A stretch of 64,000 nt of DNA, taken from Stutzerimonas decontaminans. GTDB taxonomy: Bacteria > Pseudomonadota > Gammaproteobacteria > Pseudomonadales > Pseudomonadaceae. Below are positions 1 to 64,000 of this stretch, piece by piece; position 1 is the first letter of the stretch; every line of letters starts with the position of its first letter. The stretch is taken from positions 558,001 through 622,000 of the forward strand of contig NZ_CP007509.1 of assembly GCF_000661915.1 (NCBI RefSeq). The letters run 5' to 3'. The notes under the pieces are model-generated. The model had not been told where the DNA came from, searched no databases, and saw only the letters and a list, made by a program, of their open reading frames with translations. The translations under genes and the position numbers were made by a program.

Positions 1-314
<314 letters not shown>

Positions 315-318
<4 letters not shown>

Positions 319-1394
319 TCTTCGCCCCTCCGCTTGATAAGGCCGATGACGCCCTTAGGCAGGTACAGGGTGACGACGATGAACAGCGCGCCGAGGGCGA
401 ACAGCCAGTATTCGGGAAACGCCACGGTGAACCAGCTCTTCATGCCGTTGACGATGCCGGCGCCAAGCAACGGGCCAATCAGCGTGCCACGTCCGCCGAG
501 GGCGACCCAGACGGCCGCCTCGATGGATTGCGTCGGTGCCATCTCGCTGGGGTTGATGATGCCGACCTGCGGCACGTAGAGCGCACCGGCGAGGCCGCAG
601 AGCACCGCCGACAGCGTCCAGATGAACAGCTTGTAGCCGCGCGGATCGTAGCCGCAGAACATCAGCCGGTTCTCGGCATCGCGCAGGGCGGTGAGCACCC
701 GGCCGAACTTGCTGCGCGCCAGGCGCCAGCCGAGATAGAGGCTGCCAACAAGCAGGAGGACAGTGGCGAAGAACAGCGTGGCGCGGGTCGCCGGCGCCGA
801 GATCGAGAAACCGAGGATGGTCTTGAAATCGGTGAAGCCGTTGTTGCCGCCGAAGCCTGTCTCGTTGCGAAAGAACAGCAGCATGCCGGCGAAGGTCAGC
901 GCCTGGGTCATGATCGAGAAGTACACGCCCTTGATCCGCGAGCGGAAGGCGAAAAACCCGAACACGAAGGCCAGTACGCCCGGCACCAGCACCACCAGGC
1001 ACATCGCCCAGAGGAAACTCGAGGTGCCGTACCAGTACCAGGGCAGCTCGTTCCAGGCGAGGAAGCTCATGAAGGCCGGCAGGCCGTCACCGGCGCTCTG
1101 GCGCATCAGGTACATGCCCATGGCGTAACCGCCGAGGGCGAAGAACAGGCCGTGGCCGAGGGACAAGAGCCCCGCGTAACCCCAGACCAGATCCAGCGCC
1201 AGGGCGACGATGGCGTAGCAGAGAATCTTGCCTACCAGGGTCAGGGTGTAGGCCGAAACGTGCAGGGCATGCTCGGCCGGCAGCAGGTGCAGCAGTGGCA
1301 TGGCCAGCAACACGACCAGAGCGATACCGAGGGCGACGGCGGTGAGTTTTGGCCCGGCTTTCTGCGCGGCGGTGAGGGTAAGTGGCTGGTTCAA
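315..1394 (-). CDS. urtC: Urea ABC transporter permease UrtC
   Basis: Inner-membrane permease of the LivM type that forms the urea channel with UrtB. It has 359 residues and about ten hydrophobic segments. The core GYAGLLSLGHGLFFALGGYAMGMYL and the motif WVALGGRGTLIGPLLGAG are characteristic of LivM/UrtC. The start codon is TTG and overlaps the urtB stop by 4 bp (TTGA), which supports the rare start and tight coupling. It is the third gene of a urtABCD operon read right to left. Substrate assignment to urea rests on the gene order and the UrtA sequence, not on this protein alone. Confidence 0.95.
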
Positions 1395-2962
1395 TCGATG
1401 ACCCTCCCCTTGAGAGCGAAGAGTCCCTGCGGACGCTTCTGGATGAAGAGGATGATCAGTGCGAGGATGAGGATCTTGCCCAGCACGGCGCCGATCTGCG
1501 GTTCGAGGATCTTGTTGGCGATGCCGAGGCCGAAGGCGGCGAAGATGCTGCCGGCCAGCTGGCCGACACCGCCGAGCACCACCACCAGGAAGGAGTCGAT
1601 GATGTAGCTCTGGCCGAGGTCCGGGCCGACGTTGCCGATCTGGCTCAGCGCTACGCCGCCGAGGCCGGCGATACCGGAACCCAGCCCGAAGGCCATCATG
1701 TCGATGCGTCCGGTGGGCACGCCGCAGCAGGCGGCCATGTTGCGGTTCTGCGTTACCGCGCGCACGTTCAGGCCCAAGCGCGTCTTGTTCAGCAAGAGCC
1801 AGGTCAAGAGCACCACGAACAACGCGAAGCCGATGATCACCATGCGGTTGTACGGCAGCACCAGGTTGGGCAGCACCTGCCAGCCCCCGGACAGCCAGGC
1901 CGGGTTGGCGACCTCGACGTTCTGCGCGCCGAACAGCACCCGTACCAGCTGGATCAGGATCAGGCTGATGCCCCAGGTCGCCAGCAGGGTTTCCAGCGGG
2001 CGGCCGTAGAGGTGGCGGATCACCGTGCGCTCCAGCGCCATGCCGATCGCAGCGGTGACGAAGAAGGCCACGGGCAGCGCCACCAGCGGGTAGAAGGCGA
2101 GGGCTTCAGGCGCGAGCCGCGCCATCAGCACCTGCACCATGTAGGTGGTGTAGGCGCCGAGCATGAGCATCTCGCCGTGGGCCATGTTGATCACGCCGAG
2201 CAGGCCGAAGGTGATCGCCAGCCCGAGGGCGGCGAGCAGCAGGATCGAACCCAGCGACAGACCGCTGAACGCCTGGCCGAGCAGTTCACCGATCAGCAGT
2301 TTGCGCTTGACCTGGGCCAGGCTGGTTTCCGCCGCCTTGCGTACGCCTGCGTCGGTTTCCGCCTCGTCGGCCAGCAGGTTTTCCAGCCGTACCCGCGCCA
2401 ATGGCGCACCGGTTTCGCCAAGCAGGCGCACTGCGGCGAGGCGTACTGCGGGGTCGCTCGCGGTCAGCTGCAGGTTGGCCAGCGCCAGGGTCAGCGCTTC
2501 GCTGACGGCGGCATCTTCCTCTACGTCCAGGCGCTGCTGGAGCAGCTCGAGCTGTTCCGGTTGGCCGCTGCGCTGCAAGCGTTTGGCCGCGGCGAGGCGT
2601 TGGGCCGTGTCTTCGGCGAACAGCTGATGGCTGGCCAGTGCGGTGTTGAGCAGGCCGCGCAGGCGGTTGTTCAGGCGCAGCTTCTTCGGCGTGCCGACCG
2701 GCTCGGCATCACCTTCGAGGGCACGGTAGGCCCCGTTTTCCTCGATAAAGGGCGTCTTGTGCTGGTCGATGGCCACGCGATTGGCGCGCAGCGCTTCGAT
2801 CAACGGCAGCCGTTCAGGTGCGGGCGCGGCGGCCCAGCTTTCCAACAGCCTGGCCTGTTTGGCCGGGCTGGCCTTGGCGTAGTCGGCCGCGTCTCCGGCC
2901 TGGGCTGCCCAGGGCAGACCCAGTAGGAGCAGCAGCAATAATCGGTGCAGGGCAGTGTTCAT
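1391..2962 (-). CDS. urtB: Urea ABC transporter permease UrtB
   Basis: LivH-type inner-membrane permease of the urea importer, 523 residues. The start at the ATG before NTALHRLLLLLLLGLPWAAQA gives a clean cleavable signal peptide; longer in-frame readings upstream add only an unlikely leader. As is typical for UrtB, about 230 residues of periplasmic helical-repeat sequence (roughly residues 25-250) precede the permease half, which starts near LGLAITFGLLGVINMAHGEMLMLGAY, the LivH signature. The C-terminal part has VLGGVGQLAGS. The long N-terminal extension separates UrtB from plain LivH. The gap to urtA is about 145 bp and holds two hairpin repeats. Confidence 0.95.
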   Translation of the reverse strand: MNTALHRLLLLLLLGLPWAAQAGDAADYAKASPAKQARLLESWAAAPAPERLPLIEALRANRVAIDQHKTPFIEENGAYRALEGDAEPVGTPKKLRLNNRLRGLLNTALASHQLFAEDTAQRLAAAKRLQRSGQPEQLELLQQRLDVEEDAAVSEALTLALANLQLTASDPAVRLAAVRLLGETGAPLARVRLENLLADEAETDAGVRKAAETSLAQVKRKLLIGELLGQAFSGLSLGSILLLAALGLAITFGLLGVINMAHGEMLMLGAYTTYMVQVLMARLAPEALAFYPLVALPVAFFVTAAIGMALERTVIRHLYGRPLETLLATWGISLILIQLVRVLFGAQNVEVANPAWLSGGWQVLPNLVLPYNRMVIIGFALFVVLLTWLLLNKTRLGLNVRAVTQNRNMAACCGVPTGRIDMMAFGLGSGIAGLGGVALSQIGNVGPDLGQSYIIDSFLVVVLGGVGQLAGSIFAAFGLGIANKILEPQIGAVLGKILILALIILFIQKRPQGLFALKGRVID

Positions 2963-3018
2963 TCGTGTTTTCCCCAGGGACCCCGGAGCTCTCTTGATGG
3001 AGCTTGTGGGTGTCGACA

Positions 3019-3092
3019 GGTGGATGAAAAAAGCGTCATCCACCCTACGGACCCGCTTCAGTTGACGGTGGATGGCGCATATCCATCCACCG
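3019..3092. repeat. Two GGTGGA...TCCACC hairpins between urtA and urtB
   Basis: Two near-perfect inverted repeats lie in tandem: 3019-3044 (arms GGTGGATGA / TCATCCACC, followed by CTACGG) and 3066-3092 (arms CGGTGGAT / ATCCACCG). Similar hairpins occur at 15690-15764 and 61745-61852, with a decayed one at 55545-55570. They sit between two cotranscribed genes, so they may affect the urtA-urtB mRNA by stability or partial termination. That role is inference; the repeats themselves are seen directly. Confidence 0.75.
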
Positions 3093-3107
3093 CAACGAAA
3101 ACAGCGC

Positions 3108-4376
3108 TTAGTTCGACTTCACCGCGTAATCCGGCTTCTTGTCGTTGCCCTGGATGTAGGGGCTCCACGGCTGGGCGCGGACCGGGCTTTCGGTTTCCCA
3201 GACCACCGAGAACTGGCCGTCCTCCTGGACCTCGCCGATCATCACCGGCTTGTGCAGGTGGTGGTTCTTCTCGTCCATGGTCAGGGTATAGCCGCTCGGG
3301 GCCTTGAAGGTCTGTCCGGCGAGGGCGTCGCGAACCTTGCCGACGTCGGTGCTGCCAGCCTTCTCTACCGCCTGCGCCCACATGTGGATGCCGACGTAGG
3401 TGGCTTCCATCGGGTCGTTGGTCACCGCCTTTTCGGCGCCCGGCAGGTTCTTGGCCTTGGCGTAGGCCTTCCACTTGCTGACGAAGGCTTCGTTGACCGG
3501 GTTTTCCACCGACTGGAAGTAGTTCCAGGCGGCCAGGTGCCCGACAAGCGGCTTGGTGTCGATGCCGCGCAGTTCTTCTTCACCGACCGAGAAGGCCACC
3601 ACCGGCACATCGGTGGCATCCAGGCCCTGGTTGGCCAGCTCCTTGTAGAACGGTACGTTGGAGTCGCCGTTGATGGTCGACACCACCGCGGTCTTGCCGC
3701 CGGCGGAGAACTTCTTGATGTTGGCGACGATGGTCTGGTAATCGCTGTGACCGAAGGGGGTGTAGACCTCTTCGATGCTGGATTCCGGTACGCCCTTGCT
3801 GATCAGGAAGGCGCGCAGGATCTTGTTGGTGGTGCGTGGGTAGACGTAGTCGGTGCCGAGCAGGAAGAAGCGCTCGGCGCTGCCGCCGTCTTCGCTCATC
3901 AGGTACTCGACGGCCGGGATGGCCTGCTGGTTTGGCGCCGCGCCGGTGTAGAAGACGTTGGGCGACAGCTCTTCGCCTTCGTACTGCACCGGGTAGAACA
4001 GCAGGCCGTCGAGTTCTTCATAGACCGGCAGCACGGATTTGCGCGAAACAGACGTCCAGCAACCAAAGGTCACCGCAACCTTGTCCTGGGTCAGCAGCTG
4101 CCGGCCCTTTTCCGCGAACAGCGGCCAGTTGGACGCCGGGTCGACCACCACCGGCTCGAGCTGCTTGCCGAGCACGCCGCCCTTGGCGTTGATCTCGTCG
4201 ATGGTCATCAGCGCCATGTCTTTCAGCGAGGTTTCCGAAATGGCCATGGTGCCGGACAGCGAATGCAGGATGCCGACCTTGATGGTCTCGGCGGCTTGCA
4301 GGGTGAACGGAAACAGGCCGCTGAGCATCAGGGCGCTGGCGGCGAGGGTGGTCTTGATCAGAGGACGGCGTTTCAT
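3108..4376 (-). CDS. urtA: Urea ABC transporter substrate-binding protein UrtA
   Basis: Periplasmic urea receptor, 422 residues. Start MKRRPLIKTTLAASALMLSG gives a signal peptide ending near LQA-AETIKVGILHSLSG; an earlier in-frame start would put 15 unlikely residues in front. The mature protein has the Leu/Ile/Val-binding (type I periplasmic-binding) fold. The UrtA-typical stretches FGCWTSVSRKSVLPVYEE, LLFYPVQYEGEE and NDPMEATYVGIHMWAQAV are all present, distinguishing it from amino-acid binding homologues. It is the first gene of the urt operon and has a sigma-54 type promoter upstream, consistent with nitrogen control. Confidence 0.96.
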   Translation of the reverse strand: MKRRPLIKTTLAASALMLSGLFPFTLQAAETIKVGILHSLSGTMAISETSLKDMALMTIDEINAKGGVLGKQLEPVVVDPASNWPLFAEKGRQLLTQDKVAVTFGCWTSVSRKSVLPVYEELDGLLFYPVQYEGEELSPNVFYTGAAPNQQAIPAVEYLMSEDGGSAERFFLLGTDYVYPRTTNKILRAFLISKGVPESSIEEVYTPFGHSDYQTIVANIKKFSAGGKTAVVSTINGDSNVPFYKELANQGLDATDVPVVAFSVGEEELRGIDTKPLVGHLAAWNYFQSVENPVNEAFVSKWKAYAKAKNLPGAEKAVTNDPMEATYVGIHMWAQAVEKAGSTDVGKVRDALAGQTFKAPSGYTLTMDEKNHHLHKPVMIGEVQEDGQFSVVWETESPVRAQPWSPYIQGNDKKPDYAVKSN

Positions 4377-4440
4377 TTGGGGCTCCTTGGCTGTCCGTGC
4401 GCAACTGTGGGCTGAAAACATCGGAACACCAGGAGCAATC

Positions 4441-4455
4441 GCAGCATCCGTGCCA
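4441..4455 (-). promoter_or_regulatory. Sigma-54 (-24/-12) promoter of the urt operon
   Basis: On the minus strand this reads TGGCACGGATGCTGC, matching the sigma-54 consensus TGGCACG-N4-TTGC at all but one position with exact GG/GC spacing. It is about 65 bp upstream of the urtA ATG, leaving a leader of roughly 50 nt. Two GGTGCAC half-sites at 4532-4559, about 90 bp further upstream, could bind the nitrogen regulator NtrC (consensus GCACC-N5-GGTGC), but the spacing is not canonical. An inverted repeat (GGCGCAAAG / CTTTGCGCC) lies just upstream of the promoter. Sequence match is seen; NtrC control is inferred from known urea-transporter regulation. Confidence 0.7.
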
Positions 4456-4666
4456 AATGGCGCAAAGCGCGCAGCGGCGCGGCTTTGCGCCGATCAGCCG
4501 ATGACTGGGCGGCATTCGCGGTGGGCCATGCTGGTGCACGCAGAGACGCGTGGTGCACTGCTAGAGGCCGCTTTGCCCGATTTCGGTGCCGCACAGCAGG
4601 ATTCAGCCACTTGCGGCTGCCGGGCGTCACTTCTAGCATGGCCGGCCCGCATCGAGACCCGTCGCC

Positions 4667-5305
4667 ATGCCCCGTCCACCGCGCTCTCCTTCTTCGCGTC
4701 CGCCTGCACGAACCGCGCGCCCGCCAGTACCGCGTCGGGTCGCCAAAGCGCCGCCCGCCGAACCGCGCTTGTTGCTGCTGAACAAGCCGTTCGACGTGCT
4801 CACCCAGTTCAACGATGCCGATGGCCGCGCGACCTTGAAGGACTACGTCTCGGTCCCTGGCGTCTATCCGGCCGGGCGGCTGGATCGCGACAGCGAGGGG
4901 CTGTTGCTGTTGACCAACGATGGCCGTTTGCAGGCGCGAATCGCCGACCCGAAGCACAAGTTGCCCAAGACCTACTGGGTACAGGTAGAAGGCGAGGTCA
5001 CCGCCGAGCAGTTGCGGCGTTTGCGCGATGGCGTCGAGCTCAATGACGGCATGACTCTGCCCGCCGAAGCGCGGCAGCTGGAAGAGCCCGAGCTATGGCC
5101 GCGCAACCCGCCGGTGCGTTTTCGCAAGAGCGTGCCGACCAGCTGGCTGGAATTGGTGATCCGCGAAGGACGCAATCGCCAGGTCAGGCGCATGACAGCC
5201 GCGGTTGGGCTGCCGACGTTGCGCCTGGTGCGCGTGCGCATCGGCCCATGGACACTGGGCGGCCTGCAGCCGGGCGAGTGGCGGGAAGTGCCGGCGCAAC
5301 TGTAG
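4667..5305 (+). CDS. rluE: 23S rRNA pseudouridine synthase RluE family
   Basis: RsuA-family pseudouridine synthase, 212 residues, predicted to isomerise a uridine of 23S rRNA (U2457 in E. coli). The first 30 residues are basic and proline-rich. The catalytic motif [17 protein letters not shown] holds the essential aspartate, and the C-terminal [23 protein letters not shown] motif is standard. There is no S4 domain, which favours RluE over RsuA or RluB/F. The gene is alone and divergent from urtA; both promoters lie in the 290-bp gap. Target uridine is assigned by family only. Confidence 0.9.
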
Positions 5306-5325
5306 GCGCCGGCTGGTGCGTCAAC

Positions 5326-5544
5326 TCAGTGCGGGATGCCCTGAGTGACTTCGATGACGTAACCGATGACCGGCTTGGCGAGAAAGGCGAACAGACACAG
5401 GCCTAAACCGAGAAACAGGATGGCGGTGCCGAGGCGGCCGGCCTTCGACTTCTTGGCCAGGTCCCAGATGATGAACGCCATGAAGGCCATCAGCCCACCG
5501 ACGAGCACGATCATCATCCACTTTTCGAAAACTTCGGGCTCCAC
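5326..5544 (-). CDS. Small two-helix membrane protein, DUF2788 type
   Basis: A 72-residue protein with two hydrophobic helices (about residues 10-28 and 40-62), separated by a basic loop (AKKSKAGR), so probably an inner-membrane hairpin. It resembles the DUF2788 family found in Pseudomonas and relatives; function unknown. The start is GTG, supported by GGAG six bases upstream. It is convergent with rluE, the two stops being about 20 bp apart. No operon partner is evident. Confidence 0.75.
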   Translation of the reverse strand: MEPEVFEKWMMIVLVGGLMAFMAFIIWDLAKKSKAGRLGTAILFLGLGLCLFAFLAKPVIGYVIEVTQGIPH

Positions 5545-5719
5545 AGGGATCTCCTGATTGACTTCGACGAATGCGCCCGTGGCGGGCCGGGCGCGAAAGC
5601 GGCGCAGTATACGCCGCCAGCGAGTGGCGCGTGTGCCACCGCTGGTTGGACGGTCGTGCTCCGAAAGCGTTCGAATCGAGTAGGCCGGGCGCAGGTGCGG
5701 CGAAATGTCTCGCCTGCGC

Positions 5720-6112
5720 TCAGTAGCCGGCCTTGATCACGTCGATGCCCTTGTTCAGCACCGTGCGCCAGGCCTGCAGGTCTTGTTGTTCCAGATCCCC
5801 GTCGTGCTGGCCGATGGTTTTCAGCAGCGCGGCGATCCACAGGTCATAGAGTTCCGGGTGGATATTCAGCTGCTCGCGTGAATGACTCTTGCCCAGCGCG
5901 CGGAGCTTGGTATCCGGCATGCCGCGAGCAAACAGCACCAGGTTGAGGATGCCGGCGCGCAGCAGCTGTTTCTGCGCGGTCATGTCGGTGCGCACGAATT
6001 TCTCGCGCACCGCCGGCGAGCTGGCGAGGAAGGCGGTATAGAAATCATCGAAGAAGTCGGGGCTGGCGCAGCAGCGGCCGTAACTCTGCATGACGCGGTT
6101 GGTGTCTTTCAT
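5720..6112 (-). CDS. Globin-like haem protein
   Basis: A 130-residue globin-fold protein. It opens with MKDTNRVMQSYGRCCASPDFFDDFYTAFLASSP, the typical helix A-B region of bacterial single-domain globins, and has MTAQKQLLRAGILNLVLFARG and a likely proximal His region (LGKSHSREQLNIHPELYDLW). I chose the ATG at 6112 because AAGGGA lies six bases upstream; an ATG two codons earlier has poor spacing. It is likely a cytoplasmic oxygen/NO-binding or sensor globin; the ligand cannot be told from sequence. No reductase domain is attached, and it has no operon partner. Confidence 0.8.
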   Translation of the reverse strand: MKDTNRVMQSYGRCCASPDFFDDFYTAFLASSPAVREKFVRTDMTAQKQLLRAGILNLVLFARGMPDTKLRALGKSHSREQLNIHPELYDLWIAALLKTIGQHDGDLEQQDLQAWRTVLNKGIDVIKAGY

Positions 6113-6276
6113 GGGCATTCCCTTGCACGAGGGCATTTTGCAGCGAGGCCCGCCGGTGAGCAGGCGATGGGCGGTCCGCCCCGGCCGGGATCATCCGTAT
6201 GCGGGGCGGTGCAGAAGGGGGCGGATTATAGGCAGTAACCCTGCGAAATGTGCGGGTGCAAGCTGTGAACGAAGTC

Positions 6277-6756
6277 TCAGCTGCGCAAATGCTCCAGCGG
6301 CAGCTCGGTGCTCGACGCCACCTGGCGCAAGACGAAGCTGGAACGCACGCTGGAGACGCCTTCGATGCGCGTCAGGGTGCCGAGCAGAAACTGCTGGTAG
6401 TGCTCCATGTCGGGCACCACGACCTTCAGCTGATAGTCGGCATCCATGCCGGTGACCAGGCTGCATTCGAGCACCTCCGGGCATTTGCCGATCACGCTTT
6501 CGAAGTGCTCGAAGCGCTCCGGCGTGTGCCGGTCCATGCCGATCAGGACGTACGCGGTCAGCGTCAGGCCGAGCTTCTTGCGGTCGAGCAGGGCGACCTG
6601 ACGGGCAATGTAACCATCGTCTTCCAATTGTTTGACCCGGCGGGAACAGGGCGAGGGCGACAGGCCGATACGTTCGGCCAGCTCCTGATTGGAGATGCGG
6701 GCGTCGTGCTGCAATTCGGCAAGGATGCGCAGGTCGTAGCGGTCGAGTTTGCTCAT
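6277..6756 (-). CDS. Lrp/AsnC family transcriptional regulator
   Basis: A 159-residue DNA-binding regulator. The N-terminal winged helix-turn-helix (MSKLDRYDLRILAELQHDARISNQELAERIGLSPSPCSRRVKQLEDDGYI) is textbook Lrp/AsnC, followed by the RAM (ligand/oligomerisation) domain with VTGMDADYQLKVVVPD. Length matches the family. Lrp proteins usually control a neighbouring amino-acid gene, often divergently transcribed, but here the next 750 bp upstream hold no convincing gene, so the target is not evident. Confidence 0.93.
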   Translation of the reverse strand: MSKLDRYDLRILAELQHDARISNQELAERIGLSPSPCSRRVKQLEDDGYIARQVALLDRKKLGLTLTAYVLIGMDRHTPERFEHFESVIGKCPEVLECSLVTGMDADYQLKVVVPDMEHYQQFLLGTLTRIEGVSSVRSSFVLRQVASSTELPLEHLRS

Positions 6757-6883
6757 TTAAGGTTTCGTCAGGCTGTGGGTTGCGTTAGATGATGGATTGG
6801 CGAGCTTTAGTTGCGCAAGTAATGATTGTTTTAGCAATCTTCGCAATCCTCTGCCGGGTTTCGAGGCGTAAGCTTTATCTCAA

Positions 6884-7026
6884 CTTCAGCCCCCGGCAGA
6901 AACGGACGCGGCGCAGTATCCCCGCCGCGACCACCGAAGGTCTTACCAAGACCGACGGTCCGGGCCCCCGGTGCTCACGAGGCGCCGCGCGAAGCAGCCG
7001 TTACCATCGGCCAGACGAATCGAAGA
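6884..7026 (+). ncRNA. Candidate structured small RNA or leader
   Basis: No convincing protein is encoded here, but the sequence is rich in nested pairing. At about 6933-6959, ACCG..GGTCTT-ACC-AAGACC..CGGT forms a long stem, followed immediately by CCGGGCCCCCGG. The stretch runs into an intrinsic terminator at 7027-7051, as an independent small transcript would. I do not recognise a named RNA family. A short peptide could be read through it but has no ribosome-binding site and an odd Arg/Pro composition. The start of the transcript is a guess. Confidence 0.35.
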
Positions 7027-7051
7027 GACCACGCCCAGGCGTGGTCTTTTT
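7027..7051 (+). terminator. Rho-independent terminator
   Basis: Stem GACCACG (7027-7033) pairs with CGTGGTC (7040-7046), with a six-base loop, followed by TTTTT (7047-7051). It is strong and plus-oriented although no plus-strand gene precedes it, which is the main reason to suspect a small RNA upstream. Confidence 0.75.
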
Positions 7052-7099
7052 CGTTGTGGGCGTTGTGGTGGTTTGGGTGTCGAGCCAAAGCCGGTTGTC

Positions 7100-7445
7100 G
7101 AGTCGGCTGATGGCTTGGTTTCGCCTTGCTGGGCGAGTTCCTTTTGGCAGCCGCCCGGATGGCCGGCCCCGCCAAAAGGGAACCAAAAAGTCTTGCCCCT
7201 ACGTCCGGACTGGGCGTCCCCGGTTCGCTGCGCTCGACTCCCCTCATTCCGTCGCAGCTCCGAGGGTCGCCGCGCAAGGGCCATCCACGGCCCTTTACGG
7301 GGGGACGCCTAGTTTTCTCGCGGCATCCATGCCGCTCGCCCTCTGCGCAGCGATTCCATTCGGCGTCCTGAAGGGGCGTTTGGCGTTGCCTGTGACGCCG
7401 TGCATGGCTGAACTAAACGAAGCGACCTGGCGTTGCTGATCGCCC
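7100..7445. repeat. Non-coding repeat-like block upstream of the fieF stop
   Basis: About 350 bp that are open in several frames but look non-coding (Arg/Ser/Pro-rich readings on both strands). Phrases such as GGAACCAAAAAGTCTTGCCCC, a CCGGTTCGCTGCGCTCG segment, and a GCCATCCACGGCCC.. arm recall intergenic repeats seen in many copies in Pseudomonas genomes. Copy number cannot be seen in this window. The rest of the gap between the Lrp gene and fieF holds nothing else that I can support. Confidence 0.4.
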
Positions 7446-7514
7446 TACGGCGAAACGAAGCCATCAGACAGCGCCAAAAAATCGGCCGTTGGAAACGGAA
7501 TCCGAAAACTCCAA

Positions 7515-8405
7515 TCACCGCTTCGGCGGCGCCACCTCAAGCGGATCGGCATGCACCAGCACCTCCGCATTCGGATAGCGATCGTGAATTGCGTTCTCCA
7601 CCGCCACGCACAGATCATGCGCCTGCGACAGCGGCAACTCGCCGGGCAGCTCAAGATGCATCTGCACGAACCAGCGGGTGCCGGAAATACGGGTGCGGAA
7701 GTCATGGCAGCCATGCACGCCGGGCACTTGGCAAACCAGTTGTTGCATATCACCGCTGATTTCCGGAGACAGCTCGGTATCCATCAGCACCGCACCGGCT
7801 TCGCGGACGATGGTGATGGCGCTCCAGAAGATGTACAGCGCGATACCGATGCCGAACACTGCGTCCAGTCGCTCCCAGCCGATGCTGGCCAGCACCAGGG
7901 CGAGCAGGATGCTGGTATTGAGCAAGAGATCGGAGCGGTAGTGCAGCGAGTCGGCGCGGATTGCGGTGGAGCCGGTGAGCTTGACCACATGGTGCTGGTA
8001 GCTCAGCAGGATGGCGGTCATCAGCAGCGAGAAGATCATCACGGCGATGCCCACGCCTTGCGCACCCAGCGGCTGTGGGTGCAGCAAGCGGTCGATACCT
8101 TGCACGCCTACAAGAATGGCGCTGACGCAGATAAACGCCGCCTGGCCCAGCCCGGCCAGCGCCTCGGCCTTGCCATGGCCGTAGCGATGGTCGTCGTCGG
8201 CTGGGCGCAGCGAGTAGTGCACCGCCAGGAGGTTGAGCAGCGAGGCGGCACCGTCCAGCAGCGAATCGGTGAGGCCGGCGAGCAGGCTCACCGAACCACT
8301 CAGCCACCAGGCCACGGCCTTGCTCAGCGCCAGCAGGATTGCCGTCGCCAACGCCGCAGCGGTGGCCCGGCGCATGAGCCGGGCGTGGTCGCGGTTGATG
8401 CTCAT
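7515..8405 (-). CDS. fieF: Cation diffusion facilitator FieF/YiiP (divalent metal exporter)
   Basis: Inner-membrane metal/proton antiporter exporting Fe2+/Zn2+ from the cytoplasm, 296 residues. It has six predicted transmembrane helices and a C-terminal cytoplasmic domain. The metal-site residues are visible: SVSLLAGLTDSLLDGAASL (D-x3-D) in helix 2 and HYRSDLLLNTSILLAL (HxxxD) in helix 5. The cytoplasmic zinc-site region HDLCVAVENAI and the HDFRTR stretch are also present. Length and motifs match YiiP/FieF closely. The gene stands alone. Confidence 0.92.
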   Translation of the reverse strand: MSINRDHARLMRRATAAALATAILLALSKAVAWWLSGSVSLLAGLTDSLLDGAASLLNLLAVHYSLRPADDDHRYGHGKAEALAGLGQAAFICVSAILVGVQGIDRLLHPQPLGAQGVGIAVMIFSLLMTAILLSYQHHVVKLTGSTAIRADSLHYRSDLLLNTSILLALVLASIGWERLDAVFGIGIALYIFWSAITIVREAGAVLMDTELSPEISGDMQQLVCQVPGVHGCHDFRTRISGTRWFVQMHLELPGELPLSQAHDLCVAVENAIHDRYPNAEVLVHADPLEVAPPKR

Positions 8406-8430
8406 CAGTGGCTGCTACCCGTTTTCGTCA

Positions 8431-8847
8431 TCAGGCTGCGGGGCGCAGACCGAACGCTGCCAGCTGCTCCATGCTGCCGTTGTGCTGGATCAGACGCGGG
8501 TCGTCCAGCGGCAGGCTGCGGCCGATTTCCCTCTCTATGATGGCTTTCAGGCGCGCCTGGTCGATCTGGCCATCAGCACCGATGGCTTCCTGCAGTTTTT
8601 CCGGCGCCATCGAGTATTGGTTGTCGGGCAGGTAGATCGCGCCGGTGGCGAAGTCGATGCCGAAGGCGATCAGCCCGGGAATGACATAGAACAGCAGGCC
8701 GACGGCATTGAGCACGGCGATGGCTGGGTCGATGCGGCCTTCGATCTGGCCACGGCGATCCGGATAGAACAGCGTGCCGCAAGCGGTCAGCTGGGTGAAC
8801 AGGGAAACGGCCAACACGCCGCCGATGATTCGGTTACGAGTACGCAT
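8431..8847 (-). CDS. Small lipoprotein of unknown function
   Basis: A 138-residue predicted lipoprotein. Start MRTRNRIIGGV is preceded by AGGAGG at good spacing; earlier starts lack this. The signal ends in a lipobox, LTACG, so the mature N-terminus is a lipidated Cys. A hydrophobic stretch (AIAVLNAVGLLFYVIPGLIAFGIDFATGAIYLP) follows, then a hydrophilic C-terminal half. Homologues exist in Pseudomonas, but I know no function. It ends about 25 bp from the fieF start and may be cotranscribed with it. Confidence 0.8.
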   Translation of the reverse strand: MRTRNRIIGGVLAVSLFTQLTACGTLFYPDRRGQIEGRIDPAIAVLNAVGLLFYVIPGLIAFGIDFATGAIYLPDNQYSMAPEKLQEAIGADGQIDQARLKAIIEREIGRSLPLDDPRLIQHNGSMEQLAAFGLRPAA

Positions 8848-9051
8848 AAAGACCTCCTGGAAAAGTGGCGCAACTATACAAGGGCTGGATGATGTTTTCT
8901 CGACATCAGACCATGCCAAATGCTCGGGTGTTCGGTGGGTTGGGTGTCGCCCGCCATCGGCTTTACCCAGGCCTTACCCTGGCTTGACGATCAGTTGAGC
9001 GGACCGGGCAGATAATCGCGCTGCGAATCCATCCCATCCCGGAGGTCAATC

Positions 9052-9558
9052 ATGTCCTGCTCACTGCCGCGCATGGCGCTCGGCGCGTGTCTCTCACTCT
9101 GCATCGCATCGACAACGTTTGCCGCTCCACCCGGACCGGGACCGGGCCCAGGTATCCACCGAGCGCCAGGCGGACCAGGGCCTTACCACGCGCCGGGGCC
9201 ACGTCATGGTCATGGCCTGCCACCCGGGGCGCGGGAGATCTGGATCGGCAGCATGCTGTATTTCATGGCCGCCGGGACCTACTACCTGTGGAACGCCGAG
9301 CGCAATGTCTACGAGCCGGTCAGCCAGCCTCCGCTGCCGACCAGCGAAGCCACGCGATATGATGTCATCGCCTATCCGGCCAAGGGCCAGAGTGCCGAGC
9401 AGCAAAGCCGCGACCGCTACGAATGCCACACCTGGGCTGTGAGTCAGAGCGGGTTCGACCCGGCCAGCGCGCAATCGGCGCCGGCGGCAAGCGTCGCCGA
9501 TACCTATAAACGCGGCCTCGGCGCCTGCCTGACCGGACGCGGCTACAGCGTCAACTGA
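9052..9558 (+). CDS. Secreted Pro/Gly/His-rich protein with conserved C-terminal domain (DUF6515-like)
   Basis: A 168-residue exported protein. GGAGG precedes the ATG; a signal peptide ends near STTFA-APPGP. Residues 25-60 are low-complexity Pro/Gly/His (PGPGPGPGIHRAPGG...), then a hydrophobic WIGSMLYFMAAGTYYLWN segment. The C-terminal part (YDVIAYPAKGQSAEQQSRDRYECHTWAVSQSGFDP) is a recurrent domain in proteobacterial envelope proteins of unknown function; the two Cys (RYECHTWA, LGACLTG) could form a disulfide in the periplasm. No operon partner. Confidence 0.75.
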   Translation: MSCSLPRMALGACLSLCIASTTFAAPPGPGPGPGIHRAPGGPGPYHAPGPRHGHGLPPGAREIWIGSMLYFMAAGTYYLWNAERNVYEPVSQPPLPTSEATRYDVIAYPAKGQSAEQQSRDRYECHTWAVSQSGFDPASAQSAPAASVADTYKRGLGACLTGRGYSVN

Positions 9559-9617
9559 TGCGCCCAGTTTAGGGCGGACGCTTCAGTTGTTGAGTCGTCA
9601 GCCCTAAACGAGTACCC

Positions 9618-12140
9618 ATGAATTCCCTACCGATCGACGAAGTCCTGCCGGCGTTGCGCCAGGCGCTACAAACGCGTGACGAGGCCGTGCTCGAAGCGCC
9701 GCCCGGCGCCGGCAAGACCACCCGCGTGCCGCTGGCGCTGCTCGGCGAAGCCTGGCTGACGGGGCAGTCCATCGTCATGCTCGAACCGCGCCGGCTCGCC
9801 GCCCGCGCTGCGGCCGAGCGGTTGGCCAGCGAGCTGGGTGAGCGGGTTGGTGAGACGGTCGGTTACCGCATCCGCCTGGACAGCAAGGTCGGCCCGAACA
9901 CCCGCATTGAAGTCGTCACCGAGGGCATCCTTGCGCGGCGGCTGCAGGACGACCCGGCGCTGGAAGGCGTCGGCCTGGTGATCTTCGATGAATTTCACGA
10001 GCGCAGCCTGGACGCCGACCTGGCCCTGGCGTTGACGCTCAACGCGCGGCAGCTGCTGCGCGACGAGCCGCTGAAGCTGCTGCTGATGTCGGCAACGCTG
10101 GAGGGGCAACGTCTGTCGGCGTTGCTCGACGATGCGCCGGTGCTGCGCAGCGAAGGGCGCATGCATCCGGTCAAGCAGCGTTGGGGTCGCGCCGTTGCTT
10201 CGGGCGAGCGCATCGAGCCGCGCGTGGTGCAGACGGTGCTGCAGGCGCTGGAAGACGAGCCGGGCAGCGTACTGGTGTTCCTGCCGGGGCAGGGCGAGAT
10301 CCGCCGGGTCAACGAGGCGCTCGCCGATCAGCTGTCAGGACGTAGCGACATCCTGCTCTGCCCGCTGCATGGAGAGCTGGAACTGGCGCAGCAGCGCGCG
10401 GCCATCGAGCCGGCCCCAGCAGGCAAACGCAAGGTGGTGCTGGCGACCAACATCGCCGAAACCAGCCTGACCATCGAAGGCGTGCGCGTGGTAGTGGATG
10501 CCGGCCTGGCACGGGTGCCGCGCTTCGATCCCGGTACCGGCATGACGCGCCTCGAGACCCGACGCATATCCCGCGCCTCGGCCACGCAGCGCGCGGGTCG
10601 CGCCGGGCGTCTGGAGCCAGGGGTGTGCTATCGGCTGTGGTCCGAAGAGCAGCACGCTCAGCTGGCGGCCTATGGCGAGGCGGAAATCCTCCAGGCGGAT
10701 CTCGCCGGTGTCGCGCTGCAGCTGGCGCGCTGGGGTGTCGAACCGGGCGAGCTGGCCTGGCTCGACCGTCCGCCAGCGGCGGCTTATGCCCAGTCCCAAG
10801 CCCTGCTCGAACGCCTCGGCGCGCTGCTGCGCAATGATCACGGCGGCTGGCAGCTGACCCGCCACGGCCAGGCCATGGCCGAGCTACCGACACATCCGCG
10901 CCTGGCGCATATGCTGCTGCGCGGCCAGGCCATGGGCATGGCTGCGCTGGCTGCCGATATTGCGGCGTTGTTGGTCGAGCGCGATCTCCAGCGCGGCGGC
11001 CAGCGCGACGGTGCCGATCTCGCCTTGCGCCTGCATCAGCTGCAGGATGGTCGCGGCGCTGGGGTGCAGCGCGTGCGCCAGCTGGCTCGGCAATTCCGCG
11101 GCCTGCTGCGCAGTGCCTCGACGGCTGCCACCGCCGAGTTTGACGAGCAGCACGCCCTGGCGTTGCTGCTCGCCTTCGCCTATCCAGACCGGGTCGCCCG
11201 GCAACGTCGGGAAGGTGGCGGTGGCTATCGCCTGGCCAATGGTCGCGCAGCATTGTTCGGTGAGCCGGACCCGCTGATGAAGGAGAGCTGGCTGGTGATC
11301 GCCGAGTTGGGTAGCCATCAGGGCCAGCGCGAGGAGCGCATCTACCGCGCCGTGGCGCTGGACCCGATGCTGTTCGATGGTCCGCTGGCCGAGCAGGTCG
11401 CCTTGCATGACGAGCTGGAATGGGACGAGCGTGAGGGTGTGCTGCGTGCCGAGCGACAGCGCCGGGTCGGCGAGCTGGTGCTGAGTAGTGAGCCGCTGCC
11501 CTCGCTTGACGCAGAGGCGCGCGGTCGCGCATTGCTCGGTCTGGTGCGACGCAAGGGTCTGGAGCTGCTGCCCTGGACACCGGAGCTGCGCCAGTGGCAG
11601 GCGCGTATCGGCCTGCTGCGTCAGCTCGATCTGACTTCCGCTAATGACAGCGAATGGCCGGACGTCAGCGATGCCGCGCTGCTGGAGCGGCTGGAAGACT
11701 GGTTGCTGCCCTATCTGGACAAGGTTACGCGGCTGGCGCACTTCGCCCAGCTCGATCTTGCCGGGATGCTCGGCACACTGCTGCCCTGGCCGCTGCCGCA
11801 GCGCTTGGAGGAGCAGGCGCCGATGGCGATAACGGTGCCATCCGGGTCACGCATTCGCCTCGACTACAGCGAGCAGCCGCCGGTGCTGGCGGTGCGCTTG
11901 CAGGAACTGTTCGGTCTGGCCGACACCCCGCGCATCGCCGGCGGCCGGCAGGTCGTCAAGCTGCACCTGCTCTCGCCGGCGCGCCGCCCGGTGCAGGTCA
12001 CCCAGGATCTGGCGAGTTTCTGGGCGAACACCTACGCCGAGGTAAAGAAGGATCTGAAGGGGCGTTATCCCAAGCATTACTGGCCGGATGACCCGCTGAT
12101 CGCCGAGCCCACCGCGCGAGCAAAGCCACGCGGACAGTAG
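9618..12140 (+). CDS. hrpB: ATP-dependent RNA helicase HrpB (DEAH family)
   Basis: An 840-residue superfamily 2 helicase. Motifs are in order: Walker A PPGAGKTT near residue 30, DEFH (VIFDEFHERSLDADL) near 124, motif III SAT (LLMSATLEG), and motifs V and VI (NIAETSLTIEGV, QRAGRAGR). The HA2-type helical domain follows and the HrpB-specific C-terminal domain fills the last 300 residues (LPWPLPQRLEEQAP; RIRLDYSEQPPVLAVRLQELFG; HYWPDDPL). Length and C-terminus match HrpB. The cellular RNA substrate is not established in most bacteria. The gene is monocistronic. Confidence 0.95.
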   Translation: MNSLPIDEVLPALRQALQTRDEAVLEAPPGAGKTTRVPLALLGEAWLTGQSIVMLEPRRLAARAAAERLASELGERVGETVGYRIRLDSKVGPNTRIEVVTEGILARRLQDDPALEGVGLVIFDEFHERSLDADLALALTLNARQLLRDEPLKLLLMSATLEGQRLSALLDDAPVLRSEGRMHPVKQRWGRAVASGERIEPRVVQTVLQALEDEPGSVLVFLPGQGEIRRVNEALADQLSGRSDILLCPLHGELELAQQRAAIEPAPAGKRKVVLATNIAETSLTIEGVRVVVDAGLARVPRFDPGTGMTRLETRRISRASATQRAGRAGRLEPGVCYRLWSEEQHAQLAAYGEAEILQADLAGVALQLARWGVEPGELAWLDRPPAAAYAQSQALLERLGALLRNDHGGWQLTRHGQAMAELPTHPRLAHMLLRGQAMGMAALAADIAALLVERDLQRGGQRDGADLALRLHQLQDGRGAGVQRVRQLARQFRGLLRSASTAATAEFDEQHALALLLAFAYPDRVARQRREGGGGYRLANGRAALFGEPDPLMKESWLVIAELGSHQGQREERIYRAVALDPMLFDGPLAEQVALHDELEWDEREGVLRAERQRRVGELVLSSEPLPSLDAEARGRALLGLVRRKGLELLPWTPELRQWQARIGLLRQLDLTSANDSEWPDVSDAALLERLEDWLLPYLDKVTRLAHFAQLDLAGMLGTLLPWPLPQRLEEQAPMAITVPSGSRIRLDYSEQPPVLAVRLQELFGLADTPRIAGGRQVVKLHLLSPARRPVQVTQDLASFWANTYAEVKKDLKGRYPKHYWPDDPLIAEPTARAKPRGQ

Positions 12141-12142
12141 GC

Positions 12143-12889
12143 TCAGTCCGATGGCAGGCTGAGGTCCTCGCCCGCCGTACGCAGCGCTTCGTAGGCCTCG
12201 TCCAGTGCGGTCACGACGGCCTCGGCGTCGCGCGCATGTCGCGAAACGATGAAGTGAATCGGCACCTGGGCCAGACGCTGGTAGGGCAGCGCATCCATCT
12301 GTAGCCGTTGCCGGGCCTGCTCTACCGGGATCTGGTAATCGAGCAGGAAGTCGCCGCGGTTGCGGCGCAGCATTTCCACGGCAGAAAGATGATTGCTGGT
12401 GCGCAGCAGGCGCAGGTTGAGTTGAGGATCGTCGAGCAGTGCATTGACGTTCGGCCAGTAGCTGTAGCCGCCGATCAGAATCAGCGATCTGCCAGCAAGA
12501 TCTTGCGGAATCCGCGGCGCTGGGGTGCCTGTGCGGTGGTACAGATTGAGGTTGATCTGGCTGAGGGTATGTCGACCCTCCAGCGTATGCGCTGCCAGTT
12601 CTGGCTTGCCTCGGGCGCCGGGCCAGAGATCGATGCTGCCATTCTCAAGCGCCGCATACAGCCGCGCGCTGGGCAATGGGCGGAAGCGCACGCCATAACC
12701 AGCCTGGCGCGCTACACGGCGGGTCAGTTCAGCCAGCTCGCCGCGTGCCGTGCTGTGAGCGTCGGTGTAGATGGCAGGGGCGAACTCGTAATAGCCAATA
12801 TTGAGAATTCGCTGCGGAACGGGGTCGGCCATGGCGACGGCAGGGGCGCCCAGGACCGCAGCCAGGGCTAGATAAGTAAGTGCTTTCAA
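12143..12889 (-). CDS. Periplasmic solute-binding family 3 protein
   Basis: About 248 residues with the type II periplasmic-binding fold (family 3, usually amino acids): LNIGYYEFAPAIY at the start of the mature part, FRPLPSARLYAALENGSIDLWPG in lobe 1, and DFLLDYQIPVEQ. A TTG start at 12889 gives an ideal signal peptide (MKALTYLALAAVLGAPAVAMA-D). An ATG at 12958 would add 23 residues in front; neither has a clear ribosome-binding site. No permease or ATPase is nearby, so it may be an orphan sensor or scavenger. Divergent from the SDR gene and convergent with hrpB. Confidence 0.75.
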   Translation of the reverse strand: MKALTYLALAAVLGAPAVAMADPVPQRILNIGYYEFAPAIYTDAHSTARGELAELTRRVARQAGYGVRFRPLPSARLYAALENGSIDLWPGARGKPELAAHTLEGRHTLSQINLNLYHRTGTPAPRIPQDLAGRSLILIGGYSYWPNVNALLDDPQLNLRLLRTSNHLSAVEMLRRNRGDFLLDYQIPVEQARQRLQMDALPYQRLAQVPIHFIVSRHARDAEAVVTALDEAYEALRTAGEDLSLPSD

Positions 12890-13041
12890 TGGATCGATCG
12901 CTGCCTTGCGCTGTTCCGGCAAGGATGCGCAGGCGATGCCCGGTTGTCCATGCGCCATCTTGTTGCGGTGTGAGGAATGTCTGCCTATATCGACCTATGC
13001 TCAGAGCAACAGGTGAAGAATGCGCCAATCAGGAGAACGGC

Positions 13042-13872
13042 ATGCAGCGCAAGGTATTCGATCGCAAGGTGTTCGACCGCAAGCTGGTGGTGATCACCGG
13101 AGGCTGCGCCGGCATCGGCCGCGCGCTGGCGGTGCGCATGGCACAGGCGGGGGCGCGGCTGGTGATCTTCGATCTGCAACAGGATGCCCTGGACGGGCTG
13201 GTGCAGCACCTGGCGGACCACCACAACGCCGAGGCGCTGGGTCTGTGTTGTGACGTCAGCGATGCCGAGGCGGTGCAGCGTGCAGTGGCGCTGGTGGTGG
13301 AGCGCTACGGTGGTATCGATGTGCTGATCAACAACGCCGGCATCACCCATCGCAGCCCGGTGGCCAGCACCAGCCTGGCGGTGTTCCAGCGGGTCATGGC
13401 AGTCAACTTCTACGGCGCGCTGCATTGCACCCAGGCCGCGCTGCCCAGCCTGGTCGCCCGCGGTGGGCAGATCATCGTGCTCAGCTCACTGTCGCAATAC
13501 GCCCCGGTGCCCAATCGCGCGGCCTACAACGCCAGCAAACATGCATTGCACGGCTTGTTCGAAACGCTGCGCGGCGAGCTGAGTGATACCGAAGTGAGCG
13601 TCATGCTGGTGTGTCCCGGCTATACCGCCACGGACCTGCGCAAACATGTGCTGGTCGGCGATGGCTCCACGGCGCCTTCTCCGGTGCTGGATATCGGTCG
13701 GGTAGCCTCGGCGCAGGACGTGGCCGAAGCGATCTATCAGGGCGCCTTGCGCCGCAAGCGCCTGCTGGTGCTATCCAATCTCGACTGGAAGGCCCGACTG
13801 CTGGCCCGCTGCTTCCCGCGGCTGTACCAGAACCTGCTGTTGCCGCGGCTGCTGGGCAGCCGCGCGTCGTGA
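13042..13872 (+). CDS. Short-chain dehydrogenase/reductase
   Basis: A 276-residue classical SDR. Cofactor motif TGGCAGIGRALA, NNAG (VLINNAGITH), catalytic Ser (VLSSLSQYAP) and YxxxK (YNASK) are all present. The acidic FDLQ after beta 2 suggests NAD(H) preference. Start chosen at the ATG with AGGAGA upstream. The N-terminus contains a 15-bp tandem duplication giving KVFDR twice, so the Rossmann strand is preceded by a duplicated tag. The substrate is unknown. The C-terminal tail (KARLLARCFPRLYQNLLLPRLL) is basic and amphipathic and could touch membranes. Confidence 0.88.
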   Translation: MQRKVFDRKVFDRKLVVITGGCAGIGRALAVRMAQAGARLVIFDLQQDALDGLVQHLADHHNAEALGLCCDVSDAEAVQRAVALVVERYGGIDVLINNAGITHRSPVASTSLAVFQRVMAVNFYGALHCTQAALPSLVARGGQIIVLSSLSQYAPVPNRAAYNASKHALHGLFETLRGELSDTEVSVMLVCPGYTATDLRKHVLVGDGSTAPSPVLDIGRVASAQDVAEAIYQGALRRKRLLVLSNLDWKARLLARCFPRLYQNLLLPRLLGSRAS

Positions 13873-13882
13873 CCTGCCTCGA

Positions 13883-14311
13883 CTAGCCTGGCGTGCCGTA
13901 AAGCTGCTGCATCAGCGCGGCGTCCCAATACGCCGCCTCGACCTTATGCCCGTCCAGGTCGCGTACGAAACAACCGTAGTAGGGCTCGCCGTACTCGGGC
14001 CGCGGGCCGGGCGCGCCTTCGTCAATGCCGCCGGCTGCTATCGCGGCACGGTGAAAGGCGTCCACCGCGGCCTGATCGGCGGCAAAGAAGCCCACATGCG
14101 TGCCGTTGCCCACCGACGCGGTGCCGCCATCGAATGGCCGCTGAATCCAGAACTCGGGATATTCGCGGCCCCAGGAGACCGCGCCGGGGTGTTCCAGGAT
14201 GCGCTTGCAACCGAGGGTAGCGAGCACCTGGTCATAGAAGGCGACCGCTTCGTCGAAGCGATTGCTGCCCAGAGAAATGTGCGAAAGGATGCTTGGGTTC
14301 TGCTCAGCCAT
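13883..14311 (-). CDS. VOC family (glyoxalase/bleomycin-resistance fold) protein
   Basis: A 142-residue protein with two beta-alpha-beta-beta-beta halves: ILSHISLGSNRFDEAVAFYDQVLATLG near the start and YYGCFVRDLDGHKVEAAYWD at the end, the usual VOC signatures including candidate metal ligands His and Glu. AGGAGA lies nine bases before the ATG. Such proteins catalyse glyoxalase, dioxygenase or resistance reactions; the substrate cannot be inferred. Convergent with the SDR gene (11-bp gap). Confidence 0.85.
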   Translation of the reverse strand: MAEQNPSILSHISLGSNRFDEAVAFYDQVLATLGCKRILEHPGAVSWGREYPEFWIQRPFDGGTASVGNGTHVGFFAADQAAVDAFHRAAIAAGGIDEGAPGPRPEYGEPYYGCFVRDLDGHKVEAAYWDAALMQQLYGTPG

Positions 14312-14388
14312 GGCGCTGTCTCCTGATGTGGCCGGAGCAAGCCTAGCAGGCTCTGCGGACCTCGCCTGAACCCCGGTCGGAAGGCGGC

Positions 14389-15069
14389 TCAGTCGTTGTC
14401 CGGCTGGCGCGTCGGCGGCGCGGTGCAGAGCATGAAGCAGCGGAACAGCATGATCGTTGGCAGCAATTGCAGCAGGCCGACAACGGCATCCAGCAGCATT
14501 GCTGGCAACAGCGGCGGCGTCTGTTCGGCGAATAGTTGAGCGGCGATCCAGACTTCGAGCATCCAGATCGGCAACAGCACGGTCATCACGCAGGCGAGTA
14601 TCAGCAGGAAATGTCCGCGGGTGAGGACGAAACTCTCCTTCAGCGCTGCCAACGGCGACAGGCCGCGCAGTACCAGCAGGTACTCGGCGAACGCGATCCT
14701 GACCATCACCCAGATGCCGGGCAGCACGAACAGCGAGGCACCGAGCAGGATCAGCAGCGAGCCGAGTCCGGAGAGCACCGCAAGCGCCGGCCACAGTGGC
14801 AGGGCCCGGGCATAGACCGCGCGCAGCGCCGGGTCATGGCCCCGGCTGCGTGCGTCCAGATAGAGGATCAGCGCGCCAACGTACAGCGGGTAGAAGATCA
14901 GGCCCACCAGCAGGTCCAGGGCGGGCGGTGCATCCTTGCCGAGCGAGTGCTCGAGCGCCAGGCGGGCGATGCTTTCGAGCAGGATCAGCGGCAGGCAGAG
15001 CCGGACGATGGTCAGGAAGTGGCGGGAGTAGAAGAACCAGGCGTCGCGCAGGATGGCAAGAACGTTCAT
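14389..15069 (-). CDS. YciC family (UPF0259) inner-membrane protein
   Basis: A 226-residue multi-helix membrane protein with about six hydrophobic segments. Start MNVLAILRDAWFFYSRHFLTIVRLCLPLILL matches the family N-terminus; a longer in-frame reading adds only a non-conserved leader. The middle carries ARALPLWPALAVLSGLGSLLILLG and the ALKESFVLTRGHF loop typical of UPF0259 proteins. Function unknown. It is divergent from the NYN-domain gene, with about 115 bp between their starts. Confidence 0.85.
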   Translation of the reverse strand: MNVLAILRDAWFFYSRHFLTIVRLCLPLILLESIARLALEHSLGKDAPPALDLLVGLIFYPLYVGALILYLDARSRGHDPALRAVYARALPLWPALAVLSGLGSLLILLGASLFVLPGIWVMVRIAFAEYLLVLRGLSPLAALKESFVLTRGHFLLILACVMTVLLPIWMLEVWIAAQLFAEQTPPLLPAMLLDAVVGLLQLLPTIMLFRCFMLCTAPPTRQPDND

Positions 15070-15185
15070 TGCAGACCGAAGGTGAGGGATCGTTTCGGGG
15101 CGCCACTGTAACGGATGCGGCAAGGGCGGGACATGCGCGATTTCGCCGTCCATACTGTTCGCCCTTTCCAGACTCGGGCTGCCGC

Positions 15186-15659
15186 GTGAAGAAGATCGCC
15201 CTGTTCGCCGATGTGCAGAACCTTTATTACACCGTGCGTCAGGCCCATGGCTGCCACTTCAACTATGCGGCGCTGTGGGCCGACGTCAGCCGCCGCGGCA
15301 CCATCGTCGAAGCCTATGCCTATGCCATCGAGCGCGGCGATGCGCGCCAGCAGCAGTTCCAGCAGATCCTGCGCAATCTGGGTTTCACGGTGAAGCTCAA
15401 GCCCTATATCCAGCGCAGCGACGGCTCGGCCAAGGGCGACTGGGACGTGGGCATCACCATCGACGTGCTGGACGCAGCGGCACGGGTCGACGAGGTGGTG
15501 CTGGCTTCCGGCGACGGCGACTTCGACCTGCTGCTCGAACGGGTGCGGGCCGGTGGCGCTGAAGCGACCGCCTATGGCGTGCCGGGGCTCACCGCGCAAT
15601 CGCTGATCCGCGCCGCAACGCGTTACGTGCCGATCGAGGGTGATCTGCTGTTGCGCTGA
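15186..15659 (+). CDS. NYN-domain (LabA/PIN-like) putative RNase
   Basis: A 157-residue single-domain NYN protein. The conserved acidic residues of the PIN-like nuclease fold are visible: FADVQNLYYT (first Asp and Asn), GDWDVGITIDVLDAA (second acidic pair) and LASGDGDFDLLLERVR (SGDGDF motif). The start is GTG. Homologues are called LabA-like; some bind or cleave RNA, but no substrate is established here. Monocistronic, followed by dispersed hairpins. Confidence 0.85.
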   Translation: MKKIALFADVQNLYYTVRQAHGCHFNYAALWADVSRRGTIVEAYAYAIERGDARQQQFQQILRNLGFTVKLKPYIQRSDGSAKGDWDVGITIDVLDAAARVDEVVLASGDGDFDLLLERVRAGGAEATAYGVPGLTAQSLIRAATRYVPIEGDLLLR

Positions 15660-15689
15660 GTATGGGAGGAGGTGGTCGAGGCGTTGGCT

Positions 15690-15764
15690 GGTGGAAAATG
15701 CTTCGCAGTTTTCCACCCTACGGGCGCGCCAGACGTAGGGTGGATGACGCTCCACCCATCCACC
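15690..15764. repeat. Two GGTGGA...TCCACC hairpins between the NYN gene and dxs
   Basis: The first hairpin (15690-15717) has arms GGTGGAAAA / TTTTCCACC with CTACGG following. The second (15738-15764) has arms GGGTGGAT / ATCCACC around a GACGC core. They lie between two convergent genes and could serve as terminators for both. Same family as the hairpins at 3019-3092 and 61745-61852. Confidence 0.75.
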
Positions 15765-15773
15765 AAAACGACG

Positions 15774-17672
15774 TCAGGCTTTGCCGAGCGCCGCAAGCCG
15801 CTTGCGTACGGCCGCTTCGATGCCGGCGGCATCCAGGCCGCACTCGGCGAGCATTTCGCTGGGTTTGGCGTGTTCGACGTAGTAGTCCGGCAGGCCCAGA
15901 TGCAGCATCGGTTTGAGGACGCTTTCCCCAGTCAGGAACTCGGCCACCGCGCTGCCGGCGCCGCCCATGATGCTGTTCTCCTCGACTGTCACCAGCAGCT
16001 CGTGACTGCCCGCCAGTTCGCGTAGCAGGGCTTCGTCCAGCGGTTTGACGAAACGCATGTCGACCACCGTGGCATCCAGCTTTTCGCCGACCAGCAGCGC
16101 CTCGGGCAACTGCACGCCGAACACGAGCAGCGCCACCTTGCTGCCCTGACGGCGCACCACGGCCTTGCCGATCTCCAGCGGTTCCAGCCCGGGTTCGATG
16201 GCTGCGTTGGGGCCGCTGCCGCGCGGGTAGCGCACGGCCGCCGGGCCTTCGAAGTGGTAGCCGGTGGTGAGCATGCGGCGCATCTCGTTCTCGTCGCTGG
16301 GCGTCATCACCAGCATGCCGGGGATGCAGCGCAGGTAGGACAGATCGAAGCTGCCAGCGTGGGTCGGGCCGTCTTCGCCGACCAGTCCGGCGCGGTCGAT
16401 GGCGAACAGCACGTCGAGGTTCTGCACCGCGACGTCGTGGATCAGCTGATCGTAGGCGCGCTGGAGGAAGGTCGAATAGATCGCCACCACCGGCTTCATG
16501 CCTTCGCAGGCCATGCCGGCCGCCAGCGTCACCGCGTGTTGCTCGGCGATGGCGACATCGAAGTAACGCTGCGGGTAGCGCTCACTGAAGGCCACCAGGT
16601 CCGAACCTTCCTTCATCGCCGGGGTGATGCCGGTCAGGCGCGGGTCGGCGGCGGCCATGTCGCACAGCCACTGGCCAAACACGTTGGAGTACTTCGGCCC
16701 GGAGGGCTTCTTTGGCGCCGGCGGCGCACCGACCGGTTCCAGCTTGCTGATCGCATGCCAGGTAATCGGGTCGGCCTCGGCCGGGGCAAAGCCCTTGCCC
16801 TTCTTCGTCACTACATGGAGGAACTGCGGGCCGTCGAGGTCGCGCATGTTGCGCAGGGTGGCGATCAGCGTCGGCAGGTCGTGGCCATCGATGGGACCGA
16901 TGTAGTTCCAGCCCAGCTCCTCGAACAGCGTGCCCGGCACCAGCATGCCCTTGGCGTATTCCTCGGTGCGGCGGGCGATTTCCCAGGCGCCCGGCAGGCG
17001 CGAGAGGATCTTCTTGCTGCCTTCGCGCATGCTCGAATAGGTGCGGCTGGAGAGGATCTTGGCCAGGTAGTTGGACAGCCCGCCGACGTTGCGCGAGATC
17101 GACATGTCGTTGTCGTTAAGCACCACCAGCATGTTGGCGCCGACTTCCGGGGCGTGGTTGAGCGCCTCGAAGGCCATGCCGGCGGTGAGTGCGCCATCAC
17201 CGATCACCGCGATGGACTTGCGCTGCTCGCCTTTCAGACGGGCGGCGACCGCCATGCCCAGGGCGGCGCTGATCGAGGTACTGGAATGACCGACGCCGAA
17301 GGTGTCGTACTCGCTCTCTGAGCGGCGCGGGAAGGCGGCCAGGCCGTCCTTCTGACGCAGCGTGGCCATGCGCTCGCGGCGCCCGGTGAGGATCTTGTGC
17401 GGATAGGCCTGATGGCCGACGTCCCACACCAGCCGGTCATCCGGCGTGTCGTAGACGTAATGCAGGGCGATGGTCAGTTCGATCACGCCGAGGCCGGCGC
17501 CGAAGTGCCCGCCAGTGTGGCCGACGCTGTACAACAGCTCCTGGCGCAATTCGTTGGCAAGCTCTTCGAGTTCCGCCTCGCCCAGTCGGCGCAGCTGTTC
17601 GGGGGTCGCCGCTCGGTCAAGAACGGGCGTCGCGGGGCGAACCCGAGGAATCTCGTGAAAAGTCTTGGGCAT
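15774..17672 (-). CDS. dxs: 1-deoxy-D-xylulose-5-phosphate synthase
   Basis: First enzyme of the MEP isoprenoid pathway: condenses pyruvate and glyceraldehyde-3-phosphate, with thiamine diphosphate. 632 residues. Start [16 protein letters not shown] matches the Pseudomonas N-terminus. [34 protein letters not shown], the ThDP motif [17 protein letters not shown]...NDN and the transketolase-type [15 protein letters not shown] / [18 protein letters not shown] regions are all present. It is downstream of ispA and xseB on the same strand (about 108-bp gap), a conserved isoprenoid gene group. Confidence 0.97.
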
Positions 17673-17780
17673 CAGGCGGATCATTGTTGTTGAAAAAAGA
17701 GCGGCAGTTTACCCGAAGGGTCCTTCGATAAGAACGGCCCTGGGTCCGGTACGGGTTTGACTGCTAATTCAGCGAAAGGC

Positions 17781-18671
17781 TCAGTTGCGTCGTTCGACGA
17801 TGTAGCGCGCCAGCTCGCGCAGCGGCTCGGCGGCGATATCGAACGGGCGCAGCGCGTGCAGCGCCTGGTCGCGCAGCTCCAGTGCGTAGGCCTTGGCCGC
17901 GTCCATGCCGAGCAGTGCCGGGTAGGTCGGCTTGTCCCTTGCGATGTCGGCGCCCTGGTGCTTGCCCAGGGTCACGGTGTCGCTTTCGACGTCGAGAATG
18001 TCGTCCTGGACCTGAAAGGCCAGGCCGATGGCGCGGGCGTACTGGCTCAGCGAGGCGAGGTTGTCGGCGTCGGCGCGGCCACTGGCGAGGGCGCCGAGCT
18101 GCACGCTGGCTTCGATCAGTGCGCCGGTCTTGTGCCGGTGCATCAGTTCCAGCGCGTCGCGATCGAGCTTGAGGCCGACCGAACCGAGGTCGATGGCCTG
18201 GCCGCCGACCATGCCCGCCGGCCCTGCGGCGCGGGCCAGCACGGCGAACATGCGCAGGCGCAGCGCGGCGTCCTGCGGATTGCGCTTGGCCTCGGCCATG
18301 GCCTCGAAGGCCAGGCTCTGCAGGCCGTCGCCGGCGAGGATGGCGCAGGCCTCGTCGAACGCCTTGTGCGTGGTCGGCTGGCCGCGGCGCAGGTCGTCGT
18401 CGTCCATGGCCGGCAGGTCGTCGTGCACCAGCGAGTAGGCGTGGATCAGTTCGACGGCACAGGCGGCGCCGTCGGCGTCTGCCTTGTCGCCATTGAGTGC
18501 TTCGCAGGCGGCATAGACGAGCAGCGGGCGGACGCGCTTGCCGCCGTTCATCACGCTGTAGCGCATGGCCTGATAGAGGCGGTCGAGCTGCGGCAGTGGC
18601 GGTATGAAGAGGGTTTCGAGGCAGCCGTCGACGCGCTGCTGACAGCTTTTCTGGTAGTCGCCGATCATCAT
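17781..18671 (-). CDS. ispA: (2E,6E)-farnesyl diphosphate synthase
   Basis: Chain-elongating prenyl transferase giving FPP from IPP and DMAPP/GPP, 296 residues. Both aspartate-rich motifs are present: [16 protein letters not shown] (first) and [12 protein letters not shown] (second), as well as [17 protein letters not shown]. The start overlaps the xseB stop (ATGATGA); two adjacent ATGs are possible. A longer in-frame reading upstream is read-through over xseB in another frame. FPP feeds quinone and undecaprenyl synthesis. Confidence 0.95.
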
Positions 18672-18910
18672 GCTTCGGGGTCCGACTCGAACGGGGCTTC
18701 CTGCAGGCTGCCGTCGCGTTCCAGCAGGATCTGTACCTTTTGCTCGGCCTGGCTCAGCGCCGCCTGGCAGTCCCGGGTCAGGCCGATGCCCTGTTCGAAG
18801 CAGGTCAGCGAATCTTCCAGCGACAGCTCGCCGCTTTCCAGGCGTTCCACCAGCTGTTGCAGCTCGGCAAGGGATTGTTCGAAATCGAGTGCGGCTTTCT
18901 TGCGGGCCAT
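18668..18910 (-). CDS. xseB: Exodeoxyribonuclease VII small subunit
   Basis: An 80-residue helical protein that joins XseA to form exonuclease VII (single-strand DNA degradation). The typical sequence is [52 protein letters not shown]. Start chosen at MARKK; 33 residues of upstream open frame do not match the family. First gene of xseB-ispA-dxs; xseA is not here. Confidence 0.94.
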
Positions 18911-19051
18911 GGCGGGAACCTGTCGTCGGCGGCGAGTCGGAAACGGGCGCGACATTAGCAAAGAAACGCCCGCGGCAGCCACAAGGTTCGTCGGTGTGAT
19001 GTGTATCAACCTGCGTAGGCTGGCGGGACGCCCGCCGTCCCGCGTAGCCGC

Positions 19052-19813
19052 TCAGTGATCCAGCTCGCGCAGCCGCCTTTCCCGTTCGGCAAGCGTCAGC
19101 TTTGGGCAGCTGTCGCAGAGCTCGCCGTCGGCGCGGCGGAAGTGCTGACAGCAGGCCTTGCGCTGCAAGCCGAGACGGGTGCCGCCATCGCCCAGCTGCA
19201 CCGCCAGCAGGCCGCTGGCGCCGCGCATGGCGCAGGCATCCAGCCAGGCATCGGCGCGCCGGCACAGTTGCAGGTTGCCGCAACCGTCGAGGCGCTGGCT
19301 ATGCAGCAGTGCGGCCATGACGCAATCGGCCGCCAGCCGCTGCGCCAGCTTGAGATGCAGGCCGAGCAACGCGCCGCAGGCCGCGTGGGCCTGGGCGCAG
19401 AACTGGCGGATCTGCTGCCCGGCGTGGCGCAGCATGCGTTGCGCGTCGGTATGCAGCGGCTGGTGGGCTGGCAGGCAGAAACCGGCGACGAAACCTTGCT
19501 GCATACCTTGCGCGATACCGTCCAGTTCGGGTGACTGGCCGTCGAGTTGCACAGCCAGCACCTGCAGATAGATGGGCTGCCAGACCAATAGCGTCCAGCA
19601 GCGCGCCGCCCAGTAGTGCCGGCCCGCTTCCGGATGCGCCGCCTGCCAGTGCGCCAGCAGGGCGGCCAGCGACTGCGGGCGATCCAGCATCAGCTCGTCG
19701 GGTCGTGGCGAGCCAACCCGTCCGTCCAGTCCGGGCAGGGCGTTGCGCACCCGCAACAGCAGGTCGTTCAGCGCCTCGTCATCCGCCCATTGGGTTTCAG
19801 CGTTCCGGCGCAT
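19052..19813 (-). CDS. Siderophore ferric-iron reductase (FhuF-like, 2Fe-2S)
   Basis: A 253-residue cytoplasmic protein whose C-terminus has the FhuF motif CC-x10-C-x2-C (ACCQHFRRADGELCDSCPK), which binds an unusual [2Fe-2S] cluster and reduces Fe(III) from imported hydroxamate siderophores. The start lies 17 bp inside the desD-like gene, marking it as the last gene of the siderophore operon. The family otherwise is poorly conserved outside the cluster motif; the middle part (PHQPLHTDAQRMLRHAGQQIRQFCAQAHAACGALLG) is unremarkable. Co-location with synthesis genes supports release of iron from the endogenous siderophore. Confidence 0.85.
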   Translation of the reverse strand: MRRNAETQWADDEALNDLLLRVRNALPGLDGRVGSPRPDELMLDRPQSLAALLAHWQAAHPEAGRHYWAARCWTLLVWQPIYLQVLAVQLDGQSPELDGIAQGMQQGFVAGFCLPAHQPLHTDAQRMLRHAGQQIRQFCAQAHAACGALLGLHLKLAQRLAADCVMAALLHSQRLDGCGNLQLCRRADAWLDACAMRGASGLLAVQLGDGGTRLGLQRKACCQHFRRADGELCDSCPKLTLAERERRLRELDH

Positions 19814-21605
19814 AGGGCGCGACGGGGTTTTTAAGGGTGCCGGCGAACTTCAGCGCACCGGCCGGATCGGCCAGGTCGAGCATCTGCCGGTTGTTGCCCA
19901 GTTGCAGACGGTTCAGGCAGGAGCGGGCGAATTCCTCGACGAACAGGTCGTAGCGGGCGAACTTGTCGCGCAGCTGCGGCTGGCGGGCCTGATAGTCGGC
20001 GATGCAGTCGGCCACCTGTTGCCAGAAACGCTGCTCCGGCAGGCCGACCTGCTCATCGAGGATTTGACCCAGATAGCGGAAGAAGCCGTCGAACACGTCG
20101 GTGAAGATCGACAGCACCTTGAGTTCGTCGGGCACCGATACCGCCAGGCGACCTACGGCCTCGGGAATCTGCGCGTCGGCATCGAGAATCACCGCTTCCT
20201 CGCCGATGTCCTTCATCAGCACACGCACCGGTACATGGTCTTCCAGCACCAGGATCAGGTTCTCGCCATGCGGCATGAACACCAGGTCGTGGGCGTAGAA
20301 GCAGTGCAGCAATGGCGTCAGGTAGGCGTTGAGATAGCGGCGCAGCCAGCGGTCGGCGGTCAGGCCGGAGGCGCCGATCAGCGTCGGCAGCAGGGCGCGT
20401 TCTTCGCCGTCGCTGTGCAGCAGCGCGGCCATGGTCATCAGCCGCTGGCCGGATTGAATGTGGCCATAGGGGCTTTCCCGCCAGAGCGCCGAGAGCATCT
20501 TGCGATAAGGACTGCTGGCCGATAGTGCCTGCTCGTAATACGGATTGCGATAGCCGATCGCCGCGACTTCGCGCAGCAGCTGGAAGCCGCAGTCGCGCAG
20601 CAGCGGGTCGCTGGCCACGCGCTCGGCGAGGTAGGCGTTGATCGCGGGCGTCGCCTGCATGTAGTACGGCGACAGCCCACGCATAAAGCCCATGTTGAGG
20701 ATCGACAGGGCGGTCTTTACGTAGCGCCGCTGTGGCTGGCTCTGGTTGAAGAAGGTGCGGATCGACTGCTGTGCGAGGTAGCGGTCATTGCTCAGACCGA
20801 GATAGACGATCTGCCGGTTGGCGATCTCGGCGGCGAAGCCGATGGCGAGGATGTTGTGCCACTGCCAGGGGTGCGCGGGCATCAGCAGGTAGTCGTCGGG
20901 GTCAAGCTGCCGCGCTCGCAGCTGGCTATGAAACACGTCGAGCTGACCACCCAGCTCCTCGCGCAGCAGGGTCGGCTGGTCGAGCCCGTCGATGGCGCTG
21001 TAGCTGGCGCGGCTGCGGTGCACGGCAAGCCAGACCAGACGCACCGGGCTAGCCGCTTCCGGCGCGTAGGCGCGGTAATCCTGGGCATCGAAGCCCATCC
21101 GTCCGTTGTTGGCAACGAAGCCCGGGTGGCCTTCGCGCATGCCTGTCTCGATCTGCTGGAAATCCGCCAGGGCCAGCTGGGCGGCGCTCAGCGGGCTGTT
21201 GGCGAGCTTGTAGGCGCTGCCGAACAGGGTGCTGCTGATCTCGTCGAGGTAGACCGGCAGGTTGTTTTCCGAGATGCCCAGGGTGTCGGCGAACTCGATG
21301 ATGAAGCTCAGCGCGTCCAGTGGCTGTTGCTGGCCATCGCTGAGCTTCTCGATGGAGTCGGTAACGATGGACCAGTGATCGAGCGCCAGCCGTCGCGCCT
21401 TGAAGCGGTACTCGGTCGAGCTGTCCGGCACTGCGACGCGGTAGTGGCTTTCGCCCAGCGGCTCGGGGCTGAACAGCTTCTCGTGGCTGAACTCGGCCAG
21501 GGCTTTCTTCAGCAGCAGACGATTGGCGCGGGCCCAATGTTCGGCCTGCAGGTGTTCGGTGGCCAGGTCGCCGGCGGCGGTTGGTAGGTGCACGAGCTGA
21601 TTCAT
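19797..21605 (-). CDS. desD: NRPS-independent siderophore synthetase, DesD-like (IucA/IucC family)
   Basis: A 602-residue ATP-dependent ligase predicted to oligomerise and cyclise N-hydroxy-N-succinylcadaverine into desferrioxamine (nocardamine type). IucA/IucC landmarks are present: LPVYLDEISSTL, the HPWQ motif (LLMPAHPWQWHNIL), RTFFNQSQPQRRYVKTALSI, and C-terminal FMPHGENLILVLEDHVPVRVLMKDIG of the FhuF-like domain. The length fits DesD and not the fusion types. It overlaps its upstream neighbour by 4 bp (ATGA). The exact product (cyclic trimer or linear form) cannot be read from sequence. Confidence 0.9.
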   Translation of the reverse strand: MNQLVHLPTAAGDLATEHLQAEHWARANRLLLKKALAEFSHEKLFSPEPLGESHYRVAVPDSSTEYRFKARRLALDHWSIVTDSIEKLSDGQQQPLDALSFIIEFADTLGISENNLPVYLDEISSTLFGSAYKLANSPLSAAQLALADFQQIETGMREGHPGFVANNGRMGFDAQDYRAYAPEAASPVRLVWLAVHRSRASYSAIDGLDQPTLLREELGGQLDVFHSQLRARQLDPDDYLLMPAHPWQWHNILAIGFAAEIANRQIVYLGLSNDRYLAQQSIRTFFNQSQPQRRYVKTALSILNMGFMRGLSPYYMQATPAINAYLAERVASDPLLRDCGFQLLREVAAIGYRNPYYEQALSASSPYRKMLSALWRESPYGHIQSGQRLMTMAALLHSDGEERALLPTLIGASGLTADRWLRRYLNAYLTPLLHCFYAHDLVFMPHGENLILVLEDHVPVRVLMKDIGEEAVILDADAQIPEAVGRLAVSVPDELKVLSIFTDVFDGFFRYLGQILDEQVGLPEQRFWQQVADCIADYQARQPQLRDKFARYDLFVEEFARSCLNRLQLGNNRQMLDLADPAGALKFAGTLKNPVAPYAPER

Positions 21606-22189
21606 TGCGGATTCTCCTGAAGGGTGGCGAGGAACTGCGCGCGGGTGCAGAACGCCAGGCAGGCATCCTTTTCCGGTAGCTGCAGCAAGCGCTGGTAGAC
21701 GAAGCCGACGCGCTGGTTCAAGGCATGCACCTTGGCGTTGCGCGCATCTGGCTCGACGACGATGCGCCGCGCGAACGGGTCGGCGAACTGGTAGGCGAGG
21801 ATGCTGCGCATGACTTCCAGGCTGAAGCCGTGCACGGGCTTTTCGCAGGGTGCGAGCAGCAGGTGCATGCCGCGGTCGCCGGGGCGCACCTGGTAGTGAT
21901 CGGCGAGGCGGTCATGGGCTGGGTGATAGCCCTCGAACAGGAACGCGGGCTCGCCGTTGCACATGCCGAGGGCAATGTCGCGATGGCTGCTGTGCTGGAT
22001 CTCGTCGACGTAATTGGCCAGCTGCGCCAGGCTCAAATGGCCCATGCCCCAGAAGCGCGCGTAGTCGCGGCGCAGCCAGTCGTGCAGCAGCGGCAGATGC
22101 TCGGCCTGCACGGTCTCGAAATGCATGGCGCCGAGCCTGCAGTAGCGAACGAAGCGCGGACCATCCGCGCGGGAAAGAGCGGTATTCAT
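21602..22189 (-). CDS. desC: N-hydroxycadaverine acyltransferase, DesC-like (GNAT)
   Basis: A 195-residue GNAT-fold enzyme that would transfer acetyl or succinyl from CoA to N-hydroxycadaverine. Family pattern of siderophore acyltransferases (IucB/DesC type): HLPLLHDWLRRDYARFWGM, then YHPAHDRLADHYQVRPGDRGMHLLLAP, RRIVVEPDARNAKVHALNQRVGF (CoA-binding end). Overlaps the MFS gene upstream and desD downstream by 4 bp each. Confidence 0.88.
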   Translation of the reverse strand: MNTALSRADGPRFVRYCRLGAMHFETVQAEHLPLLHDWLRRDYARFWGMGHLSLAQLANYVDEIQHSSHRDIALGMCNGEPAFLFEGYHPAHDRLADHYQVRPGDRGMHLLLAPCEKPVHGFSLEVMRSILAYQFADPFARRIVVEPDARNAKVHALNQRVGFVYQRLLQLPEKDACLAFCTRAQFLATLQENPQ

Positions 22190-23340
22190 GATTTGGCTCC
22201 ACAGAGAGGCGCGCTGACTGGTGCTGAAACCAGCAGCCAGCGCAGTACGCAGGCGGTGAGAACGAGGCCGAGGGCGGACAGGAAGAACGGCGCGGCGAGG
22301 CCGGCATCGCGCACCACCAGCCCGGCCAGCCAGGAGGCGGCGAGCACGCCGAGGTTCTGGAAGATGTTGATCAGGCTGTAGTCGCGGCCGTAGTGCTCCG
22401 GCCTGCTGAGGGCGAACAATCGTGCATCCAGCGCGACGGTGAGCTGGAACAGCGCCCAGCCGAACAGCATCCGGCCGGCGAGCACCGTTGGCATCTGCTC
22501 GATGCCTTGCAGTGCCAGTCCGGCCGCGCCCAGCAGCAGCCAAGCGGTCAGTCGCTGGCCGGCGTGGTAGTGCAGGGCCAGGGCTAGCAGCGCCAGCATT
22601 CCGGGAATGGCGTAGACCAGGCCGGTGATCCAGCTGGCTTGTGGTCCGCCAAGCTGTTCCCAGTACAGCGTGAAGAACGGCCGCGCCAGGTAGATGCAGA
22701 AGTAGAACGCCAGCATCAGCAGGCACAGCCGGGCGATTGCCAGGTGCTCCCCGCGCGGCCGTGGTGGCGTGCTTGCATCGACCCGGGTTGGCTGCGGCGC
22801 ATGGCGCAACAGCAGCAGGCTGACGGCCATCTGCACGAAATCCATCAGCCCCATCAGTACAAACATCCGCGCCGGGCTGAGGTAATGCAGCACCCCGCCG
22901 CCCAGCGTCGCGCCGGCAATCGCACCCAGATGCACCACCACCGAGAGCAGGCCGATGGTGCGCACCTGCTGGTCGGCGCCCACCAGTCCCATCACGTAGG
23001 GGTACATCAGCAGGTAGCTGGCCTTGAAGGCGATCATCGTCAGCGACACCGGCCAGAACAGCCATTGTTGCTCGATCGCCGCGCAGGCCAGCGCCAGCAG
23101 CCCAGCCATCAACTGGCCGAAGATCAGCAGGCGCAGCGGATGCGCATGTCTGGACAGGCGCACCCACAGCGGCAAGGCGAGCATCGCCACCAGGCACACC
23201 GCGGCCAGGTACAGCCCGACCTGCTCGCTGCGCAACTCGCCGAAACGCTCGGCGAAGTACTGCGGGTAGAACGGCATCAGCAGGCTGTCGCCGAGCACCG
23301 CCAGCAGCGTCATGCCGATCAGCGCGCGTCGCAGCGTCAT
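22186..23340 (-). CDS. MFS transporter, probable siderophore exporter
   Basis: A 384-residue membrane protein with about 12 transmembrane helices and no long soluble domain. It opens with MTLRRALIGMTLLAVLGDSLLMPFYPQYFAERFG, a typical MFS drug/siderophore exporter start; the conserved loop 2-3 region (LPLWVRLSRHAHPLRLL) fits. It is embedded between desB- and desC-like genes with 4-bp overlaps at both ends, so export of the finished siderophore is the simplest role; uptake of a precursor is a less likely alternative. Confidence 0.85.
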   Translation of the reverse strand: MTLRRALIGMTLLAVLGDSLLMPFYPQYFAERFGELRSEQVGLYLAAVCLVAMLALPLWVRLSRHAHPLRLLIFGQLMAGLLALACAAIEQQWLFWPVSLTMIAFKASYLLMYPYVMGLVGADQQVRTIGLLSVVVHLGAIAGATLGGGVLHYLSPARMFVLMGLMDFVQMAVSLLLLRHAPQPTRVDASTPPRPRGEHLAIARLCLLMLAFYFCIYLARPFFTLYWEQLGGPQASWITGLVYAIPGMLALLALALHYHAGQRLTAWLLLGAAGLALQGIEQMPTVLAGRMLFGWALFQLTVALDARLFALSRPEHYGRDYSLINIFQNLGVLAASWLAGLVVRDAGLAAPFFLSALGLVLTACVLRWLLVSAPVSAPLCGAKS

Positions 23341-24656
23341 CGCGCCGCCACCGCGCCCTGCGGTGTCAGCGGTTGCGGCAGGCTGAACTGCTGGAAGGCG
23401 ATCTTCGTTTCCACCGCGTAGTGCTCGCGCCCGCAGATCTCGCGCAGGATTGAGGCGTTGCGGTAGCAGCCCATGCCGAGATCCGGCGTGACCAGGCCGT
23501 GATCGACCATCCCGGCGTTCTGTACGAAGACCTCGCCGCCGTTGCGGTCGATGCTGTAGTTGCGCGCCACGGCGAAGCGTTCCGGTGCCTGCCAGGCGAT
23601 ACGCTCGGCGATCGGCTGGATGCAGCGCGGCAGGCGGTACTGATACCCGCTGGCCATGACCAGCGCATCGCAGCGGTGACGATAACTCTGCTCCAGTTCG
23701 TGCTGGAAGAATTCCAGCTCCAGCGTGCCATCGCCCAGGCGCTGGCAGCGGCGCAGCTCGGCGTTGGTCAGCAGCTGAGTCGGTACCTCGCCCTTGAGGC
23801 TCTGGTTGTACAGCTCGTCGTAGATGGCGTTGATCAGGGTGGCATTGATGCCCTTGTACAGGCCCTTCTGGCTGTCGATGAGCTTTTCCCGGGTGCTGCG
23901 CGGCAGGCTGTGGAAGTAGTCGATGTACTCCGGACTGGTCATCTCCAGGGTCAGCTTGGTGTATTCCAGCGGGAAGAAGCGCGGCGCGCGGGTGATCCAG
24001 TTCAGCTGGTAGTCATGGCGGTCGATCTCCTGTAACAGGTCGTAGTAGATCTCTGCCGCGCTCTGGCCGCTGCCGACCACGGTGATCGAGCGCTTGCCCT
24101 GCAGGCGTGGCTTGTCCTGCAGGTAGTTGCCGCTGTGGCTGACGTGCTCGGCCAGTGCCTCGCAGCAGGTCGGCAGATAGGGCGTGGTGCCGGTACCGAG
24201 CACCAGGCGGCGGGTGAGGAACTCGAAGCTCTCGCCGCTACGCGTGTGCACGCCGCGCACCCGATAGCAGCGGCGCTCGTCGAGGTAGTCGACCTGCTGG
24301 ACGAAGTGCTCGAAGCGCAGGCTGTCGAGCTGCTCGACCACCCACTGGCAGTACTGGTTGTACTCGCGGCGCATCAGGAAGAAGTCTTCCTTGATGTAGA
24401 AGGCGTACAGCCGCCCGACCTGCTTGGCGTAGTTGAGAAAGCTGAAGCGGCTGGTGGGGTCGGCCAGGGTCACCAGATCGGCCATGAACGGCGTCTGCAG
24501 GGTGGCGCTGTCGAGCATCATGCCGGGATGCCAGCTGAAGCCCTCGGCGCGGTCGAGGAACAGACACTCGAGCCCGTCGATGGGCTCGGCCAGGCAGGCC
24601 AGACCGAGGTTGAACGGGCCGATGCCGATACCGATGAAGTCATACATCTTGTCCAT
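23337..24656 (-). CDS. desB: Cadaverine/lysine N-hydroxylase, DesB-like
   Basis: A 439-residue FAD- and NADPH-dependent N-monooxygenase (IucD/PvdA/DesB family). FAD site GIGIGPFNLGLACLAEP at the N-terminus, NADPH site VVGSGQSAAEIYYDLL in the middle, and the C-terminal VMASGYQYRLP. It would hydroxylate cadaverine to N-hydroxycadaverine, given the decarboxylase beside it. It starts 11 bp from the stop of that gene and overlaps the exporter gene by 4 bp. Confidence 0.9.
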   Translation of the reverse strand: MDKMYDFIGIGIGPFNLGLACLAEPIDGLECLFLDRAEGFSWHPGMMLDSATLQTPFMADLVTLADPTSRFSFLNYAKQVGRLYAFYIKEDFFLMRREYNQYCQWVVEQLDSLRFEHFVQQVDYLDERRCYRVRGVHTRSGESFEFLTRRLVLGTGTTPYLPTCCEALAEHVSHSGNYLQDKPRLQGKRSITVVGSGQSAAEIYYDLLQEIDRHDYQLNWITRAPRFFPLEYTKLTLEMTSPEYIDYFHSLPRSTREKLIDSQKGLYKGINATLINAIYDELYNQSLKGEVPTQLLTNAELRRCQRLGDGTLELEFFQHELEQSYRHRCDALVMASGYQYRLPRCIQPIAERIAWQAPERFAVARNYSIDRNGGEVFVQNAGMVDHGLVTPDLGMGCYRNASILREICGREHYAVETKIAFQQFSLPQPLTPQGAVAAR

Positions 24657-24667
24657 GTGCGATCTCC

Positions 24668-26191
24668 TTACTGGTTGGCGGCGGTGGGTAGGTCGTCGAG
24701 CAGGCGGGTGCCGTGGCCACGAATCAGCTCGACGATGGCGCGCAGGTCGTCCAGCGTGGTTTCCGGGTTGAGCAGGGTGAACTTGAGGTGTTGCCGACCC
24801 TCGACCACGGTGGCGGCAATGACCGCTGCGCCGGAGCGGAAGATCGCCTTGCGGATCTCGCGGTTGATCGCATCCAGGCGCTCGTTCGCCACGCCCGGGG
24901 CGACGAAGCGGAACACCAGCGTGCTCAGGCGCGGGGTGAAGACCTCGAAGGCCGGGTCGTCGGCAACTAGGCGATAGGTATCGGCGGCGCGGTCAATGAC
25001 CTCCTCGAACATCGCGCCGATGTGCTCGGCACCGAGGATGCGCAGGGTCAGCCAGAGCTTCAGTGCGTCGAAGCGGCGGGTGGTCTGGATGCTCTTGTTG
25101 ACCAGGTTCGGCGTGCCCTCGCTGGTCTGGCTGCGCGGGTTGAGGTAGTCGGCGTGGTGGGTGATGTAACTCAGGTGCTGACGCTGGCGAACGAAGAAAC
25201 CGCTGCAGCTGACCGGCTGGAAGAACGACTTGTGATAGTCGACGGTGACTGAGTCGGCATGTTCGATGCCGGCCAGCCAGTCGCGGTAGCGCGGTGCGAC
25301 CAGCAGACCGCCGCCATAGGCGGCGTCCACGTGCAGCCAGACGCCGTAGTGCTGGCACAGCGCGGCGATTTCCGGCAACGGATCGATGCTGCCGAAGTCG
25401 GTGGTGCCGGCGGTGGCGACTACGGCCATGGGCAGCTCGCCCAGACGTTGGCAGTCGGCCAGGGCCTGGGCCAGCGCCGGCACGCTCATGCACTGGGTGT
25501 TGTCAGTTTCGATGCTGCGCACGGCGTCGTAGCCCAGACCCAGCAGCGCGGCGGATTTCTGCACGCTGAAGTGACTGGCGCGGGAGGCGAAGATGCGCAG
25601 CCCGGTGGCCTCGGCCGGTAGGCCGTGACGCAGGTTGCCGCCGTGGTCGGGCAGGCGGTTGCAGACGTGCTCGCGGGCCAGCAGCAGGCCCATCAGGTTC
25701 GATTGGGTGCCGCCGCTGGTGAACACGCCGTCGGCTTGGCTGCCGAGACCGATGCGCGCGCAGGTCCAGTCGATCAGGCGCTGTTCGATCAACGTGCCGC
25801 CGGCGCTCTGGTCCCAGGTGTCCAGCGAGGAATTGAGCGACGACACCAGCACTTCGGCCAGCAGTGCCGGCAGCACCACCGGGCAGTTGAGGTGGGCAAC
25901 GTAGCGCGGATGGTGGAAGTACACCGCGTCGCGCAGATAGAGCTGATCCAGCTCGCGCAGCGCGGCGCCGGCGTCGCCCAGCGGGCGCTCCAGATCGACG
26001 CGTTCGAAATCGGCGGCCAGTTCCTGCGGAAGGATGCCGCTGAACGGCTGCTGCTGACGCTGCAGGCACTGCTGCACCAGGTTCAGCCCCTGCTGCAGGA
26101 GCTGGCGGTAGTCATCGTGATTGCTGCGGGTGAACAGCCCGTTGCTGACGGGGCCTGGGGCGAAGGGCACTACGGTACTGGACGGGGTCAT
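24668..26191 (-). CDS. desA: PLP-dependent decarboxylase, DesA-like (lysine to cadaverine)
   Basis: A 507-residue group II (aspartate aminotransferase fold) decarboxylase. PLP-lysine motif SVTVDYHKSFFQP; the cofactor-site HVDAAYGGGLL (His/Asp); GGTQSNLMGLLLAREH. Related enzymes use 2,4-diaminobutyrate or lysine; the desBCD-like genes argue for lysine, yielding cadaverine. I start at the second ATG (MTPSSTVV) because GAGGA lies six bases upstream; an ATG two codons earlier touches it. First gene of the operon, with a Fur-like site about 110 bp upstream. Confidence 0.88.
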   Translation of the reverse strand: MTPSSTVVPFAPGPVSNGLFTRSNHDDYRQLLQQGLNLVQQCLQRQQQPFSGILPQELAADFERVDLERPLGDAGAALRELDQLYLRDAVYFHHPRYVAHLNCPVVLPALLAEVLVSSLNSSLDTWDQSAGGTLIEQRLIDWTCARIGLGSQADGVFTSGGTQSNLMGLLLAREHVCNRLPDHGGNLRHGLPAEATGLRIFASRASHFSVQKSAALLGLGYDAVRSIETDNTQCMSVPALAQALADCQRLGELPMAVVATAGTTDFGSIDPLPEIAALCQHYGVWLHVDAAYGGGLLVAPRYRDWLAGIEHADSVTVDYHKSFFQPVSCSGFFVRQRQHLSYITHHADYLNPRSQTSEGTPNLVNKSIQTTRRFDALKLWLTLRILGAEHIGAMFEEVIDRAADTYRLVADDPAFEVFTPRLSTLVFRFVAPGVANERLDAINREIRKAIFRSGAAVIAATVVEGRQHLKFTLLNPETTLDDLRAIVELIRGHGTRLLDDLPTAANQ

Positions 26192-26301
26192 GCACATTCC
26201 TCGGGCCGAGCGCGGCCGCGACCCGGTACGGGCCGTTTTCGCGGTTTCGGTGGTTTCTTGTCTGGCGGCGGGGCCGCACGAAGCATCTGCGAGGATGCTG
26301 G

Positions 26302-26325
26302 TTAATCGAGAATTACTCTCAATTG
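26302..26325 (-). promoter_or_regulatory. Fur-box-like operator and promoter of the siderophore operon
   Basis: On the minus strand, TTGAGAGTAATTCTCGATTAA contains the symmetric arms GAGA...TCTC in an AT-rich context unlike the surrounding GC-rich DNA, and resembles a degenerate Fur box. A plausible -35 TTGCGC and -10 GATTAA with 17-bp spacing overlap it, so iron-loaded Fur would block transcription. The match is partial; Fur control is mainly inferred from the siderophore genes. Confidence 0.5.
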
Positions 26326-26386
26326 CGCAAGGGCACAGGCAAGACGAATCAGCACGGAAAAACCATTACGGCGGCGAAGAAAAAAG

Positions 26387-26884
26387 TTACGGCCGCTCCA
26401 GTCGCTGGCGCGCCTTGGCCAGCTGTGCGATCACGGTGTTCACCGAAATGCCCAGACGCTCGGCGATCTCCGCCTGGCTGAGTCCTTCCAGCCGCGCCAG
26501 TTCGAATACCTCGCGGCAACGCGGCGGTAGGTCATCGAGCTGGCGCAGCACGCACTGCAGCGCGCACTGGTTTTCCACCAGCCCGCAAGGGTCGGCCTGG
26601 ACCGCTTCGATGAGTTCCAGTGGACACTCGTCCGATGCACCGAGCAGGGCGCGATGGCGCAGGGCATCACGCAAGAGGTTGGTGGCGATGCGAAAGAGAT
26701 AGGCCTTGGGGTTGTCGAGACGCTGCTCGGGCATGACCTGGGCGAGCTTCAGCCAGGCGTCCTGGGCCAGATCTTCGGCCAGCGCGCGGCAGCCGCCGAC
26801 ACGGGTCAGGTGCGCGACCAGTTGCTGGCGATGGTGGACATAACACTGCAGGCAGGAATCGGGGATCTTGTTGTTATTGCGCAT
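26387..26884 (-). CDS. ECF sigma factor, FecI-like (iron starvation type)
   Basis: A 165-residue ECF sigma factor: region 2 (LTRVGGCRALAEDLAQDAWLKLAQVM...NPKAYLFRIATNLLRDALRH) and region 4 (LDDLPPRCREVFELARLEGLSQAEIAERLGISVNTVIAQLAKARQRL). The DPKAYL-like NPKAYLFRIATN wording is typical of FecI/PvdS iron sigma factors. It is transcribed toward the des operon, about 190 bp away. No FecR-type anti-sigma factor and no TonB-dependent receptor are next to it, as would be usual. It may activate the siderophore genes or a receptor elsewhere. Confidence 0.85.
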   Translation of the reverse strand: MRNNNKIPDSCLQCYVHHRQQLVAHLTRVGGCRALAEDLAQDAWLKLAQVMPEQRLDNPKAYLFRIATNLLRDALRHRALLGASDECPLELIEAVQADPCGLVENQCALQCVLRQLDDLPPRCREVFELARLEGLSQAEIAERLGISVNTVIAQLAKARQRLERP

Positions 26885-26981
26885 GGGGGCGTGCCGCCAG
26901 AGGGGGCAACGAAACTAGCGCAATTGATAACGCTTCGCAATTGCAGGCGGATTGCCGTCATGCCTCCCGCCTTGCCGCCGA

Positions 26982-29375
26982 TCACGCGTCCAGCGGTAGC
27001 TGCAGGTTGATCGTCCGGCCGTTCTGCTGCAGCCGGCACTGCGCTGCTGGTTGCGGTCGCGCATAGTGGAAGCCCTGCAGGCTGGGGCAGCCGTTGAGAC
27101 GCAGGAAGGCCGCCTGGCGCTCATTCTCGACCCCTTCGGCAACCACGTGCAGGCCGAGGTGGCTGGCCATGGTGAGGATGCCACGCACCAGCGCGACCGA
27201 CTCTTCGCTATCCGGCAATCCGCTGACGAACTCGCGATCGATCTTGATGCCGTCGAAGCGGAAGCGCTGCAGGTAGGTCAGCGAGGCATAGCCGGTGCCG
27301 AAGTCATCGAGCAGCAGCGGCAGCCCGGCCGCCTTCAGGCGGGTGAGCGTCTGCTGCACATGTTCGTCCGCTTCGAGCAGTGCGCTTTCGGTGATCTCCA
27401 GCTCGAGCATGCTGGCCGAGGCGCCTTCTTCTTCGAGGATCGCCAGCAGACTGCCGGCCAGGTCGGCCTGGCGGAAATCCAGTGGTGACAGGTTGACTGC
27501 AATGCGCAGCGAATAACCCATGGCGTGCCAACGGCAAGCCTGGCGGCAGGCTTCACGGAATACCCAGCGCGTCGCTTCGATGATCATGCCGCTCTCTTCG
27601 AGTACCGGGATGAACTCGCCGGGTGGCACCAGTCCGCGCTCCGGAGAGTCCCAGCGCAGCAGTGCCTCCATGACTTCCGGCTCGCCCTGGGCGTTGACCT
27701 GGGCCTGGTAGTGCAGGACGAACTCCTCGCGATCCAGCGCACGGCGCAATGCTTGTTCGAGTTCCCGTCGACTGGCAGCGGCCTCGCTGAGCGAGCCGCT
27801 GTAGACCACCGTGCAGTTGCGTCCGGCGTCCTTGGCCGCATACAGCGCAAGATCCACCTGCTTGAGCAGGTCTGTGGGGCTGTGCCGGCCGTCGCTGACG
27901 GTGATGCCGATGCTGGGGCTGACGAAACATTCGTACTGGCCGATGCGCACCGGTGGCTGGAAGCCGTCGATGATGCGTCGGGCCAGGTTTTCCGCGCTGA
28001 TGATGTCGTTGCCAGCGAGCAGCAGCATGAACTCGTCACCGCCAGTTCGCGATAGCAGCGCGTGCTCTGGCATCAGCCGGCCGAGTCGATCGCCAACTTG
28101 CACCAGCAGCTTGTCGCCGATTTCGTGGCCGAGGCTGTCGTTGATGCGTTTGAAATGGTCCAGATCCAGGTAAAGCAAGGTCAGTGGCAGCTGCGCCGAT
28201 AGCAGCTGCTCCAGGCGCTGCATCAGGTAGTTGCGATTGGCTAGCTGAGTCAGCGGATCGAAGTGGGCGAGAAAGCGCAGGCGCTGCTCTGCGCGCAGCC
28301 GGTCGCTGATGTCACGCAAAAGCACCAGGAAACGTTGTTCGCCGTAGCGCTGGAAGGGCGTGCAGCTGATCTCCAGTGGCACCTCCTGGTCATTGCAGCG
28401 GCCGGTCAGCTCGAGTGTGGTATTGGCCGGGGTGCTGCGCAGGCGTGCTGTGGCATCGCTCTCCACCAGGCGGTCGTTCGGCAGGTTGTCGAGAAGCTCC
28501 TCAGGGGTACAGCCGAACAGCGCGGAGGCCGCTGGATTGGCTTGCAGTACGCGCAGCTCCTGATCGACCACCAGCATGCCGATTGGCGCCGTGTCGACCA
28601 GCTCGCGGAACAGTCGCTCGCTTTCGCCGAGCGCCAGTTGGCGGTCATGAAGCTGGTTCATCATGTGGCTGAGGGTGACGGCGAGCTTGCCGATCTCGTC
28701 GCGACCGCTCACCGCTGGCGGCTGAGGCTGCTGATCGAGGGCGAACTGGCGTGCGGCCTGATCGATGCGGGCCAGACGGCGGGTCAGTAGCCGCCCGTAG
28801 AGCCGGTTGAGGATCAGACCGAGCAAGATCAGCAGGGCCAGGGTCTGCGCCAGATAGAACCAGGCGTCGCGCTTGGTTTGCGCGAGTACCGGGGCGAAGT
28901 CGTACTCCACCAACAGCGCCTCGCGCAGTGGCGTGCCATCCTCGGCGACGCGGTCGAGCGGGAAGATCGCCAACTGATGATCGGCCTTTTCGCCGGTCCA
29001 GCTGGGGCGCCCGCTGGCGACGAGCGCCTTGAGTTCTGCGGCGCTGATCAGGTCCAGCCGTTCCGGCAGCAGGCCGAGGCGAGTCGCCGCGATCACTGCG
29101 AGCTCATGGTCGATCACCATCGCCCAGCGCACGCCTTCCAGGCTGGCGAGGTCAGCCAGCTCGGTTTCCAGTTCGGCGGTGCGGCCCAGGCGTCGGTGGT
29201 CGCTGAGGCTGCTCTGCAGCAGCGCCAGATGCTGGTAGGTGTGGCTGCGCCAGTCGGTCAGTGTTTCCTCGATCCGGGTCGGCAGATGCCATACGGTCAG
29301 CAGGATGGTGAACAGCAGGCCGAACAGCCCGAGCAGCAGCGGCAGTGACCTACGCAGCGATAGTCTGGTCAGCAT
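26982..29375 (-). CDS. Membrane HAMP-PAS-GGDEF-EAL c-di-GMP signalling protein
   Basis: A 797-residue inner-membrane protein. Transmembrane helices near residues 11-31 and 195-215 enclose a periplasmic sensor; then HAMP, PAS (ELVDTAPIGMLVVDQEL), GGDEF and EAL domains. The GGDEF motif (SRTGGDEFMLLLAG) is intact but lacks an RxxD inhibitory site. In the EAL domain all key residues appear intact: EALLRW, AVNLSPLDFRQ, LEITESAL, LLDDFGTGYASL, IKIDREF, AEGVE. It can probably degrade, and perhaps make, c-di-GMP. Start chosen at MLTRLSLRRSL, which overlaps the upstream lipoprotein gene by 7 bp. Confidence 0.92.
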   Translation of the reverse strand: MLTRLSLRRSLPLLLGLFGLLFTILLTVWHLPTRIEETLTDWRSHTYQHLALLQSSLSDHRRLGRTAELETELADLASLEGVRWAMVIDHELAVIAATRLGLLPERLDLISAAELKALVASGRPSWTGEKADHQLAIFPLDRVAEDGTPLREALLVEYDFAPVLAQTKRDAWFYLAQTLALLILLGLILNRLYGRLLTRRLARIDQAARQFALDQQPQPPAVSGRDEIGKLAVTLSHMMNQLHDRQLALGESERLFRELVDTAPIGMLVVDQELRVLQANPAASALFGCTPEELLDNLPNDRLVESDATARLRSTPANTTLELTGRCNDQEVPLEISCTPFQRYGEQRFLVLLRDISDRLRAEQRLRFLAHFDPLTQLANRNYLMQRLEQLLSAQLPLTLLYLDLDHFKRINDSLGHEIGDKLLVQVGDRLGRLMPEHALLSRTGGDEFMLLLAGNDIISAENLARRIIDGFQPPVRIGQYECFVSPSIGITVSDGRHSPTDLLKQVDLALYAAKDAGRNCTVVYSGSLSEAAASRRELEQALRRALDREEFVLHYQAQVNAQGEPEVMEALLRWDSPERGLVPPGEFIPVLEESGMIIEATRWVFREACRQACRWHAMGYSLRIAVNLSPLDFRQADLAGSLLAILEEEGASASMLELEITESALLEADEHVQQTLTRLKAAGLPLLLDDFGTGYASLTYLQRFRFDGIKIDREFVSGLPDSEESVALVRGILTMASHLGLHVVAEGVENERQAAFLRLNGCPSLQGFHYARPQPAAQCRLQQNGRTINLQLPLDA

Positions 29376-30304
29376 CCAAGCACCTCGCAGCGGGGCAGCA
29401 GCCCATAGTGGCGTGTTTCGTTGAGCAGGTGTTTTTCCGCCATGTACTGGCCCATGCGCTCGATGCTCTGCGCCAGCTGCCCACCGTCGAACCAGGCGCG
29501 GTTGACACTGGCGTCGCCCATCAGGAGCCCACCCAGCGTTACGTCCAGCGTGTCGCTCGTCAGGCCCAGGCGGGCCTGGAGACGTGGGTCGGTCGCGGTG
29601 CGATTTTCCCGCCACGTGATCAGCGCGTCGAACCAGAGTGCTCGGAGGCGCCTGCGCTGCTCTGGGCTGACCCTGCGGCGATCAACCACCAGCACATCGA
29701 CGATTTCCCCAGGCAGCTGTCGACTGTCGAAGATGCGCCGCGCGCCCTTGGCCTCCAGGGCGGGACCTTCCGAGGCGAAAGTGATCACTGCATCGACACG
29801 GTCGCTGCTGAAGGCTTCGAGCTGCTCATGGATAGGCAGGCTGACGACGTGCAGGTCACTGATGTCCAGTTGTGCATGGTCCAGTACGCGCGAAAGCAGA
29901 TAGGCACCCAGTGCCGTGTTCTCCACGCCGATCCGGCGGTCTGCGAGTTCGGTGATACTGGTCACGGGTGCCCGGGCGAACACCGCGTCGGCGCCCACGG
30001 AGACATCGGCAATCAGGATGATCTCCAGATCGAGATCGGCGGCGCTGTGCTGCAAGGCGAGCGTTTCGTCGAGCGTCAGCAGCGCAGCATCGAGCATGCC
30101 GCTGCGAAAGCCACGCAACACGCCAGTGGTGGTCGGGTACTCGACCAGACGAATACCGCTGGGCGCCGTCCAGCCGAGATCGTCCGCCAGGTAGAGCGGC
30201 GCATAGCCAAGCCAGCGATTGCCCCCCACCCTAATTGCTTCCGGGTCAGGTTGGCAGCCAAGCAAGGCGACTAACAGCAGTAGGACAGTCGTGCAGCGGA
30301 TCAT
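29369..30304 (-). CDS. ABC-type substrate-binding lipoprotein (NMT1/TauA-like), partner of a c-di-GMP protein
   Basis: A 311-residue periplasmic-binding protein with a lipoprotein signal (MIRCTTVLLLLVALLGC; Cys at residue 17). IRVGGNRWLGYAPLYLADDLGW and RSGMLDAALLTLDETLAL are typical of nitrate/taurine/thiamine-precursor binding proteins. The ATG at 30304 has GGAGA seven bases upstream. There is no permease or ATPase nearby; instead its stop overlaps the start of the GGDEF-EAL gene by 7 bp. It may therefore present a ligand to that sensor's periplasmic part. The ligand is unknown. Confidence 0.85.
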   Translation of the reverse strand: MIRCTTVLLLLVALLGCQPDPEAIRVGGNRWLGYAPLYLADDLGWTAPSGIRLVEYPTTTGVLRGFRSGMLDAALLTLDETLALQHSAADLDLEIILIADVSVGADAVFARAPVTSITELADRRIGVENTALGAYLLSRVLDHAQLDISDLHVVSLPIHEQLEAFSSDRVDAVITFASEGPALEAKGARRIFDSRQLPGEIVDVLVVDRRRVSPEQRRRLRALWFDALITWRENRTATDPRLQARLGLTSDTLDVTLGGLLMGDASVNRAWFDGGQLAQSIERMGQYMAEKHLLNETRHYGLLPRCEVLGC

Positions 30305-30503
30305 GCGATTTCTCCGCAATATCTGTTAGCCACCATAGCGGAACCGTACGGTCACGGGAATCCCTGCTAAAGAAGTGGATATTCACTCGCCGGATATACG
30401 CGAATATGGATCAATCGGGACGTGCCGACGTGTCTGGCGGTCGCCACTGGGCGTCTGGTAGCTTCATGGATACGAACTTCGCGTAGGACGCGACGGAGAC
30501 AGC

Positions 30504-31994
30504 TTGAATCGCAAGGCAGGACTACTGGCAGCTCTTATCCTCGCGCTTACATTGGTGCCCATGTGGAGCGTTGTTCTCGACGAGATCAAGCATCAGCGGC
30601 GCGCGACGGTGGAGGCCGCCCGTAACGATGCGATGAACCTGGCAACCGCGTTCGAAGCGCATGTGCACAGCGCGATCAGGCTGATGGATATCGTGCTGTT
30701 GGACATGCGTGAAGACGTGCTCGAGCACTCCGACTTTCAACAGTACGTGCACGAGGAGTTGCAGGCCTACGGAAGCTTCGTTACGCAGCTGGCGGTGATA
30801 GACAGGAACGGCTTGCTGGTTTTTTCCAATCTCGCGCCATCTGTCAAACCTGTGGACCTAAGCGATCGCGAGCATTTTCGCGTTCACCGCGACAATCCGC
30901 AGGAGGACCGCTTGTTCATCAGCAAGCCGGTATTGGGCCGGGTGTCGAAACAATGGACCATCCAGTTCACCCGGCCCATCCACCAGAATGGCGAGTTTGC
31001 CGGTGTGTTGGTCCTGTCTGTGCCAACCAGCTTCTTCGCCGACTATTACCAGCAGATCAACGTTGGCCCGAACGGCACCATCGCACTGGTGGGCACGGAT
31101 CGCAGCTTGCGCGCCATCGCCTCCGGTACCCCAATCCCAGGCCGCTACGGTCGGTTCAAACTGCCTGAGGACAGACCTTATTTCGACCCGAAGGCGCCTG
31201 CACATGGCTATTACGAGGGCGTAAGTTCCATCGATGGCGACTATCGTCTGGGCGCCTATCGGCGTCTTCCTGCCGAGAGCGTTGTGGTTGTCGTGCTGCT
31301 GGCGCCCAAGGATTTCATGGCGTCCTTTCATGAACGCAAAGAACTGCTGATCGCCTCGGCAGGCATCATCTCGTTGCTGCTCTCGCTGGTTGCACTGTTG
31401 CTGTTTGTGCTGAGCAGTCGATATTTCCAGAGCACCGACAGACTGCGCCAGGCTCACGACCAGCTGGCGCAGCTGGCCAATACCGACGTGCTGACGGGCA
31501 TTAGCAGCCGCCGTTCGTTCCTTGCGAGCCTGGAGGCGGAACTCACTCGGGCTCGCCGTCACAACGAGAGCCTGAGTCTGCTGATGCTCGACATCGACCA
31601 TTTCAAACGCGTCAATGATGTACACGGCCATCCGATCGGCGACGCGGTGCTCAAGCAGTTCACCGCAACATGCGCCGGCATGCTTCGCGCTCACGATCTA
31701 TTCGGCCGGCTCGGCGGTGAGGAGTTTGCCGTCGCACTGCCGCATACCGACACCGAGGGTGCTCTTAGCGTCGCCGAGAAAATCCGCACGGCCATCGAGC
31801 AAATGCCAATTGCGACATCCGTCGGCGATATCCATATCACCGTCAGCATCGGCTTAGCCCAGGCGGATGCCGGGGAACATGAGGTCGAACAGCTGATTGC
31901 GCGGGCGGACAAGGCGCTTTACGAGGCCAAGCACGGCGGCCGCAATCGGGTATGTGCGGCGGAGCCGCGACCGTTCGACTGCCCAAGTGCATAA
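30504..31994 (+). CDS. dCache-domain diguanylate cyclase
   Basis: A 496-residue membrane protein. Transmembrane helix near residues 5-23, a periplasmic double-Cache sensor (to about 275), second helix near 283-305, then a GGDEF domain (residues 330-485). The active motif is GGEEF (GRLGGEEFAVALP) with an intact RxxD inhibitory site five residues before it (RAHD-LFGRL), so it should make c-di-GMP with product inhibition. The start is TTG, supported by GGAG at proper spacing. Divergent from the lipoprotein/GGDEF-EAL pair across 199 bp. Confidence 0.9.
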   Translation: MNRKAGLLAALILALTLVPMWSVVLDEIKHQRRATVEAARNDAMNLATAFEAHVHSAIRLMDIVLLDMREDVLEHSDFQQYVHEELQAYGSFVTQLAVIDRNGLLVFSNLAPSVKPVDLSDREHFRVHRDNPQEDRLFISKPVLGRVSKQWTIQFTRPIHQNGEFAGVLVLSVPTSFFADYYQQINVGPNGTIALVGTDRSLRAIASGTPIPGRYGRFKLPEDRPYFDPKAPAHGYYEGVSSIDGDYRLGAYRRLPAESVVVVVLLAPKDFMASFHERKELLIASAGIISLLLSLVALLLFVLSSRYFQSTDRLRQAHDQLAQLANTDVLTGISSRRSFLASLEAELTRARRHNESLSLLMLDIDHFKRVNDVHGHPIGDAVLKQFTATCAGMLRAHDLFGRLGGEEFAVALPHTDTEGALSVAEKIRTAIEQMPIATSVGDIHITVSIGLAQADAGEHEVEQLIARADKALYEAKHGGRNRVCAAEPRPFDCPSA

Positions 31995-32066
31995 CCCGGT
32001 AGCTGAATTCAGCTCAACGATGAGCCGTTGGGCTGCAGCGCAGTGGCGTCAGGAGTAAATCGCAGG

Positions 32067-32092
32067 CAATAAAAAGCCGGCTTGTGGCCGGC
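32067..32092. other. Left junction of the island (attL candidate), terminator hairpin
   Basis: CAAT + A5 + hairpin GCCGGC-TTGTG-GCCGGC. The same sequence (with one more A) recurs at 50925-50951 in the same orientation at the other end of the island: 22 bp identical from AAAAA to the end of the hairpin. It is 75 bp after the stop of the dCache cyclase gene. Best read as a duplicated attachment core created when the island entered the terminator shared by that gene and ppa. Confidence 0.6.
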
Positions 32093-32148
32093 GTTTTGAC
32101 TCTTCAACTTATTGATATCAAAAGATAATATGAATCCTGCTTTCTCTA

Positions 32149-32168
32149 TCCCCACACTTGTCCCCACA
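32149..32168. repeat. Left subterminal direct repeat of the island
   Basis: TCCCCACACTTGTCCCCACA, itself two TCCCCACA units, recurs exactly at 50798-50817 in direct orientation. It probably marks integrase arm-type sites, or is an alternative attachment core. The repeat is seen directly; the role is inference. Confidence 0.7.
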
Positions 32169-32212
32169 TTTTCTTCGTGCGTAGCTCCATGGTTTCGCGA
32201 ATCCAGTCCAGA

Positions 32213-32863
32213 TCAACAATTAGTGGGGAGCGCCTTGGGCTGTACCGAATCGGACACAGGCTGACTAAGGCTCTTGATGAGATCAGCAATGGCAGGCGGA
32301 TGAACAGGCTTTTGCTTGTACTGCGCGGCAAAATTTTCGATACCCCCTGGTCTGCCGAACATCCCGCTTAATCCGCCCACTATGAACAGAAGCGATAGCC
32401 CGAACGTGAAAGGCACTAGGATTAAGCCGAGGAATACGAATAGGCAGCCGCCTCCCACATCCTTGTTCTGCTCCCGGATTTTTGCCAGCGTCTGCGCATC
32501 GGGCTTGATGTAGAGGTTCTCATCCAGCCCCAGTATGTCGTGGGCGAACAGCTCTGTCTGGCCACGGCCGCACAGCGGCTTGCGAGCATCTTTGCTGTAT
32601 TTGCCAAAGGCGCGCTGACGGGTGAAGTGCTCAAGCAGGGTTTGTTCGACGTCCCAGGCGTCTTCGCAATAGGTAAAGAAGAACTCTTGGTCAATCATCT
32701 TTTCATCGCCTTGCCCGCCGTAGGCGAGGCGTTCCTTGAGACTGGGCTTTTTGGTGTAGCCGAGTTTGTACAAAAGCCCACAGTTAGTCTTCAGGCGTGC
32801 GTAATACACATAGCCGGCCGGGTTTTTTGGCCGTTTGAACCACCGCCATAGGTTTTTGAACAT
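32213..32863 (-). CDS. GIY-YIG-type domain protein with C-terminal membrane segment
   Basis: About 216 residues. The N-terminal half looks like a GIY-YIG-type nuclease (T5orf172/MUG113 group): GYVYYARLKTN near residue 17 stands for GIY, and LLYKLGYTKKPSLKERL for YIG plus the catalytic Arg region. A long hydrophobic hairpin (GGGCLFVFLGLILVPFTFGLSLLFIVGGLSGMF) follows near residues 136-170, unusual for this family, with a hydrophilic tail. Catalytic competence is uncertain. It lies downstream of the SRAP gene on the same strand (84-bp gap). Could be a defence or membrane-linked nuclease. Confidence 0.6.
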   Translation of the reverse strand: MFKNLWRWFKRPKNPAGYVYYARLKTNCGLLYKLGYTKKPSLKERLAYGGQGDEKMIDQEFFFTYCEDAWDVEQTLLEHFTRQRAFGKYSKDARKPLCGRGQTELFAHDILGLDENLYIKPDAQTLAKIREQNKDVGGGCLFVFLGLILVPFTFGLSLLFIVGGLSGMFGRPGGIENFAAQYKQKPVHPPAIADLIKSLSQPVSDSVQPKALPTNC

Positions 32864-32947
32864 CGCCAAGATCCGTCTCGAACAAAAGACCCAAGATTAT
32901 GCGCTGAGGCGGTGGCGACGGCGATTGGTTGACGGCAGGCAAAGTGG

Positions 32948-33661
32948 TTAAAGCAGCGGATCACTTATAGGCGCAATGAGCCGAGCCCCCTCATTGCGCA
33001 CGTTTCCGATTTCTCGTCCTACCGCATACCACTCAAACCCATCGACTCCCTCCCCATGTTCAAGCGCAAGCTCTTCAGCCTCGCCAGGCGCCAGTTCGGG
33101 GTCCATCCAGTGAGCGGCACATTCTCCGGAGAAAACCAGTGGCCTGCGGTCATGGATGTCGAGCATGCCGTCATCGCTGGAAGAGGTGATGATCACGAAA
33201 CCATCGCCGTCTCGCGGTTCCAGCATACCGCCCCGTTGAAACTGGCCTATCGCCGCGAAGAACATCGGTTCACCACTACGCAGCGTTATGAAATAGGGCT
33301 GTTTGATCTTCGGGTTCCGCTCGTCCTTCTTCCATTCGAACCAACCGTCTGCCGGGACGATAGCGCGTCCTGTACCCCAGACATCACGAAAGAATTTTGA
33401 TGTCGCAGCGGTCTCTACTCTGGCATTGATCGCCGGCGGTCTCTTTCCGTGCGCCCACCAAGGCGCATACCCCCAAGGCACCGGATCCATTCGGAGACCG
33501 TCCGCGTCTTGATGTAGGAGCTGAACGTTTGATCGGGGCGGCACGTTGTACCGCCCGATAGGTTCAGGGCTTGCGCCTCCGAGTAACGGCAACGGCAGTT
33601 GCGCACCAATCTTGTCTAGATACTCGTAAGCAATTCGGTACTGGGCGAAACGTCCACACAT
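32948..33661 (-). CDS. SRAP/HMCES (YedK) family abasic-site processing protein
   Basis: A 237-residue SRAP-domain protein that, in characterised homologues, crosslinks to abasic sites in single-stranded DNA through Cys2. Start MCGRFAQY gives the required Cys2 after Met removal; a longer upstream reading would abolish it. Other active-site regions are intact: RYNVPPR (Asn), INARVET (Glu), and IHDRRPLVFSG (His). Transcription is away from umuD, from a shared region containing a LexA box, so SOS induction is likely. Confidence 0.93.
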   Translation of the reverse strand: MCGRFAQYRIAYEYLDKIGAQLPLPLLGGASPEPIGRYNVPPRSNVQLLHQDADGLRMDPVPWGYAPWWAHGKRPPAINARVETAATSKFFRDVWGTGRAIVPADGWFEWKKDERNPKIKQPYFITLRSGEPMFFAAIGQFQRGGMLEPRDGDGFVIITSSSDDGMLDIHDRRPLVFSGECAAHWMDPELAPGEAEELALEHGEGVDGFEWYAVGREIGNVRNEGARLIAPISDPLL

Positions 33662-33712
33662 GATGCCTCCGCACGTCTGCTTCGATTGACCGGCCGATCG
33701 CCTCCAAGAATA

Positions 33713-33728
33713 CTGTATATAAATACAG
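33713..33728. promoter_or_regulatory. LexA (SOS) box between SRAP gene and umuD
   Basis: CTGTATATAAATACAG is a perfect CTG-N10-CAG palindrome with an AT-rich centre, as in the gammaproteobacterial LexA consensus CTGT(AT)4ACAG, and has TA before CTG. It lies 52 bp from the SRAP ATG and 17 bp from the umuD ATG, so one site can repress both divergent transcripts. Confidence 0.88.
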
Positions 33729-33744
33729 CATCTTGGACTGCGCC

Positions 33745-34176
33745 ATGCCCGTTCATATCTTGGGACCCACGGCTCCCTCAACAATTGCCTTACCGTTCTT
33801 CAGCTTCTGCGTGCCGGCCGGCTTTCCAAGCCCGGCACAGGATCATCTGGAGGGCAGCATCTCGCTGGACGAGCTGATGAACATCCGGGCACCTCATACC
33901 TACCTGGCGCGCGCGAGTGGCGAGAGCATGATCCACGTCGGCATTTTCGACCGGGACATCCTGGTCGTTGAGCGAGGGCGCGATGCGGAGAAAGGCGAGG
34001 TGATCATTGCGGCGTTGAACAATGAGCCATTGGTGAAGATATTCGATCGCGACGGCAGCCAGGTCATCCTGCGCTCGGCCAACCCAAAATATCCGGCGCG
34101 CTATCTCCTCGAAAGCGAGGAGCTCTACGTCTGGGGCGTGGTGCCTTACAGCATCCGAATCCATGGCAAGTATTGA
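33745..34176 (+). CDS. umuD: Translesion polymerase V accessory protein UmuD
   Basis: A 143-residue LexA/UmuD-type S24 peptidase. The self-cleavage site appears as [12 protein letters not shown] (Ala-Gly), the catalytic Ser as [23 protein letters not shown] and the catalytic Lys as [14 protein letters not shown] region. Length matches UmuD. It overlaps the umuC start by 14 bp. RecA-promoted cleavage to UmuD' would activate Pol V, but its partner umuC is interrupted here. Confidence 0.93.
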
Positions 34177-34411
34177 GCGAGTGATCGCCCTCATCGATTG
34201 CAACTCATTCTATGCGAGCTGTGAGCGAGTTTTCCGCCCGGATCTGCGGCGCACCCCGATCGTAGTGCTCTCCAACAATGACGGCTGCGTGATAGCTCGC
34301 TCGGCCGAGGCCAAAGCACTCGGAATCAAGATGGGCGCGCCGTACTTTCAGATTCGCCGTGACCTGGAGCGCTGGGGCGTGGTGGTGTTTTCCAGCAACT
34401 ACGCACTGTAT
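34163..34411 (+). pseudogene. umuC: umuC, 5' fragment (interrupted)
   Basis: Encodes the first 83 residues of the Y-family polymerase V catalytic subunit: [28 protein letters not shown] with the catalytic Asp and the steric-gate Tyr region, then [26 protein letters not shown]. Homology ends at SSNYALY and a stop follows at once, at the junction with the inserted element. The rest of the gene resumes at 39255 with GDMSERVM, the exact continuation of UmuC. The protein made from this fragment cannot be a polymerase. Confidence 0.92.
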
Positions 34412-34469
34412 TAAGTTAGGTGGAATGCTTTTGAGCTAGGCTGAATCCGTTGACGCTCAGGGGGCGCCC

Positions 34470-35489
34470 ATGACCACCACCCCATTGCACAAGCAAGTGT
34501 TAAGTCGTTATTCCAGTGTACAAGCTTGGCTGGAGCTCTTGGGTAATCTGGGGCGTGCGCCGGCCACCCTTGACGCCTATGGCCGTGCCCTTGCGCATTA
34601 CTTATTGCATTGCGAAGGGAGTGGGCTGAAACCCGAATCCGCGACATTCGAACAAGTCACGCTCTACATCCGTGAGCTGCTACCTGGCGCAAAGAGCGCG
34701 GTGGCGAATTCAACCTTGCACCAGCGGCTTACTGCTATCCGGTTGTGGTACGACCACCTCGTTTTTCAGGGTCTTTGCGAGCACAACCCCGTGCCCCGCG
34801 GACAGCATGGTCGGCTGGCCCAAGTGCCTGGACATGGAGGGTTTGTCAGGGGCTTGCTCCCACGGCTGATTAAGTTGCCAGACATTCCCACCGATGAGCA
34901 GTGGCGACACTTTCTCAGTATTGCGGCCAGGTCGTCTATCCGTGATCGACTAATGCTGTCGTTGGCGTATTTCGGGGCTCTTCGCCGTGCCGAGTTGGTG
35001 GCCTTGCGTATTGAGGATTTAGACGTTGCACACCGACTGATCTCGGTGCGAGCGGAAACGACCAAAGGCAAACGCAGCCGCGTCGTGTGCTACAGCCCAG
35101 ACATTGCACCTGTCTTGATAGAGCATCTACATGCTCTTCGCGGCGCTGGCTGGATGCGAGGTTCGTTGTTTCGATCAGCATCAGATCGTAATCGAGGCTC
35201 GCCACTGTCCCGTTGGGCGTGGAGTAAAACGGTTGAAGGGTGGGCCAAGGAAGCGAAACTATCGCACCTGAGCACTCATACCTTTCGCCACCTTCGGCTT
35301 ACCCATCTGGCCCGTGCGGGCTGGAAGCTCCATGAACTGACCACGTATGCTGGACATCGAGACCCCAAAACCACTTTGATTTACCTGCACCTATCTGGCG
35401 CGGATTTAACCGCAAAGATGGCGCACTCCGTCGGCAGTCTCGATGCTCGGATGTTCTGTGAACTCTTTGGGTCTGAGGCATTGCTATGA
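34470..35489 (+). CDS. Tyrosine recombinase, TnpA-like (Tn554 family)
   Basis: A 339-residue phage-type integrase. N-terminal SAM-like domain (LGNLGRAPATLDAYGRALAHYLLHCE), then the catalytic domain: Arg in YFGALRRAELVALRIEDL, HTFRHLRLTHL (H-x-x-R), and GHRDPKTTLIYLHL (His and nucleophilic Tyr). The stop overlaps the start of the next recombinase gene by 4 bp (ATGA), the arrangement seen in Tn554-type elements where two recombinases act together. The first gene of the element. Confidence 0.9.
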   Translation: MTTTPLHKQVLSRYSSVQAWLELLGNLGRAPATLDAYGRALAHYLLHCEGSGLKPESATFEQVTLYIRELLPGAKSAVANSTLHQRLTAIRLWYDHLVFQGLCEHNPVPRGQHGRLAQVPGHGGFVRGLLPRLIKLPDIPTDEQWRHFLSIAARSSIRDRLMLSLAYFGALRRAELVALRIEDLDVAHRLISVRAETTKGKRSRVVCYSPDIAPVLIEHLHALRGAGWMRGSLFRSASDRNRGSPLSRWAWSKTVEGWAKEAKLSHLSTHTFRHLRLTHLARAGWKLHELTTYAGHRDPKTTLIYLHLSGADLTAKMAHSVGSLDARMFCELFGSEALL

Positions 35490-37651
35490 GCACCCCCTCA
35501 GTCACCCCTTATGTTCCGTTCGACGCGAGCAAGTACGTACGTCAGAGCGATCTATCGAAAATCGAGCTGAGCATACTTTCGAATCGCTCTCACCGTTCAG
35601 ACTGGGGCTACCTCCAATCAGAGATACCTGAGCTCATGAGGCCGCTAGCTGATATAGCGGCGCACAGCGGCGTTTCTCAGCGATTAGCCATTTCATCAGT
35701 GGCAGTCATTCTCTGGAATGTCAGCAAAACCGGTAAACCCTACTGGTGTTGGTCTGAGTCGCAGTGGTTGACCTTGCTCAGTAATCGAGCAGGATCACGA
35801 CCATATCTCGCTTCCGTTGCTTACCATCTCGGCGATTTTCGAACCCCGCAGCGTATCGCCAAATTCCGGCAGCCGGCGATATATGCTTCTTTTATCTTCG
35901 GCCATGCCGTGTTCAGACATGAGCACGTTCGCTTGAGCCAAGCGTTGAGATCGCTGGGCTACGCTGCTCGCCATCTTGAGCAGTTCCTTTCCAACGTGCT
36001 GGGTGCCTTGATGCTGGAAAACGGCGATCCGCGGTTGGAGACATTCACCGAGGAACTGCTACTGAAGGGCCAACAGCATCGAAGCGAAGGTGTCGCGAGA
36101 TCGGTCGGAAAGGTATCTCACGGCCTCGCTGCCATGGGGATTTTGGCGAAACCTTTACGCATGCGAGGCTATACCTGTTGGCGGGCGAAAAGCATCGAAG
36201 GCATCGATCCGACTTGGGCAATGTGGTGCCGTCGATGGCGAGACACTTCCACCTTGCGTCCACGCACACGTGAAAGCAATTACAGTTTTATCTTGAGGAC
36301 CGGTGTCTGGCTAGCGCGCGAGCAATCAGGAATGGCGGCGCCTACCGATTGGAGCATGTCCACTTGCGCTGCATTTATTGCTGCCGTCGACCGGATGACG
36401 GTCGGTGAGTGGGCTTTGGAGTCAGCGAAGGGAACACAGCTAAAGGGGCTTGGTCAGCCTATCGCTGCCAACTCGAAGCGCGGCTTTCTACATGCCTTGC
36501 GACGATTTTTTACAGACTTTGAACTCTGGGGATGGGGTCGTTTGAAGTTCAGCCCCCGGCATCACCTCGCCACCCCGCGATCCGTGACATTCAACTCGGG
36601 TATCAACCCGCGGGTAATTGATGACTCGACCTGGCTCAAGCTGATTTGGGCGAGTCTAAATCTTGAGCGTAGTGATCTGCTTTCGGAGATTCACTATCCG
36701 CTGTCGATGGTTCAAGCCATTGCTGTAGTGTGGACGCACGCTGGTTTGCGCAGCAATGAAATCATGCGCTTGGATAAAAGATGCGCGCATCCTCAGACCA
36801 ATGATGTGGTACACGAGGATGGGACCATCGTTCCAGCAAAAACTTTATGCTATCTCGATATTCCTGCCAGCAAGACGTTCAAAGCTTTCGTCAAACCTGT
36901 AGCGGTGGTCGTGAAGGAGCGCATTGACGCCTGGCTGGAGGACAGGCCTGCTAACCAGGCCGCTTTGCTGGATGAGCGAACCGGGGAAAAAGTTAGCTAC
37001 CTATTTCAGTTTCGAGGCAAGCGCATAGGCTCCAGTGTCATTAATGGCACCATCATTCCAATGCTATGCGCCAAGGCGGGTGTGCCACTGGAGGACAGTC
37101 GCGGGCGAATCACCAGCCACCGGGGACGTGCCTCCGCAGTGACGGCGCTCGCCAGCGTCCCTCAGGGCATGTCGCTGATCGAGCTAATGCAGTGGTCGGG
37201 ACATAGCTCGCCGAATTCGACTTTGCATTACATTCGAATTCGGCCTACCAAGCTGGCAGCATCCTTCGTTAAAGCCGATCAAATGGCCCATATGGTCTCC
37301 GTTTTGATCGATCATGACGTAATTGTTCGCCATTCAGATGCCCCCTACACCTTCTATGACTTGGGCGACTCGTATTGTTCAAATCCCTTCTGGAGCAGCT
37401 GCCCACATCGCATGGCCTGTGCGGGGTGTGACTTCAACTTGCCGAAAGCCAGCGCAAGGGCCCAAGCATTGGAAAGCAAATCGTCTATCGGACGGTACTT
37501 GGAGGCCGTGCCTTTAACTCCCGACGAGCGAGCCATTGCCGAGGGCGACTTGGAAAAGCTGGAGAGCCTCATTCGAAAGCTGGACAATGTGCCGGCTCTA
37601 GACGGCAGGATGCCGAGGAGATCGATGAGAGAAAGAGGAGGCTATAAGTAG
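35486..37651 (+). CDS. Tyrosine recombinase, TnpB-like (Tn554 family)
   Basis: A 721-residue large tyrosine recombinase. Catalytic residues in the C-terminal third: Arg in WTHAGLRSNEIMRLD, TSHRGRASAVTAL (H-x-x-R), and QWSGHSSPNSTLHYIRIR (His and Tyr). A Cys-rich tail (YCSNPFWSSCPHRMACAGCDF, about residues 630-655) is characteristic of Tn554 TnpB proteins and may bind zinc. Codon use is more AT-rich than the surrounding chromosome, indicating transfer. Confidence 0.88.
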   Translation: MSTPSVTPYVPFDASKYVRQSDLSKIELSILSNRSHRSDWGYLQSEIPELMRPLADIAAHSGVSQRLAISSVAVILWNVSKTGKPYWCWSESQWLTLLSNRAGSRPYLASVAYHLGDFRTPQRIAKFRQPAIYASFIFGHAVFRHEHVRLSQALRSLGYAARHLEQFLSNVLGALMLENGDPRLETFTEELLLKGQQHRSEGVARSVGKVSHGLAAMGILAKPLRMRGYTCWRAKSIEGIDPTWAMWCRRWRDTSTLRPRTRESNYSFILRTGVWLAREQSGMAAPTDWSMSTCAAFIAAVDRMTVGEWALESAKGTQLKGLGQPIAANSKRGFLHALRRFFTDFELWGWGRLKFSPRHHLATPRSVTFNSGINPRVIDDSTWLKLIWASLNLERSDLLSEIHYPLSMVQAIAVVWTHAGLRSNEIMRLDKRCAHPQTNDVVHEDGTIVPAKTLCYLDIPASKTFKAFVKPVAVVVKERIDAWLEDRPANQAALLDERTGEKVSYLFQFRGKRIGSSVINGTIIPMLCAKAGVPLEDSRGRITSHRGRASAVTALASVPQGMSLIELMQWSGHSSPNSTLHYIRIRPTKLAASFVKADQMAHMVSVLIDHDVIVRHSDAPYTFYDLGDSYCSNPFWSSCPHRMACAGCDFNLPKASARAQALESKSSIGRYLEAVPLTPDERAIAEGDLEKLESLIRKLDNVPALDGRMPRRSMRERGGYK

Positions 37652-37795
37652 AAAAGTTCTTAAGCGACTAGTGGCTCGCTAGACATACCTGTCGCGTTAC
37701 TCCTAAGTTATGCGACACACTAGATTTTTCGGGGTTTTGCTGGGCTGCGGGTGTCGCAGGAGTGTGCCGCACGTAGATCGAAGTTAAACCTGATG

Positions 37796-38359
37796 CTAGG
37801 CCGGCTCATGCACTAGCCGGATGTCGATTTCTCTGTCGACATACTGCCACTCCACCGAGGCTCGGAGTTCGGCCAGAAGCCTGTTAAAGGCCGTCTCATC
37901 AGACGGGGAATATTCGAACCAAGTCAAGAAGTCGAAGGGTTCGTTCTCGCCCAGGTCCCGACAATGGTGGAGGCGGCGGGCCACAGCAGGGAGATATTGG
38001 AGCCCGATGTGAATGTGACGGGACTGTTCCTCAAAAATCTTCCGGCGTTCGTCTTGAGACAGTCCCCACCATGAGGGGTTTTTCCGGATAGGGATCAGGG
38101 CGGCGCAGGTAGCCTCTGCTCGACCCAAGCTTGGCTGCTTCGCCACGAGACGATCCTTCTCTTCACGCACGACATAGCGCTCGTTACTCGTTATCCCGCG
38201 AAGGAGCCATTTGGTGCCCGGAGGCTGCGGCGAAACAGAGCCAGCGGCTACGTTGAGCCGTGGGATTCCAGGGAGAGGGGCTCCTGCCACGGCATTCATC
38301 GCAACAACGCGCCAAACCCCCGTTTCTCCACCAGCGAACGTAAATACTCGTGTATTCAT
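37796..38359 (-). CDS. cld: Chlorite dismutase, short (lineage II) type
   Basis: A 187-residue haem protein predicted to convert chlorite to chloride and O2. From residue 82 on it follows the small dimeric enzyme of Nitrobacter (ATCAALIPIRKNPSWW; DERRKIFEEQSRHI; LQYLPAVARRLHHCRDLG; PFDFLTWFEY; VEWQYVDREIDIRL). The proximal His (H115) and distal Arg (R128) are 13 residues apart, as H114/R127 in that enzyme. The Arg is what separates active chlorite dismutases from other haem members. GAGGA precedes the ATG. Second gene of a cupin-cld pair inside the mobile element. The resemblance is from memory, not alignment. Confidence 0.85.
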   Translation of the reverse strand: MNTRVFTFAGGETGVWRVVAMNAVAGAPLPGIPRLNVAAGSVSPQPPGTKWLLRGITSNERYVVREEKDRLVAKQPSLGRAEATCAALIPIRKNPSWWGLSQDERRKIFEEQSRHIHIGLQYLPAVARRLHHCRDLGENEPFDFLTWFEYSPSDETAFNRLLAELRASVEWQYVDREIDIRLVHEPA

Positions 38360-38382
38360 CAGGTTCCTCTCAGGCCTTTCGC

Positions 38383-38745
38383 CTATTTCTCAGATAACGC
38401 AAAACCTGCACTGCCCGGCGCAACCACGGAGACAAATATGAAAGGTCCTGGACCAGAGTTCACGGCACCATGTACTTGCCCAGGTTTTGCAATGGCAATA
38501 TCTCCAGCTTTAAGATGAATTTCTACGCCGTTGCCTTGATAATACTTGGCCTCACCTGAGATAACCGTCCAAGTATCTTGGCCGTGAGGATGGACATGGG
38601 CAGCTATTTCCTGCCTAGGGTAGGCGTGCCAAACTACAACGACAGAATCGTTGGTCTCCAGAACAACTGAACGGATCGGTTCGCCGTTAGACGGACGGAC
38701 ATATTCGTCCACCGAAAAAATCCGCGATTCCGTTTCTGCTTTCAT
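38383..38745 (-). CDS. Single-domain cupin
   Basis: A 120-residue small cupin. Metal-binding motif 1 reads AAHVHPHGQDTWTVISGE (HxHx..E-like) and motif 2 reads AIAKPGQVHGAVNSGPGPF (G..H). GGAG seven bases before the ATG; the open frame extends upstream but without a ribosome-binding site or family resemblance. It ends 23 bp before the chlorite dismutase start and is surely cotranscribed. Cupins accompany cld genes in some mobile clusters; the role (for instance scavenging reactive chlorine species) is a hypothesis. Confidence 0.85.
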   Translation of the reverse strand: MKAETESRIFSVDEYVRPSNGEPIRSVVLETNDSVVVVWHAYPRQEIAAHVHPHGQDTWTVISGEAKYYQGNGVEIHLKAGDIAIAKPGQVHGAVNSGPGPFIFVSVVAPGSAGFALSEK

Positions 38746-39254
38746 GTTCACACTCCATTCCTGCACCGCAAGGTGACGTGCATCTGGCACTAACACCAAG
38801 ACGAAGCCTTGATCTTGATGGGGGCGGAGAAGCTCGACACGCCGAACGGCATCATGAAGAGCACTTTCATGCGGCACCAACCATTTCTTTTAACGACACG
38901 AGGCTCGTATGCACATGACGATATGTACTTGAGCGCCTTTCGGAAAAGCTATGTTATAGGACGGAGACCGTCAATACTCCGTCGTGGGTAGGCATGACAG
39001 AACGGTAGGATAACGGCGACGTTTTGGTCATATGTACATGGGAGGGCGGTTCACCGCTCGGCAGGGGTGTTGTCGATGGACAGGTGTCCGCCTTCGATGT
39101 AACAGATCAGCTTTGACCGGTTACTAACAGGATGACCGGATGATCCGGTGAGCGACGGCGATCTCCTCAGAAGCTACAGCCATACCGGTTGGGTATGAGA
39201 AGCTCCAAGGGCGAGCATGGCCCGGTTCTTATTGACTTTCTATTACACATAAAC
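38746..39254. other. Right-end segment of the Tn554-type element without a recognisable gene
   Basis: About 510 bp upstream of the cupin. It must contain the cupin-cld promoter. Inverted segments occur near 39112-39160 (GACCGGTTACTAACAGGATGACCGGATGATCCGGTGAG) and might be recombinase or regulator sites. The frame upstream of the cupin is open for 45 codons but shows no known domain. No terminator or RNA was recognised. Confidence 0.5.
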
Positions 39255-40286
39255 GGTGACATGAGCGAACGAGTGATGACAGTCATCGAGGGGCTTGTCC
39301 CTGCCGTCGAGGTGTACTCGATCGATGAATCTTTCGCTGATCTGACTGGAGTACCGGACGTTGAAGCTCTCGGCAGGCGGATTCGCACGCAAGTCTTGGC
39401 GAGTACTGGTATTCCCGTCGGGGTAGGTATCGCAGGCACAAAGACTCTGGCGAAGCTGGCCAACCATTCGGCGAAGCGCTGGCAAAAGCAAACCGGCGGC
39501 GTTGTAGACCTGCTCGATCCGGTTCGGCGTGACAAGGTGCTGCGCGTGACTGACGTGAGTGACGTTTGGGGGATAGGCCGCCGAATGACCGAGCATCTGA
39601 ACAGCATGGGTGTCCGCACCGCCTGGGATTTGGCATGCGCGGACGCCTGGACGTTGCGCAAGCAGTTCAGCGTGGTGGTAGAGAAAACGGCCCGTGAGCT
39701 ACGCGGTACGCCGTGCCTAGATCTAGAGGAAGCGGCGCCGCCCAAGCAAGAGATTTGCTGTTCAAGGATGTTCGGCAAGCGCCTCCTGGAGTTGGGGCCG
39801 ATCCGGGAGGCTGTGGCAACGTATGCCGCCCGCGCTGCTGAGAAGCTACGGGCGCAGCAGTCCATGTGCAAACGAGTGCGAGTGAGCATCCGCACCGGCA
39901 TGTTCAACCCAGACGAGCCAAAGTTTGCCAAAGGGGTGGTAGTTGAGCTGCCTTATCCAACGGACGACACCAGATACATCACCCGCGCGGCTATCGCTGG
40001 CCTGGAGCATGTCTATCGAGAGGGCTTTTCATTCAGCAAGGCCGAGGTGCTGCTGATGGATCTCAGACAGCGCGGCGAGTACACCGACGATCTCTTTACC
40101 GAAATCCAGCCCGCCGCCTCAGCGCGGGTGATGGGTGTGCTGGATGCGATTAACGCCAAGTGGGGGCGCAACACCCTTAGGCCAGGGCGTGTACCCACAG
40201 CGCCCGACTGGGGCATGCGGCGGGACATGATGAGTCAGAGCTTTACTACGCGAATCGATCAGCTTTGGCTGGTGCGGTGCGAGTAA
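39255..40286 (+). pseudogene. umuC: umuC, 3' fragment (interrupted)
   Basis: Encodes the remaining about 343 residues of UmuC: GDMSERVMTVIEGLVPAVEVYSIDESFADLTG (catalytic acidic residues SIDES), then the helix-hairpin-helix thumb (VWGIGRRMTEHLNSMG) and little-finger domain to the normal C-terminus (WGMRRDMMSQSFTTRIDQLWLVRCE). The frame is intact, so the gene was probably functional until the insertion, and precise excision would restore it. An internal start could give a protein but without the N-terminal catalytic Asp. Confidence 0.92.
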
Positions 40287-40303
40287 GGTAAGCGTTGGAT
40301 TGC

Positions 40304-40329
40304 AAAAAGCCCCGATCCGTTCGGGGCTT
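40304..40329. terminator. Terminator between umuC and the zinc-ribbon gene
   Basis: Stem AAGCCCCGA / TCGGGGCTT with loop TCCGT (40307-40329), preceded by AAAAA on the plus strand, which is a T-tract on the minus strand. It therefore best terminates the minus-strand gene ending at 40336, and is a hairpin stop for umuC too. Confidence 0.8.
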
Positions 40330-40335
40330 CTCATT

Positions 40336-40998
40336 CTAGCCTCTACCGAAACAGGCGAAGCAGACGCCCCCTTGTACATGGTTGAAATGTGGGATGTATC
40401 CAGTTCCGCCGCAACGGGTGCAATAGCCTCTTGGCCCGCGGCCCGTGCTAGGGAAGGAAGGGCCAAACTCGTCCAACTTGTTAAGCCTCTCCAGCGCCTC
40501 GGCAACAGGGGACGGAGCCGAGCTAGTCACCTGTCGGCGTTCGATTGGATACGTGGTGTCAGACAGCATGTAAGGGAAATCAAGATTGGCCTCCCGGATG
40601 CCCTCCTTAAGCCAACCTTGGTATGCCTGATAATGCTGGGCGTTTAGGCGGGAAGTAGCCATTACCTCTGCTGAAAAACCGTGCAAGTCGATGTAGTCCG
40701 ACAAGGTTATTCGCACTACATCCGAAGTACTGGGTATCCAAAGATAGATGAATCGGTCATGGGATTGATAGCGAGGGTCATAGATGCATTGGCCTTCCAG
40801 CCAGGGCAACGACAAAACGGCGGAATTCGGCCGTCCCTTAGCGGGCGAGTCGAGCCGTTCGGGCAAGGCAGCAGAAGATAAGGGAATCCGTGTCAGATTT
40901 ACGGGTTTTTCAGGCCTCCGTGTCGCTCCCAGCGAAGCAGCACGGTCGAGTAGCCATAAAACGACAAGGGCCACTATAACAATCGCGCCCACTTCCAT
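40336..40998 (-). CDS. Membrane-anchored protein with C-terminal zinc ribbon, unknown
   Basis: A 220-residue protein with an N-terminal transmembrane helix (MEVGAIVIVALVVLWLLDRAA) and a cytoplasmic hydrophilic body. The C-terminus has two CxxC-type knuckles with Gly (YCTRCGGTGYIPHF...GGVCFACFGRG), like half of a DnaJ zinc domain. GGGAG eight bases upstream of the ATG supports the start. I do not recognise the family. It stands alone between umuC and the restriction enzyme, convergent with umuC. Confidence 0.7.
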   Translation of the reverse strand: MEVGAIVIVALVVLWLLDRAASLGATRRPEKPVNLTRIPLSSAALPERLDSPAKGRPNSAVLSLPWLEGQCIYDPRYQSHDRFIYLWIPSTSDVVRITLSDYIDLHGFSAEVMATSRLNAQHYQAYQGWLKEGIREANLDFPYMLSDTTYPIERRQVTSSAPSPVAEALERLNKLDEFGPSFPSTGRGPRGYCTRCGGTGYIPHFNHVQGGVCFACFGRG

Positions 40999-41689
40999 CC
41001 TCGCAACTCCCTGCGTGAATTATTCCACAGAAATTTTGGCCATTCGCTTTTGGGTGAGCGGCGTTTTGCCAGCGCGAAAAAAGTAACTAGGCGAAAAGCT
41101 TTTGTCGAGTGGCTCGGGTTCCGGGTGGAGGCGGTGTACGGGGGAGCGGATTTTGGGGACAGACGATCGGATTCGCGTTGAGCGCGTTTCCTACCTAACC
41201 CGTTAAGAACGTTTTTGTAAAAAAACCGCGCTAGGGCTGATCTTTGTAGACATCAGAATAGCTGCGGTAGGACTACGGGGCTTCGTCTGGCCCCGATTCT
41301 TTCTTGACTGGAGGGCACCAGAGCAAGCTGCCATCCAGAAGATGGGTAAATGCGCCGTTGGAGGGCCTGGTCGGAGCCCTCCCTCTTATGTGGAAATTCC
41401 AAAAGCGCACAAACGCATCATATTTGCGTCGAGTGACATTGCAGATCTTCACTGGCGTCGGTCCATTTAATGGTTCGGAATCGTTGAAGGTAAGCCATGT
41501 CCGGGGTTGCGAACAGCCCAGTTCAAACTGCTGGCCACTCGCCTACGAGCTGCTGTAAGCCGAGCATAACGATAATGAGCCGGTCGTCTCGTGACGCCTT
41601 GTCCACGCAGGCAAGCGGCAGAGCAGTGATAAACTCGCGCCATTTGGCGCAAGCATCGCGCCAGCCGTATCCAAAAGGGAATTCCGCGC
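40999..41689. other. Gene-free segment upstream of the restriction enzyme
   Basis: About 690 bp, visibly more AT-rich than the rest. It has a hairpin with arms GGAGGGC / GCCCTCC near 41360-41382. Short open frames (about 80 codons) show no domain or ribosome-binding site. It should hold the promoter of the Type ISP gene, which is expected to be tightly controlled; no site recognised. Confidence 0.5.
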
Positions 41690-44600
41690 ATGTCTGCCTT
41701 GTCCGCTCTGCTCGACGCCTACCGCTCTGCCGCACTTACCGAACGCGAAAAAGGTACCTACTTTGAGGAGCTGATCTGCGCATACCTGCGCAACGAAGCC
41801 ACCTACCGCGATCTGTACGACAAGGTTTGGACATACGCTGACTGGGCCAAAGAGCAAGGGCTCGACGGCCGCGACACTGGTATCGACCTGGTGGCGCGTA
41901 CACAGGGCACCGGCGAGCACCACGCGATCCAGTGCAAGCTGTACGCAGAGAATTACCGCGTCCAGAAGAAGGACATCGACAGTTTCTTCACTGCCTCGGG
42001 CAAGGCGCCGTTCTCGCACCGCGTCATTGTTACTACCACCAATAACTGGAGCGAGCACGCCGAGGATGCCTTGCAGGGCCAGCAGCCCCCGGTCAGTAAG
42101 ATCGACCTGCAAGCCCTCGAAGACAGCCAGATCGACTGGGCGAAGTACCAGCCCAACCAGGCTGTTGCGCTCAAGGCCAAGAAACAACTGCGTGAGCACC
42201 AGCAGACCGCGCTGAACGCTGTAGCGGCCGGTCTAAAAGACGCGGAACGCGGCAAGCTGATCATGGCCTGCGGCACCGGCAAGACGTTCACCAGCCTAAA
42301 GATTGCCGAGCGCCTCGCCGGTAAGGGTAAGCGCGTACTGTTCCTGGTACCCAGCCTGTCGTTGCTGTCGCAGACCCTCACCGAATGGACGCAGGAAAGC
42401 GAAACCCCGCTCCACAGCTTCGCCGTGTGCTCCGACAGCGACGTGGGCAAGAAGCGCAAGGTGGAGGATGATGCCGTACAGGTGTTCACTCACGAGCTGC
42501 GCTACCCGGCCACCACCAAGGCTGATCGGCTCGCAGCGGAGATGCCCAAGCGCCACGACGCCGAGCACATGAGTGTGGTGTTCTCCACCTACCACTCCAT
42601 CGACGTGATCAGCCGCGCCCAACATGATCACGGCCTGGAAGCCTTCGACCTGGTGATCTGCGACGAAGCACACCGCACCACGGGTGCCACCTTTGGCGAA
42701 GATGACGAAAGCAAGTTCGTGCGCATCCACGACGCCGACTACATCCGTGCCGCCAAGCGCCTGTACATGACCGCCACGCCGCGCATCTACGGCGACAACG
42801 CGAAGATCAAGGCAGAGAGCGGCGAAGTCACCCTCTGCTCAATGGATGACGAAGCGCTGTATGGCAAAGAGCTGTTCGTCATCAACTTCTCCGAGGCCGT
42901 TCAGCGTGGCCTGCTCACCGATTACAAGGTGCTGGTGCTCACGGTTGAAGAGAGCGTCATTAACCGCCGCCTTCAGGACCTGCTCAAGGACGAAGACAAC
43001 CAGCTCAAGGTGGACGATGCCGCCAAGATCGTCGGCTGCTGGAAGGCGCTGGCCAAGCAGGGCCTCGCCGAAAACTTGGTGGGTGATGATCAGCCCATGA
43101 AGCGCGCTGTCGCCTTCTGTCAGGTGATCTCGCCCAACTACAAGGGCACCAAGCACAAGGTCAGCTCGATCAACATCGCCAGCATGTTCCAGTCGGTGGT
43201 GGAGGCTTACCAGGAGTCCGAAAACATCGACGAAGTCTCGCGCATCACCTGCCAAGCCGAGCACGTCGATGGCGGCATGAATGCCAGCCAGAAAGAAGCC
43301 AAGCTCAGTTGGCTGAAGGAAGAACCACCAGCCAACACCTGCCGCATCCTCAGCAACGTGCGCTGTCTCTCCGAGGGCGTGGACGTGCCGGCGCTAGATG
43401 CCGTGCTCTTCCTCACCCCGCGCAACTCCCAGGTGGACGTAGTGCAATCGGTTGGCCGGGTGATGCGCAACGCACCGGGCAAGAAGCGCGGCTATGTCGT
43501 GCTGCCCGTGGTTATTCCAGCTGGCATGGAGCCTCACGAAGCGCTCAACGACAACCAGACCTACAAGGTGGTCTGGCAGGTACTCCAGGCGCTGCGCTCG
43601 CACGACGACAGCTTCGACGCCATGGTCAACAAGCTCGATCTGATCGGCTCCGACCCACGCAAGATGGAAGTCATCGCCATCACCGATAAGGTGGACAAAA
43701 AGGCCAAGAAATCCAGCGGCACCAGCAACGGTAAGGCCGGCAAAGGTCAGTACGGCATTGGCGAAAAACGCAGCAAATACGAAGACGAAGGCCAGCTGAC
43801 TCAGCAGGCCGAACTGACTTACGAAGTGGGTGAAATCGAAAAGGCGATTTACGCCAAGATCGTTGAGAAGTGCGGTAACCGCCACCACTGGGAAGACTGG
43901 GCCAACGACATTGCCAAGATCGCCCGCACCCACATCGACCGCATCCAGGGCATTCTGGAGAACCCCGCCAACACCCAGGAAAAGGCTGCCTTCAACGCCT
44001 TCGCGGCCGAACTACGCGACGACCTCAACGACAGCATCAGCGATGGCGAGATCGTCGAAATGCTCGCCCAGCATCTGGTAACCAAACCGGTGTTCGATGC
44101 CCTGTTCGATGAGTACAGCTTTGCCAGCCACAACCCCATGTCCAAGGCCATGCAAGGCGTGCTGGACGCTCTTAATGAGCATCAATTGGCCAAAGAAGCG
44201 GACACTCTGGAGAAGTTCTACGCCAGCGTGCGGCAACGCGCTGCCGGCATCAACAATGCCCAGGGCAAGCAGAAGATCATCGTCGAACTGTACGACAAGT
44301 TTTTCCGCAACGCCTTCCCCAAGATGACCGCGCGGCTGGGTATCGTCTACACCCCGGTCGAAGTGGTCGATTTCATCCTTCACAGCGTCAACCTCCTGCT
44401 GCAACAGGAGTTTGGCCAGACCTTGGGCAGCAAGGGCGTCCACATCATCGACCCGTTCACCGGCACCGGCACCTTTATCACTCGCCTGATCCAGTCGGGC
44501 CTGATCAAGCCGGACGAACTGCCGCACAAATACAAGCACGAGATCCACGCCAACGAGCTGGTACTGCTCGCCTACTACATAGCAGCCATCAATATCGAAG

Positions 44601-46576
44601 CGGCTTACCACGGCGAAGTGATCGACGAGTACACCCCGTTTGAGGGCATCTGCCTGACCGATACCTTCCAGATGTATGAGAAGGACGATCTGGTGGACGC
44701 GCTACTAGAGGACAATAGTGCTCGGCGCAAGCGGCAGAAGGCGCTGGATATTCGGGTGATCGTGGGCAATCCGCCGTATTCGGTCGGACAAAAAAGCGAG
44801 AACGACAACAACGATAATGTTGAGTATCCAACTCTAGATGCCCGCATTCGTTCCACCTATGCCGAACACTCTACCGCCACTCTCACTAAAGGGCTGTATG
44901 ACAGTTATATCCGCGCCATTCGCTGGGCCAGTGATCGTATTGGTAATGCAGGCGTGATTGGCTTTGTCACGAATGGTGGCTTCCTAGAAAAGTCTGCTAT
45001 GGATGGTGTTCGCAAGTGTCTTGCTGAGGAATTCTCTTGCATTCATGTGTTTAATTTGCGCGGAGATATACGCAAAAACATGCTGAGTAAAGGTAGAGCC
45101 AAAGAAGGCGGAAATATCTTTGGTAGCGGCAGCATGGCGGGCATTGCCATTTCTGTTTTGGTTAAGAACCCAGATACCGCTGCCCATGGTCAAATTTATT
45201 ATCACGACGTAGGTGACGACCTCAGCAAAGAAGACAAGCTGGAAAAGATCGCCAGCTGCGTCAGCGTGGCAGGAATAGTCGATTGGCAGGTCATCACTCC
45301 CGATGAGCATGGCGACTGGCTTAAACAACGTGATAACAGCTTTAACCAGTTCATTGTCTTGGGTGACAAGAGAGGTGATGCGCCCAAACTGTTCGATAAC
45401 TTCTCGCAAGGCATCCTGACCGCTCGCGATGCTTGGGCTTATAACGCCAGCTTTGCCAAGCTGGAAGCCAACATCAGCCGCATGATCGGCTTCTACAATT
45501 CTGAGCTGACGCGCTTCAATGCGGCACATCCTAGACTGGACAAAAAGGGGCGTGAGGCTGTTCTGGATGGATTTATCGATACCAACCCGCAGCGCATTAG
45601 TTGGACGCACAATGTCAAACAAGAACTGGCCAAGGATCGCGCTTTTGAGTGCGAGGTGACATCCCTGACACCATCCCTCTACCGCCCCTTTACCAAACAA
45701 TGGATTTATTACAACCGAACCCTCAATGAGCGCGTGTACCAAATGCCACGTATCTTCCCTCGGGCAGGGGTGGAGAATTTGGTGATTTGTGTGTCTGGGA
45801 TTGGAGCGCGCACGGGCTTCTCTGCATTTGCTACAAATTTACCCCCCAACTTTGACAATCTTGAGAAGGGCCAATGCTTCCCTCGCTACCTCTACGTCGA
45901 AGCAGCTCAAGCAGCCGATGACGACTTTTTTGCCGAGCCAATTGAAGGAGGCATGCGCCGCCGCGATGCCATCACCGACGCCGCCCTAACCCACTTCCAC
46001 GCGGCCTACCCCGGCGAGCAGATCAGCAAGGAAGACCTGTTCTACTACGTCTACGGCATCCTCCATTCGCCCGATTACCGCGAGCGCTACGCGGACAACC
46101 TAAGCAAAGAGCTACCGCGCATCCCGGCAGTGAAGAAAGCCGCCGCCTTCTGGGCTTTCAGCAAGGCTGGCCGCGCCCTGGCCGAGCTTCATCTGAATTA
46201 CGAAACCGTCGAGCCGTACCCGCTGACCATCGAGGCCAAGGGCACGCTCACCGACGCCGACTACCGCGTTGAGAAGATGAAGTTCGCCAAGAAGGGCGAC
46301 AAAACCACCGTCATCTACAACCACCGCATCACCCTCAAGGGCATACCCGAGGCGGCATGGGACTATGTGGTCAACGGCAAGGCCGCACTGGACTGGGTGA
46401 TGGAGCGACAAGCCGTACGCACCGACAAAGCCAGTGGCATCGTCAATGACGCCAACGACTGGGCCATCGAAACCATGGGCAATCCCAAGTACCCGCTTGA
46501 GTTGTTTCAGCGCGTGGTCACAGTAAGTTTGGAAACCCAAAAGATCGTGAATGCGCTGCCGCCGTTGGATATCTAG
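41690..46576 (+). CDS. Type ISP restriction-modification enzyme (nuclease-helicase-methyltransferase)
   Basis: A 1628-residue single-polypeptide restriction-modification enzyme of the LlaGI/LlaBIII kind. Domains in order: Mrr-like nuclease (GIDLVAR...AIQCKLY, D66 and Q81-x-K83); SF2 helicase (MACGTGKTF near 195, ICDEAHRTTG near 324, SVGRVMRNAPG near 590); a helical coupler; N6-adenine methyltransferase (TPVEVVDFIL, DPFTGTGTFITRL near 922, NPPYSVGQ near 1027); and a C-terminal target-recognition region. No separate methylase or specificity gene is needed. It should methylate one strand of an asymmetric site and cut by translocation collision; the site is unknown. Codon use dips in GC around 44.8-45.8 kb, a probably swapped recognition region. 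Confidence 0.93.
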   Translation: MSALSALLDAYRSAALTEREKGTYFEELICAYLRNEATYRDLYDKVWTYADWAKEQGLDGRDTGIDLVARTQGTGEHHAIQCKLYAENYRVQKKDIDSFFTASGKAPFSHRVIVTTTNNWSEHAEDALQGQQPPVSKIDLQALEDSQIDWAKYQPNQAVALKAKKQLREHQQTALNAVAAGLKDAERGKLIMACGTGKTFTSLKIAERLAGKGKRVLFLVPSLSLLSQTLTEWTQESETPLHSFAVCSDSDVGKKRKVEDDAVQVFTHELRYPATTKADRLAAEMPKRHDAEHMSVVFSTYHSIDVISRAQHDHGLEAFDLVICDEAHRTTGATFGEDDESKFVRIHDADYIRAAKRLYMTATPRIYGDNAKIKAESGEVTLCSMDDEALYGKELFVINFSEAVQRGLLTDYKVLVLTVEESVINRRLQDLLKDEDNQLKVDDAAKIVGCWKALAKQGLAENLVGDDQPMKRAVAFCQVISPNYKGTKHKVSSINIASMFQSVVEAYQESENIDEVSRITCQAEHVDGGMNASQKEAKLSWLKEEPPANTCRILSNVRCLSEGVDVPALDAVLFLTPRNSQVDVVQSVGRVMRNAPGKKRGYVVLPVVIPAGMEPHEALNDNQTYKVVWQVLQALRSHDDSFDAMVNKLDLIGSDPRKMEVIAITDKVDKKAKKSSGTSNGKAGKGQYGIGEKRSKYEDEGQLTQQAELTYEVGEIEKAIYAKIVEKCGNRHHWEDWANDIAKIARTHIDRIQGILENPANTQEKAAFNAFAAELRDDLNDSISDGEIVEMLAQHLVTKPVFDALFDEYSFASHNPMSKAMQGVLDALNEHQLAKEADTLEKFYASVRQRAAGINNAQGKQKIIVELYDKFFRNAFPKMTARLGIVYTPVEVVDFILHSVNLLLQQEFGQTLGSKGVHIIDPFTGTGTFITRLIQSGLIKPDELPHKYKHEIHANELVLLAYYIAAINIEAAYHGEVIDEYTPFEGICLTDTFQMYEKDDLVDALLEDNSARRKRQKALDIRVIVGNPPYSVGQKSENDNNDNVEYPTLDARIRSTYAEHSTATLTKGLYDSYIRAIRWASDRIGNAGVIGFVTNGGFLEKSAMDGVRKCLAEEFSCIHVFNLRGDIRKNMLSKGRAKEGGNIFGSGSMAGIAISVLVKNPDTAAHGQIYYHDVGDDLSKEDKLEKIASCVSVAGIVDWQVITPDEHGDWLKQRDNSFNQFIVLGDKRGDAPKLFDNFSQGILTARDAWAYNASFAKLEANISRMIGFYNSELTRFNAAHPRLDKKGREAVLDGFIDTNPQRISWTHNVKQELAKDRAFECEVTSLTPSLYRPFTKQWIYYNRTLNERVYQMPRIFPRAGVENLVICVSGIGARTGFSAFATNLPPNFDNLEKGQCFPRYLYVEAAQAADDDFFAEPIEGGMRRRDAITDAALTHFHAAYPGEQISKEDLFYYVYGILHSPDYRERYADNLSKELPRIPAVKKAAAFWAFSKAGRALAELHLNYETVEPYPLTIEAKGTLTDADYRVEKMKFAKKGDKTTVIYNHRITLKGIPEAAWDYVVNGKAALDWVMERQAVRTDKASGIVNDANDWAIETMGNPKYPLELFQRVVTVSLETQKIVNALPPLDI

Positions 46577-46604
46577 CGCGTCGGCAACTAAGGAAAGGAA
46601 ATCT

Positions 46605-47060
46605 ATGATGCAAGCACGGACGCTTTCAGAACACCGCATCGCTCGCGATCTTGGAGAGGCCCTTTGCCGCCGTATGGTTGGCGGCTGTATCCGTGACCTT
46701 CAGCGGATGCAGGGTCACATGCTATCGGGCGATGACTCCGGTCTAGTTAATACCTGGGATGAAATCTGCGTTCAGCAGCAGATCGAGCACTCATTCTCTT
46801 GGCATGCGTACGTGGCAACGATGGACGCTTTCATCGAGTACCGGGTAAGCCAATTAAAGCGCTATGAGCTGGACGCCATTTGGCTACTAACTCGTCCGGG
46901 TGACGAATGGGATAGTGAGCTAGAGGAGGACCGCGGACGCTACCCAGTCTCCGAACATGACGTGGCCGCATACTTGCAGGATGAACTGCTGTCAGAGGCC
47001 ACTAATTGGAGTAACTCACGGATCCAGGGCTACCTAGATGGCCGATATGAATGGGACTGA
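46605..47060 (+). CDS. Hypothetical protein next to Type ISP gene
   Basis: A 151-residue acidic protein with no domain I recognise: MMQARTLSEHRIARDLGEALCRRMVGGCIRDLQRMQGHMLSGDD..., then DAIWLLTRPGDEWDSELEEDRGRYPVSEHDVAAYL, largely helical. The ATG has AAGGAAAGG at good distance. It starts 28 bp after the restriction gene stop on the same strand, so it is probably cotranscribed. It could be an accessory or control protein, or an unrelated passenger. Confidence 0.6.
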   Translation: MMQARTLSEHRIARDLGEALCRRMVGGCIRDLQRMQGHMLSGDDSGLVNTWDEICVQQQIEHSFSWHAYVATMDAFIEYRVSQLKRYELDAIWLLTRPGDEWDSELEEDRGRYPVSEHDVAAYLQDELLSEATNWSNSRIQGYLDGRYEWD

Positions 47061-47085
47061 GTGTCCGTCGCTAGCGCTAGGCGGG

Positions 47086-47295
47086 CTACAGTAGGTCCCG
47101 CCGCCGTTGGTCCTGTTCTTTTAGTAGCGCCCTTAATTCCCGCAGCTGCGGGCGAGTTCCACCTTTCCAAGCATTACGTGAAGCTGTGTATTTGCCTTCA
47201 GCGCTGATCGGGCCGGTGCTGTTGTTCCAAGGTTGCCATTGCCGAATCAAGTCCGCTTGCCGAGCCCGTCGCTCGGGTGTCCAGCCGTTCGCCAT
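47086..47295 (-). CDS. Small island protein, unknown
   Basis: A 69-residue basic protein, MANGWTPERRARQADLIRQWQPWNNSTGPISAEGKYTASRN... The phrase with WTPERRARQAELIR..W..STGP.T.EGK is recurrent in small proteins of prophages and islands, though the function is unknown. Its start lies inside the upstream gene (98-bp overlap). It could bind nucleic acid. Confidence 0.65.
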   Translation of the reverse strand: MANGWTPERRARQADLIRQWQPWNNSTGPISAEGKYTASRNAWKGGTRPQLRELRALLKEQDQRRRDLL

Positions 47296-47797
47296 GTTGC
47301 ACCTCCAATAGTTCGTTTGGCGGGTATTTGTTTTTCCTCGCGCGCGAACGCATAGCGCTGTGTTCGTTGTTCACCTGAACCTGGTTTCCGATGTTGGCCT
47401 GCTTAACGAAAGCAATCTGTTTCGGCGCCTTAAGTTCGCCCAGGGTTTGCAGGGTGGCGCGCGCCTGATTTTGCGCCTTCAGCGCCAGCTTCATGTAGCG
47501 TTCCAGCCTGTCCATGTCGGAGCTGGTCAGCGCATTGCTTGTGAGCCTGGCGAACAGGCCATCCAGGGTGTGCGCCTGCGCCATAAGCATGCTTTCCGCG
47601 CGCGATAGATCATCACCATGAACGGCTGCGGTTTGCTGCTTGAGCTCGGTGATCAAACCATTGATCTCGGTGCGATCAATGTTCTGGCAGATCTTCAGTA
47701 CCGAAGCGCTAAGGCATTCTGGGCTGGTGACGGTACGGGCCAGTGCCTGGCTGGGGGCTTCTCCGTGGCGCAGCTCAACTTGTAGTTTCTGTTTCAC
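47198..47797 (-). CDS. Hypothetical island protein with helical core
   Basis: A 199-residue protein, mostly helical (residues 40-120, RLERYMKLALKAQNQARATLQTLGELKAP). The KAQNQARATLQTLGELKxP stretch followed by a tail with NELL recurs in phage and island proteins near terminase or regulatory genes; function unknown. It is preceded by the winged-helix gene with a 12-bp gap and overlapped by the 69-residue gene. Confidence 0.65.
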   Translation of the reverse strand: MKQKLQVELRHGEAPSQALARTVTSPECLSASVLKICQNIDRTEINGLITELKQQTAAVHGDDLSRAESMLMAQAHTLDGLFARLTSNALTSSDMDRLERYMKLALKAQNQARATLQTLGELKAPKQIAFVKQANIGNQVQVNNEHSAMRSRARKNKYPPNELLEVQHGERLDTRATGSASGLDSAMATLEQQHRPDQR

Positions 47798-47809
47798 GTC
47801 AAACTCCGA

Positions 47810-48388
47810 CTAATGCGGGCTCTGCCCTGGTAAATCTAAAAAGGAGTCCAGTTTTTGTACTGGGCCATCGCGCGCCGTCGGTACGATTTCTATACCCATG
47901 AGCGCATTATCAGGTACGGTACGGGAGGGTATCGGTACAGTTTTTGTACCCTGCCCGTTCACTTTCTGTACCGGGTGTTTTGTTCTTTCCAGGCTGAACT
48001 TGCGAGGTGCTGTTGCGGTGGCCGCGACTTCAATTTTGCCGTCGCACTCGTCGATGGCTTGCCAGGTAAGGGCGTACAGCGCGCAACAGCCACCGGGCTT
48101 CATAAATCGGCCCTCACGTGTCCGCAGAATCAAATTACGCGCTTGTAGCTCAAGCAGCGCTTTGGCAAGGGTGCTTTTGCTCCCAATTCCCCACTGTTTG
48201 GCGCGGCTAAACTCGGCGCTAAGGTCTCCATTATTCCTGCCACGGTACTGACGCAGCAGCAGCATCAGTACGATATGCGCGCTGCCGGAAAGGCTTCGGA
48301 AATCTTCGCTATCCATCACTGCGTGGGGCAGCAGCGCAAAGGTCCCCACCTCTGCGCGGCCTTTGGCTTTAAGTCGGCTGCGAGCCAC
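47810..48388 (-). CDS. Winged-helix DNA-binding protein, island replication/regulation
   Basis: A 192-residue protein with an N-terminal winged-helix pattern: FALLPHAVMDSEDFRSLSGSAHIVLMLLLRQYRGRNNGDLSAEFSRAKQWGIGSKSTLAKALLELQARNLILRTREGRF. The GTG start has GGAG seven bases upstream; a longer TTG reading lacks this. The C-terminal part is low in structure. Plasmid and phage initiators share this fold, so a role in island replication or in regulating excision is possible. One bp separates it from the upstream gene. Confidence 0.7.
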   Translation of the reverse strand: MARSRLKAKGRAEVGTFALLPHAVMDSEDFRSLSGSAHIVLMLLLRQYRGRNNGDLSAEFSRAKQWGIGSKSTLAKALLELQARNLILRTREGRFMKPGGCCALYALTWQAIDECDGKIEVAATATAPRKFSLERTKHPVQKVNGQGTKTVPIPSRTVPDNALMGIEIVPTARDGPVQKLDSFLDLPGQSPH

Positions 48389-48389
48389 T

Positions 48390-48671
48390 TTAGGACTCCA
48401 AGCGAGCAAGAACCTGCTTGGCGATGGCCATCTCGCTCGGAGGCAAGCCGTACCGAATGACCCGGCAAGGCTTGCCCCAGCGATTCGGCACCCGTTCTGG
48501 TTGGCGGGTGAACGCCAGACCGTGACGGTTCGCCAGTTCGGAAATGGTGCTGTTCAGGCAGTGGTCGCCCAGCGTTTCCGCTTCAAAGCGGTTGAGTGTG
48601 GCGCCAGACAGCAAGTGGGATAGGATGCGGACGTTCTTGCTGGCGGCTTCGGTGTGGGTCGACTTGCTCAT
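48390..48671 (-). CDS. Small helix-turn-helix-like island protein
   Basis: A 93-residue basic protein: KNVRILSHLLSGATLNRFEAETLGDHCLNSTISELANRHGL reads as a helix-turn-helix, followed by the RYGLPPSEMAIAKQVLARL tail. Proteins of this type are frequent beside AlpA in P4-like islands. It starts 2 bp after the AlpA stop. A function in transcription control of the island is inferred. Confidence 0.7.
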   Translation of the reverse strand: MSKSTHTEAASKNVRILSHLLSGATLNRFEAETLGDHCLNSTISELANRHGLAFTRQPERVPNRWGKPCRVIRYGLPPSEMAIAKQVLARLES

Positions 48672-48673
48672 GA

Positions 48674-48904
48674 TTAACGACCCTCCAGACGGTCAGCTAC
48701 CCACTGGTCTACAAGGGCACCATCCCAGCCAACGGCGCGCTTGCCAATGCGAATGGCTTTTGGAAACTTTCCATCGGCCATGAGCTGGTAGATCCAGGCG
48801 CGGCCAAAGCCGGTGGCCTCCATAACGTGCCGCAGGCGGTAAATTCGGCGTTGAGCTCGTGGGGCGTGGGCGTGGGTTTTCGGGGCTATAACTGTGGTGG
48901 GCAT
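48674..48904 (-). CDS. AlpA family phage regulatory protein (excisionase-like)
   Basis: A 76-residue AlpA protein: IYRLRHVMEATGFGRAWIYQLMADGKFPKAIRIGKRAVGWDGALVDQWVADRLEG, a MerR-like winged helix standard for AlpA. AAGGAGA precedes the ATG. AlpA proteins activate integrase expression or act as excisionases of P4-like elements. First gene of the 47-49 kb regulatory operon; about 100 bp upstream lie between it and the integrase-linked gene. Confidence 0.9.
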   Translation of the reverse strand: MPTTVIAPKTHAHAPRAQRRIYRLRHVMEATGFGRAWIYQLMADGKFPKAIRIGKRAVGWDGALVDQWVADRLEGR

Positions 48905-49000
48905 ACCAAATCTCCTTGGCGTTCAAAACGCTTGAGTGGATGGATCTGGTATCCCGATTATGGGTAGAGAAAATGTTGAAGCGAGGCTTACGAAAGATCT

Positions 49001-49546
49001 CTACTTATTCTGATTGCGTGGGGTTTTTGGCCTCCGCCCTGAAAGTCGGTTGTTCTTACAGATACGATCATATTGCTCGGCCTTTGGCCGCAGCATCGAA
49101 ACTTCGGTTTGTAGGAGCGAGAGTTGCTGGCGAAGTCTGTTGCTCTCTTCTACGACCTTGCGAATCAGGTCATGGCTGCGATTCAGGTCGGCAGGTAGAA
49201 CAAGATCAACGATGTCGTCTGAGACGGTTGCGTATTCGTTTACTACCTCGTTCTGGGCGGGCTTCCGGGGAAGGTCGGCAAGAGTGAGAGGCCAATCAGT
49301 TTTGCCTTTGACTTTTAATAGCTGAGCCCACGAAACAAGTTCGGTGATCTCATAGGTTTGCCTACTGCTGCGCAGTAGGCTCTTCAGCTCAGCATCCCGG
49401 ACACGCTTTCTCCAGCGATCTATCGCCTGCCTTTCTTTCTCATGAGGTCGTATGTCTCGTGCGGCAAGTAGCGCTGCGGCTTGACTCAATGTCAGCCGAT
49501 CACCTGGTTTGTACTTATGTCCAGGGCAGTCTTCTGACGCGCTCAT
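49001..49546 (-). CDS. Hypothetical protein coupled to integrase, HTH and coiled coil
   Basis: A 181-residue protein. N-terminal half resembles a DNA-binding helix-turn-helix (LTLSQAAALLAARDIRPHEKERQAIDRWRKRVRDAELKSLL; QTYEITELVSWAQL). The C-terminal half is a coiled coil (DLIRKVVEESNRLRQQLSLLQTEVSMLRPKAEQYDRI) with a basic tail. The start overlaps the integrase stop by 4 bp (ATGA), so it is cotranslated with integrase and may be a directionality partner. Not a family I recognise. Confidence 0.6.
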   Translation of the reverse strand: MSASEDCPGHKYKPGDRLTLSQAAALLAARDIRPHEKERQAIDRWRKRVRDAELKSLLRSSRQTYEITELVSWAQLLKVKGKTDWPLTLADLPRKPAQNEVVNEYATVSDDIVDLVLPADLNRSHDLIRKVVEESNRLRQQLSLLQTEVSMLRPKAEQYDRICKNNRLSGRRPKTPRNQNK

Positions 49547-50778
49547 GCTCGCTTGAACTCGCCTTGAATGACATTATCCGATGACCGCGTGGTAATAAAG
49601 CACGCCCACTCGGCCATCAGCGCGCGGCGCTTTTCCAGAAAGTCGGATCTGGAATAGGCGGCTTCGGTCTGGTCGCGCTCGTCATGCGCCAGCGCTAGTT
49701 CGCAGACTTCGCGCGGGTAGTGTGTCCGCTCGTTTGCCCAGTCCCTGAAGCTCGACCGGAAGCCGTGGCGGGTGATGTCGTCATGACCCAGGCTGTGCAA
49801 TAGGGTACGAACGGCGTTCGCGTGGATAGCTCCGGTTTTACCCTGACCTGGGAAAAGGAAAGGGCTGCCCTCAACACGCGGTAGCTCCTTAAGCATCTCC
49901 ACAACGGGCGGCGCCAACGGTATCTCAAACGCCTTGCGCATCTTCATTCGCACCGCCGGCAGCGACCAGACGCCCGACTCCAGGTCGAACTCATCCCAGG
50001 CGGCCAAGCGAATCATCTGTGCTCGTGCGCCGGTAAAGATCATCAGGCGAGCGGCCACGGCGGCGCGCGAATCGTGGGCGGCGAGGGTGGCCATTAACGT
50101 CGGTACATCCTGCCATTTCATCGCGGCGAAATGCTCGCGTTTGCGGGCTTTCTTCTTCTCCGCACGGCTCAGTAGGTTGTCCAAGTGCCCGCGCCAGCGG
50201 GCGGGGTTGTCGCCTTTGCGCAGCTTGCGGGCCTTGGCTGCATCCAGTACCTGTTCGATCTGTCCGCGCACTTCGTCGGCGGTGCGGGTTTTGCTGCCCC
50301 AGATCGGTTGGAGGACACGTAACACATCCTCGGTTTCGATATCCCCCGCGGATTTCTTGCCGATGATGGGGAATGCGTAGAGCTCCAGCTTGCGCAGCCA
50401 GCCCTTGCGCCACTTCTCTGACCATGTAGCGCTATGCGCGGTGTGGTAGTCCATCGCCAGGCCTTGGAAGGTTACACGCTGAGCTTCCCTGGCTCTTTGT
50501 GCCTCCCGTTCGGCTTCGCGCTGGGCATCCCGGACTGCCATCGGGTCGATACCCGTCGCCAGTTGCTTGCGGTGCCCGGCAGCGATTAAGCGCGCTTCCT
50601 TCAAGCTGACTTCTGGATAGCTGCCCAAACCCATGTCGCGGCGCCGGCCTGCAATCTGGTATCGCAGTAGCCAGGACTTGCTCCCGGATGCCCTCACAAC
50701 AAGGCGCAACCCGTCGCCGTCTTCGTAGGTGCCCGACTCGCACAGGTTCTCTACCTGCTTCGGGTTCAGCTTGCCCAT
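49543..50778 (-). CDS. P4-type tyrosine integrase
   Basis: A 411-residue phage integrase. N-terminal DUF4102 arm-binding domain (GDGLRLVVRASGSKSWLLRYQIAGRRRDMGLGSYPEVSLKEAR), core-binding domain, then the catalytic domain: Arg in IFTGARAQMIRLAAW, HGFRSSFRDWA (H-x-x-R), LAHDERDQTEAAYSRSDFLEKRRALM (His and Tyr). The gene reads inward from the right end of the island, its start about 20 bp from the right 20-bp repeat and about 150 bp from the duplicated hairpin, the usual layout of P4-like islands. Confidence 0.95.
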   Translation of the reverse strand: MGKLNPKQVENLCESGTYEDGDGLRLVVRASGSKSWLLRYQIAGRRRDMGLGSYPEVSLKEARLIAAGHRKQLATGIDPMAVRDAQREAEREAQRAREAQRVTFQGLAMDYHTAHSATWSEKWRKGWLRKLELYAFPIIGKKSAGDIETEDVLRVLQPIWGSKTRTADEVRGQIEQVLDAAKARKLRKGDNPARWRGHLDNLLSRAEKKKARKREHFAAMKWQDVPTLMATLAAHDSRAAVAARLMIFTGARAQMIRLAAWDEFDLESGVWSLPAVRMKMRKAFEIPLAPPVVEMLKELPRVEGSPFLFPGQGKTGAIHANAVRTLLHSLGHDDITRHGFRSSFRDWANERTHYPREVCELALAHDERDQTEAAYSRSDFLEKRRALMAEWACFITTRSSDNVIQGEFKRA

Positions 50779-50797
50779 GCTTCACTCCCTGATTCTG

Positions 50798-50817
50798 TCC
50801 CCACACTTGTCCCCACA
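50798..50817. repeat. Right subterminal direct repeat of the island
   Basis: TCCCCACACTTGTCCCCACA, identical to 32149-32168. It sits just upstream of the integrase start and is followed by CTTTTT, as the left copy is followed by TTTTC. Probable integrase arm site or attachment core. Confidence 0.7.
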
Positions 50818-50924
50818 CTTTTTCGCTGGATGGGGCTAGTTTTGGGTGGCTGCTAGTGGACAGATATTAGGCTGTAACCCGCATGGCGTCTAGGGTTTGG
50901 CGGAAGCGGGCAGAAATCACTAGA

Positions 50925-50951
50925 CAATAAAAAAGCCGGCTTGTGGCCGGC
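50925..50951 (-). terminator. ppa terminator and right island junction (attR candidate)
   Basis: On the minus strand AAGCCGGC-CACAA-GCCGGCTT followed by TTTTATTG is a textbook intrinsic terminator 20 bp after the ppa stop. From AAAAA to the hairpin end (plus strand 50930-50951) it is identical to 32071-32092. At this end the stem retains two more pairs than at the left, consistent with this being the original host flank. Confidence 0.75.
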
Positions 50952-50970
50952 TTCAGGGGGTGGCGTTGGC

Positions 50971-51498
50971 TTATTTTTGGTAAGCCGCAACCGCCTTGGT
51001 GATCTCTGCGCGGGCCGCGTCGGCGTTGCCCCAGCCCTCGACCTTGACCCACTTGCCCTTCTCGAGATCCTTGTAGTTCTCGAAGAAGTGCTTGATCTGC
51101 TCGAGCAGCAGGGCAGGCAGGTCGGTGTATTCCTTGATGTCCACATACAGCTGGGACAGCTTGTCGTGCGGGACGGCGATCAGCTTGGCGTCACCGCCGG
51201 CTTCGTCGGTCATGTTCAGCACGCCAACCGGACGGCAGCGGATGACCGAACCCGGGGCAACCGGATAGGGGGTCACGACCAGCACGTCGAGGGGGTCGCC
51301 GTCATCGGCCAGGGTGTGCGGGATGAAACCGTAGTTGGCCGGGTAGAACATCGGGGTGGCCATGAAACGGTCGACGAACAGGCAGTCGGTGTCGTGATCG
51401 ATTTCGTACTTGATCGGCGCGTGGTTGGCCGGGATCTCGATGGCGACGTAGATGTCGTTCGGCAGGTCTTTGCCAGCCGGGACTTTGCTGTAGCTCAT
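50971..51498 (-). CDS. ppa: Inorganic pyrophosphatase
   Basis: A 175-residue family I soluble pyrophosphatase, hydrolysing PPi in the cytoplasm. Active-site segments: [25 protein letters not shown] (Lys, Tyr, Asp), [24 protein letters not shown] (the DxDPxD motif), and [14 protein letters not shown]. Length and sequence are typical. Monocistronic with its terminator at 50925-50951. The island sits immediately downstream and leaves the gene whole. Confidence 0.97.
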
Positions 51499-51605
51499 GA
51501 ACGATGGGCTCCTGATCGGCCAGCGCGGCCTTGGGGGCGGAAAAAGTGGGCGCGATTATAGGCGCAATGTCGCGTGCAATGCACGCCGGCTTCGACGCGC
51601 TCGGC

Positions 51606-52418
51606 CTACGCAGGTTCCCGGTAGGCCGGATGTTCGGCTTGCAGGCGTTGCAGTCGGGCGAGCGGGTCCTGCCGATAGAACGCCGCGAGCTGCGCGTAGA
51701 CATCGGGAAAGATCTGCTGCAGCACGTCCGGTGCGCTGAAGAAGTACTCGCTGGTAACGGCGAAGAACTCTGCCGGGTTTTCTGCGGCATAGGGGTCGAT
51801 CGGCGTCTCGGCATCTGGGTCGGCGTCGAGCTGGTGGTCGAGCTGGTCGTAGGCGCGCTGCATGGCGCTGGCCCAGGCATCGATGCGCATGTGCCGATGC
51901 AGCGGCGGCAGGCCGTTGGCGTCGCCGTTGAGCATGTCCAGTTTGTGCGCCAGCTCGTGGATCACCAGGTTGTAGGCCTCCCAGCCGCCGCTCTGCTGCA
52001 CGCCCGGCCAGGCCAGGATCACCGGCCCCTGTAGCCATGCTTCGCCGCTGTGCTCGGCGTCCCATTCGTGCTCGACTCCCGCGGCATCGCGGTGTTTCTG
52101 CGGGCTGAGGAAGTCGTCGGGGTAGATGACGATCTCATGAAAGCCGTGGTACCAGCCGAGATCGGCCAGGTGCAGCAGCGGCAATTGCGCCTGCAGCGCC
52201 AGGCGCAGGCGATCCTCGGCTTGCAGCTCGACGCCTGCCAGCGGCGTCAGGCGCTTGTCGTGCAGGAACAGCACGGCACGCTCACGCAGGCGATCCAGCT
52301 CGTCCTCGCTCAGACCGTCGAGAATCGGCAGACTGTCGAGCACCCGCTGCCAGAGTTCGGCATCAACCGGGTTGCGGGCGAGGATGCGTTTGCGCTGCCA
52401 GGCGCGGTAGGACCACAT
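51606..52418 (-). CDS. mtfA: MtfA-type zinc-dependent peptidase
   Basis: A 270-residue M90-family protein. The HExxH zinc motif is NLVIHELAHKLDMLNG near residue 152 with the downstream third ligand in AENPAEFFAVTSEYFF. The N-terminus has WSYRAWQRKRILARNPV and ...RLRERAVLFLHDKRLTPLAG. In E. coli MtfA binds the repressor Mlc and controls glucose PTS; many Pseudomonas keep the gene without that system, so the substrate is uncertain here. Confidence 0.9.
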   Translation of the reverse strand: MWSYRAWQRKRILARNPVDAELWQRVLDSLPILDGLSEDELDRLRERAVLFLHDKRLTPLAGVELQAEDRLRLALQAQLPLLHLADLGWYHGFHEIVIYPDDFLSPQKHRDAAGVEHEWDAEHSGEAWLQGPVILAWPGVQQSGGWEAYNLVIHELAHKLDMLNGDANGLPPLHRHMRIDAWASAMQRAYDQLDHQLDADPDAETPIDPYAAENPAEFFAVTSEYFFSAPDVLQQIFPDVYAQLAAFYRQDPLARLQRLQAEHPAYREPA

Positions 52419-52643
52419 GGTGAAGCTTCCAGCAGGGCGGGGCGCTCACCATAAGCGCGGCGCTTACCAGCGGCAAGCCGGTCCTCCCGAGTCATCGGCC
52501 GGCCGGGCTTTCACCACAGGTCTCCCGCGATAATGCAGGTCGGATCGTCGGACCGCTGCTACGGTGAGTATTCCGGGCGAGCGGCACGCGGCAATGGCCT
52601 TGGTCTCGCCCGGCGTGAATCTCGTAGCGATGAGGAGCCTGCC

Positions 52644-53072
52644 ATGCGTGAACGGACCAGTCCGAACGAGCTTTCCCTGATTAATCCGCCCGGATTGTAC
52701 GACCCGGCCCCGAACGGCTATTCCCATGTGGCGTTGCTGCCGCCTGGCGCGCGGCTGGCCTTCATCGCCGGGCAGGGCGGAGAAACCGCCGATGGGCGTC
52801 TGTCTGACGATTTTCGCGAGCAGGTGCGTCAGGCGCTGCGCAATCTGTGCATCGCCATCGAGGCGGCTGACGGTACGCCACAGCAGATCGCCAAGCTCGG
52901 CGTACTGATCGTCGATCACAGCGAGGCACGGCTGCACATCTTTGGCGAGGAGCTGGCGCGGGCATTGGGACCGGGGCCGAAACCGGCCTGCACCTTGATC
53001 CCGGTGCCGCGTCTGGCGCTGGATGGCATGCTCTTCGAAATCGAGGCCGTTGTGTTATTGGCAGCGGGTTAG
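52644..53072 (+). CDS. RidA (YjgF/YER057c/UK114) family protein
   Basis: A 142-residue RidA-fold protein; the ATG has GAGG upstream (TGAGGAGCC). NPPGLYDPAPNGYSHVALLPPGARLAFIAGQGGE and ALRNLCIAIEAADGTPQQIAKLGVLIVD are characteristic. The conserved active-site Arg that deaminates imines in RidA proper (usually IRTCxE/R near the end) is not clear in LALDGMLFEIEAVVLL, so it could be one of the non-deaminating subfamilies. Followed by the phoD-like gene on the same strand. Confidence 0.82.
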   Translation: MRERTSPNELSLINPPGLYDPAPNGYSHVALLPPGARLAFIAGQGGETADGRLSDDFREQVRQALRNLCIAIEAADGTPQQIAKLGVLIVDHSEARLHIFGEELARALGPGPKPACTLIPVPRLALDGMLFEIEAVVLLAAG

Positions 53073-53159
53073 TCGTAGTGCCGTCGGTCGGCGCGTCACG
53101 GGACTGTCAAGCGGGACGGGTACATCGGAATGACCCCCACTCGCCTGGAGACTTCCGAG

Positions 53160-54713
53160 ATGACCGCACCGGATCAGAAACGCCGCCAACTGCTGCAGGG
53201 CATCGGCGCCGGCCTCGCGCTGCCGGCCCTGGGCGTTGCGCCCGCCATCATCGCCGCGCCGCGCGAGCGTCCGCAGATGCTCGACGGCGTGCAGTCCGGT
53301 GACGTAGCGGGCGACCGTGCGCTGATCTGGAGCCGTTGCGACCGCCCCGGCCGCCTGATCGTCGAGTGGGATACGCGCAGCCGTTTCGGCAATCCGCGGC
53401 GAATGCTTTCTTCGATCACCGATGCCGGCCAGGACTTCACTGCCCGCGTCGACCTGCGCGGGCTGCCGGCGGATCAATCGATCTTCTACCGCGCGCGCTT
53501 TGAAGATGCCCGCAGCGGCATGCTCAGCGAGCCCTGGTTCGGCCATCTGCGTAGCGCACCAACGCGCCCGCGCGACATTCGATTCGTCTGGGGCGGTGAC
53601 ACCTGTGGCCAGGGCTACGGCATCAACCCGGACTTCGGCGGCATGCGCATTTACGAAAGCATGCGTCGGCGGCGGCCGGACTTTTTCCTGCACAGCGGCG
53701 ACGTGATCTACGCCGACGGGCCGATTCCAGCCGAGGTAACCGCCGAGGACGGCAGCATCTGGCGCAATCTGGTCACCGAAGAGAAGAGCAAGGTTGCCGA
53801 GACACTGCGCGAGTTTCGCGGCAACTACCGCTACAACCTGCTGGACGAGAACCTGCGGGCCTTCAACGCCGAGGTGCCGCAGATCTGGCAGTGGGACGAT
53901 CACGAGGTGACCAACAACTGGTCGCCGAGCAAAGAGCTGGATGACCGTTACCAGCAGGTGCGCGACATCGATACGCTGGTGCAGCGCGCACGTCAGGCCT
54001 ATCTCGAATACGCGCCGATGCGCATGGCCCGCGGCGACACCCAGGGGCGCATCTACCGCAAGGTCAGTTATGGGCCGCTGCTGGATGTGTTCGTGCTGGA
54101 CATGCGCAGCTATCGCGGGCCGAACACCCACAACCTGCAAGCGGAGCAGGGCGCCGACACGGCGTTCCTCGGCCGCGAGCAGCTGCGCTGGCTCAAGCGC
54201 GAGCTGCGGGCCTCGCGCGCAACCTGGAAGGTCATCGCCGCCGACATGCCCATCGGCCTGCACGTACCGGACGGTCCGCGCTGGGAGGCGATCGCCAATG
54301 GCCATGACGGCGAAGCGCTTGGCCGCGAGCTGGAGATTGCCGAGCTGCTCACCTTCATCCAGCGCGCACGAGTGCGCAACACCGTCTGGCTGACCGCCGA
54401 CGTGCACTACTGTGCGGCGCATCACTACCATCCCAATCGCGCGGCCTATCAGCAGTTCGAGCCGTTCTGGGAGTTCGTCGCCGGCCCGCTGAATGCCGGC
54501 AGCTTCGGGCCGAATCCGCTGGATGGCACCTTCGGCCCGGAGGTGGTGTTCCAGAAGGCGCCGCCGACCGCGAACAGCTCGCCGCGGGCAGGCTTCCAGT
54601 TCTTCGGCGAGGTAGAGATCGACGCGCAGACCGCTGCGTTGCAGGTCAGCCTGCGCGACATCGATGGCGCGGTGGTCTACAGCCAGGCGCTTGAGCCCTG
54701 GCAGCAGGCCTGA
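53160..54713 (+). CDS. PhoD-like alkaline phosphatase/phosphodiesterase
   Basis: A 517-residue exported metallophosphoesterase. The N-terminus has a Tat-like signal (KRRQLLQGIGAGLALPALGVAPAIIA). The PhoD core follows: VWGGDTCGQGYGIN, DFFLHSGDVIYADG, WDDHEVTNNWSPS, LDMRSYRG, and VWLTADVHYCAAHHY (metal His). An ATG 30 bp upstream is possible; the one chosen has GGAG before it. It would release phosphate from diesters or monoesters in the periplasm; no Pho box was found in the short gap behind ridA. Confidence 0.88.
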   Translation: MTAPDQKRRQLLQGIGAGLALPALGVAPAIIAAPRERPQMLDGVQSGDVAGDRALIWSRCDRPGRLIVEWDTRSRFGNPRRMLSSITDAGQDFTARVDLRGLPADQSIFYRARFEDARSGMLSEPWFGHLRSAPTRPRDIRFVWGGDTCGQGYGINPDFGGMRIYESMRRRRPDFFLHSGDVIYADGPIPAEVTAEDGSIWRNLVTEEKSKVAETLREFRGNYRYNLLDENLRAFNAEVPQIWQWDDHEVTNNWSPSKELDDRYQQVRDIDTLVQRARQAYLEYAPMRMARGDTQGRIYRKVSYGPLLDVFVLDMRSYRGPNTHNLQAEQGADTAFLGREQLRWLKRELRASRATWKVIAADMPIGLHVPDGPRWEAIANGHDGEALGRELEIAELLTFIQRARVRNTVWLTADVHYCAAHHYHPNRAAYQQFEPFWEFVAGPLNAGSFGPNPLDGTFGPEVVFQKAPPTANSSPRAGFQFFGEVEIDAQTAALQVSLRDIDGAVVYSQALEPWQQA

Positions 54714-54719
54714 CCCGGC

Positions 54720-55514
54720 TCAGCCTAGCAGGAAGTTGCCGGCGCGCGGTTCGCCTTCCAGCGCCGGTACTTCCGCTTCGTCCTTGAGCTGTACGCCAGA
54801 GAGCTGCCGGCGGCTGGCTTCGCGCATCAGATAGAGCAGGCGGTGCGCGGCGAGGTTGTAGCTCAGACCCTCGGGGCGAATGTTGGAAATGCAGTTGCGC
54901 TGCGCATCGTGCCGGCCGACCTGCGGCGCCCAGGTGAAGTACAGGCCCAAGCTGTCCGGCGAGCTGAGCCCTGGGCGTTCGCCGAGCAGAATGACCACCA
55001 TGCGCGCCTTGAGGCGCTGGCCGATTTCGTCGGCAATCGCCACGCGACCCTGTTCGACCAGGGTGATCGGCCCGAGCGACCAGCCTTCGGCCTGACAGTG
55101 CTCGGCGATCTTCAAGGCCATCGGTGCGGCGTGGCGTTGCACGGCCAGGGCGGAGAGGCCGTCGGCGATCACCAGCGCCAGGTCGCAGCCGTCTCCCGCA
55201 TGCTCGTCGAGCGTGGTTGCGCTGGCTTTGTCGAGGCGCCGACCGAGGTCGGGACGCTGCAGATAGATCTGTCGGTCTGAAGCGGCGCTGCGCAGGTGCA
55301 GGCAGCCAAGTTCATGTTTCTTCAGCTCGGCAGCCAGCGCTTCGCAGTCCAGCGGCAGATGCACGGCGTCGCGCGCCTGAGCGTGGGCGAACTGGAAATC
55401 CAGCTGCGCGTCGGTGGGCAGGCTGACACCAGCCCGGCCAAGGGCGATGCGCGCCGGGGTCAGCTGGCGCAGGTGCTGCCACGGATTTTCGGTGGTGGGG
55501 GAGCGGTCGTGCAT
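54720..55514 (-). CDS. eutC: Ethanolamine ammonia-lyase light chain
   Basis: A 264-residue small subunit of the adenosylcobalamin-dependent lyase: ethanolamine to acetaldehyde and ammonia. [76 protein letters not shown] and [13 protein letters not shown] are typical of EutC. Start chosen at [12 protein letters not shown]; a longer upstream reading crosses into eutB. It is the last gene of eat-eutB-eutC, 85 bp after eutB with a decayed hairpin repeat in between. Confidence 0.95.
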
Positions 55515-55599
55515 GGCTACCTCGGAGTGTGACGGGCAGGCGAGTAGAAAAGCGCGCAGCGTTTTCCACCTGAGGATGGGCGAGGTAACGCGAGCGGCT

Positions 55600-56991
55600 T
55601 CATGCCATTTTCTCCAGCGCCCGGCGGAAGGCTTCGGGCAGCTCGCGGCCGAGCTGCAGGCGATTGCCGTCCTGCCGGAGGATCTGCATTTTCGCCAGCC
55701 ATTCCTCGAACTCCGGCGCGGGCCGCAGGCCAAGCACCTGGCGCACGTAGAGGGCGTCGTGGAAGGAGGTAGTCTGGTAGTTGAGCATCACGTCGTCCGA
55801 GCCCGGGATGCCCATGATGAAGTTGATGCCCGCCGTGCCGAGCAGGGTCAGCAGCATGTCCATGTCGTCCTGATCGGCCTCGGCATGGTTGGTGTAGCAG
55901 ATGTCACAACCCATGGGCACGCCGAGCAGCTTGCCGCAGAAGTGGTCCTCCAGCCCGGCGCGGATGATCTGCTTGCCGTTGTAGAGGTATTCCGGGCCGA
56001 TAAAGCCGACCACGGTGTTCACCAGCAGCGGCTTGTAGCGGCGCGCGACGGCGTAGGCGCGGGCTTCGCAGGTCTGCTGGTCTACGCCATGATGGGCGTT
56101 GGCCGACAGCGCGCTGCCCTGGCCGGTCTCGAAATACATGAGGTTGTCGCCGAGGGTGCCGCGCTTCTGCGACAGCCCGGCCTCGTAGCCTTCCTGCAGC
56201 GTCGCCAGGCTGATGCCGAAGCTGGCGTTGGCCGCCTCGGTGCCGGCGATGGACTGGAACACCAGATCCAGCGGCGCGCCGCGATTGATCGCCTCGATGG
56301 AGGTGGTGACGTGGGTGAGGATGCAGGCCTGGGTCGGGATCTCGTAGCGGCCGATCACCGCATCGAGCATCTTCAGCAGCTCGCAGATGCCGGCGGTGCT
56401 GTCGGTGGCCGGGTTGATACCGATCACCGCGTCGCCGTTGCCGTAGAGCAGGCCGTCGAGGATGCTCGCAGCGATGCCGGCACCATCGTCGGTCGGGTGA
56501 TTGGGCTGCAGCCGGGTGGACATGCGCCCGGCCAGGCCGATGCTGTTGCGAAAGCGGGTGACGACGCGGACCTTCTGCGCGACCAGGATCAGGTCCTGCA
56601 CGCGCATGATCTTCGACACTGCGGCGACCATCTCCGGCGTCAGGCCGGGTGCCAGAGCCTTTAGCGACGACTCGTCCGCCTCCTCGCCGAGCAGCCAGTT
56701 GCGGAAATCGCCCACGGTCAGGTGGCTGACCGGGGCGAAGGCAGCGGCGTCATGGCTGTCGATGATCAGCCGAGTGACTTCATCGCTTTCGTAGGGGATC
56801 AGCGCTTCATCAAGAAAACGCTTGAGCGGCACATGGGCCAGGCACATCTGCGCCGCGACGCGTTCGGCATCGCTGCCCGCCGCGACTCCGGCGAGCAGGT
56901 CGCCGGAGCGCGCAGGGCTAGCTTTGGCCATCACCTCGCGCAGGTCGTCGAAGCGCCAGGTGGTGCCGCCCACGCTGTGCGAGTACGCCAT
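55600..56991 (-). CDS. eutB: Ethanolamine ammonia-lyase heavy chain
   Basis: A 463-residue catalytic large subunit of the B12-dependent ethanolamine ammonia-lyase. MQ...[75 protein letters not shown], and [18 protein letters not shown] are typical. A longer in-frame reading that runs upstream through the permease gene is an artefact. eutC follows. No EutA reactivase or microcompartment genes are present, as in other pseudomonads. Confidence 0.96.
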
Positions 56992-57005
56992 GTCAGCCTC
57001 CTTCT

Positions 57006-58454
57006 TCAGTGCAGCGATGCTTCGGCCTTCTCGATCGCCGCGAATTCCTCTTCCGGCGTGCCGGCCACCAGATGATGTCGACTGTAGATCGCAAAGTAGG
57101 CGATGAAGATCCCGTAGATGATCGCGGCGCCGATCACCACGCGGGGATCGACCAGGAAGCCCGCGATCACCGCGATGCAGGCCAGCACCAGCGCCACGCC
57201 CGAGGTGACGATGCCGCCGGGCGTCTTGTACGGGCGATGCAGGTCCGGCCGGCGCAGGCGCAGGACGATGTGCGAGGCCATCATCAAGACGTAGGAGATG
57301 GTGGCGCCGAACACAGCCACCAGAATCAGCAGGTCGCCCTGGCCGGTCAGCGACAGCAGGAAGCCGATCACGCCGGGGATCACCAGGGCCAGCACCGGCG
57401 CCTTGTTCCTGTTGGTCAGCGACAGCTTGCGCGGCAGGTACCCGGCCCGCGACAGCGCGAAGATCTGCCGCGAGTAGGCATAGATGATCGAGAAGAAGCT
57501 GGCGATCAGCCCGGCCAGACCGACCAGATTGACGAAGCCGCTCATCCAGGTGGACGAGCCGTAGGCGGTGGTCAGCGCTTCCACCAGCGGGTTGCCGGAT
57601 GCCACCAGCGTGCTGGAGCCGGCGCCGCCCGGGCCCACCAGCAGGATCAGCCCGGCGAAGGCGACCAGGATCAGCATGGCGCCGATCAAGCCGCGCGGCA
57701 TGTCGCGCTGCGGATTCTTGGTTTCCTCGGCGGCCAGCGGTACGCCTTCCACGGCGAGGAAGAACCAGATCGCGTAGGGAATCGCCGCCCAGATGCCGAC
57801 GTAGCCATAGGGCAAGAAGTTGCTGGCACCGGCAGCGGTGGTCGGTGCGATATCGAGCAGCTTGTCCACCGAGAAGTGCGGCACCATCGCCACGATGAAC
57901 ACGGCCAGCGCCAGGGCGGCGACGGCGGTGATGATGAACATCAGCTTCAGCGCCTCGCCGACGCCGAAGATATGGATGCCAATGAAAATGATGTAGAAGG
58001 CGAGATAGATCATCCAGCCGCCGATGCCGAACAGCGACTCGCAATAGGCGCCGATGAACACGGCGATGGCCGCCGGCGCTATGGCGTACTCGATGAGGAT
58101 CGCCGTACCGGTGAGAAAGCCACCCAGCGGGCCGAACGCGGTGCGTGCGAAGCCGTAGCCGCCACCAGCCGTGGGCACCATCGATGACAGCTCGGCCAGC
58201 GAGAAGCACATGCACAGGTACATGGTCGCCATCAGCAACGTGGCGATGAACAATCCACCCCAGCCGCCCTGGGCGAGGCCGAAGTTCCAGCCGGCGTAGT
58301 CGCCGGAGATCACGTAGGCGACGCCGAGACCGACCAGCAGCACCCAGCCGGCGGCGCCCTTCTTCAGTTCGCGTTCTTGGAAATAGCTACTGCCAACGGT
58401 TTCGAAATCGATTGCATGGTGCGGTGGCGTTGAACGGCTGTGTTCGAGAGCCAT
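57006..58454 (-). CDS. eat: Ethanolamine permease (APC family)
   Basis: A 482-residue inner-membrane transporter with about 12 helices. ELKKGAAGWVLLVGLGVAYVISGDYAGWNFGLAQGGWGG, FARTAFGPLGGFLTG and PYAIWFFLAVEGVPLAAEE are the APC/ethanolamine-permease (2.A.3.5) pattern. It brings ethanolamine in for EutBC, beginning the operon. The ATG is 40 bp downstream of a sigma-54 promoter. The eutB start follows its stop by 14 bp. Confidence 0.94.
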   Translation of the reverse strand: MALEHSRSTPPHHAIDFETVGSSYFQERELKKGAAGWVLLVGLGVAYVISGDYAGWNFGLAQGGWGGLFIATLLMATMYLCMCFSLAELSSMVPTAGGGYGFARTAFGPLGGFLTGTAILIEYAIAPAAIAVFIGAYCESLFGIGGWMIYLAFYIIFIGIHIFGVGEALKLMFIITAVAALALAVFIVAMVPHFSVDKLLDIAPTTAAGASNFLPYGYVGIWAAIPYAIWFFLAVEGVPLAAEETKNPQRDMPRGLIGAMLILVAFAGLILLVGPGGAGSSTLVASGNPLVEALTTAYGSSTWMSGFVNLVGLAGLIASFFSIIYAYSRQIFALSRAGYLPRKLSLTNRNKAPVLALVIPGVIGFLLSLTGQGDLLILVAVFGATISYVLMMASHIVLRLRRPDLHRPYKTPGGIVTSGVALVLACIAVIAGFLVDPRVVIGAAIIYGIFIAYFAIYSRHHLVAGTPEEEFAAIEKAEASLH

Positions 58455-58493
58455 GGGGGGAATCCTCTTGGATAGGTTGGCAGGTCTCTCCCT

Positions 58494-58509
58494 AGCAAGC
58501 GTCATGCCC
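58494..58509 (-). promoter_or_regulatory. Sigma-54 (-24/-12) promoter of eat-eutB-eutC
   Basis: On the minus strand GGGCATGACGCTTGCT matches TGGCACG-N4-TTGCW in 14 of 16 positions, with the invariant GG and GC at exact spacing, 40 bp upstream of the permease ATG. In P. aeruginosa the homologous operon is activated by the sigma-54-dependent regulator EatR; the match here suggests the same mode. Confidence 0.72.
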
Positions 58510-58618
58510 CACGCCGGAAATGCGATATTTACGGTGTTTTGTCAGCCAAGTTCGGCAGGAACGCACCTTTTGCGTGCTCCGCAGCACCACGGCGGAGCCG
58601 GCAGGCGTCTTGTTCAAG

Positions 58619-58644
58619 GCATGGGCGGCATGCGCCGCCCATGC
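58619..58644 (-). terminator. Hairpin after the aldehyde dehydrogenase gene
   Basis: Perfect stem GCATGGGCGGC / GCCGCCCATGC around an AT core, just past the stop of the dehydrogenase gene, but without a T-tract. It separates that gene from the eat operon and could act as a weak terminator or mRNA 3' stabiliser. Confidence 0.55.
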
Positions 58645-58651
58645 TGATCCA

Positions 58652-60172
58652 TCAGAAGAAGCCCAGCGGATTGATGTCGTAGCTGATCAGCAGATTCTTG
58701 GTCTGCTGGTAGCTGTCGAGGATCATCTTGTGGGTTTCGCGCCCGACGCCGGACTTCTTGTAGCCACCGAACGCGGCATGCGCCGGGTAGAGGTGGTAGC
58801 AGTTGGTCCAGACACGGCCCGCCTTGATCGCCCGGCCCATGCGGTAGGCGCGGTTGATGTCGCGGGTCCAGACGCCGGCGCCGAGGCCGTACTCGGTGTC
58901 GTTGGCGATGGCCAGGGCTTCGGCTTCATCCTTGAAGGTGGTAACGCCGATCACCGGGCCGAAGATCTCCTCCTGGAACACGCGCATCTGGTTGGTGCCC
59001 TTGAGCAGGGTCGGCTGGATGTAATAGCCGGTGGCAAGTGAGCCTTCGAGCTTCTCCGCTGCGCCGCCGGTGAGCACTTCCGCGCCCTCGCCCTTGGCGA
59101 TTTCCAGGTAGGACATGATCTTGTCGAACTGCTGCTGGCTGGCCTGGGCGCCGACCATGGTCTCGGTGTCCAGCGGGTCGCCACGCTTGATCTGCGACAC
59201 CTTCTTCATCACCGCTTCCATGAAGGGTGCGTAGATCGACTCCTGCACCAGCGCGCGCGACGGGCAGGTGCACACCTCGCCCTGGTTGAAGAAGCCCAGT
59301 ACCAGGCCTTCGGCGGCCTTCTCGATGAAGGTCGGTTCGGCCTGCATGATGTCTTCGAAGTAGATGTTCGGGCTCTTGCCACCCAGCTCGACGGTGCTCG
59401 GGATGATGGCCTCGGCGGCGCGTTTCATGATGTGCGAGCCCACCGGTGTGGAGCCGGTGAAGGCGATCTTGGCAATGCGCTTGCTGCTGGCCAGGGCCTC
59501 GCCGGCCTCACGACCATAGCCTTGCACCACGTTGAGCACGCCCGGTGGCAGCAGGTCGCCAATGACCTCCATCAGTACCGTGATACCCAGCGGTGTCTGC
59601 TCGGCCGGTTTCAGCACTACGCAGTTGCCGGCGGCCAATGCCGGGGCGAGCTTCCAGGCGGCCATCAGGATCGGGAAGTTCCATGGGATGATCTGCCCGA
59701 CCACGCCCAGCGGTTCGTGGAAATGGTAAGCGGCCGTGTGCTCGTCGATTTCGGCGCTGGTGCCCTCCTGGGCGCGGATGCAGCCGGCGAAGTAGCGGAA
59801 GTGGTCAGCCGCCAGCGGGATATCGGCGTTCAGCGTTTCCCGCACCGCCTTGCCGTTGTCCCAGGTTTCGGTGATGGCGAGCATCTCCAGGTTCTGCTCG
59901 ATGCGGTCGGCGATCTGCAGCAGGATCAGCGAGCGCGCCTGCACGCTGGTCTTGCCCCAGGCGTCGGCAGCGGCGTGGCCGGCGTCCAGGGCTTTCTCGA
60001 TATCGGCGGCGTCGGAGCGGGGGAATTCGGCAATCGGCTGGCCGTTGACCGGCGACAGGTTGGTGAAATATTGACCGCCTACGGGTTCGACGAACTGCCC
60101 GTTGATGTAGTTGCCGTAGCGGGGTTTGAAGTTGACCTTGGCACCTTCGGTGCCGGGATGGGCGTAACGCAT
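58652..60172 (-). CDS. exaC: NAD-dependent acetaldehyde dehydrogenase (ExaC/AldA type)
   Basis: A 506-residue class aldehyde dehydrogenase. Catalytic Cys in [16 protein letters not shown], Glu in [15 protein letters not shown], cofactor region [43 protein letters not shown] near the end. It oxidises acetaldehyde from ethanolamine (and ethanol) to acetate. GGAG seven bases before the ATG. Upstream of eat on the same strand but apart from it by 197 bp with a promoter, so transcribed separately. In P. aeruginosa a regulator gene (eatR) lies between this gene and mpl; here it is missing. Confidence 0.94.
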
Positions 60173-60386
60173 GGTAAGTCTCCGGTTCTTGTAATGGTCT
60201 GTGGAAACGGCGGTGGTTTCAGCGTAGATCAGCTTGCGGCGGCCTGCGACCGAACCGACATTCGGGTGCTGCGTCCGCGCTGGCGGGGCCGTTCCCGGCG
60301 CGGCGCTGTGCTAATCTGCCGCGCAATTTCCGACAGCCGCGAGCCGTTCCAGATGGGCGCCTTGCGGGGCATTGCAGAGGACATCC

Positions 60387-61736
60387 ATGCATATCCACAT
60401 TCTCGGCATCTGCGGCACCTTCATGGGTTCGCTGGCGGTGCTGGCCAAGGAGCTCGGACACCGGGTCACCGGTTCCGATGCCAATGTCTATCCGCCCATG
60501 AGCACTCAGTTGGAAGCCCAGGGTATCGAGCTGATGCAGGGCTACGAGCCGGCGCACCTGGAGCCGGCCCCTGATCTGGTGGTGGTTGGCAATGCGCTGT
60601 CGCGCGGCAATCCGGCGGTCGAGTATGTGCTGAACAAGGGCTTGCCCTATGTTTCCGGGCCACAGTGGCTGGCTGATCATGTGCTGCAGGGGCGTTGGGT
60701 GCTCGCCGCGGCCGGCACTCACGGCAAGACCACCACCAGCAGCATGCTGGCCTGGGTGCTGGAGCATGCTGGCATGAGCCCGGGCTTTCTCATCGGTGGG
60801 GTGCCGCAGAACTTCGGCATTTCCGCGCGCCTGGGCGGCACGCCGTTCTTCGTGGTCGAGGCCGACGAGTACGACAGCGCCTTCTTCGACAAGCGCAGCA
60901 AGTTCGTCCATTACCGCCCGCGCACCGCGATCCTGAACAATCTGGAATTCGATCACGCGGACATATTCCCGGATCTCGCTGCTATCGAGCGGCAGTTTCA
61001 TCATCTGGTGCGCACGGTGCCGGGTGAGGGACTGATCATCCATCCCGAATCGGAAACGGCGCTCAAGCGCGTCATCGAGATGGGCTGCTGGACCCCTGTC
61101 CAGACCACCGGTGACAATGGCCAGTGGCAGGCGAACCTGCTCAGCGCCGACGGCTCGCGCTTCGAGGTGATCTTCGAGGGCGAGGTGCAGGGCGAGGTGG
61201 ACTGGGAGCTGACTGGCCTGCACAACGTCAACAATGCGCTGGCGACGCTCGCCGCAGCGCGGCATGTCGGTGTGCTGCCGAAGCAGGGAGCCGAGGCACT
61301 GAGCGAATTCCGTAGCGTCAAACGGCGCATGGAGAAGGTCGCCGAGGTCAATGGCGTGACCATCTATGACGATTTCGCCCATCACCCGACCGCCATCGCC
61401 ACCACTCTGGATGGCCTGCGCAAGCGCGTGGGCGATACACCGATCATCGCGGTGATCGAACCACGCTCCAACTCGATGAAGCTCGGCGCGCATCGCGAGG
61501 GCCTGGCCGAATCAGTGGCGTTGGCTGACCAGGCCATCTGGTACGCACCGGCCAATCTCGGCTGGGACCTGGCTGCGACCGTCGCCAGCTCGCCGGTGCC
61601 GACCACGGTCTGCGATTCGCTGGAGGCGATCATCGCCAAGGTGAAAGCTGACGCCACGCCCGGTACCCAGGTGGTGGTGATGAGCAATGGCGGTTTTGGC
61701 GGGCTGCATGGCAAGCTGGCCGAGGCGTTGAGCTGA
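60387..61736 (+). CDS. mpl: UDP-N-acetylmuramate:L-alanyl-gamma-D-glutamyl-meso-diaminopimelate ligase
   Basis: A 449-residue murein-tripeptide recycling ligase, a cytoplasmic Mur-ligase family member. MHIHILGICGTFMGSLAVLAKELGHRVTGSDANVYPPM, the ATP site AGTHGKTTTSSML, EADEYDSAFFDKRSKFVHYRP and the C-terminal DDFAHHPTAIATTL / EPRSNSMKLG motifs are typical for Mpl. Start at the ATG (MHIHILG); 5 upstream residues of open frame lack support. Divergent from the aldehyde dehydrogenase gene. Confidence 0.96.
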   Translation: MHIHILGICGTFMGSLAVLAKELGHRVTGSDANVYPPMSTQLEAQGIELMQGYEPAHLEPAPDLVVVGNALSRGNPAVEYVLNKGLPYVSGPQWLADHVLQGRWVLAAAGTHGKTTTSSMLAWVLEHAGMSPGFLIGGVPQNFGISARLGGTPFFVVEADEYDSAFFDKRSKFVHYRPRTAILNNLEFDHADIFPDLAAIERQFHHLVRTVPGEGLIIHPESETALKRVIEMGCWTPVQTTGDNGQWQANLLSADGSRFEVIFEGEVQGEVDWELTGLHNVNNALATLAAARHVGVLPKQGAEALSEFRSVKRRMEKVAEVNGVTIYDDFAHHPTAIATTLDGLRKRVGDTPIIAVIEPRSNSMKLGAHREGLAESVALADQAIWYAPANLGWDLAATVASSPVPTTVCDSLEAIIAKVKADATPGTQVVVMSNGGFGGLHGKLAEALS

Positions 61737-61744
61737 TTGCTCAA

Positions 61745-61852
61745 GGTGGAAAACGCTTCGCGATTTTCCACCTACAAAATTTCGAGATACGGCGAATTTT
61801 TTTTCAAAGCGTCGCGAGCGGGTAGGGTGGAAATCGCCGAAGGCATTTCCAC
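61745..61852. repeat. Two GGTGGA...TCCACC hairpins between mpl and ubiX
   Basis: The first (61745-61773) has arms GGTGGAAAA / TTTTCCACC; the second (61822-61852) has GTAGGGTGGAAAT / ATTTCCAC. They are of the same family as those at 3019-3092 and 15690-15764. Confidence 0.75.
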
Positions 61853-61877
61853 GCGGATCGCACCAGGAGCAGATTGA

Positions 61878-62507
61878 ATGAACGGACCGGAACGCATCAC
61901 CCTGGCCATGACCGGCGCATCCGGCGCGCAGTATGGTTTGCGCCTGCTCGATTGCCTGATCCAGGAGGACCGCGAGGTGCACTTCCTGATCTCCAAGGCC
62001 GCACAGCTGGTGATGGCCACCGAGACCGACGTGGTGCTGCCGGCCAAGCCGCAGGCCATGCAGGCGTTCCTCTCGGAATACACCGGTGCCGCTGCGGGGC
62101 AGATTCGTGTGTTCGCCAAGGAGGACTGGATGGCTCCTCCCGCGTCCGGTTCCGGCGCGCCAACGGCAATGGTCGTGGTGCCGTGCTCGACCGGCACGCT
62201 GTCGGCAATCGCCAGCGGTGCCTGTAACAACCTGATCGAGCGCGCCGCCGACGTCGCGCTCAAGGAGCGTCGCCAGTTGATCCTGGTGCCGCGTGAGGCG
62301 CCCTATTCGAGCATTCACCTGGAGAACATGCTCAAGCTGTCCAACCTCGGCGTGACCATCCTGCCAGCCTCGCCGGGCTTCTATCACCAGCCGCAGACCA
62401 TCGACGACCTGGTCGATTTCGTTGTCGCGCGCATCCTCAATCTGCTCAACATCCCGCAGGACATGCTGCCGCGCTGGGGTGAACACCATATTGTCAGTGA
62501 CGAATGA
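61878..62507 (+). CDS. ubiX: Flavin prenyltransferase UbiX
   Basis: A 209-residue enzyme that makes prenylated FMN, the cofactor of UbiD decarboxylase in ubiquinone synthesis. [17 protein letters not shown] (FMN site), [89 protein letters not shown] are typical. AGGAG eight bases before the ATG. Between mpl and a small lipoprotein gene on the same strand. Confidence 0.96.
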
Positions 62508-62508
62508 G

Positions 62509-62799
62509 ATGATCGGCCGCGGCGTGCTTCTGCTGCTTGCCTTGAGCCTGCTCGGTGGCTGCGCCAGCGTGCGCACGCTGGATGCGGCCAAGCCCGGCGC
62601 GCCGATCATCTATTCCGGCACGCGTCTGGACTGGTACAGCCTCAACGGTGGCTGCTGCCCGATGGATCGTTTCGGTGCCATACCACCGAGGTATCCGGCG
62701 CTGGATCTGCCCGCCAGCGCTCTGCTGGATACGCTGCTGCTGCCCTTCGCGGTGGCGGCGGAGCTGGGGGTAGGTCTTGGCGTGCGCGGTGGGCTCTAG
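62509..62799 (+). CDS. YceK/YidQ family (DUF1375) lipoprotein
   Basis: A 96-residue small lipoprotein: MIGRGVLLLLALSLLGGCASVRTLDA with lipobox LGGC. The body (PIIYSGTRLDWYSLNGGCC..., YPALDLPASALLDTLLLPFAVAAELG) is the DUF1375 pattern seen in YceK and YidQ. A GTG four codons upstream is an alternative start inside ubiX. The ATG is 2 bp after the ubiX stop, so the two are probably cotranscribed. Function unknown. Confidence 0.85.
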   Translation: MIGRGVLLLLALSLLGGCASVRTLDAAKPGAPIIYSGTRLDWYSLNGGCCPMDRFGAIPPRYPALDLPASALLDTLLLPFAVAAELGVGLGVRGGL

Positions 62800-62896
62800 T
62801 TGCGCTGAACTGATCTGAGTCCAGTGCTGCCGGGCAGGTAGCAGGCATAATCCAGGCGTCTGATAGCGCTGCGCATGGCGGCACAAGGAGAAGGGA

Positions 62897-64000
62897 GTGA
62901 AAGACCGGGCTCAGTTCCACATGAATTACTGGATGATCGCCATTCTGGTCTTCCTCGGCCTGCAGTATCTGCTGTCGATCCAGCAAGAGGTGGCGACCAT
63001 TCCCTACAGCGAGTTCGAACAGCACCTCAAGGAAGGTCGCGTCGAAGAGCTGGCCATCACCGAGCGGCGTATCGAAGGTCTGCTCAAGGAGCCGTTGGCC
63101 AGTGGTCAGCGGCGGTTCATCAGTAATCGCGTCGAGCCGCAGCTGGCCGAGCATCTGCAGCAGTATCCGGTGCGCTACACCGGCAAGGTGGAAAGCACGC
63201 TGGTGCGTGACCTGCTGTCGTGGATCGTGCCGGCCATGCTGTTCTTCGGTATCTGGCTGTTCCTGCTCAAGCGCATCGGCAGCGGTCTGGGTGGCGGCGG
63301 CATGATGCAGATCGGCAAGAGCAAGGCGCGGGTCTACGTCGAGACCGACATGAAGGTGTCCTTCGCTGACGTGGCCGGGGTCGACGAGGCCAAGGACGAG
63401 CTCAAGGAAATCATCGAATTCCTCCGCGACCCGCAGACTTACGGTCGACTCGGCGGGCGCATGCCGAAAGGCGTGCTGCTGGTCGGCCCGCCTGGCACCG
63501 GCAAAACGCTGCTGGCACGGGCCGTGGCCGGTGAGGCGAAAGTGCCGTTCTTCTCCATTTCCGGCTCCGAGTTTGTCGAGATGTTCGTCGGCGTCGGTGC
63601 TGCGCGGGTGCGTGACCTGTTCGAACAGGCGCGGGCCCAGGCGCCGGCGATCATCTTCATCGACGAGCTGGATGCGCTCGGCCGCGCCCGCGGTGCCGGG
63701 CCGTTGTCCGGTGGGCATGACGAGAAGGAGCAGACGCTCAACCAGCTGCTGGTGGAGATGGACGGTTTCGACACCTCCAGCGGTCTGGTTCTGCTGGCCG
63801 CCACCAATCGCCCGGAAATTCTCGACCCGGCCCTGCTGCGCGCCGGCCGTTTCGACCGTCAGGTGCTGGTCGATCGGCCGGACAAGGTCGGGCGTGTGCA
63901 GATTCTCAATGTGCACCTGAAGAAATCGCGACTGGGCACCGATGTCGATCCGCAGGCCATCGCTGCGCTGACGCCGGGCTTCACCGGTGCCGACCTGGCC
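62897..64000 (+). CDS. FtsH-type AAA+ membrane protease paralogue, N-terminal part (cut by window edge)
   Basis: About 368 residues of an ATP-dependent zinc metalloprotease anchored in the inner membrane. The GTG start has AAGGAGAAGGG upstream. Transmembrane segments near residues 12-28 and 109-127 enclose a short periplasmic domain. AAA+ domain: [21 protein letters not shown], Walker A GPPGTGKT, Walker [13 protein letters not shown], pore loop [16 protein letters not shown] and second region [21 protein letters not shown]. The protease HExxH part lies right of the window. The main FtsH of Pseudomonas sits elsewhere, so this is likely a second copy. Confidence 0.9.

Follow-up and report, generated by a model that had tools for sequence, protein, structure and literature searches.

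The locus analysed here lies in a 64-kb stretch of Stutzerimonas decontaminans DNA, referred to throughout as the window, and consists of a umuD gene followed by a umuC gene which is divided into two parts by a mobile element carrying two tyrosine recombinase genes, a cupin gene and a gene for a chlorite dismutase (Cld) (Table 1). The junctions were located by comparison with intact umuC alleles of the genus: the left one lies behind the first two bases, TA, of the codon for the second Tyr in SNYALY (SNYALY^GD), and the right one falls before the remainder of that codon and GD. The open reading frames of the element that were submitted to Pfam are the recombinases, the Cld and the cupin and nothing else; PADLOC gave no defence-system match for the cargo or the recombinases, and no Rfam match at gathering scores was obtained in 33500-40400. 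Just downstream of the split umuC, the window also contains a 1628-aa single-chain Type ISP restriction-modification enzyme (41690-46576).

Table 1. Features of the interrupted umuC locus, in window coordinates
Feature	Position	Strand	Basis
LexA/SOS-box-like palindrome CTGTATATAAATACAG, 16 bp before umuD ATG	33713..33728	+	exact match
umuD	33745..34176	+	Pfam Peptidase_S24, 92.9 bits; ATG read from sequence
umuC 5' part, cut after ...SNYALY (TA of Tyr codon)	34163..34410	+	PRK03609 UmuC profile 2-77
Mobile element, 4,843 bp, ends TTAAGTTAGG...CACATAAA, 1-bp end ambiguity	34411..39253	+	13 further full-length copies
Tyrosine recombinase A, 339 aa, WP_011914410.1	34470..35489	+	Pfam Phage_integrase, 98.3 bits
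Tyrosine recombinase B, 721 aa, WP_011914409.1	35486..37651	+	Pfam Phage_integrase, 27.3 bits (cut-off 27.1)
cld, predicted short lineage-2 chlorite dismutase, 187 aa, WP_026084028.1 = PDB 9gtj_A	37796..38359	-	Pfam, PDB match, alignment
Cupin, 120 aa, WP_071534424.1, upstream of cld, codirectional	38383..38745	-	Pfam Cupin_2
Stretch from upstream side of cupin-cld to right end of element	38746..39253	.	80-84% pieces elsewhere
umuC 3' part, GDMSERVM..., IMS_C + DUF4113	39254..40286	+	UmuC profile 77-421

The element and its target in umuC

Fourteen full copies of the element were read, the one in the window included, and they are nearly identical: 11 are unchanged, L073 and L077 have one mismatch each, and L074 has a 20-bp insertion. 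The other copies come from three plasmid records (L003, L004 and L005, from the 11 records covering at least 80% of the query) and from ten loci (L070-L079) among the 80 named loci that were fetched, three of which appear under two numbers (L076 is L057, L072 is L058 and L071 is L060). Their hosts are Stutzerimonas, Pseudomonas (including P. aeruginosa PA7), Atopomonas, an unclassified Pseudomonadales metagenome assembly and plasmids, and the annotated copies carry the same recombinase and cupin accessions (WP_011914410.1, WP_011914409.1 and WP_071534424.1). When both flanks are read over at least 20 bp, at least 9 distinct umuC alleles prove to have been hit. Two insertions (L004 and L072) are in reverse orientation, both in a plasmid allele which also holds the forward insertions L003 and L076; the right flank of L057/L076 lacks a few target bases relative to L003, the allele being identical. 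Partial copies are present at L007, L061, L064 and L080.

Empty sites were found at 22 of 30 fetched loci (L028-L049), where umuD and the start of umuC pass uninterrupted into the rest of umuC, the second part being matched over just 74 bp in L045. A sequence-only reading of this DNA had described the cld gene as transposon cargo, and the bounded element with its empty sites in other genomes bears this out. Within the genus, 6 of 56 genomes hold a Cld (E 1e-10 or better). The whole element is absent from the 5,426 E. coli genomes searched, 68 of which have a partial match, those listed being of the Klebsiella type (see below). The two adjacent recombinases would insert the element at a conserved Tyr codon of umuC-family genes, directly behind its first two bases (TA), occasionally in reverse.

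The same recombinases probably also excise the element, now and then leaving a short scar. In the genome to which the window belongs, another umuDC lies at C1:3.65 Mb, and its umuC (C1:3653121-3653143, L063) contains 2 extra A exactly at the insertion point of the element. None of 24 other sites from the fetched loci has an extra A, and among 398 Pseudomonadaceae genomes the extra-A form occurs in one, the window's own, while the uninterrupted form occurs in 143. Because the element terminates in AAA, an excision that left two element bases behind would be the simplest reading of this single case, which could also represent 2 bp inserted by chance or an error in the sequence.

The palindrome in front of umuD resembles the LexA/SOS-box consensus, and it is one of 2 exact matches to the box within the window. 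Matches with at most one mismatch number 15, against 19 expected, and are not above chance; because box matches are not in excess across the window, it is the position of this one match that argues for a candidate LexA site. Recombinase B overlaps A by 4 bp. Because the recombinase genes follow the cut umuC at a distance of about 60 bp and share its direction, their transcription probably starts at the LexA-controlled umuDC promoter, and DNA damage may drive the movement of the element.

In these respects the element would be a small site-specific transposon, carrying cupin-cld, of a kind that resembles the integron-like elements (ILEs) of rulB/umuC (Rhodes et al. 2014, PMC4542609). The likeness consists in the insertion into a umuC-family gene and in the recombinases adjoining the truncated gene; two P. 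syringae ILEs have a 60-bp gap between rulB' and the integrase, like the approximately 60 bp of the window element, and in pUM505, which is named in the same paper, the recombinase genes are 87% identical at the DNA level and the junction is that of the window element. The ILEs FH1, FH4 and FH5 differ, however, in having three recombinases, tetR and a 3-bp direct repeat, GAT, which was mapped 118-119 nt upstream of where the integrase gene starts, whereas the window element has two recombinases, no tetR among its four main ORFs and an A repeat of at most 1 bp, with the junction at about 60 nt. GInts (PMC5385486) are likewise site-specific islands with a recombinase operon at one end and variable cargo, but they need four gin genes.

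Relatives of recombinase B are found in 572 plasmid records, and the umuC-family target motif is present at 4 of the 7 recombinase-relative loci checked. Two recombinase pairs (L155:5040-8127 and L156:4983-8097) lie in mucB of IncN plasmids at SSNYTLY, though they are about 58% identical, and other genes stand behind them; the relatives at L008 and L009 lie at SSNYALY, and at L154, L157 and L158 the motif was not found upstream of the recombinases. The L008 recombinases are followed by a DUF5677 gene, the adjacent mercury genes being outside the element and not part of its cargo. In a Klebsiella variicola plasmid (L154:4970-12548), a related two-recombinase pair stands beside a CBASS-type cyclase, E1-E2, JAB and a SAVED effector.

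The chlorite dismutase and the cupin

The cld product scores 32.1 bits for Pfam Chlor_dismutase (PF06778; cut-off 25) and has no NCBIfam match. In a search of PDB sequences it is the same as 9gtj_A ("Chlorite dismutase") over all 187 residues (E 3.6e-128), and the next nearest chains are the short, clade-2 Clds 5k8z (E 5.4e-59) and 3qpi (E 4.5e-57), the latter named simply 'Chlorite Dismutase' in the PDB table and taken by us to be the Nitrobacter Cld; long, clade-1 Clds are matched much more weakly (E 3.9e-10 or worse). The kinship to short Clds that had been read from the sequence is thereby upheld, and the length of the protein falls in the range of the short subunits (about 180-190 aa), the lineage-1 Cld of Stutzerimonas chloritidismutans AW-1 having 282 aa. 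The same reading had placed a His115/Arg128 pair in this 187-residue protein; the open reading frame lies where it was located, and the proximal His115 and distal Arg128 are kept in 64 of 64 aligned Clds, as are K93, W97, W98 and E170. A proximal His together with a catalytic distal Arg is the criterion for a functional Cld (PMC4973843).

In a tree of 63 lineage-2 rows and one lineage-1 row, with no HemQ row, the window protein groups with the Klebsiella type (support 100/99), a placement which is valid only within lineage 2; because the branch of the lineage-1 row is very long, the root carries no information. The tree took in 58 of the 80 named loci, and those left out were L122, L143 and L149, which contain stops, 18 duplicates and one sequence identical to that of the window. 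That the protein might instead be a HemQ/ChdC-like coproheme decarboxylase devoid of chlorite activity is suggested by the shared Pfam family PF06778 and by the low score. Arg128 is present, however, and putative Clds without the distal Arg are those which proved to be ChdCs (PMC7611857); moreover, the solved relatives down to E 10 are all named Cld apart from one chance match, with no decarboxylase or HemQ among them. The HemQ identity, which we regard as scarcely credible, was rejected on the active-site residues and the PDB matches. Because of its similarity to solved proteins and its distal Arg, the window protein is assigned, on the basis of its sequence, to the functional lineage-2 Clds and not to the coproheme decarboxylases. 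It is the single PF06778 protein of its genome. Of 398 Pseudomonadaceae genomes, only 10 have a Cld (E 1e-25 or better), so the benefit of Cld is not a general one.

The small cupin neighbouring cld is likewise found where the sequence-only reading had put it. It scores 50.1 bits for Pfam Cupin_2 (cut-off 27.2), it is close to PDB 3h8u (E 2.8e-70), and H50, H52 and H92, presumably the metal ligands, are kept in 4 of 4 aligned cupins, that of the window included. The 23 bp from the cupin stop to the cld start, a spacing that is identical in pKPN5, and the common direction of the genes suggest that the two would be cotranscribed; a scan of 37600-39300 for sigma-70-like promoters gave no sites (1.2 in shuffled sequence).

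This arrangement, the recurrence of a cupin at 23 of the 80 named Cld loci in variable gene order, and its occurrence, with the order swapped, next to a less closely related Cld of a Tn3-type element would all be expected of a cupin that is a functional partner of Cld. Against this, no similar cupin is present at the other 57 named loci (some of which are short contigs), and plasmid records with a relative of the cupin (2021) far outnumber those with a Cld (529), so that at least 1,492 cupin records are without Cld; in the two of these that were inspected, the cupin stands beside a nucleotidyltransferase/DUF86 pair. Among the 398 Pseudomonadaceae genomes, Cld is present in all 8 that have a 98-100% identical cupin and in 1 of the 8 that have a cupin at about 70%. 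A functional partnership is accordingly somewhat less probable, in our estimation, than its absence. The cupin is to be described as a frequent fellow traveller of Cld with a putative link to chlorite, and not as an obligate partner; the pairing of the two genes is real and mobile, as had been proposed, but it is not tight. The two inspected loci (L180:5314-6348 and L181:4162-5348) have a 70% identical cupin in Tn3-type surroundings, with no Cld in the stretch inspected.

The Klebsiella-type cld and its IS66-type vehicle

Most plasmid-borne relatives of the Cld, 445 of 529 records, are 90-95% identical to it. The Cld of Klebsiella pneumoniae MGH 78578 plasmid pKPN5 (KpCld, L006) is 95% identical and shares the cupin-cld order and the 23-bp gap, but its surroundings differ: the recombinases are gone except for about 30 codons of B, whereas the window element is whole, and cld lies in an IS66-type unit beside IS26. 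KpCld has reportedly been presented, by Celis and colleagues in 2015, as a chlorite antioxidant which releases O2 from chlorite. In pKPN5, about 1.2 kb at 92% identity to the element are followed by two pieces of its right end (80-84%) and then by umuC sequence (GDISRRVM...). The same block of right end and umuC is present in Marinobacter (L081), Alcanivorax (L082) and Halomonas (L083), so that it is the outer part of 38746..39253 which is kept in the Klebsiella-type loci, as the 80-84% pieces.

In Marinobacter and Alcanivorax the block lies within a unit of 4,525 bp. The two ends of this unit are inverted copies of each other, agreeing at 22 of 25 bp, and repeats of 8 bp stand on either side of it (GCCGATTA in Marinobacter, GCGAGATG in Alcanivorax). 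Target repeats of 8 bp are a hallmark of IS66, and the Halomonas copy has an annotated IS66 transposase; the inverted ends, the repeats and the transposase together are those of an IS66-type transposon, about 3.2 kb of which are retained in pKPN5. By these sequence features the Klebsiella-type cld is a decayed relative which an IS66-type transposon captured along with a fragment of umuC. A relative of the element is thus the source of the Klebsiella cld, with the transposon as its new vehicle. A further mobile lineage-2 Cld with a related cupin, WP_011514928.1 of the Tn3-type elements, differs in being 63-64% identical, in its place elsewhere in the Cld tree, in its reversed gene order and in its vehicle.

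Role of the cargo and relation to published work

As a member of lineage 2, the Cld is predicted to turn chlorite into chloride and O2, and the question is thus what it would do so for. Chlorate reductase is a member of the type II DMSO reductases (PMC6299022), and the window's genome has ten PF00384 places, which were read as nine molybdopterin-oxidoreductase frames. None of the nine passes the DMSO-reductase-II model TIGR03479; NarG and NapA score above their cut-offs, L019 is nearest to the formate dehydrogenase and Nas models but below every cut-off, and L021 matched no assigned type. The absence of chlorate or perchlorate reductase genes, which the sequence-only reading had noted nearby, therefore extends genome-wide as far as TIGR03479 is concerned, and the gene content supports its view that the Cld does not serve respiration. 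A part in chlorate or perchlorate respiration might be suspected from the chlorate reducer AW-1 (PMC6299022), which has at least two copies of cld, one of them in a whole element; that strain, however, has its separate long Cld (L150), with a signal sequence as judged by eye. A respiratory role, which we consider very improbable, was rejected on gene content, there being no DMSO-reductase-II-type enzyme that passes TIGR03479.

Because Nar and Nap are present and a chlorate-reductase-type enzyme passing the model is absent, detoxification of chlorite, not respiration, fits best for the mobile Cld. According to a review (PMC6299022, citing Celis et al. 2015), such Clds may remove chlorite that the cell's own nitrate-reducing pathways make from chlorate, and in this nitrate-respiring host the chlorite would most likely arise from chlorate through NarG, Nar-type enzymes being able to reduce chlorate (PMC6299022). 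The main task of the enzyme might instead be defence against hypochlorite or against host or disinfectant oxidants: Cld neighbourhoods hold reactive-chlorine response genes, a role for the cupin has been suggested in that connection (Barnum & Coates, PMC9751292), and the Klebsiella-type cld is carried by many clinical plasmids. Cld is, however, highly specific for chlorite (PMC9751292), and the Pfam-checked reading frames of the element other than Cld and cupin are recombinases, which, together with the NarG of the genome, makes this alternative improbable. The stress defence proposed from the sequence is thus sustained for chlorite, and chlorite made inside the cell from chlorate by nitrate reductase is a better-supported source (PMC6299022) than the hypochlorite-type stress that had also been named.

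The enzyme, its mobility and its link with the cupin have already been published (PMC9751292). Barnum & Coates 2022 found the cupin-Cld pair among transposases in the most recently transferred Clds, and Table 1 of that paper includes WP_011914410.1 and WP_011914409.1, together with a umuC subfamily whose members average 73 aa; the available portions show the Cld-cupin-XerD-integrase-umuDC neighbourhood and do not describe the ends of the element, the insertion in umuC or the connection with KpCld. In the portions of open-licence papers that were consulted, we found no account of the IS66 capture. The present analysis adds the exact ends of the element, the codon at which it inserts, how closely its copies agree, the scar and the capture by IS66 that leads to Klebsiella.

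The published recent spread of identical Clds can thereby be tied to one concrete vehicle, the ends and target of which are exactly defined; insertion at an exact spot in umuC helps to explain how cld has reached many bacteria, Klebsiella among them, and the origin of the well-studied Klebsiella Cld is accounted for. The reported association with the cupin may partly reflect shared mobile elements. Taken together, a umuC-specific transposon, a mobile cargo for chlorite detoxification and an IS66-type route to Klebsiella make up a combination which we hold to be very probably correct. A bolder form, in which the transposon is active and coupled to the SOS response, so that DNA-damaging oxidants induce the umuDC promoter and mobilise the cargo, and in which escape by IS66 spread a relative to the plasmids of Enterobacteriaceae, is a tentative and on balance unlikely extension; if it were true, the stress against which the cargo protects would also set the cargo moving. 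The element also makes it possible to test whether SOS induction and the movement of an oxychlorine-detoxification gene are linked.
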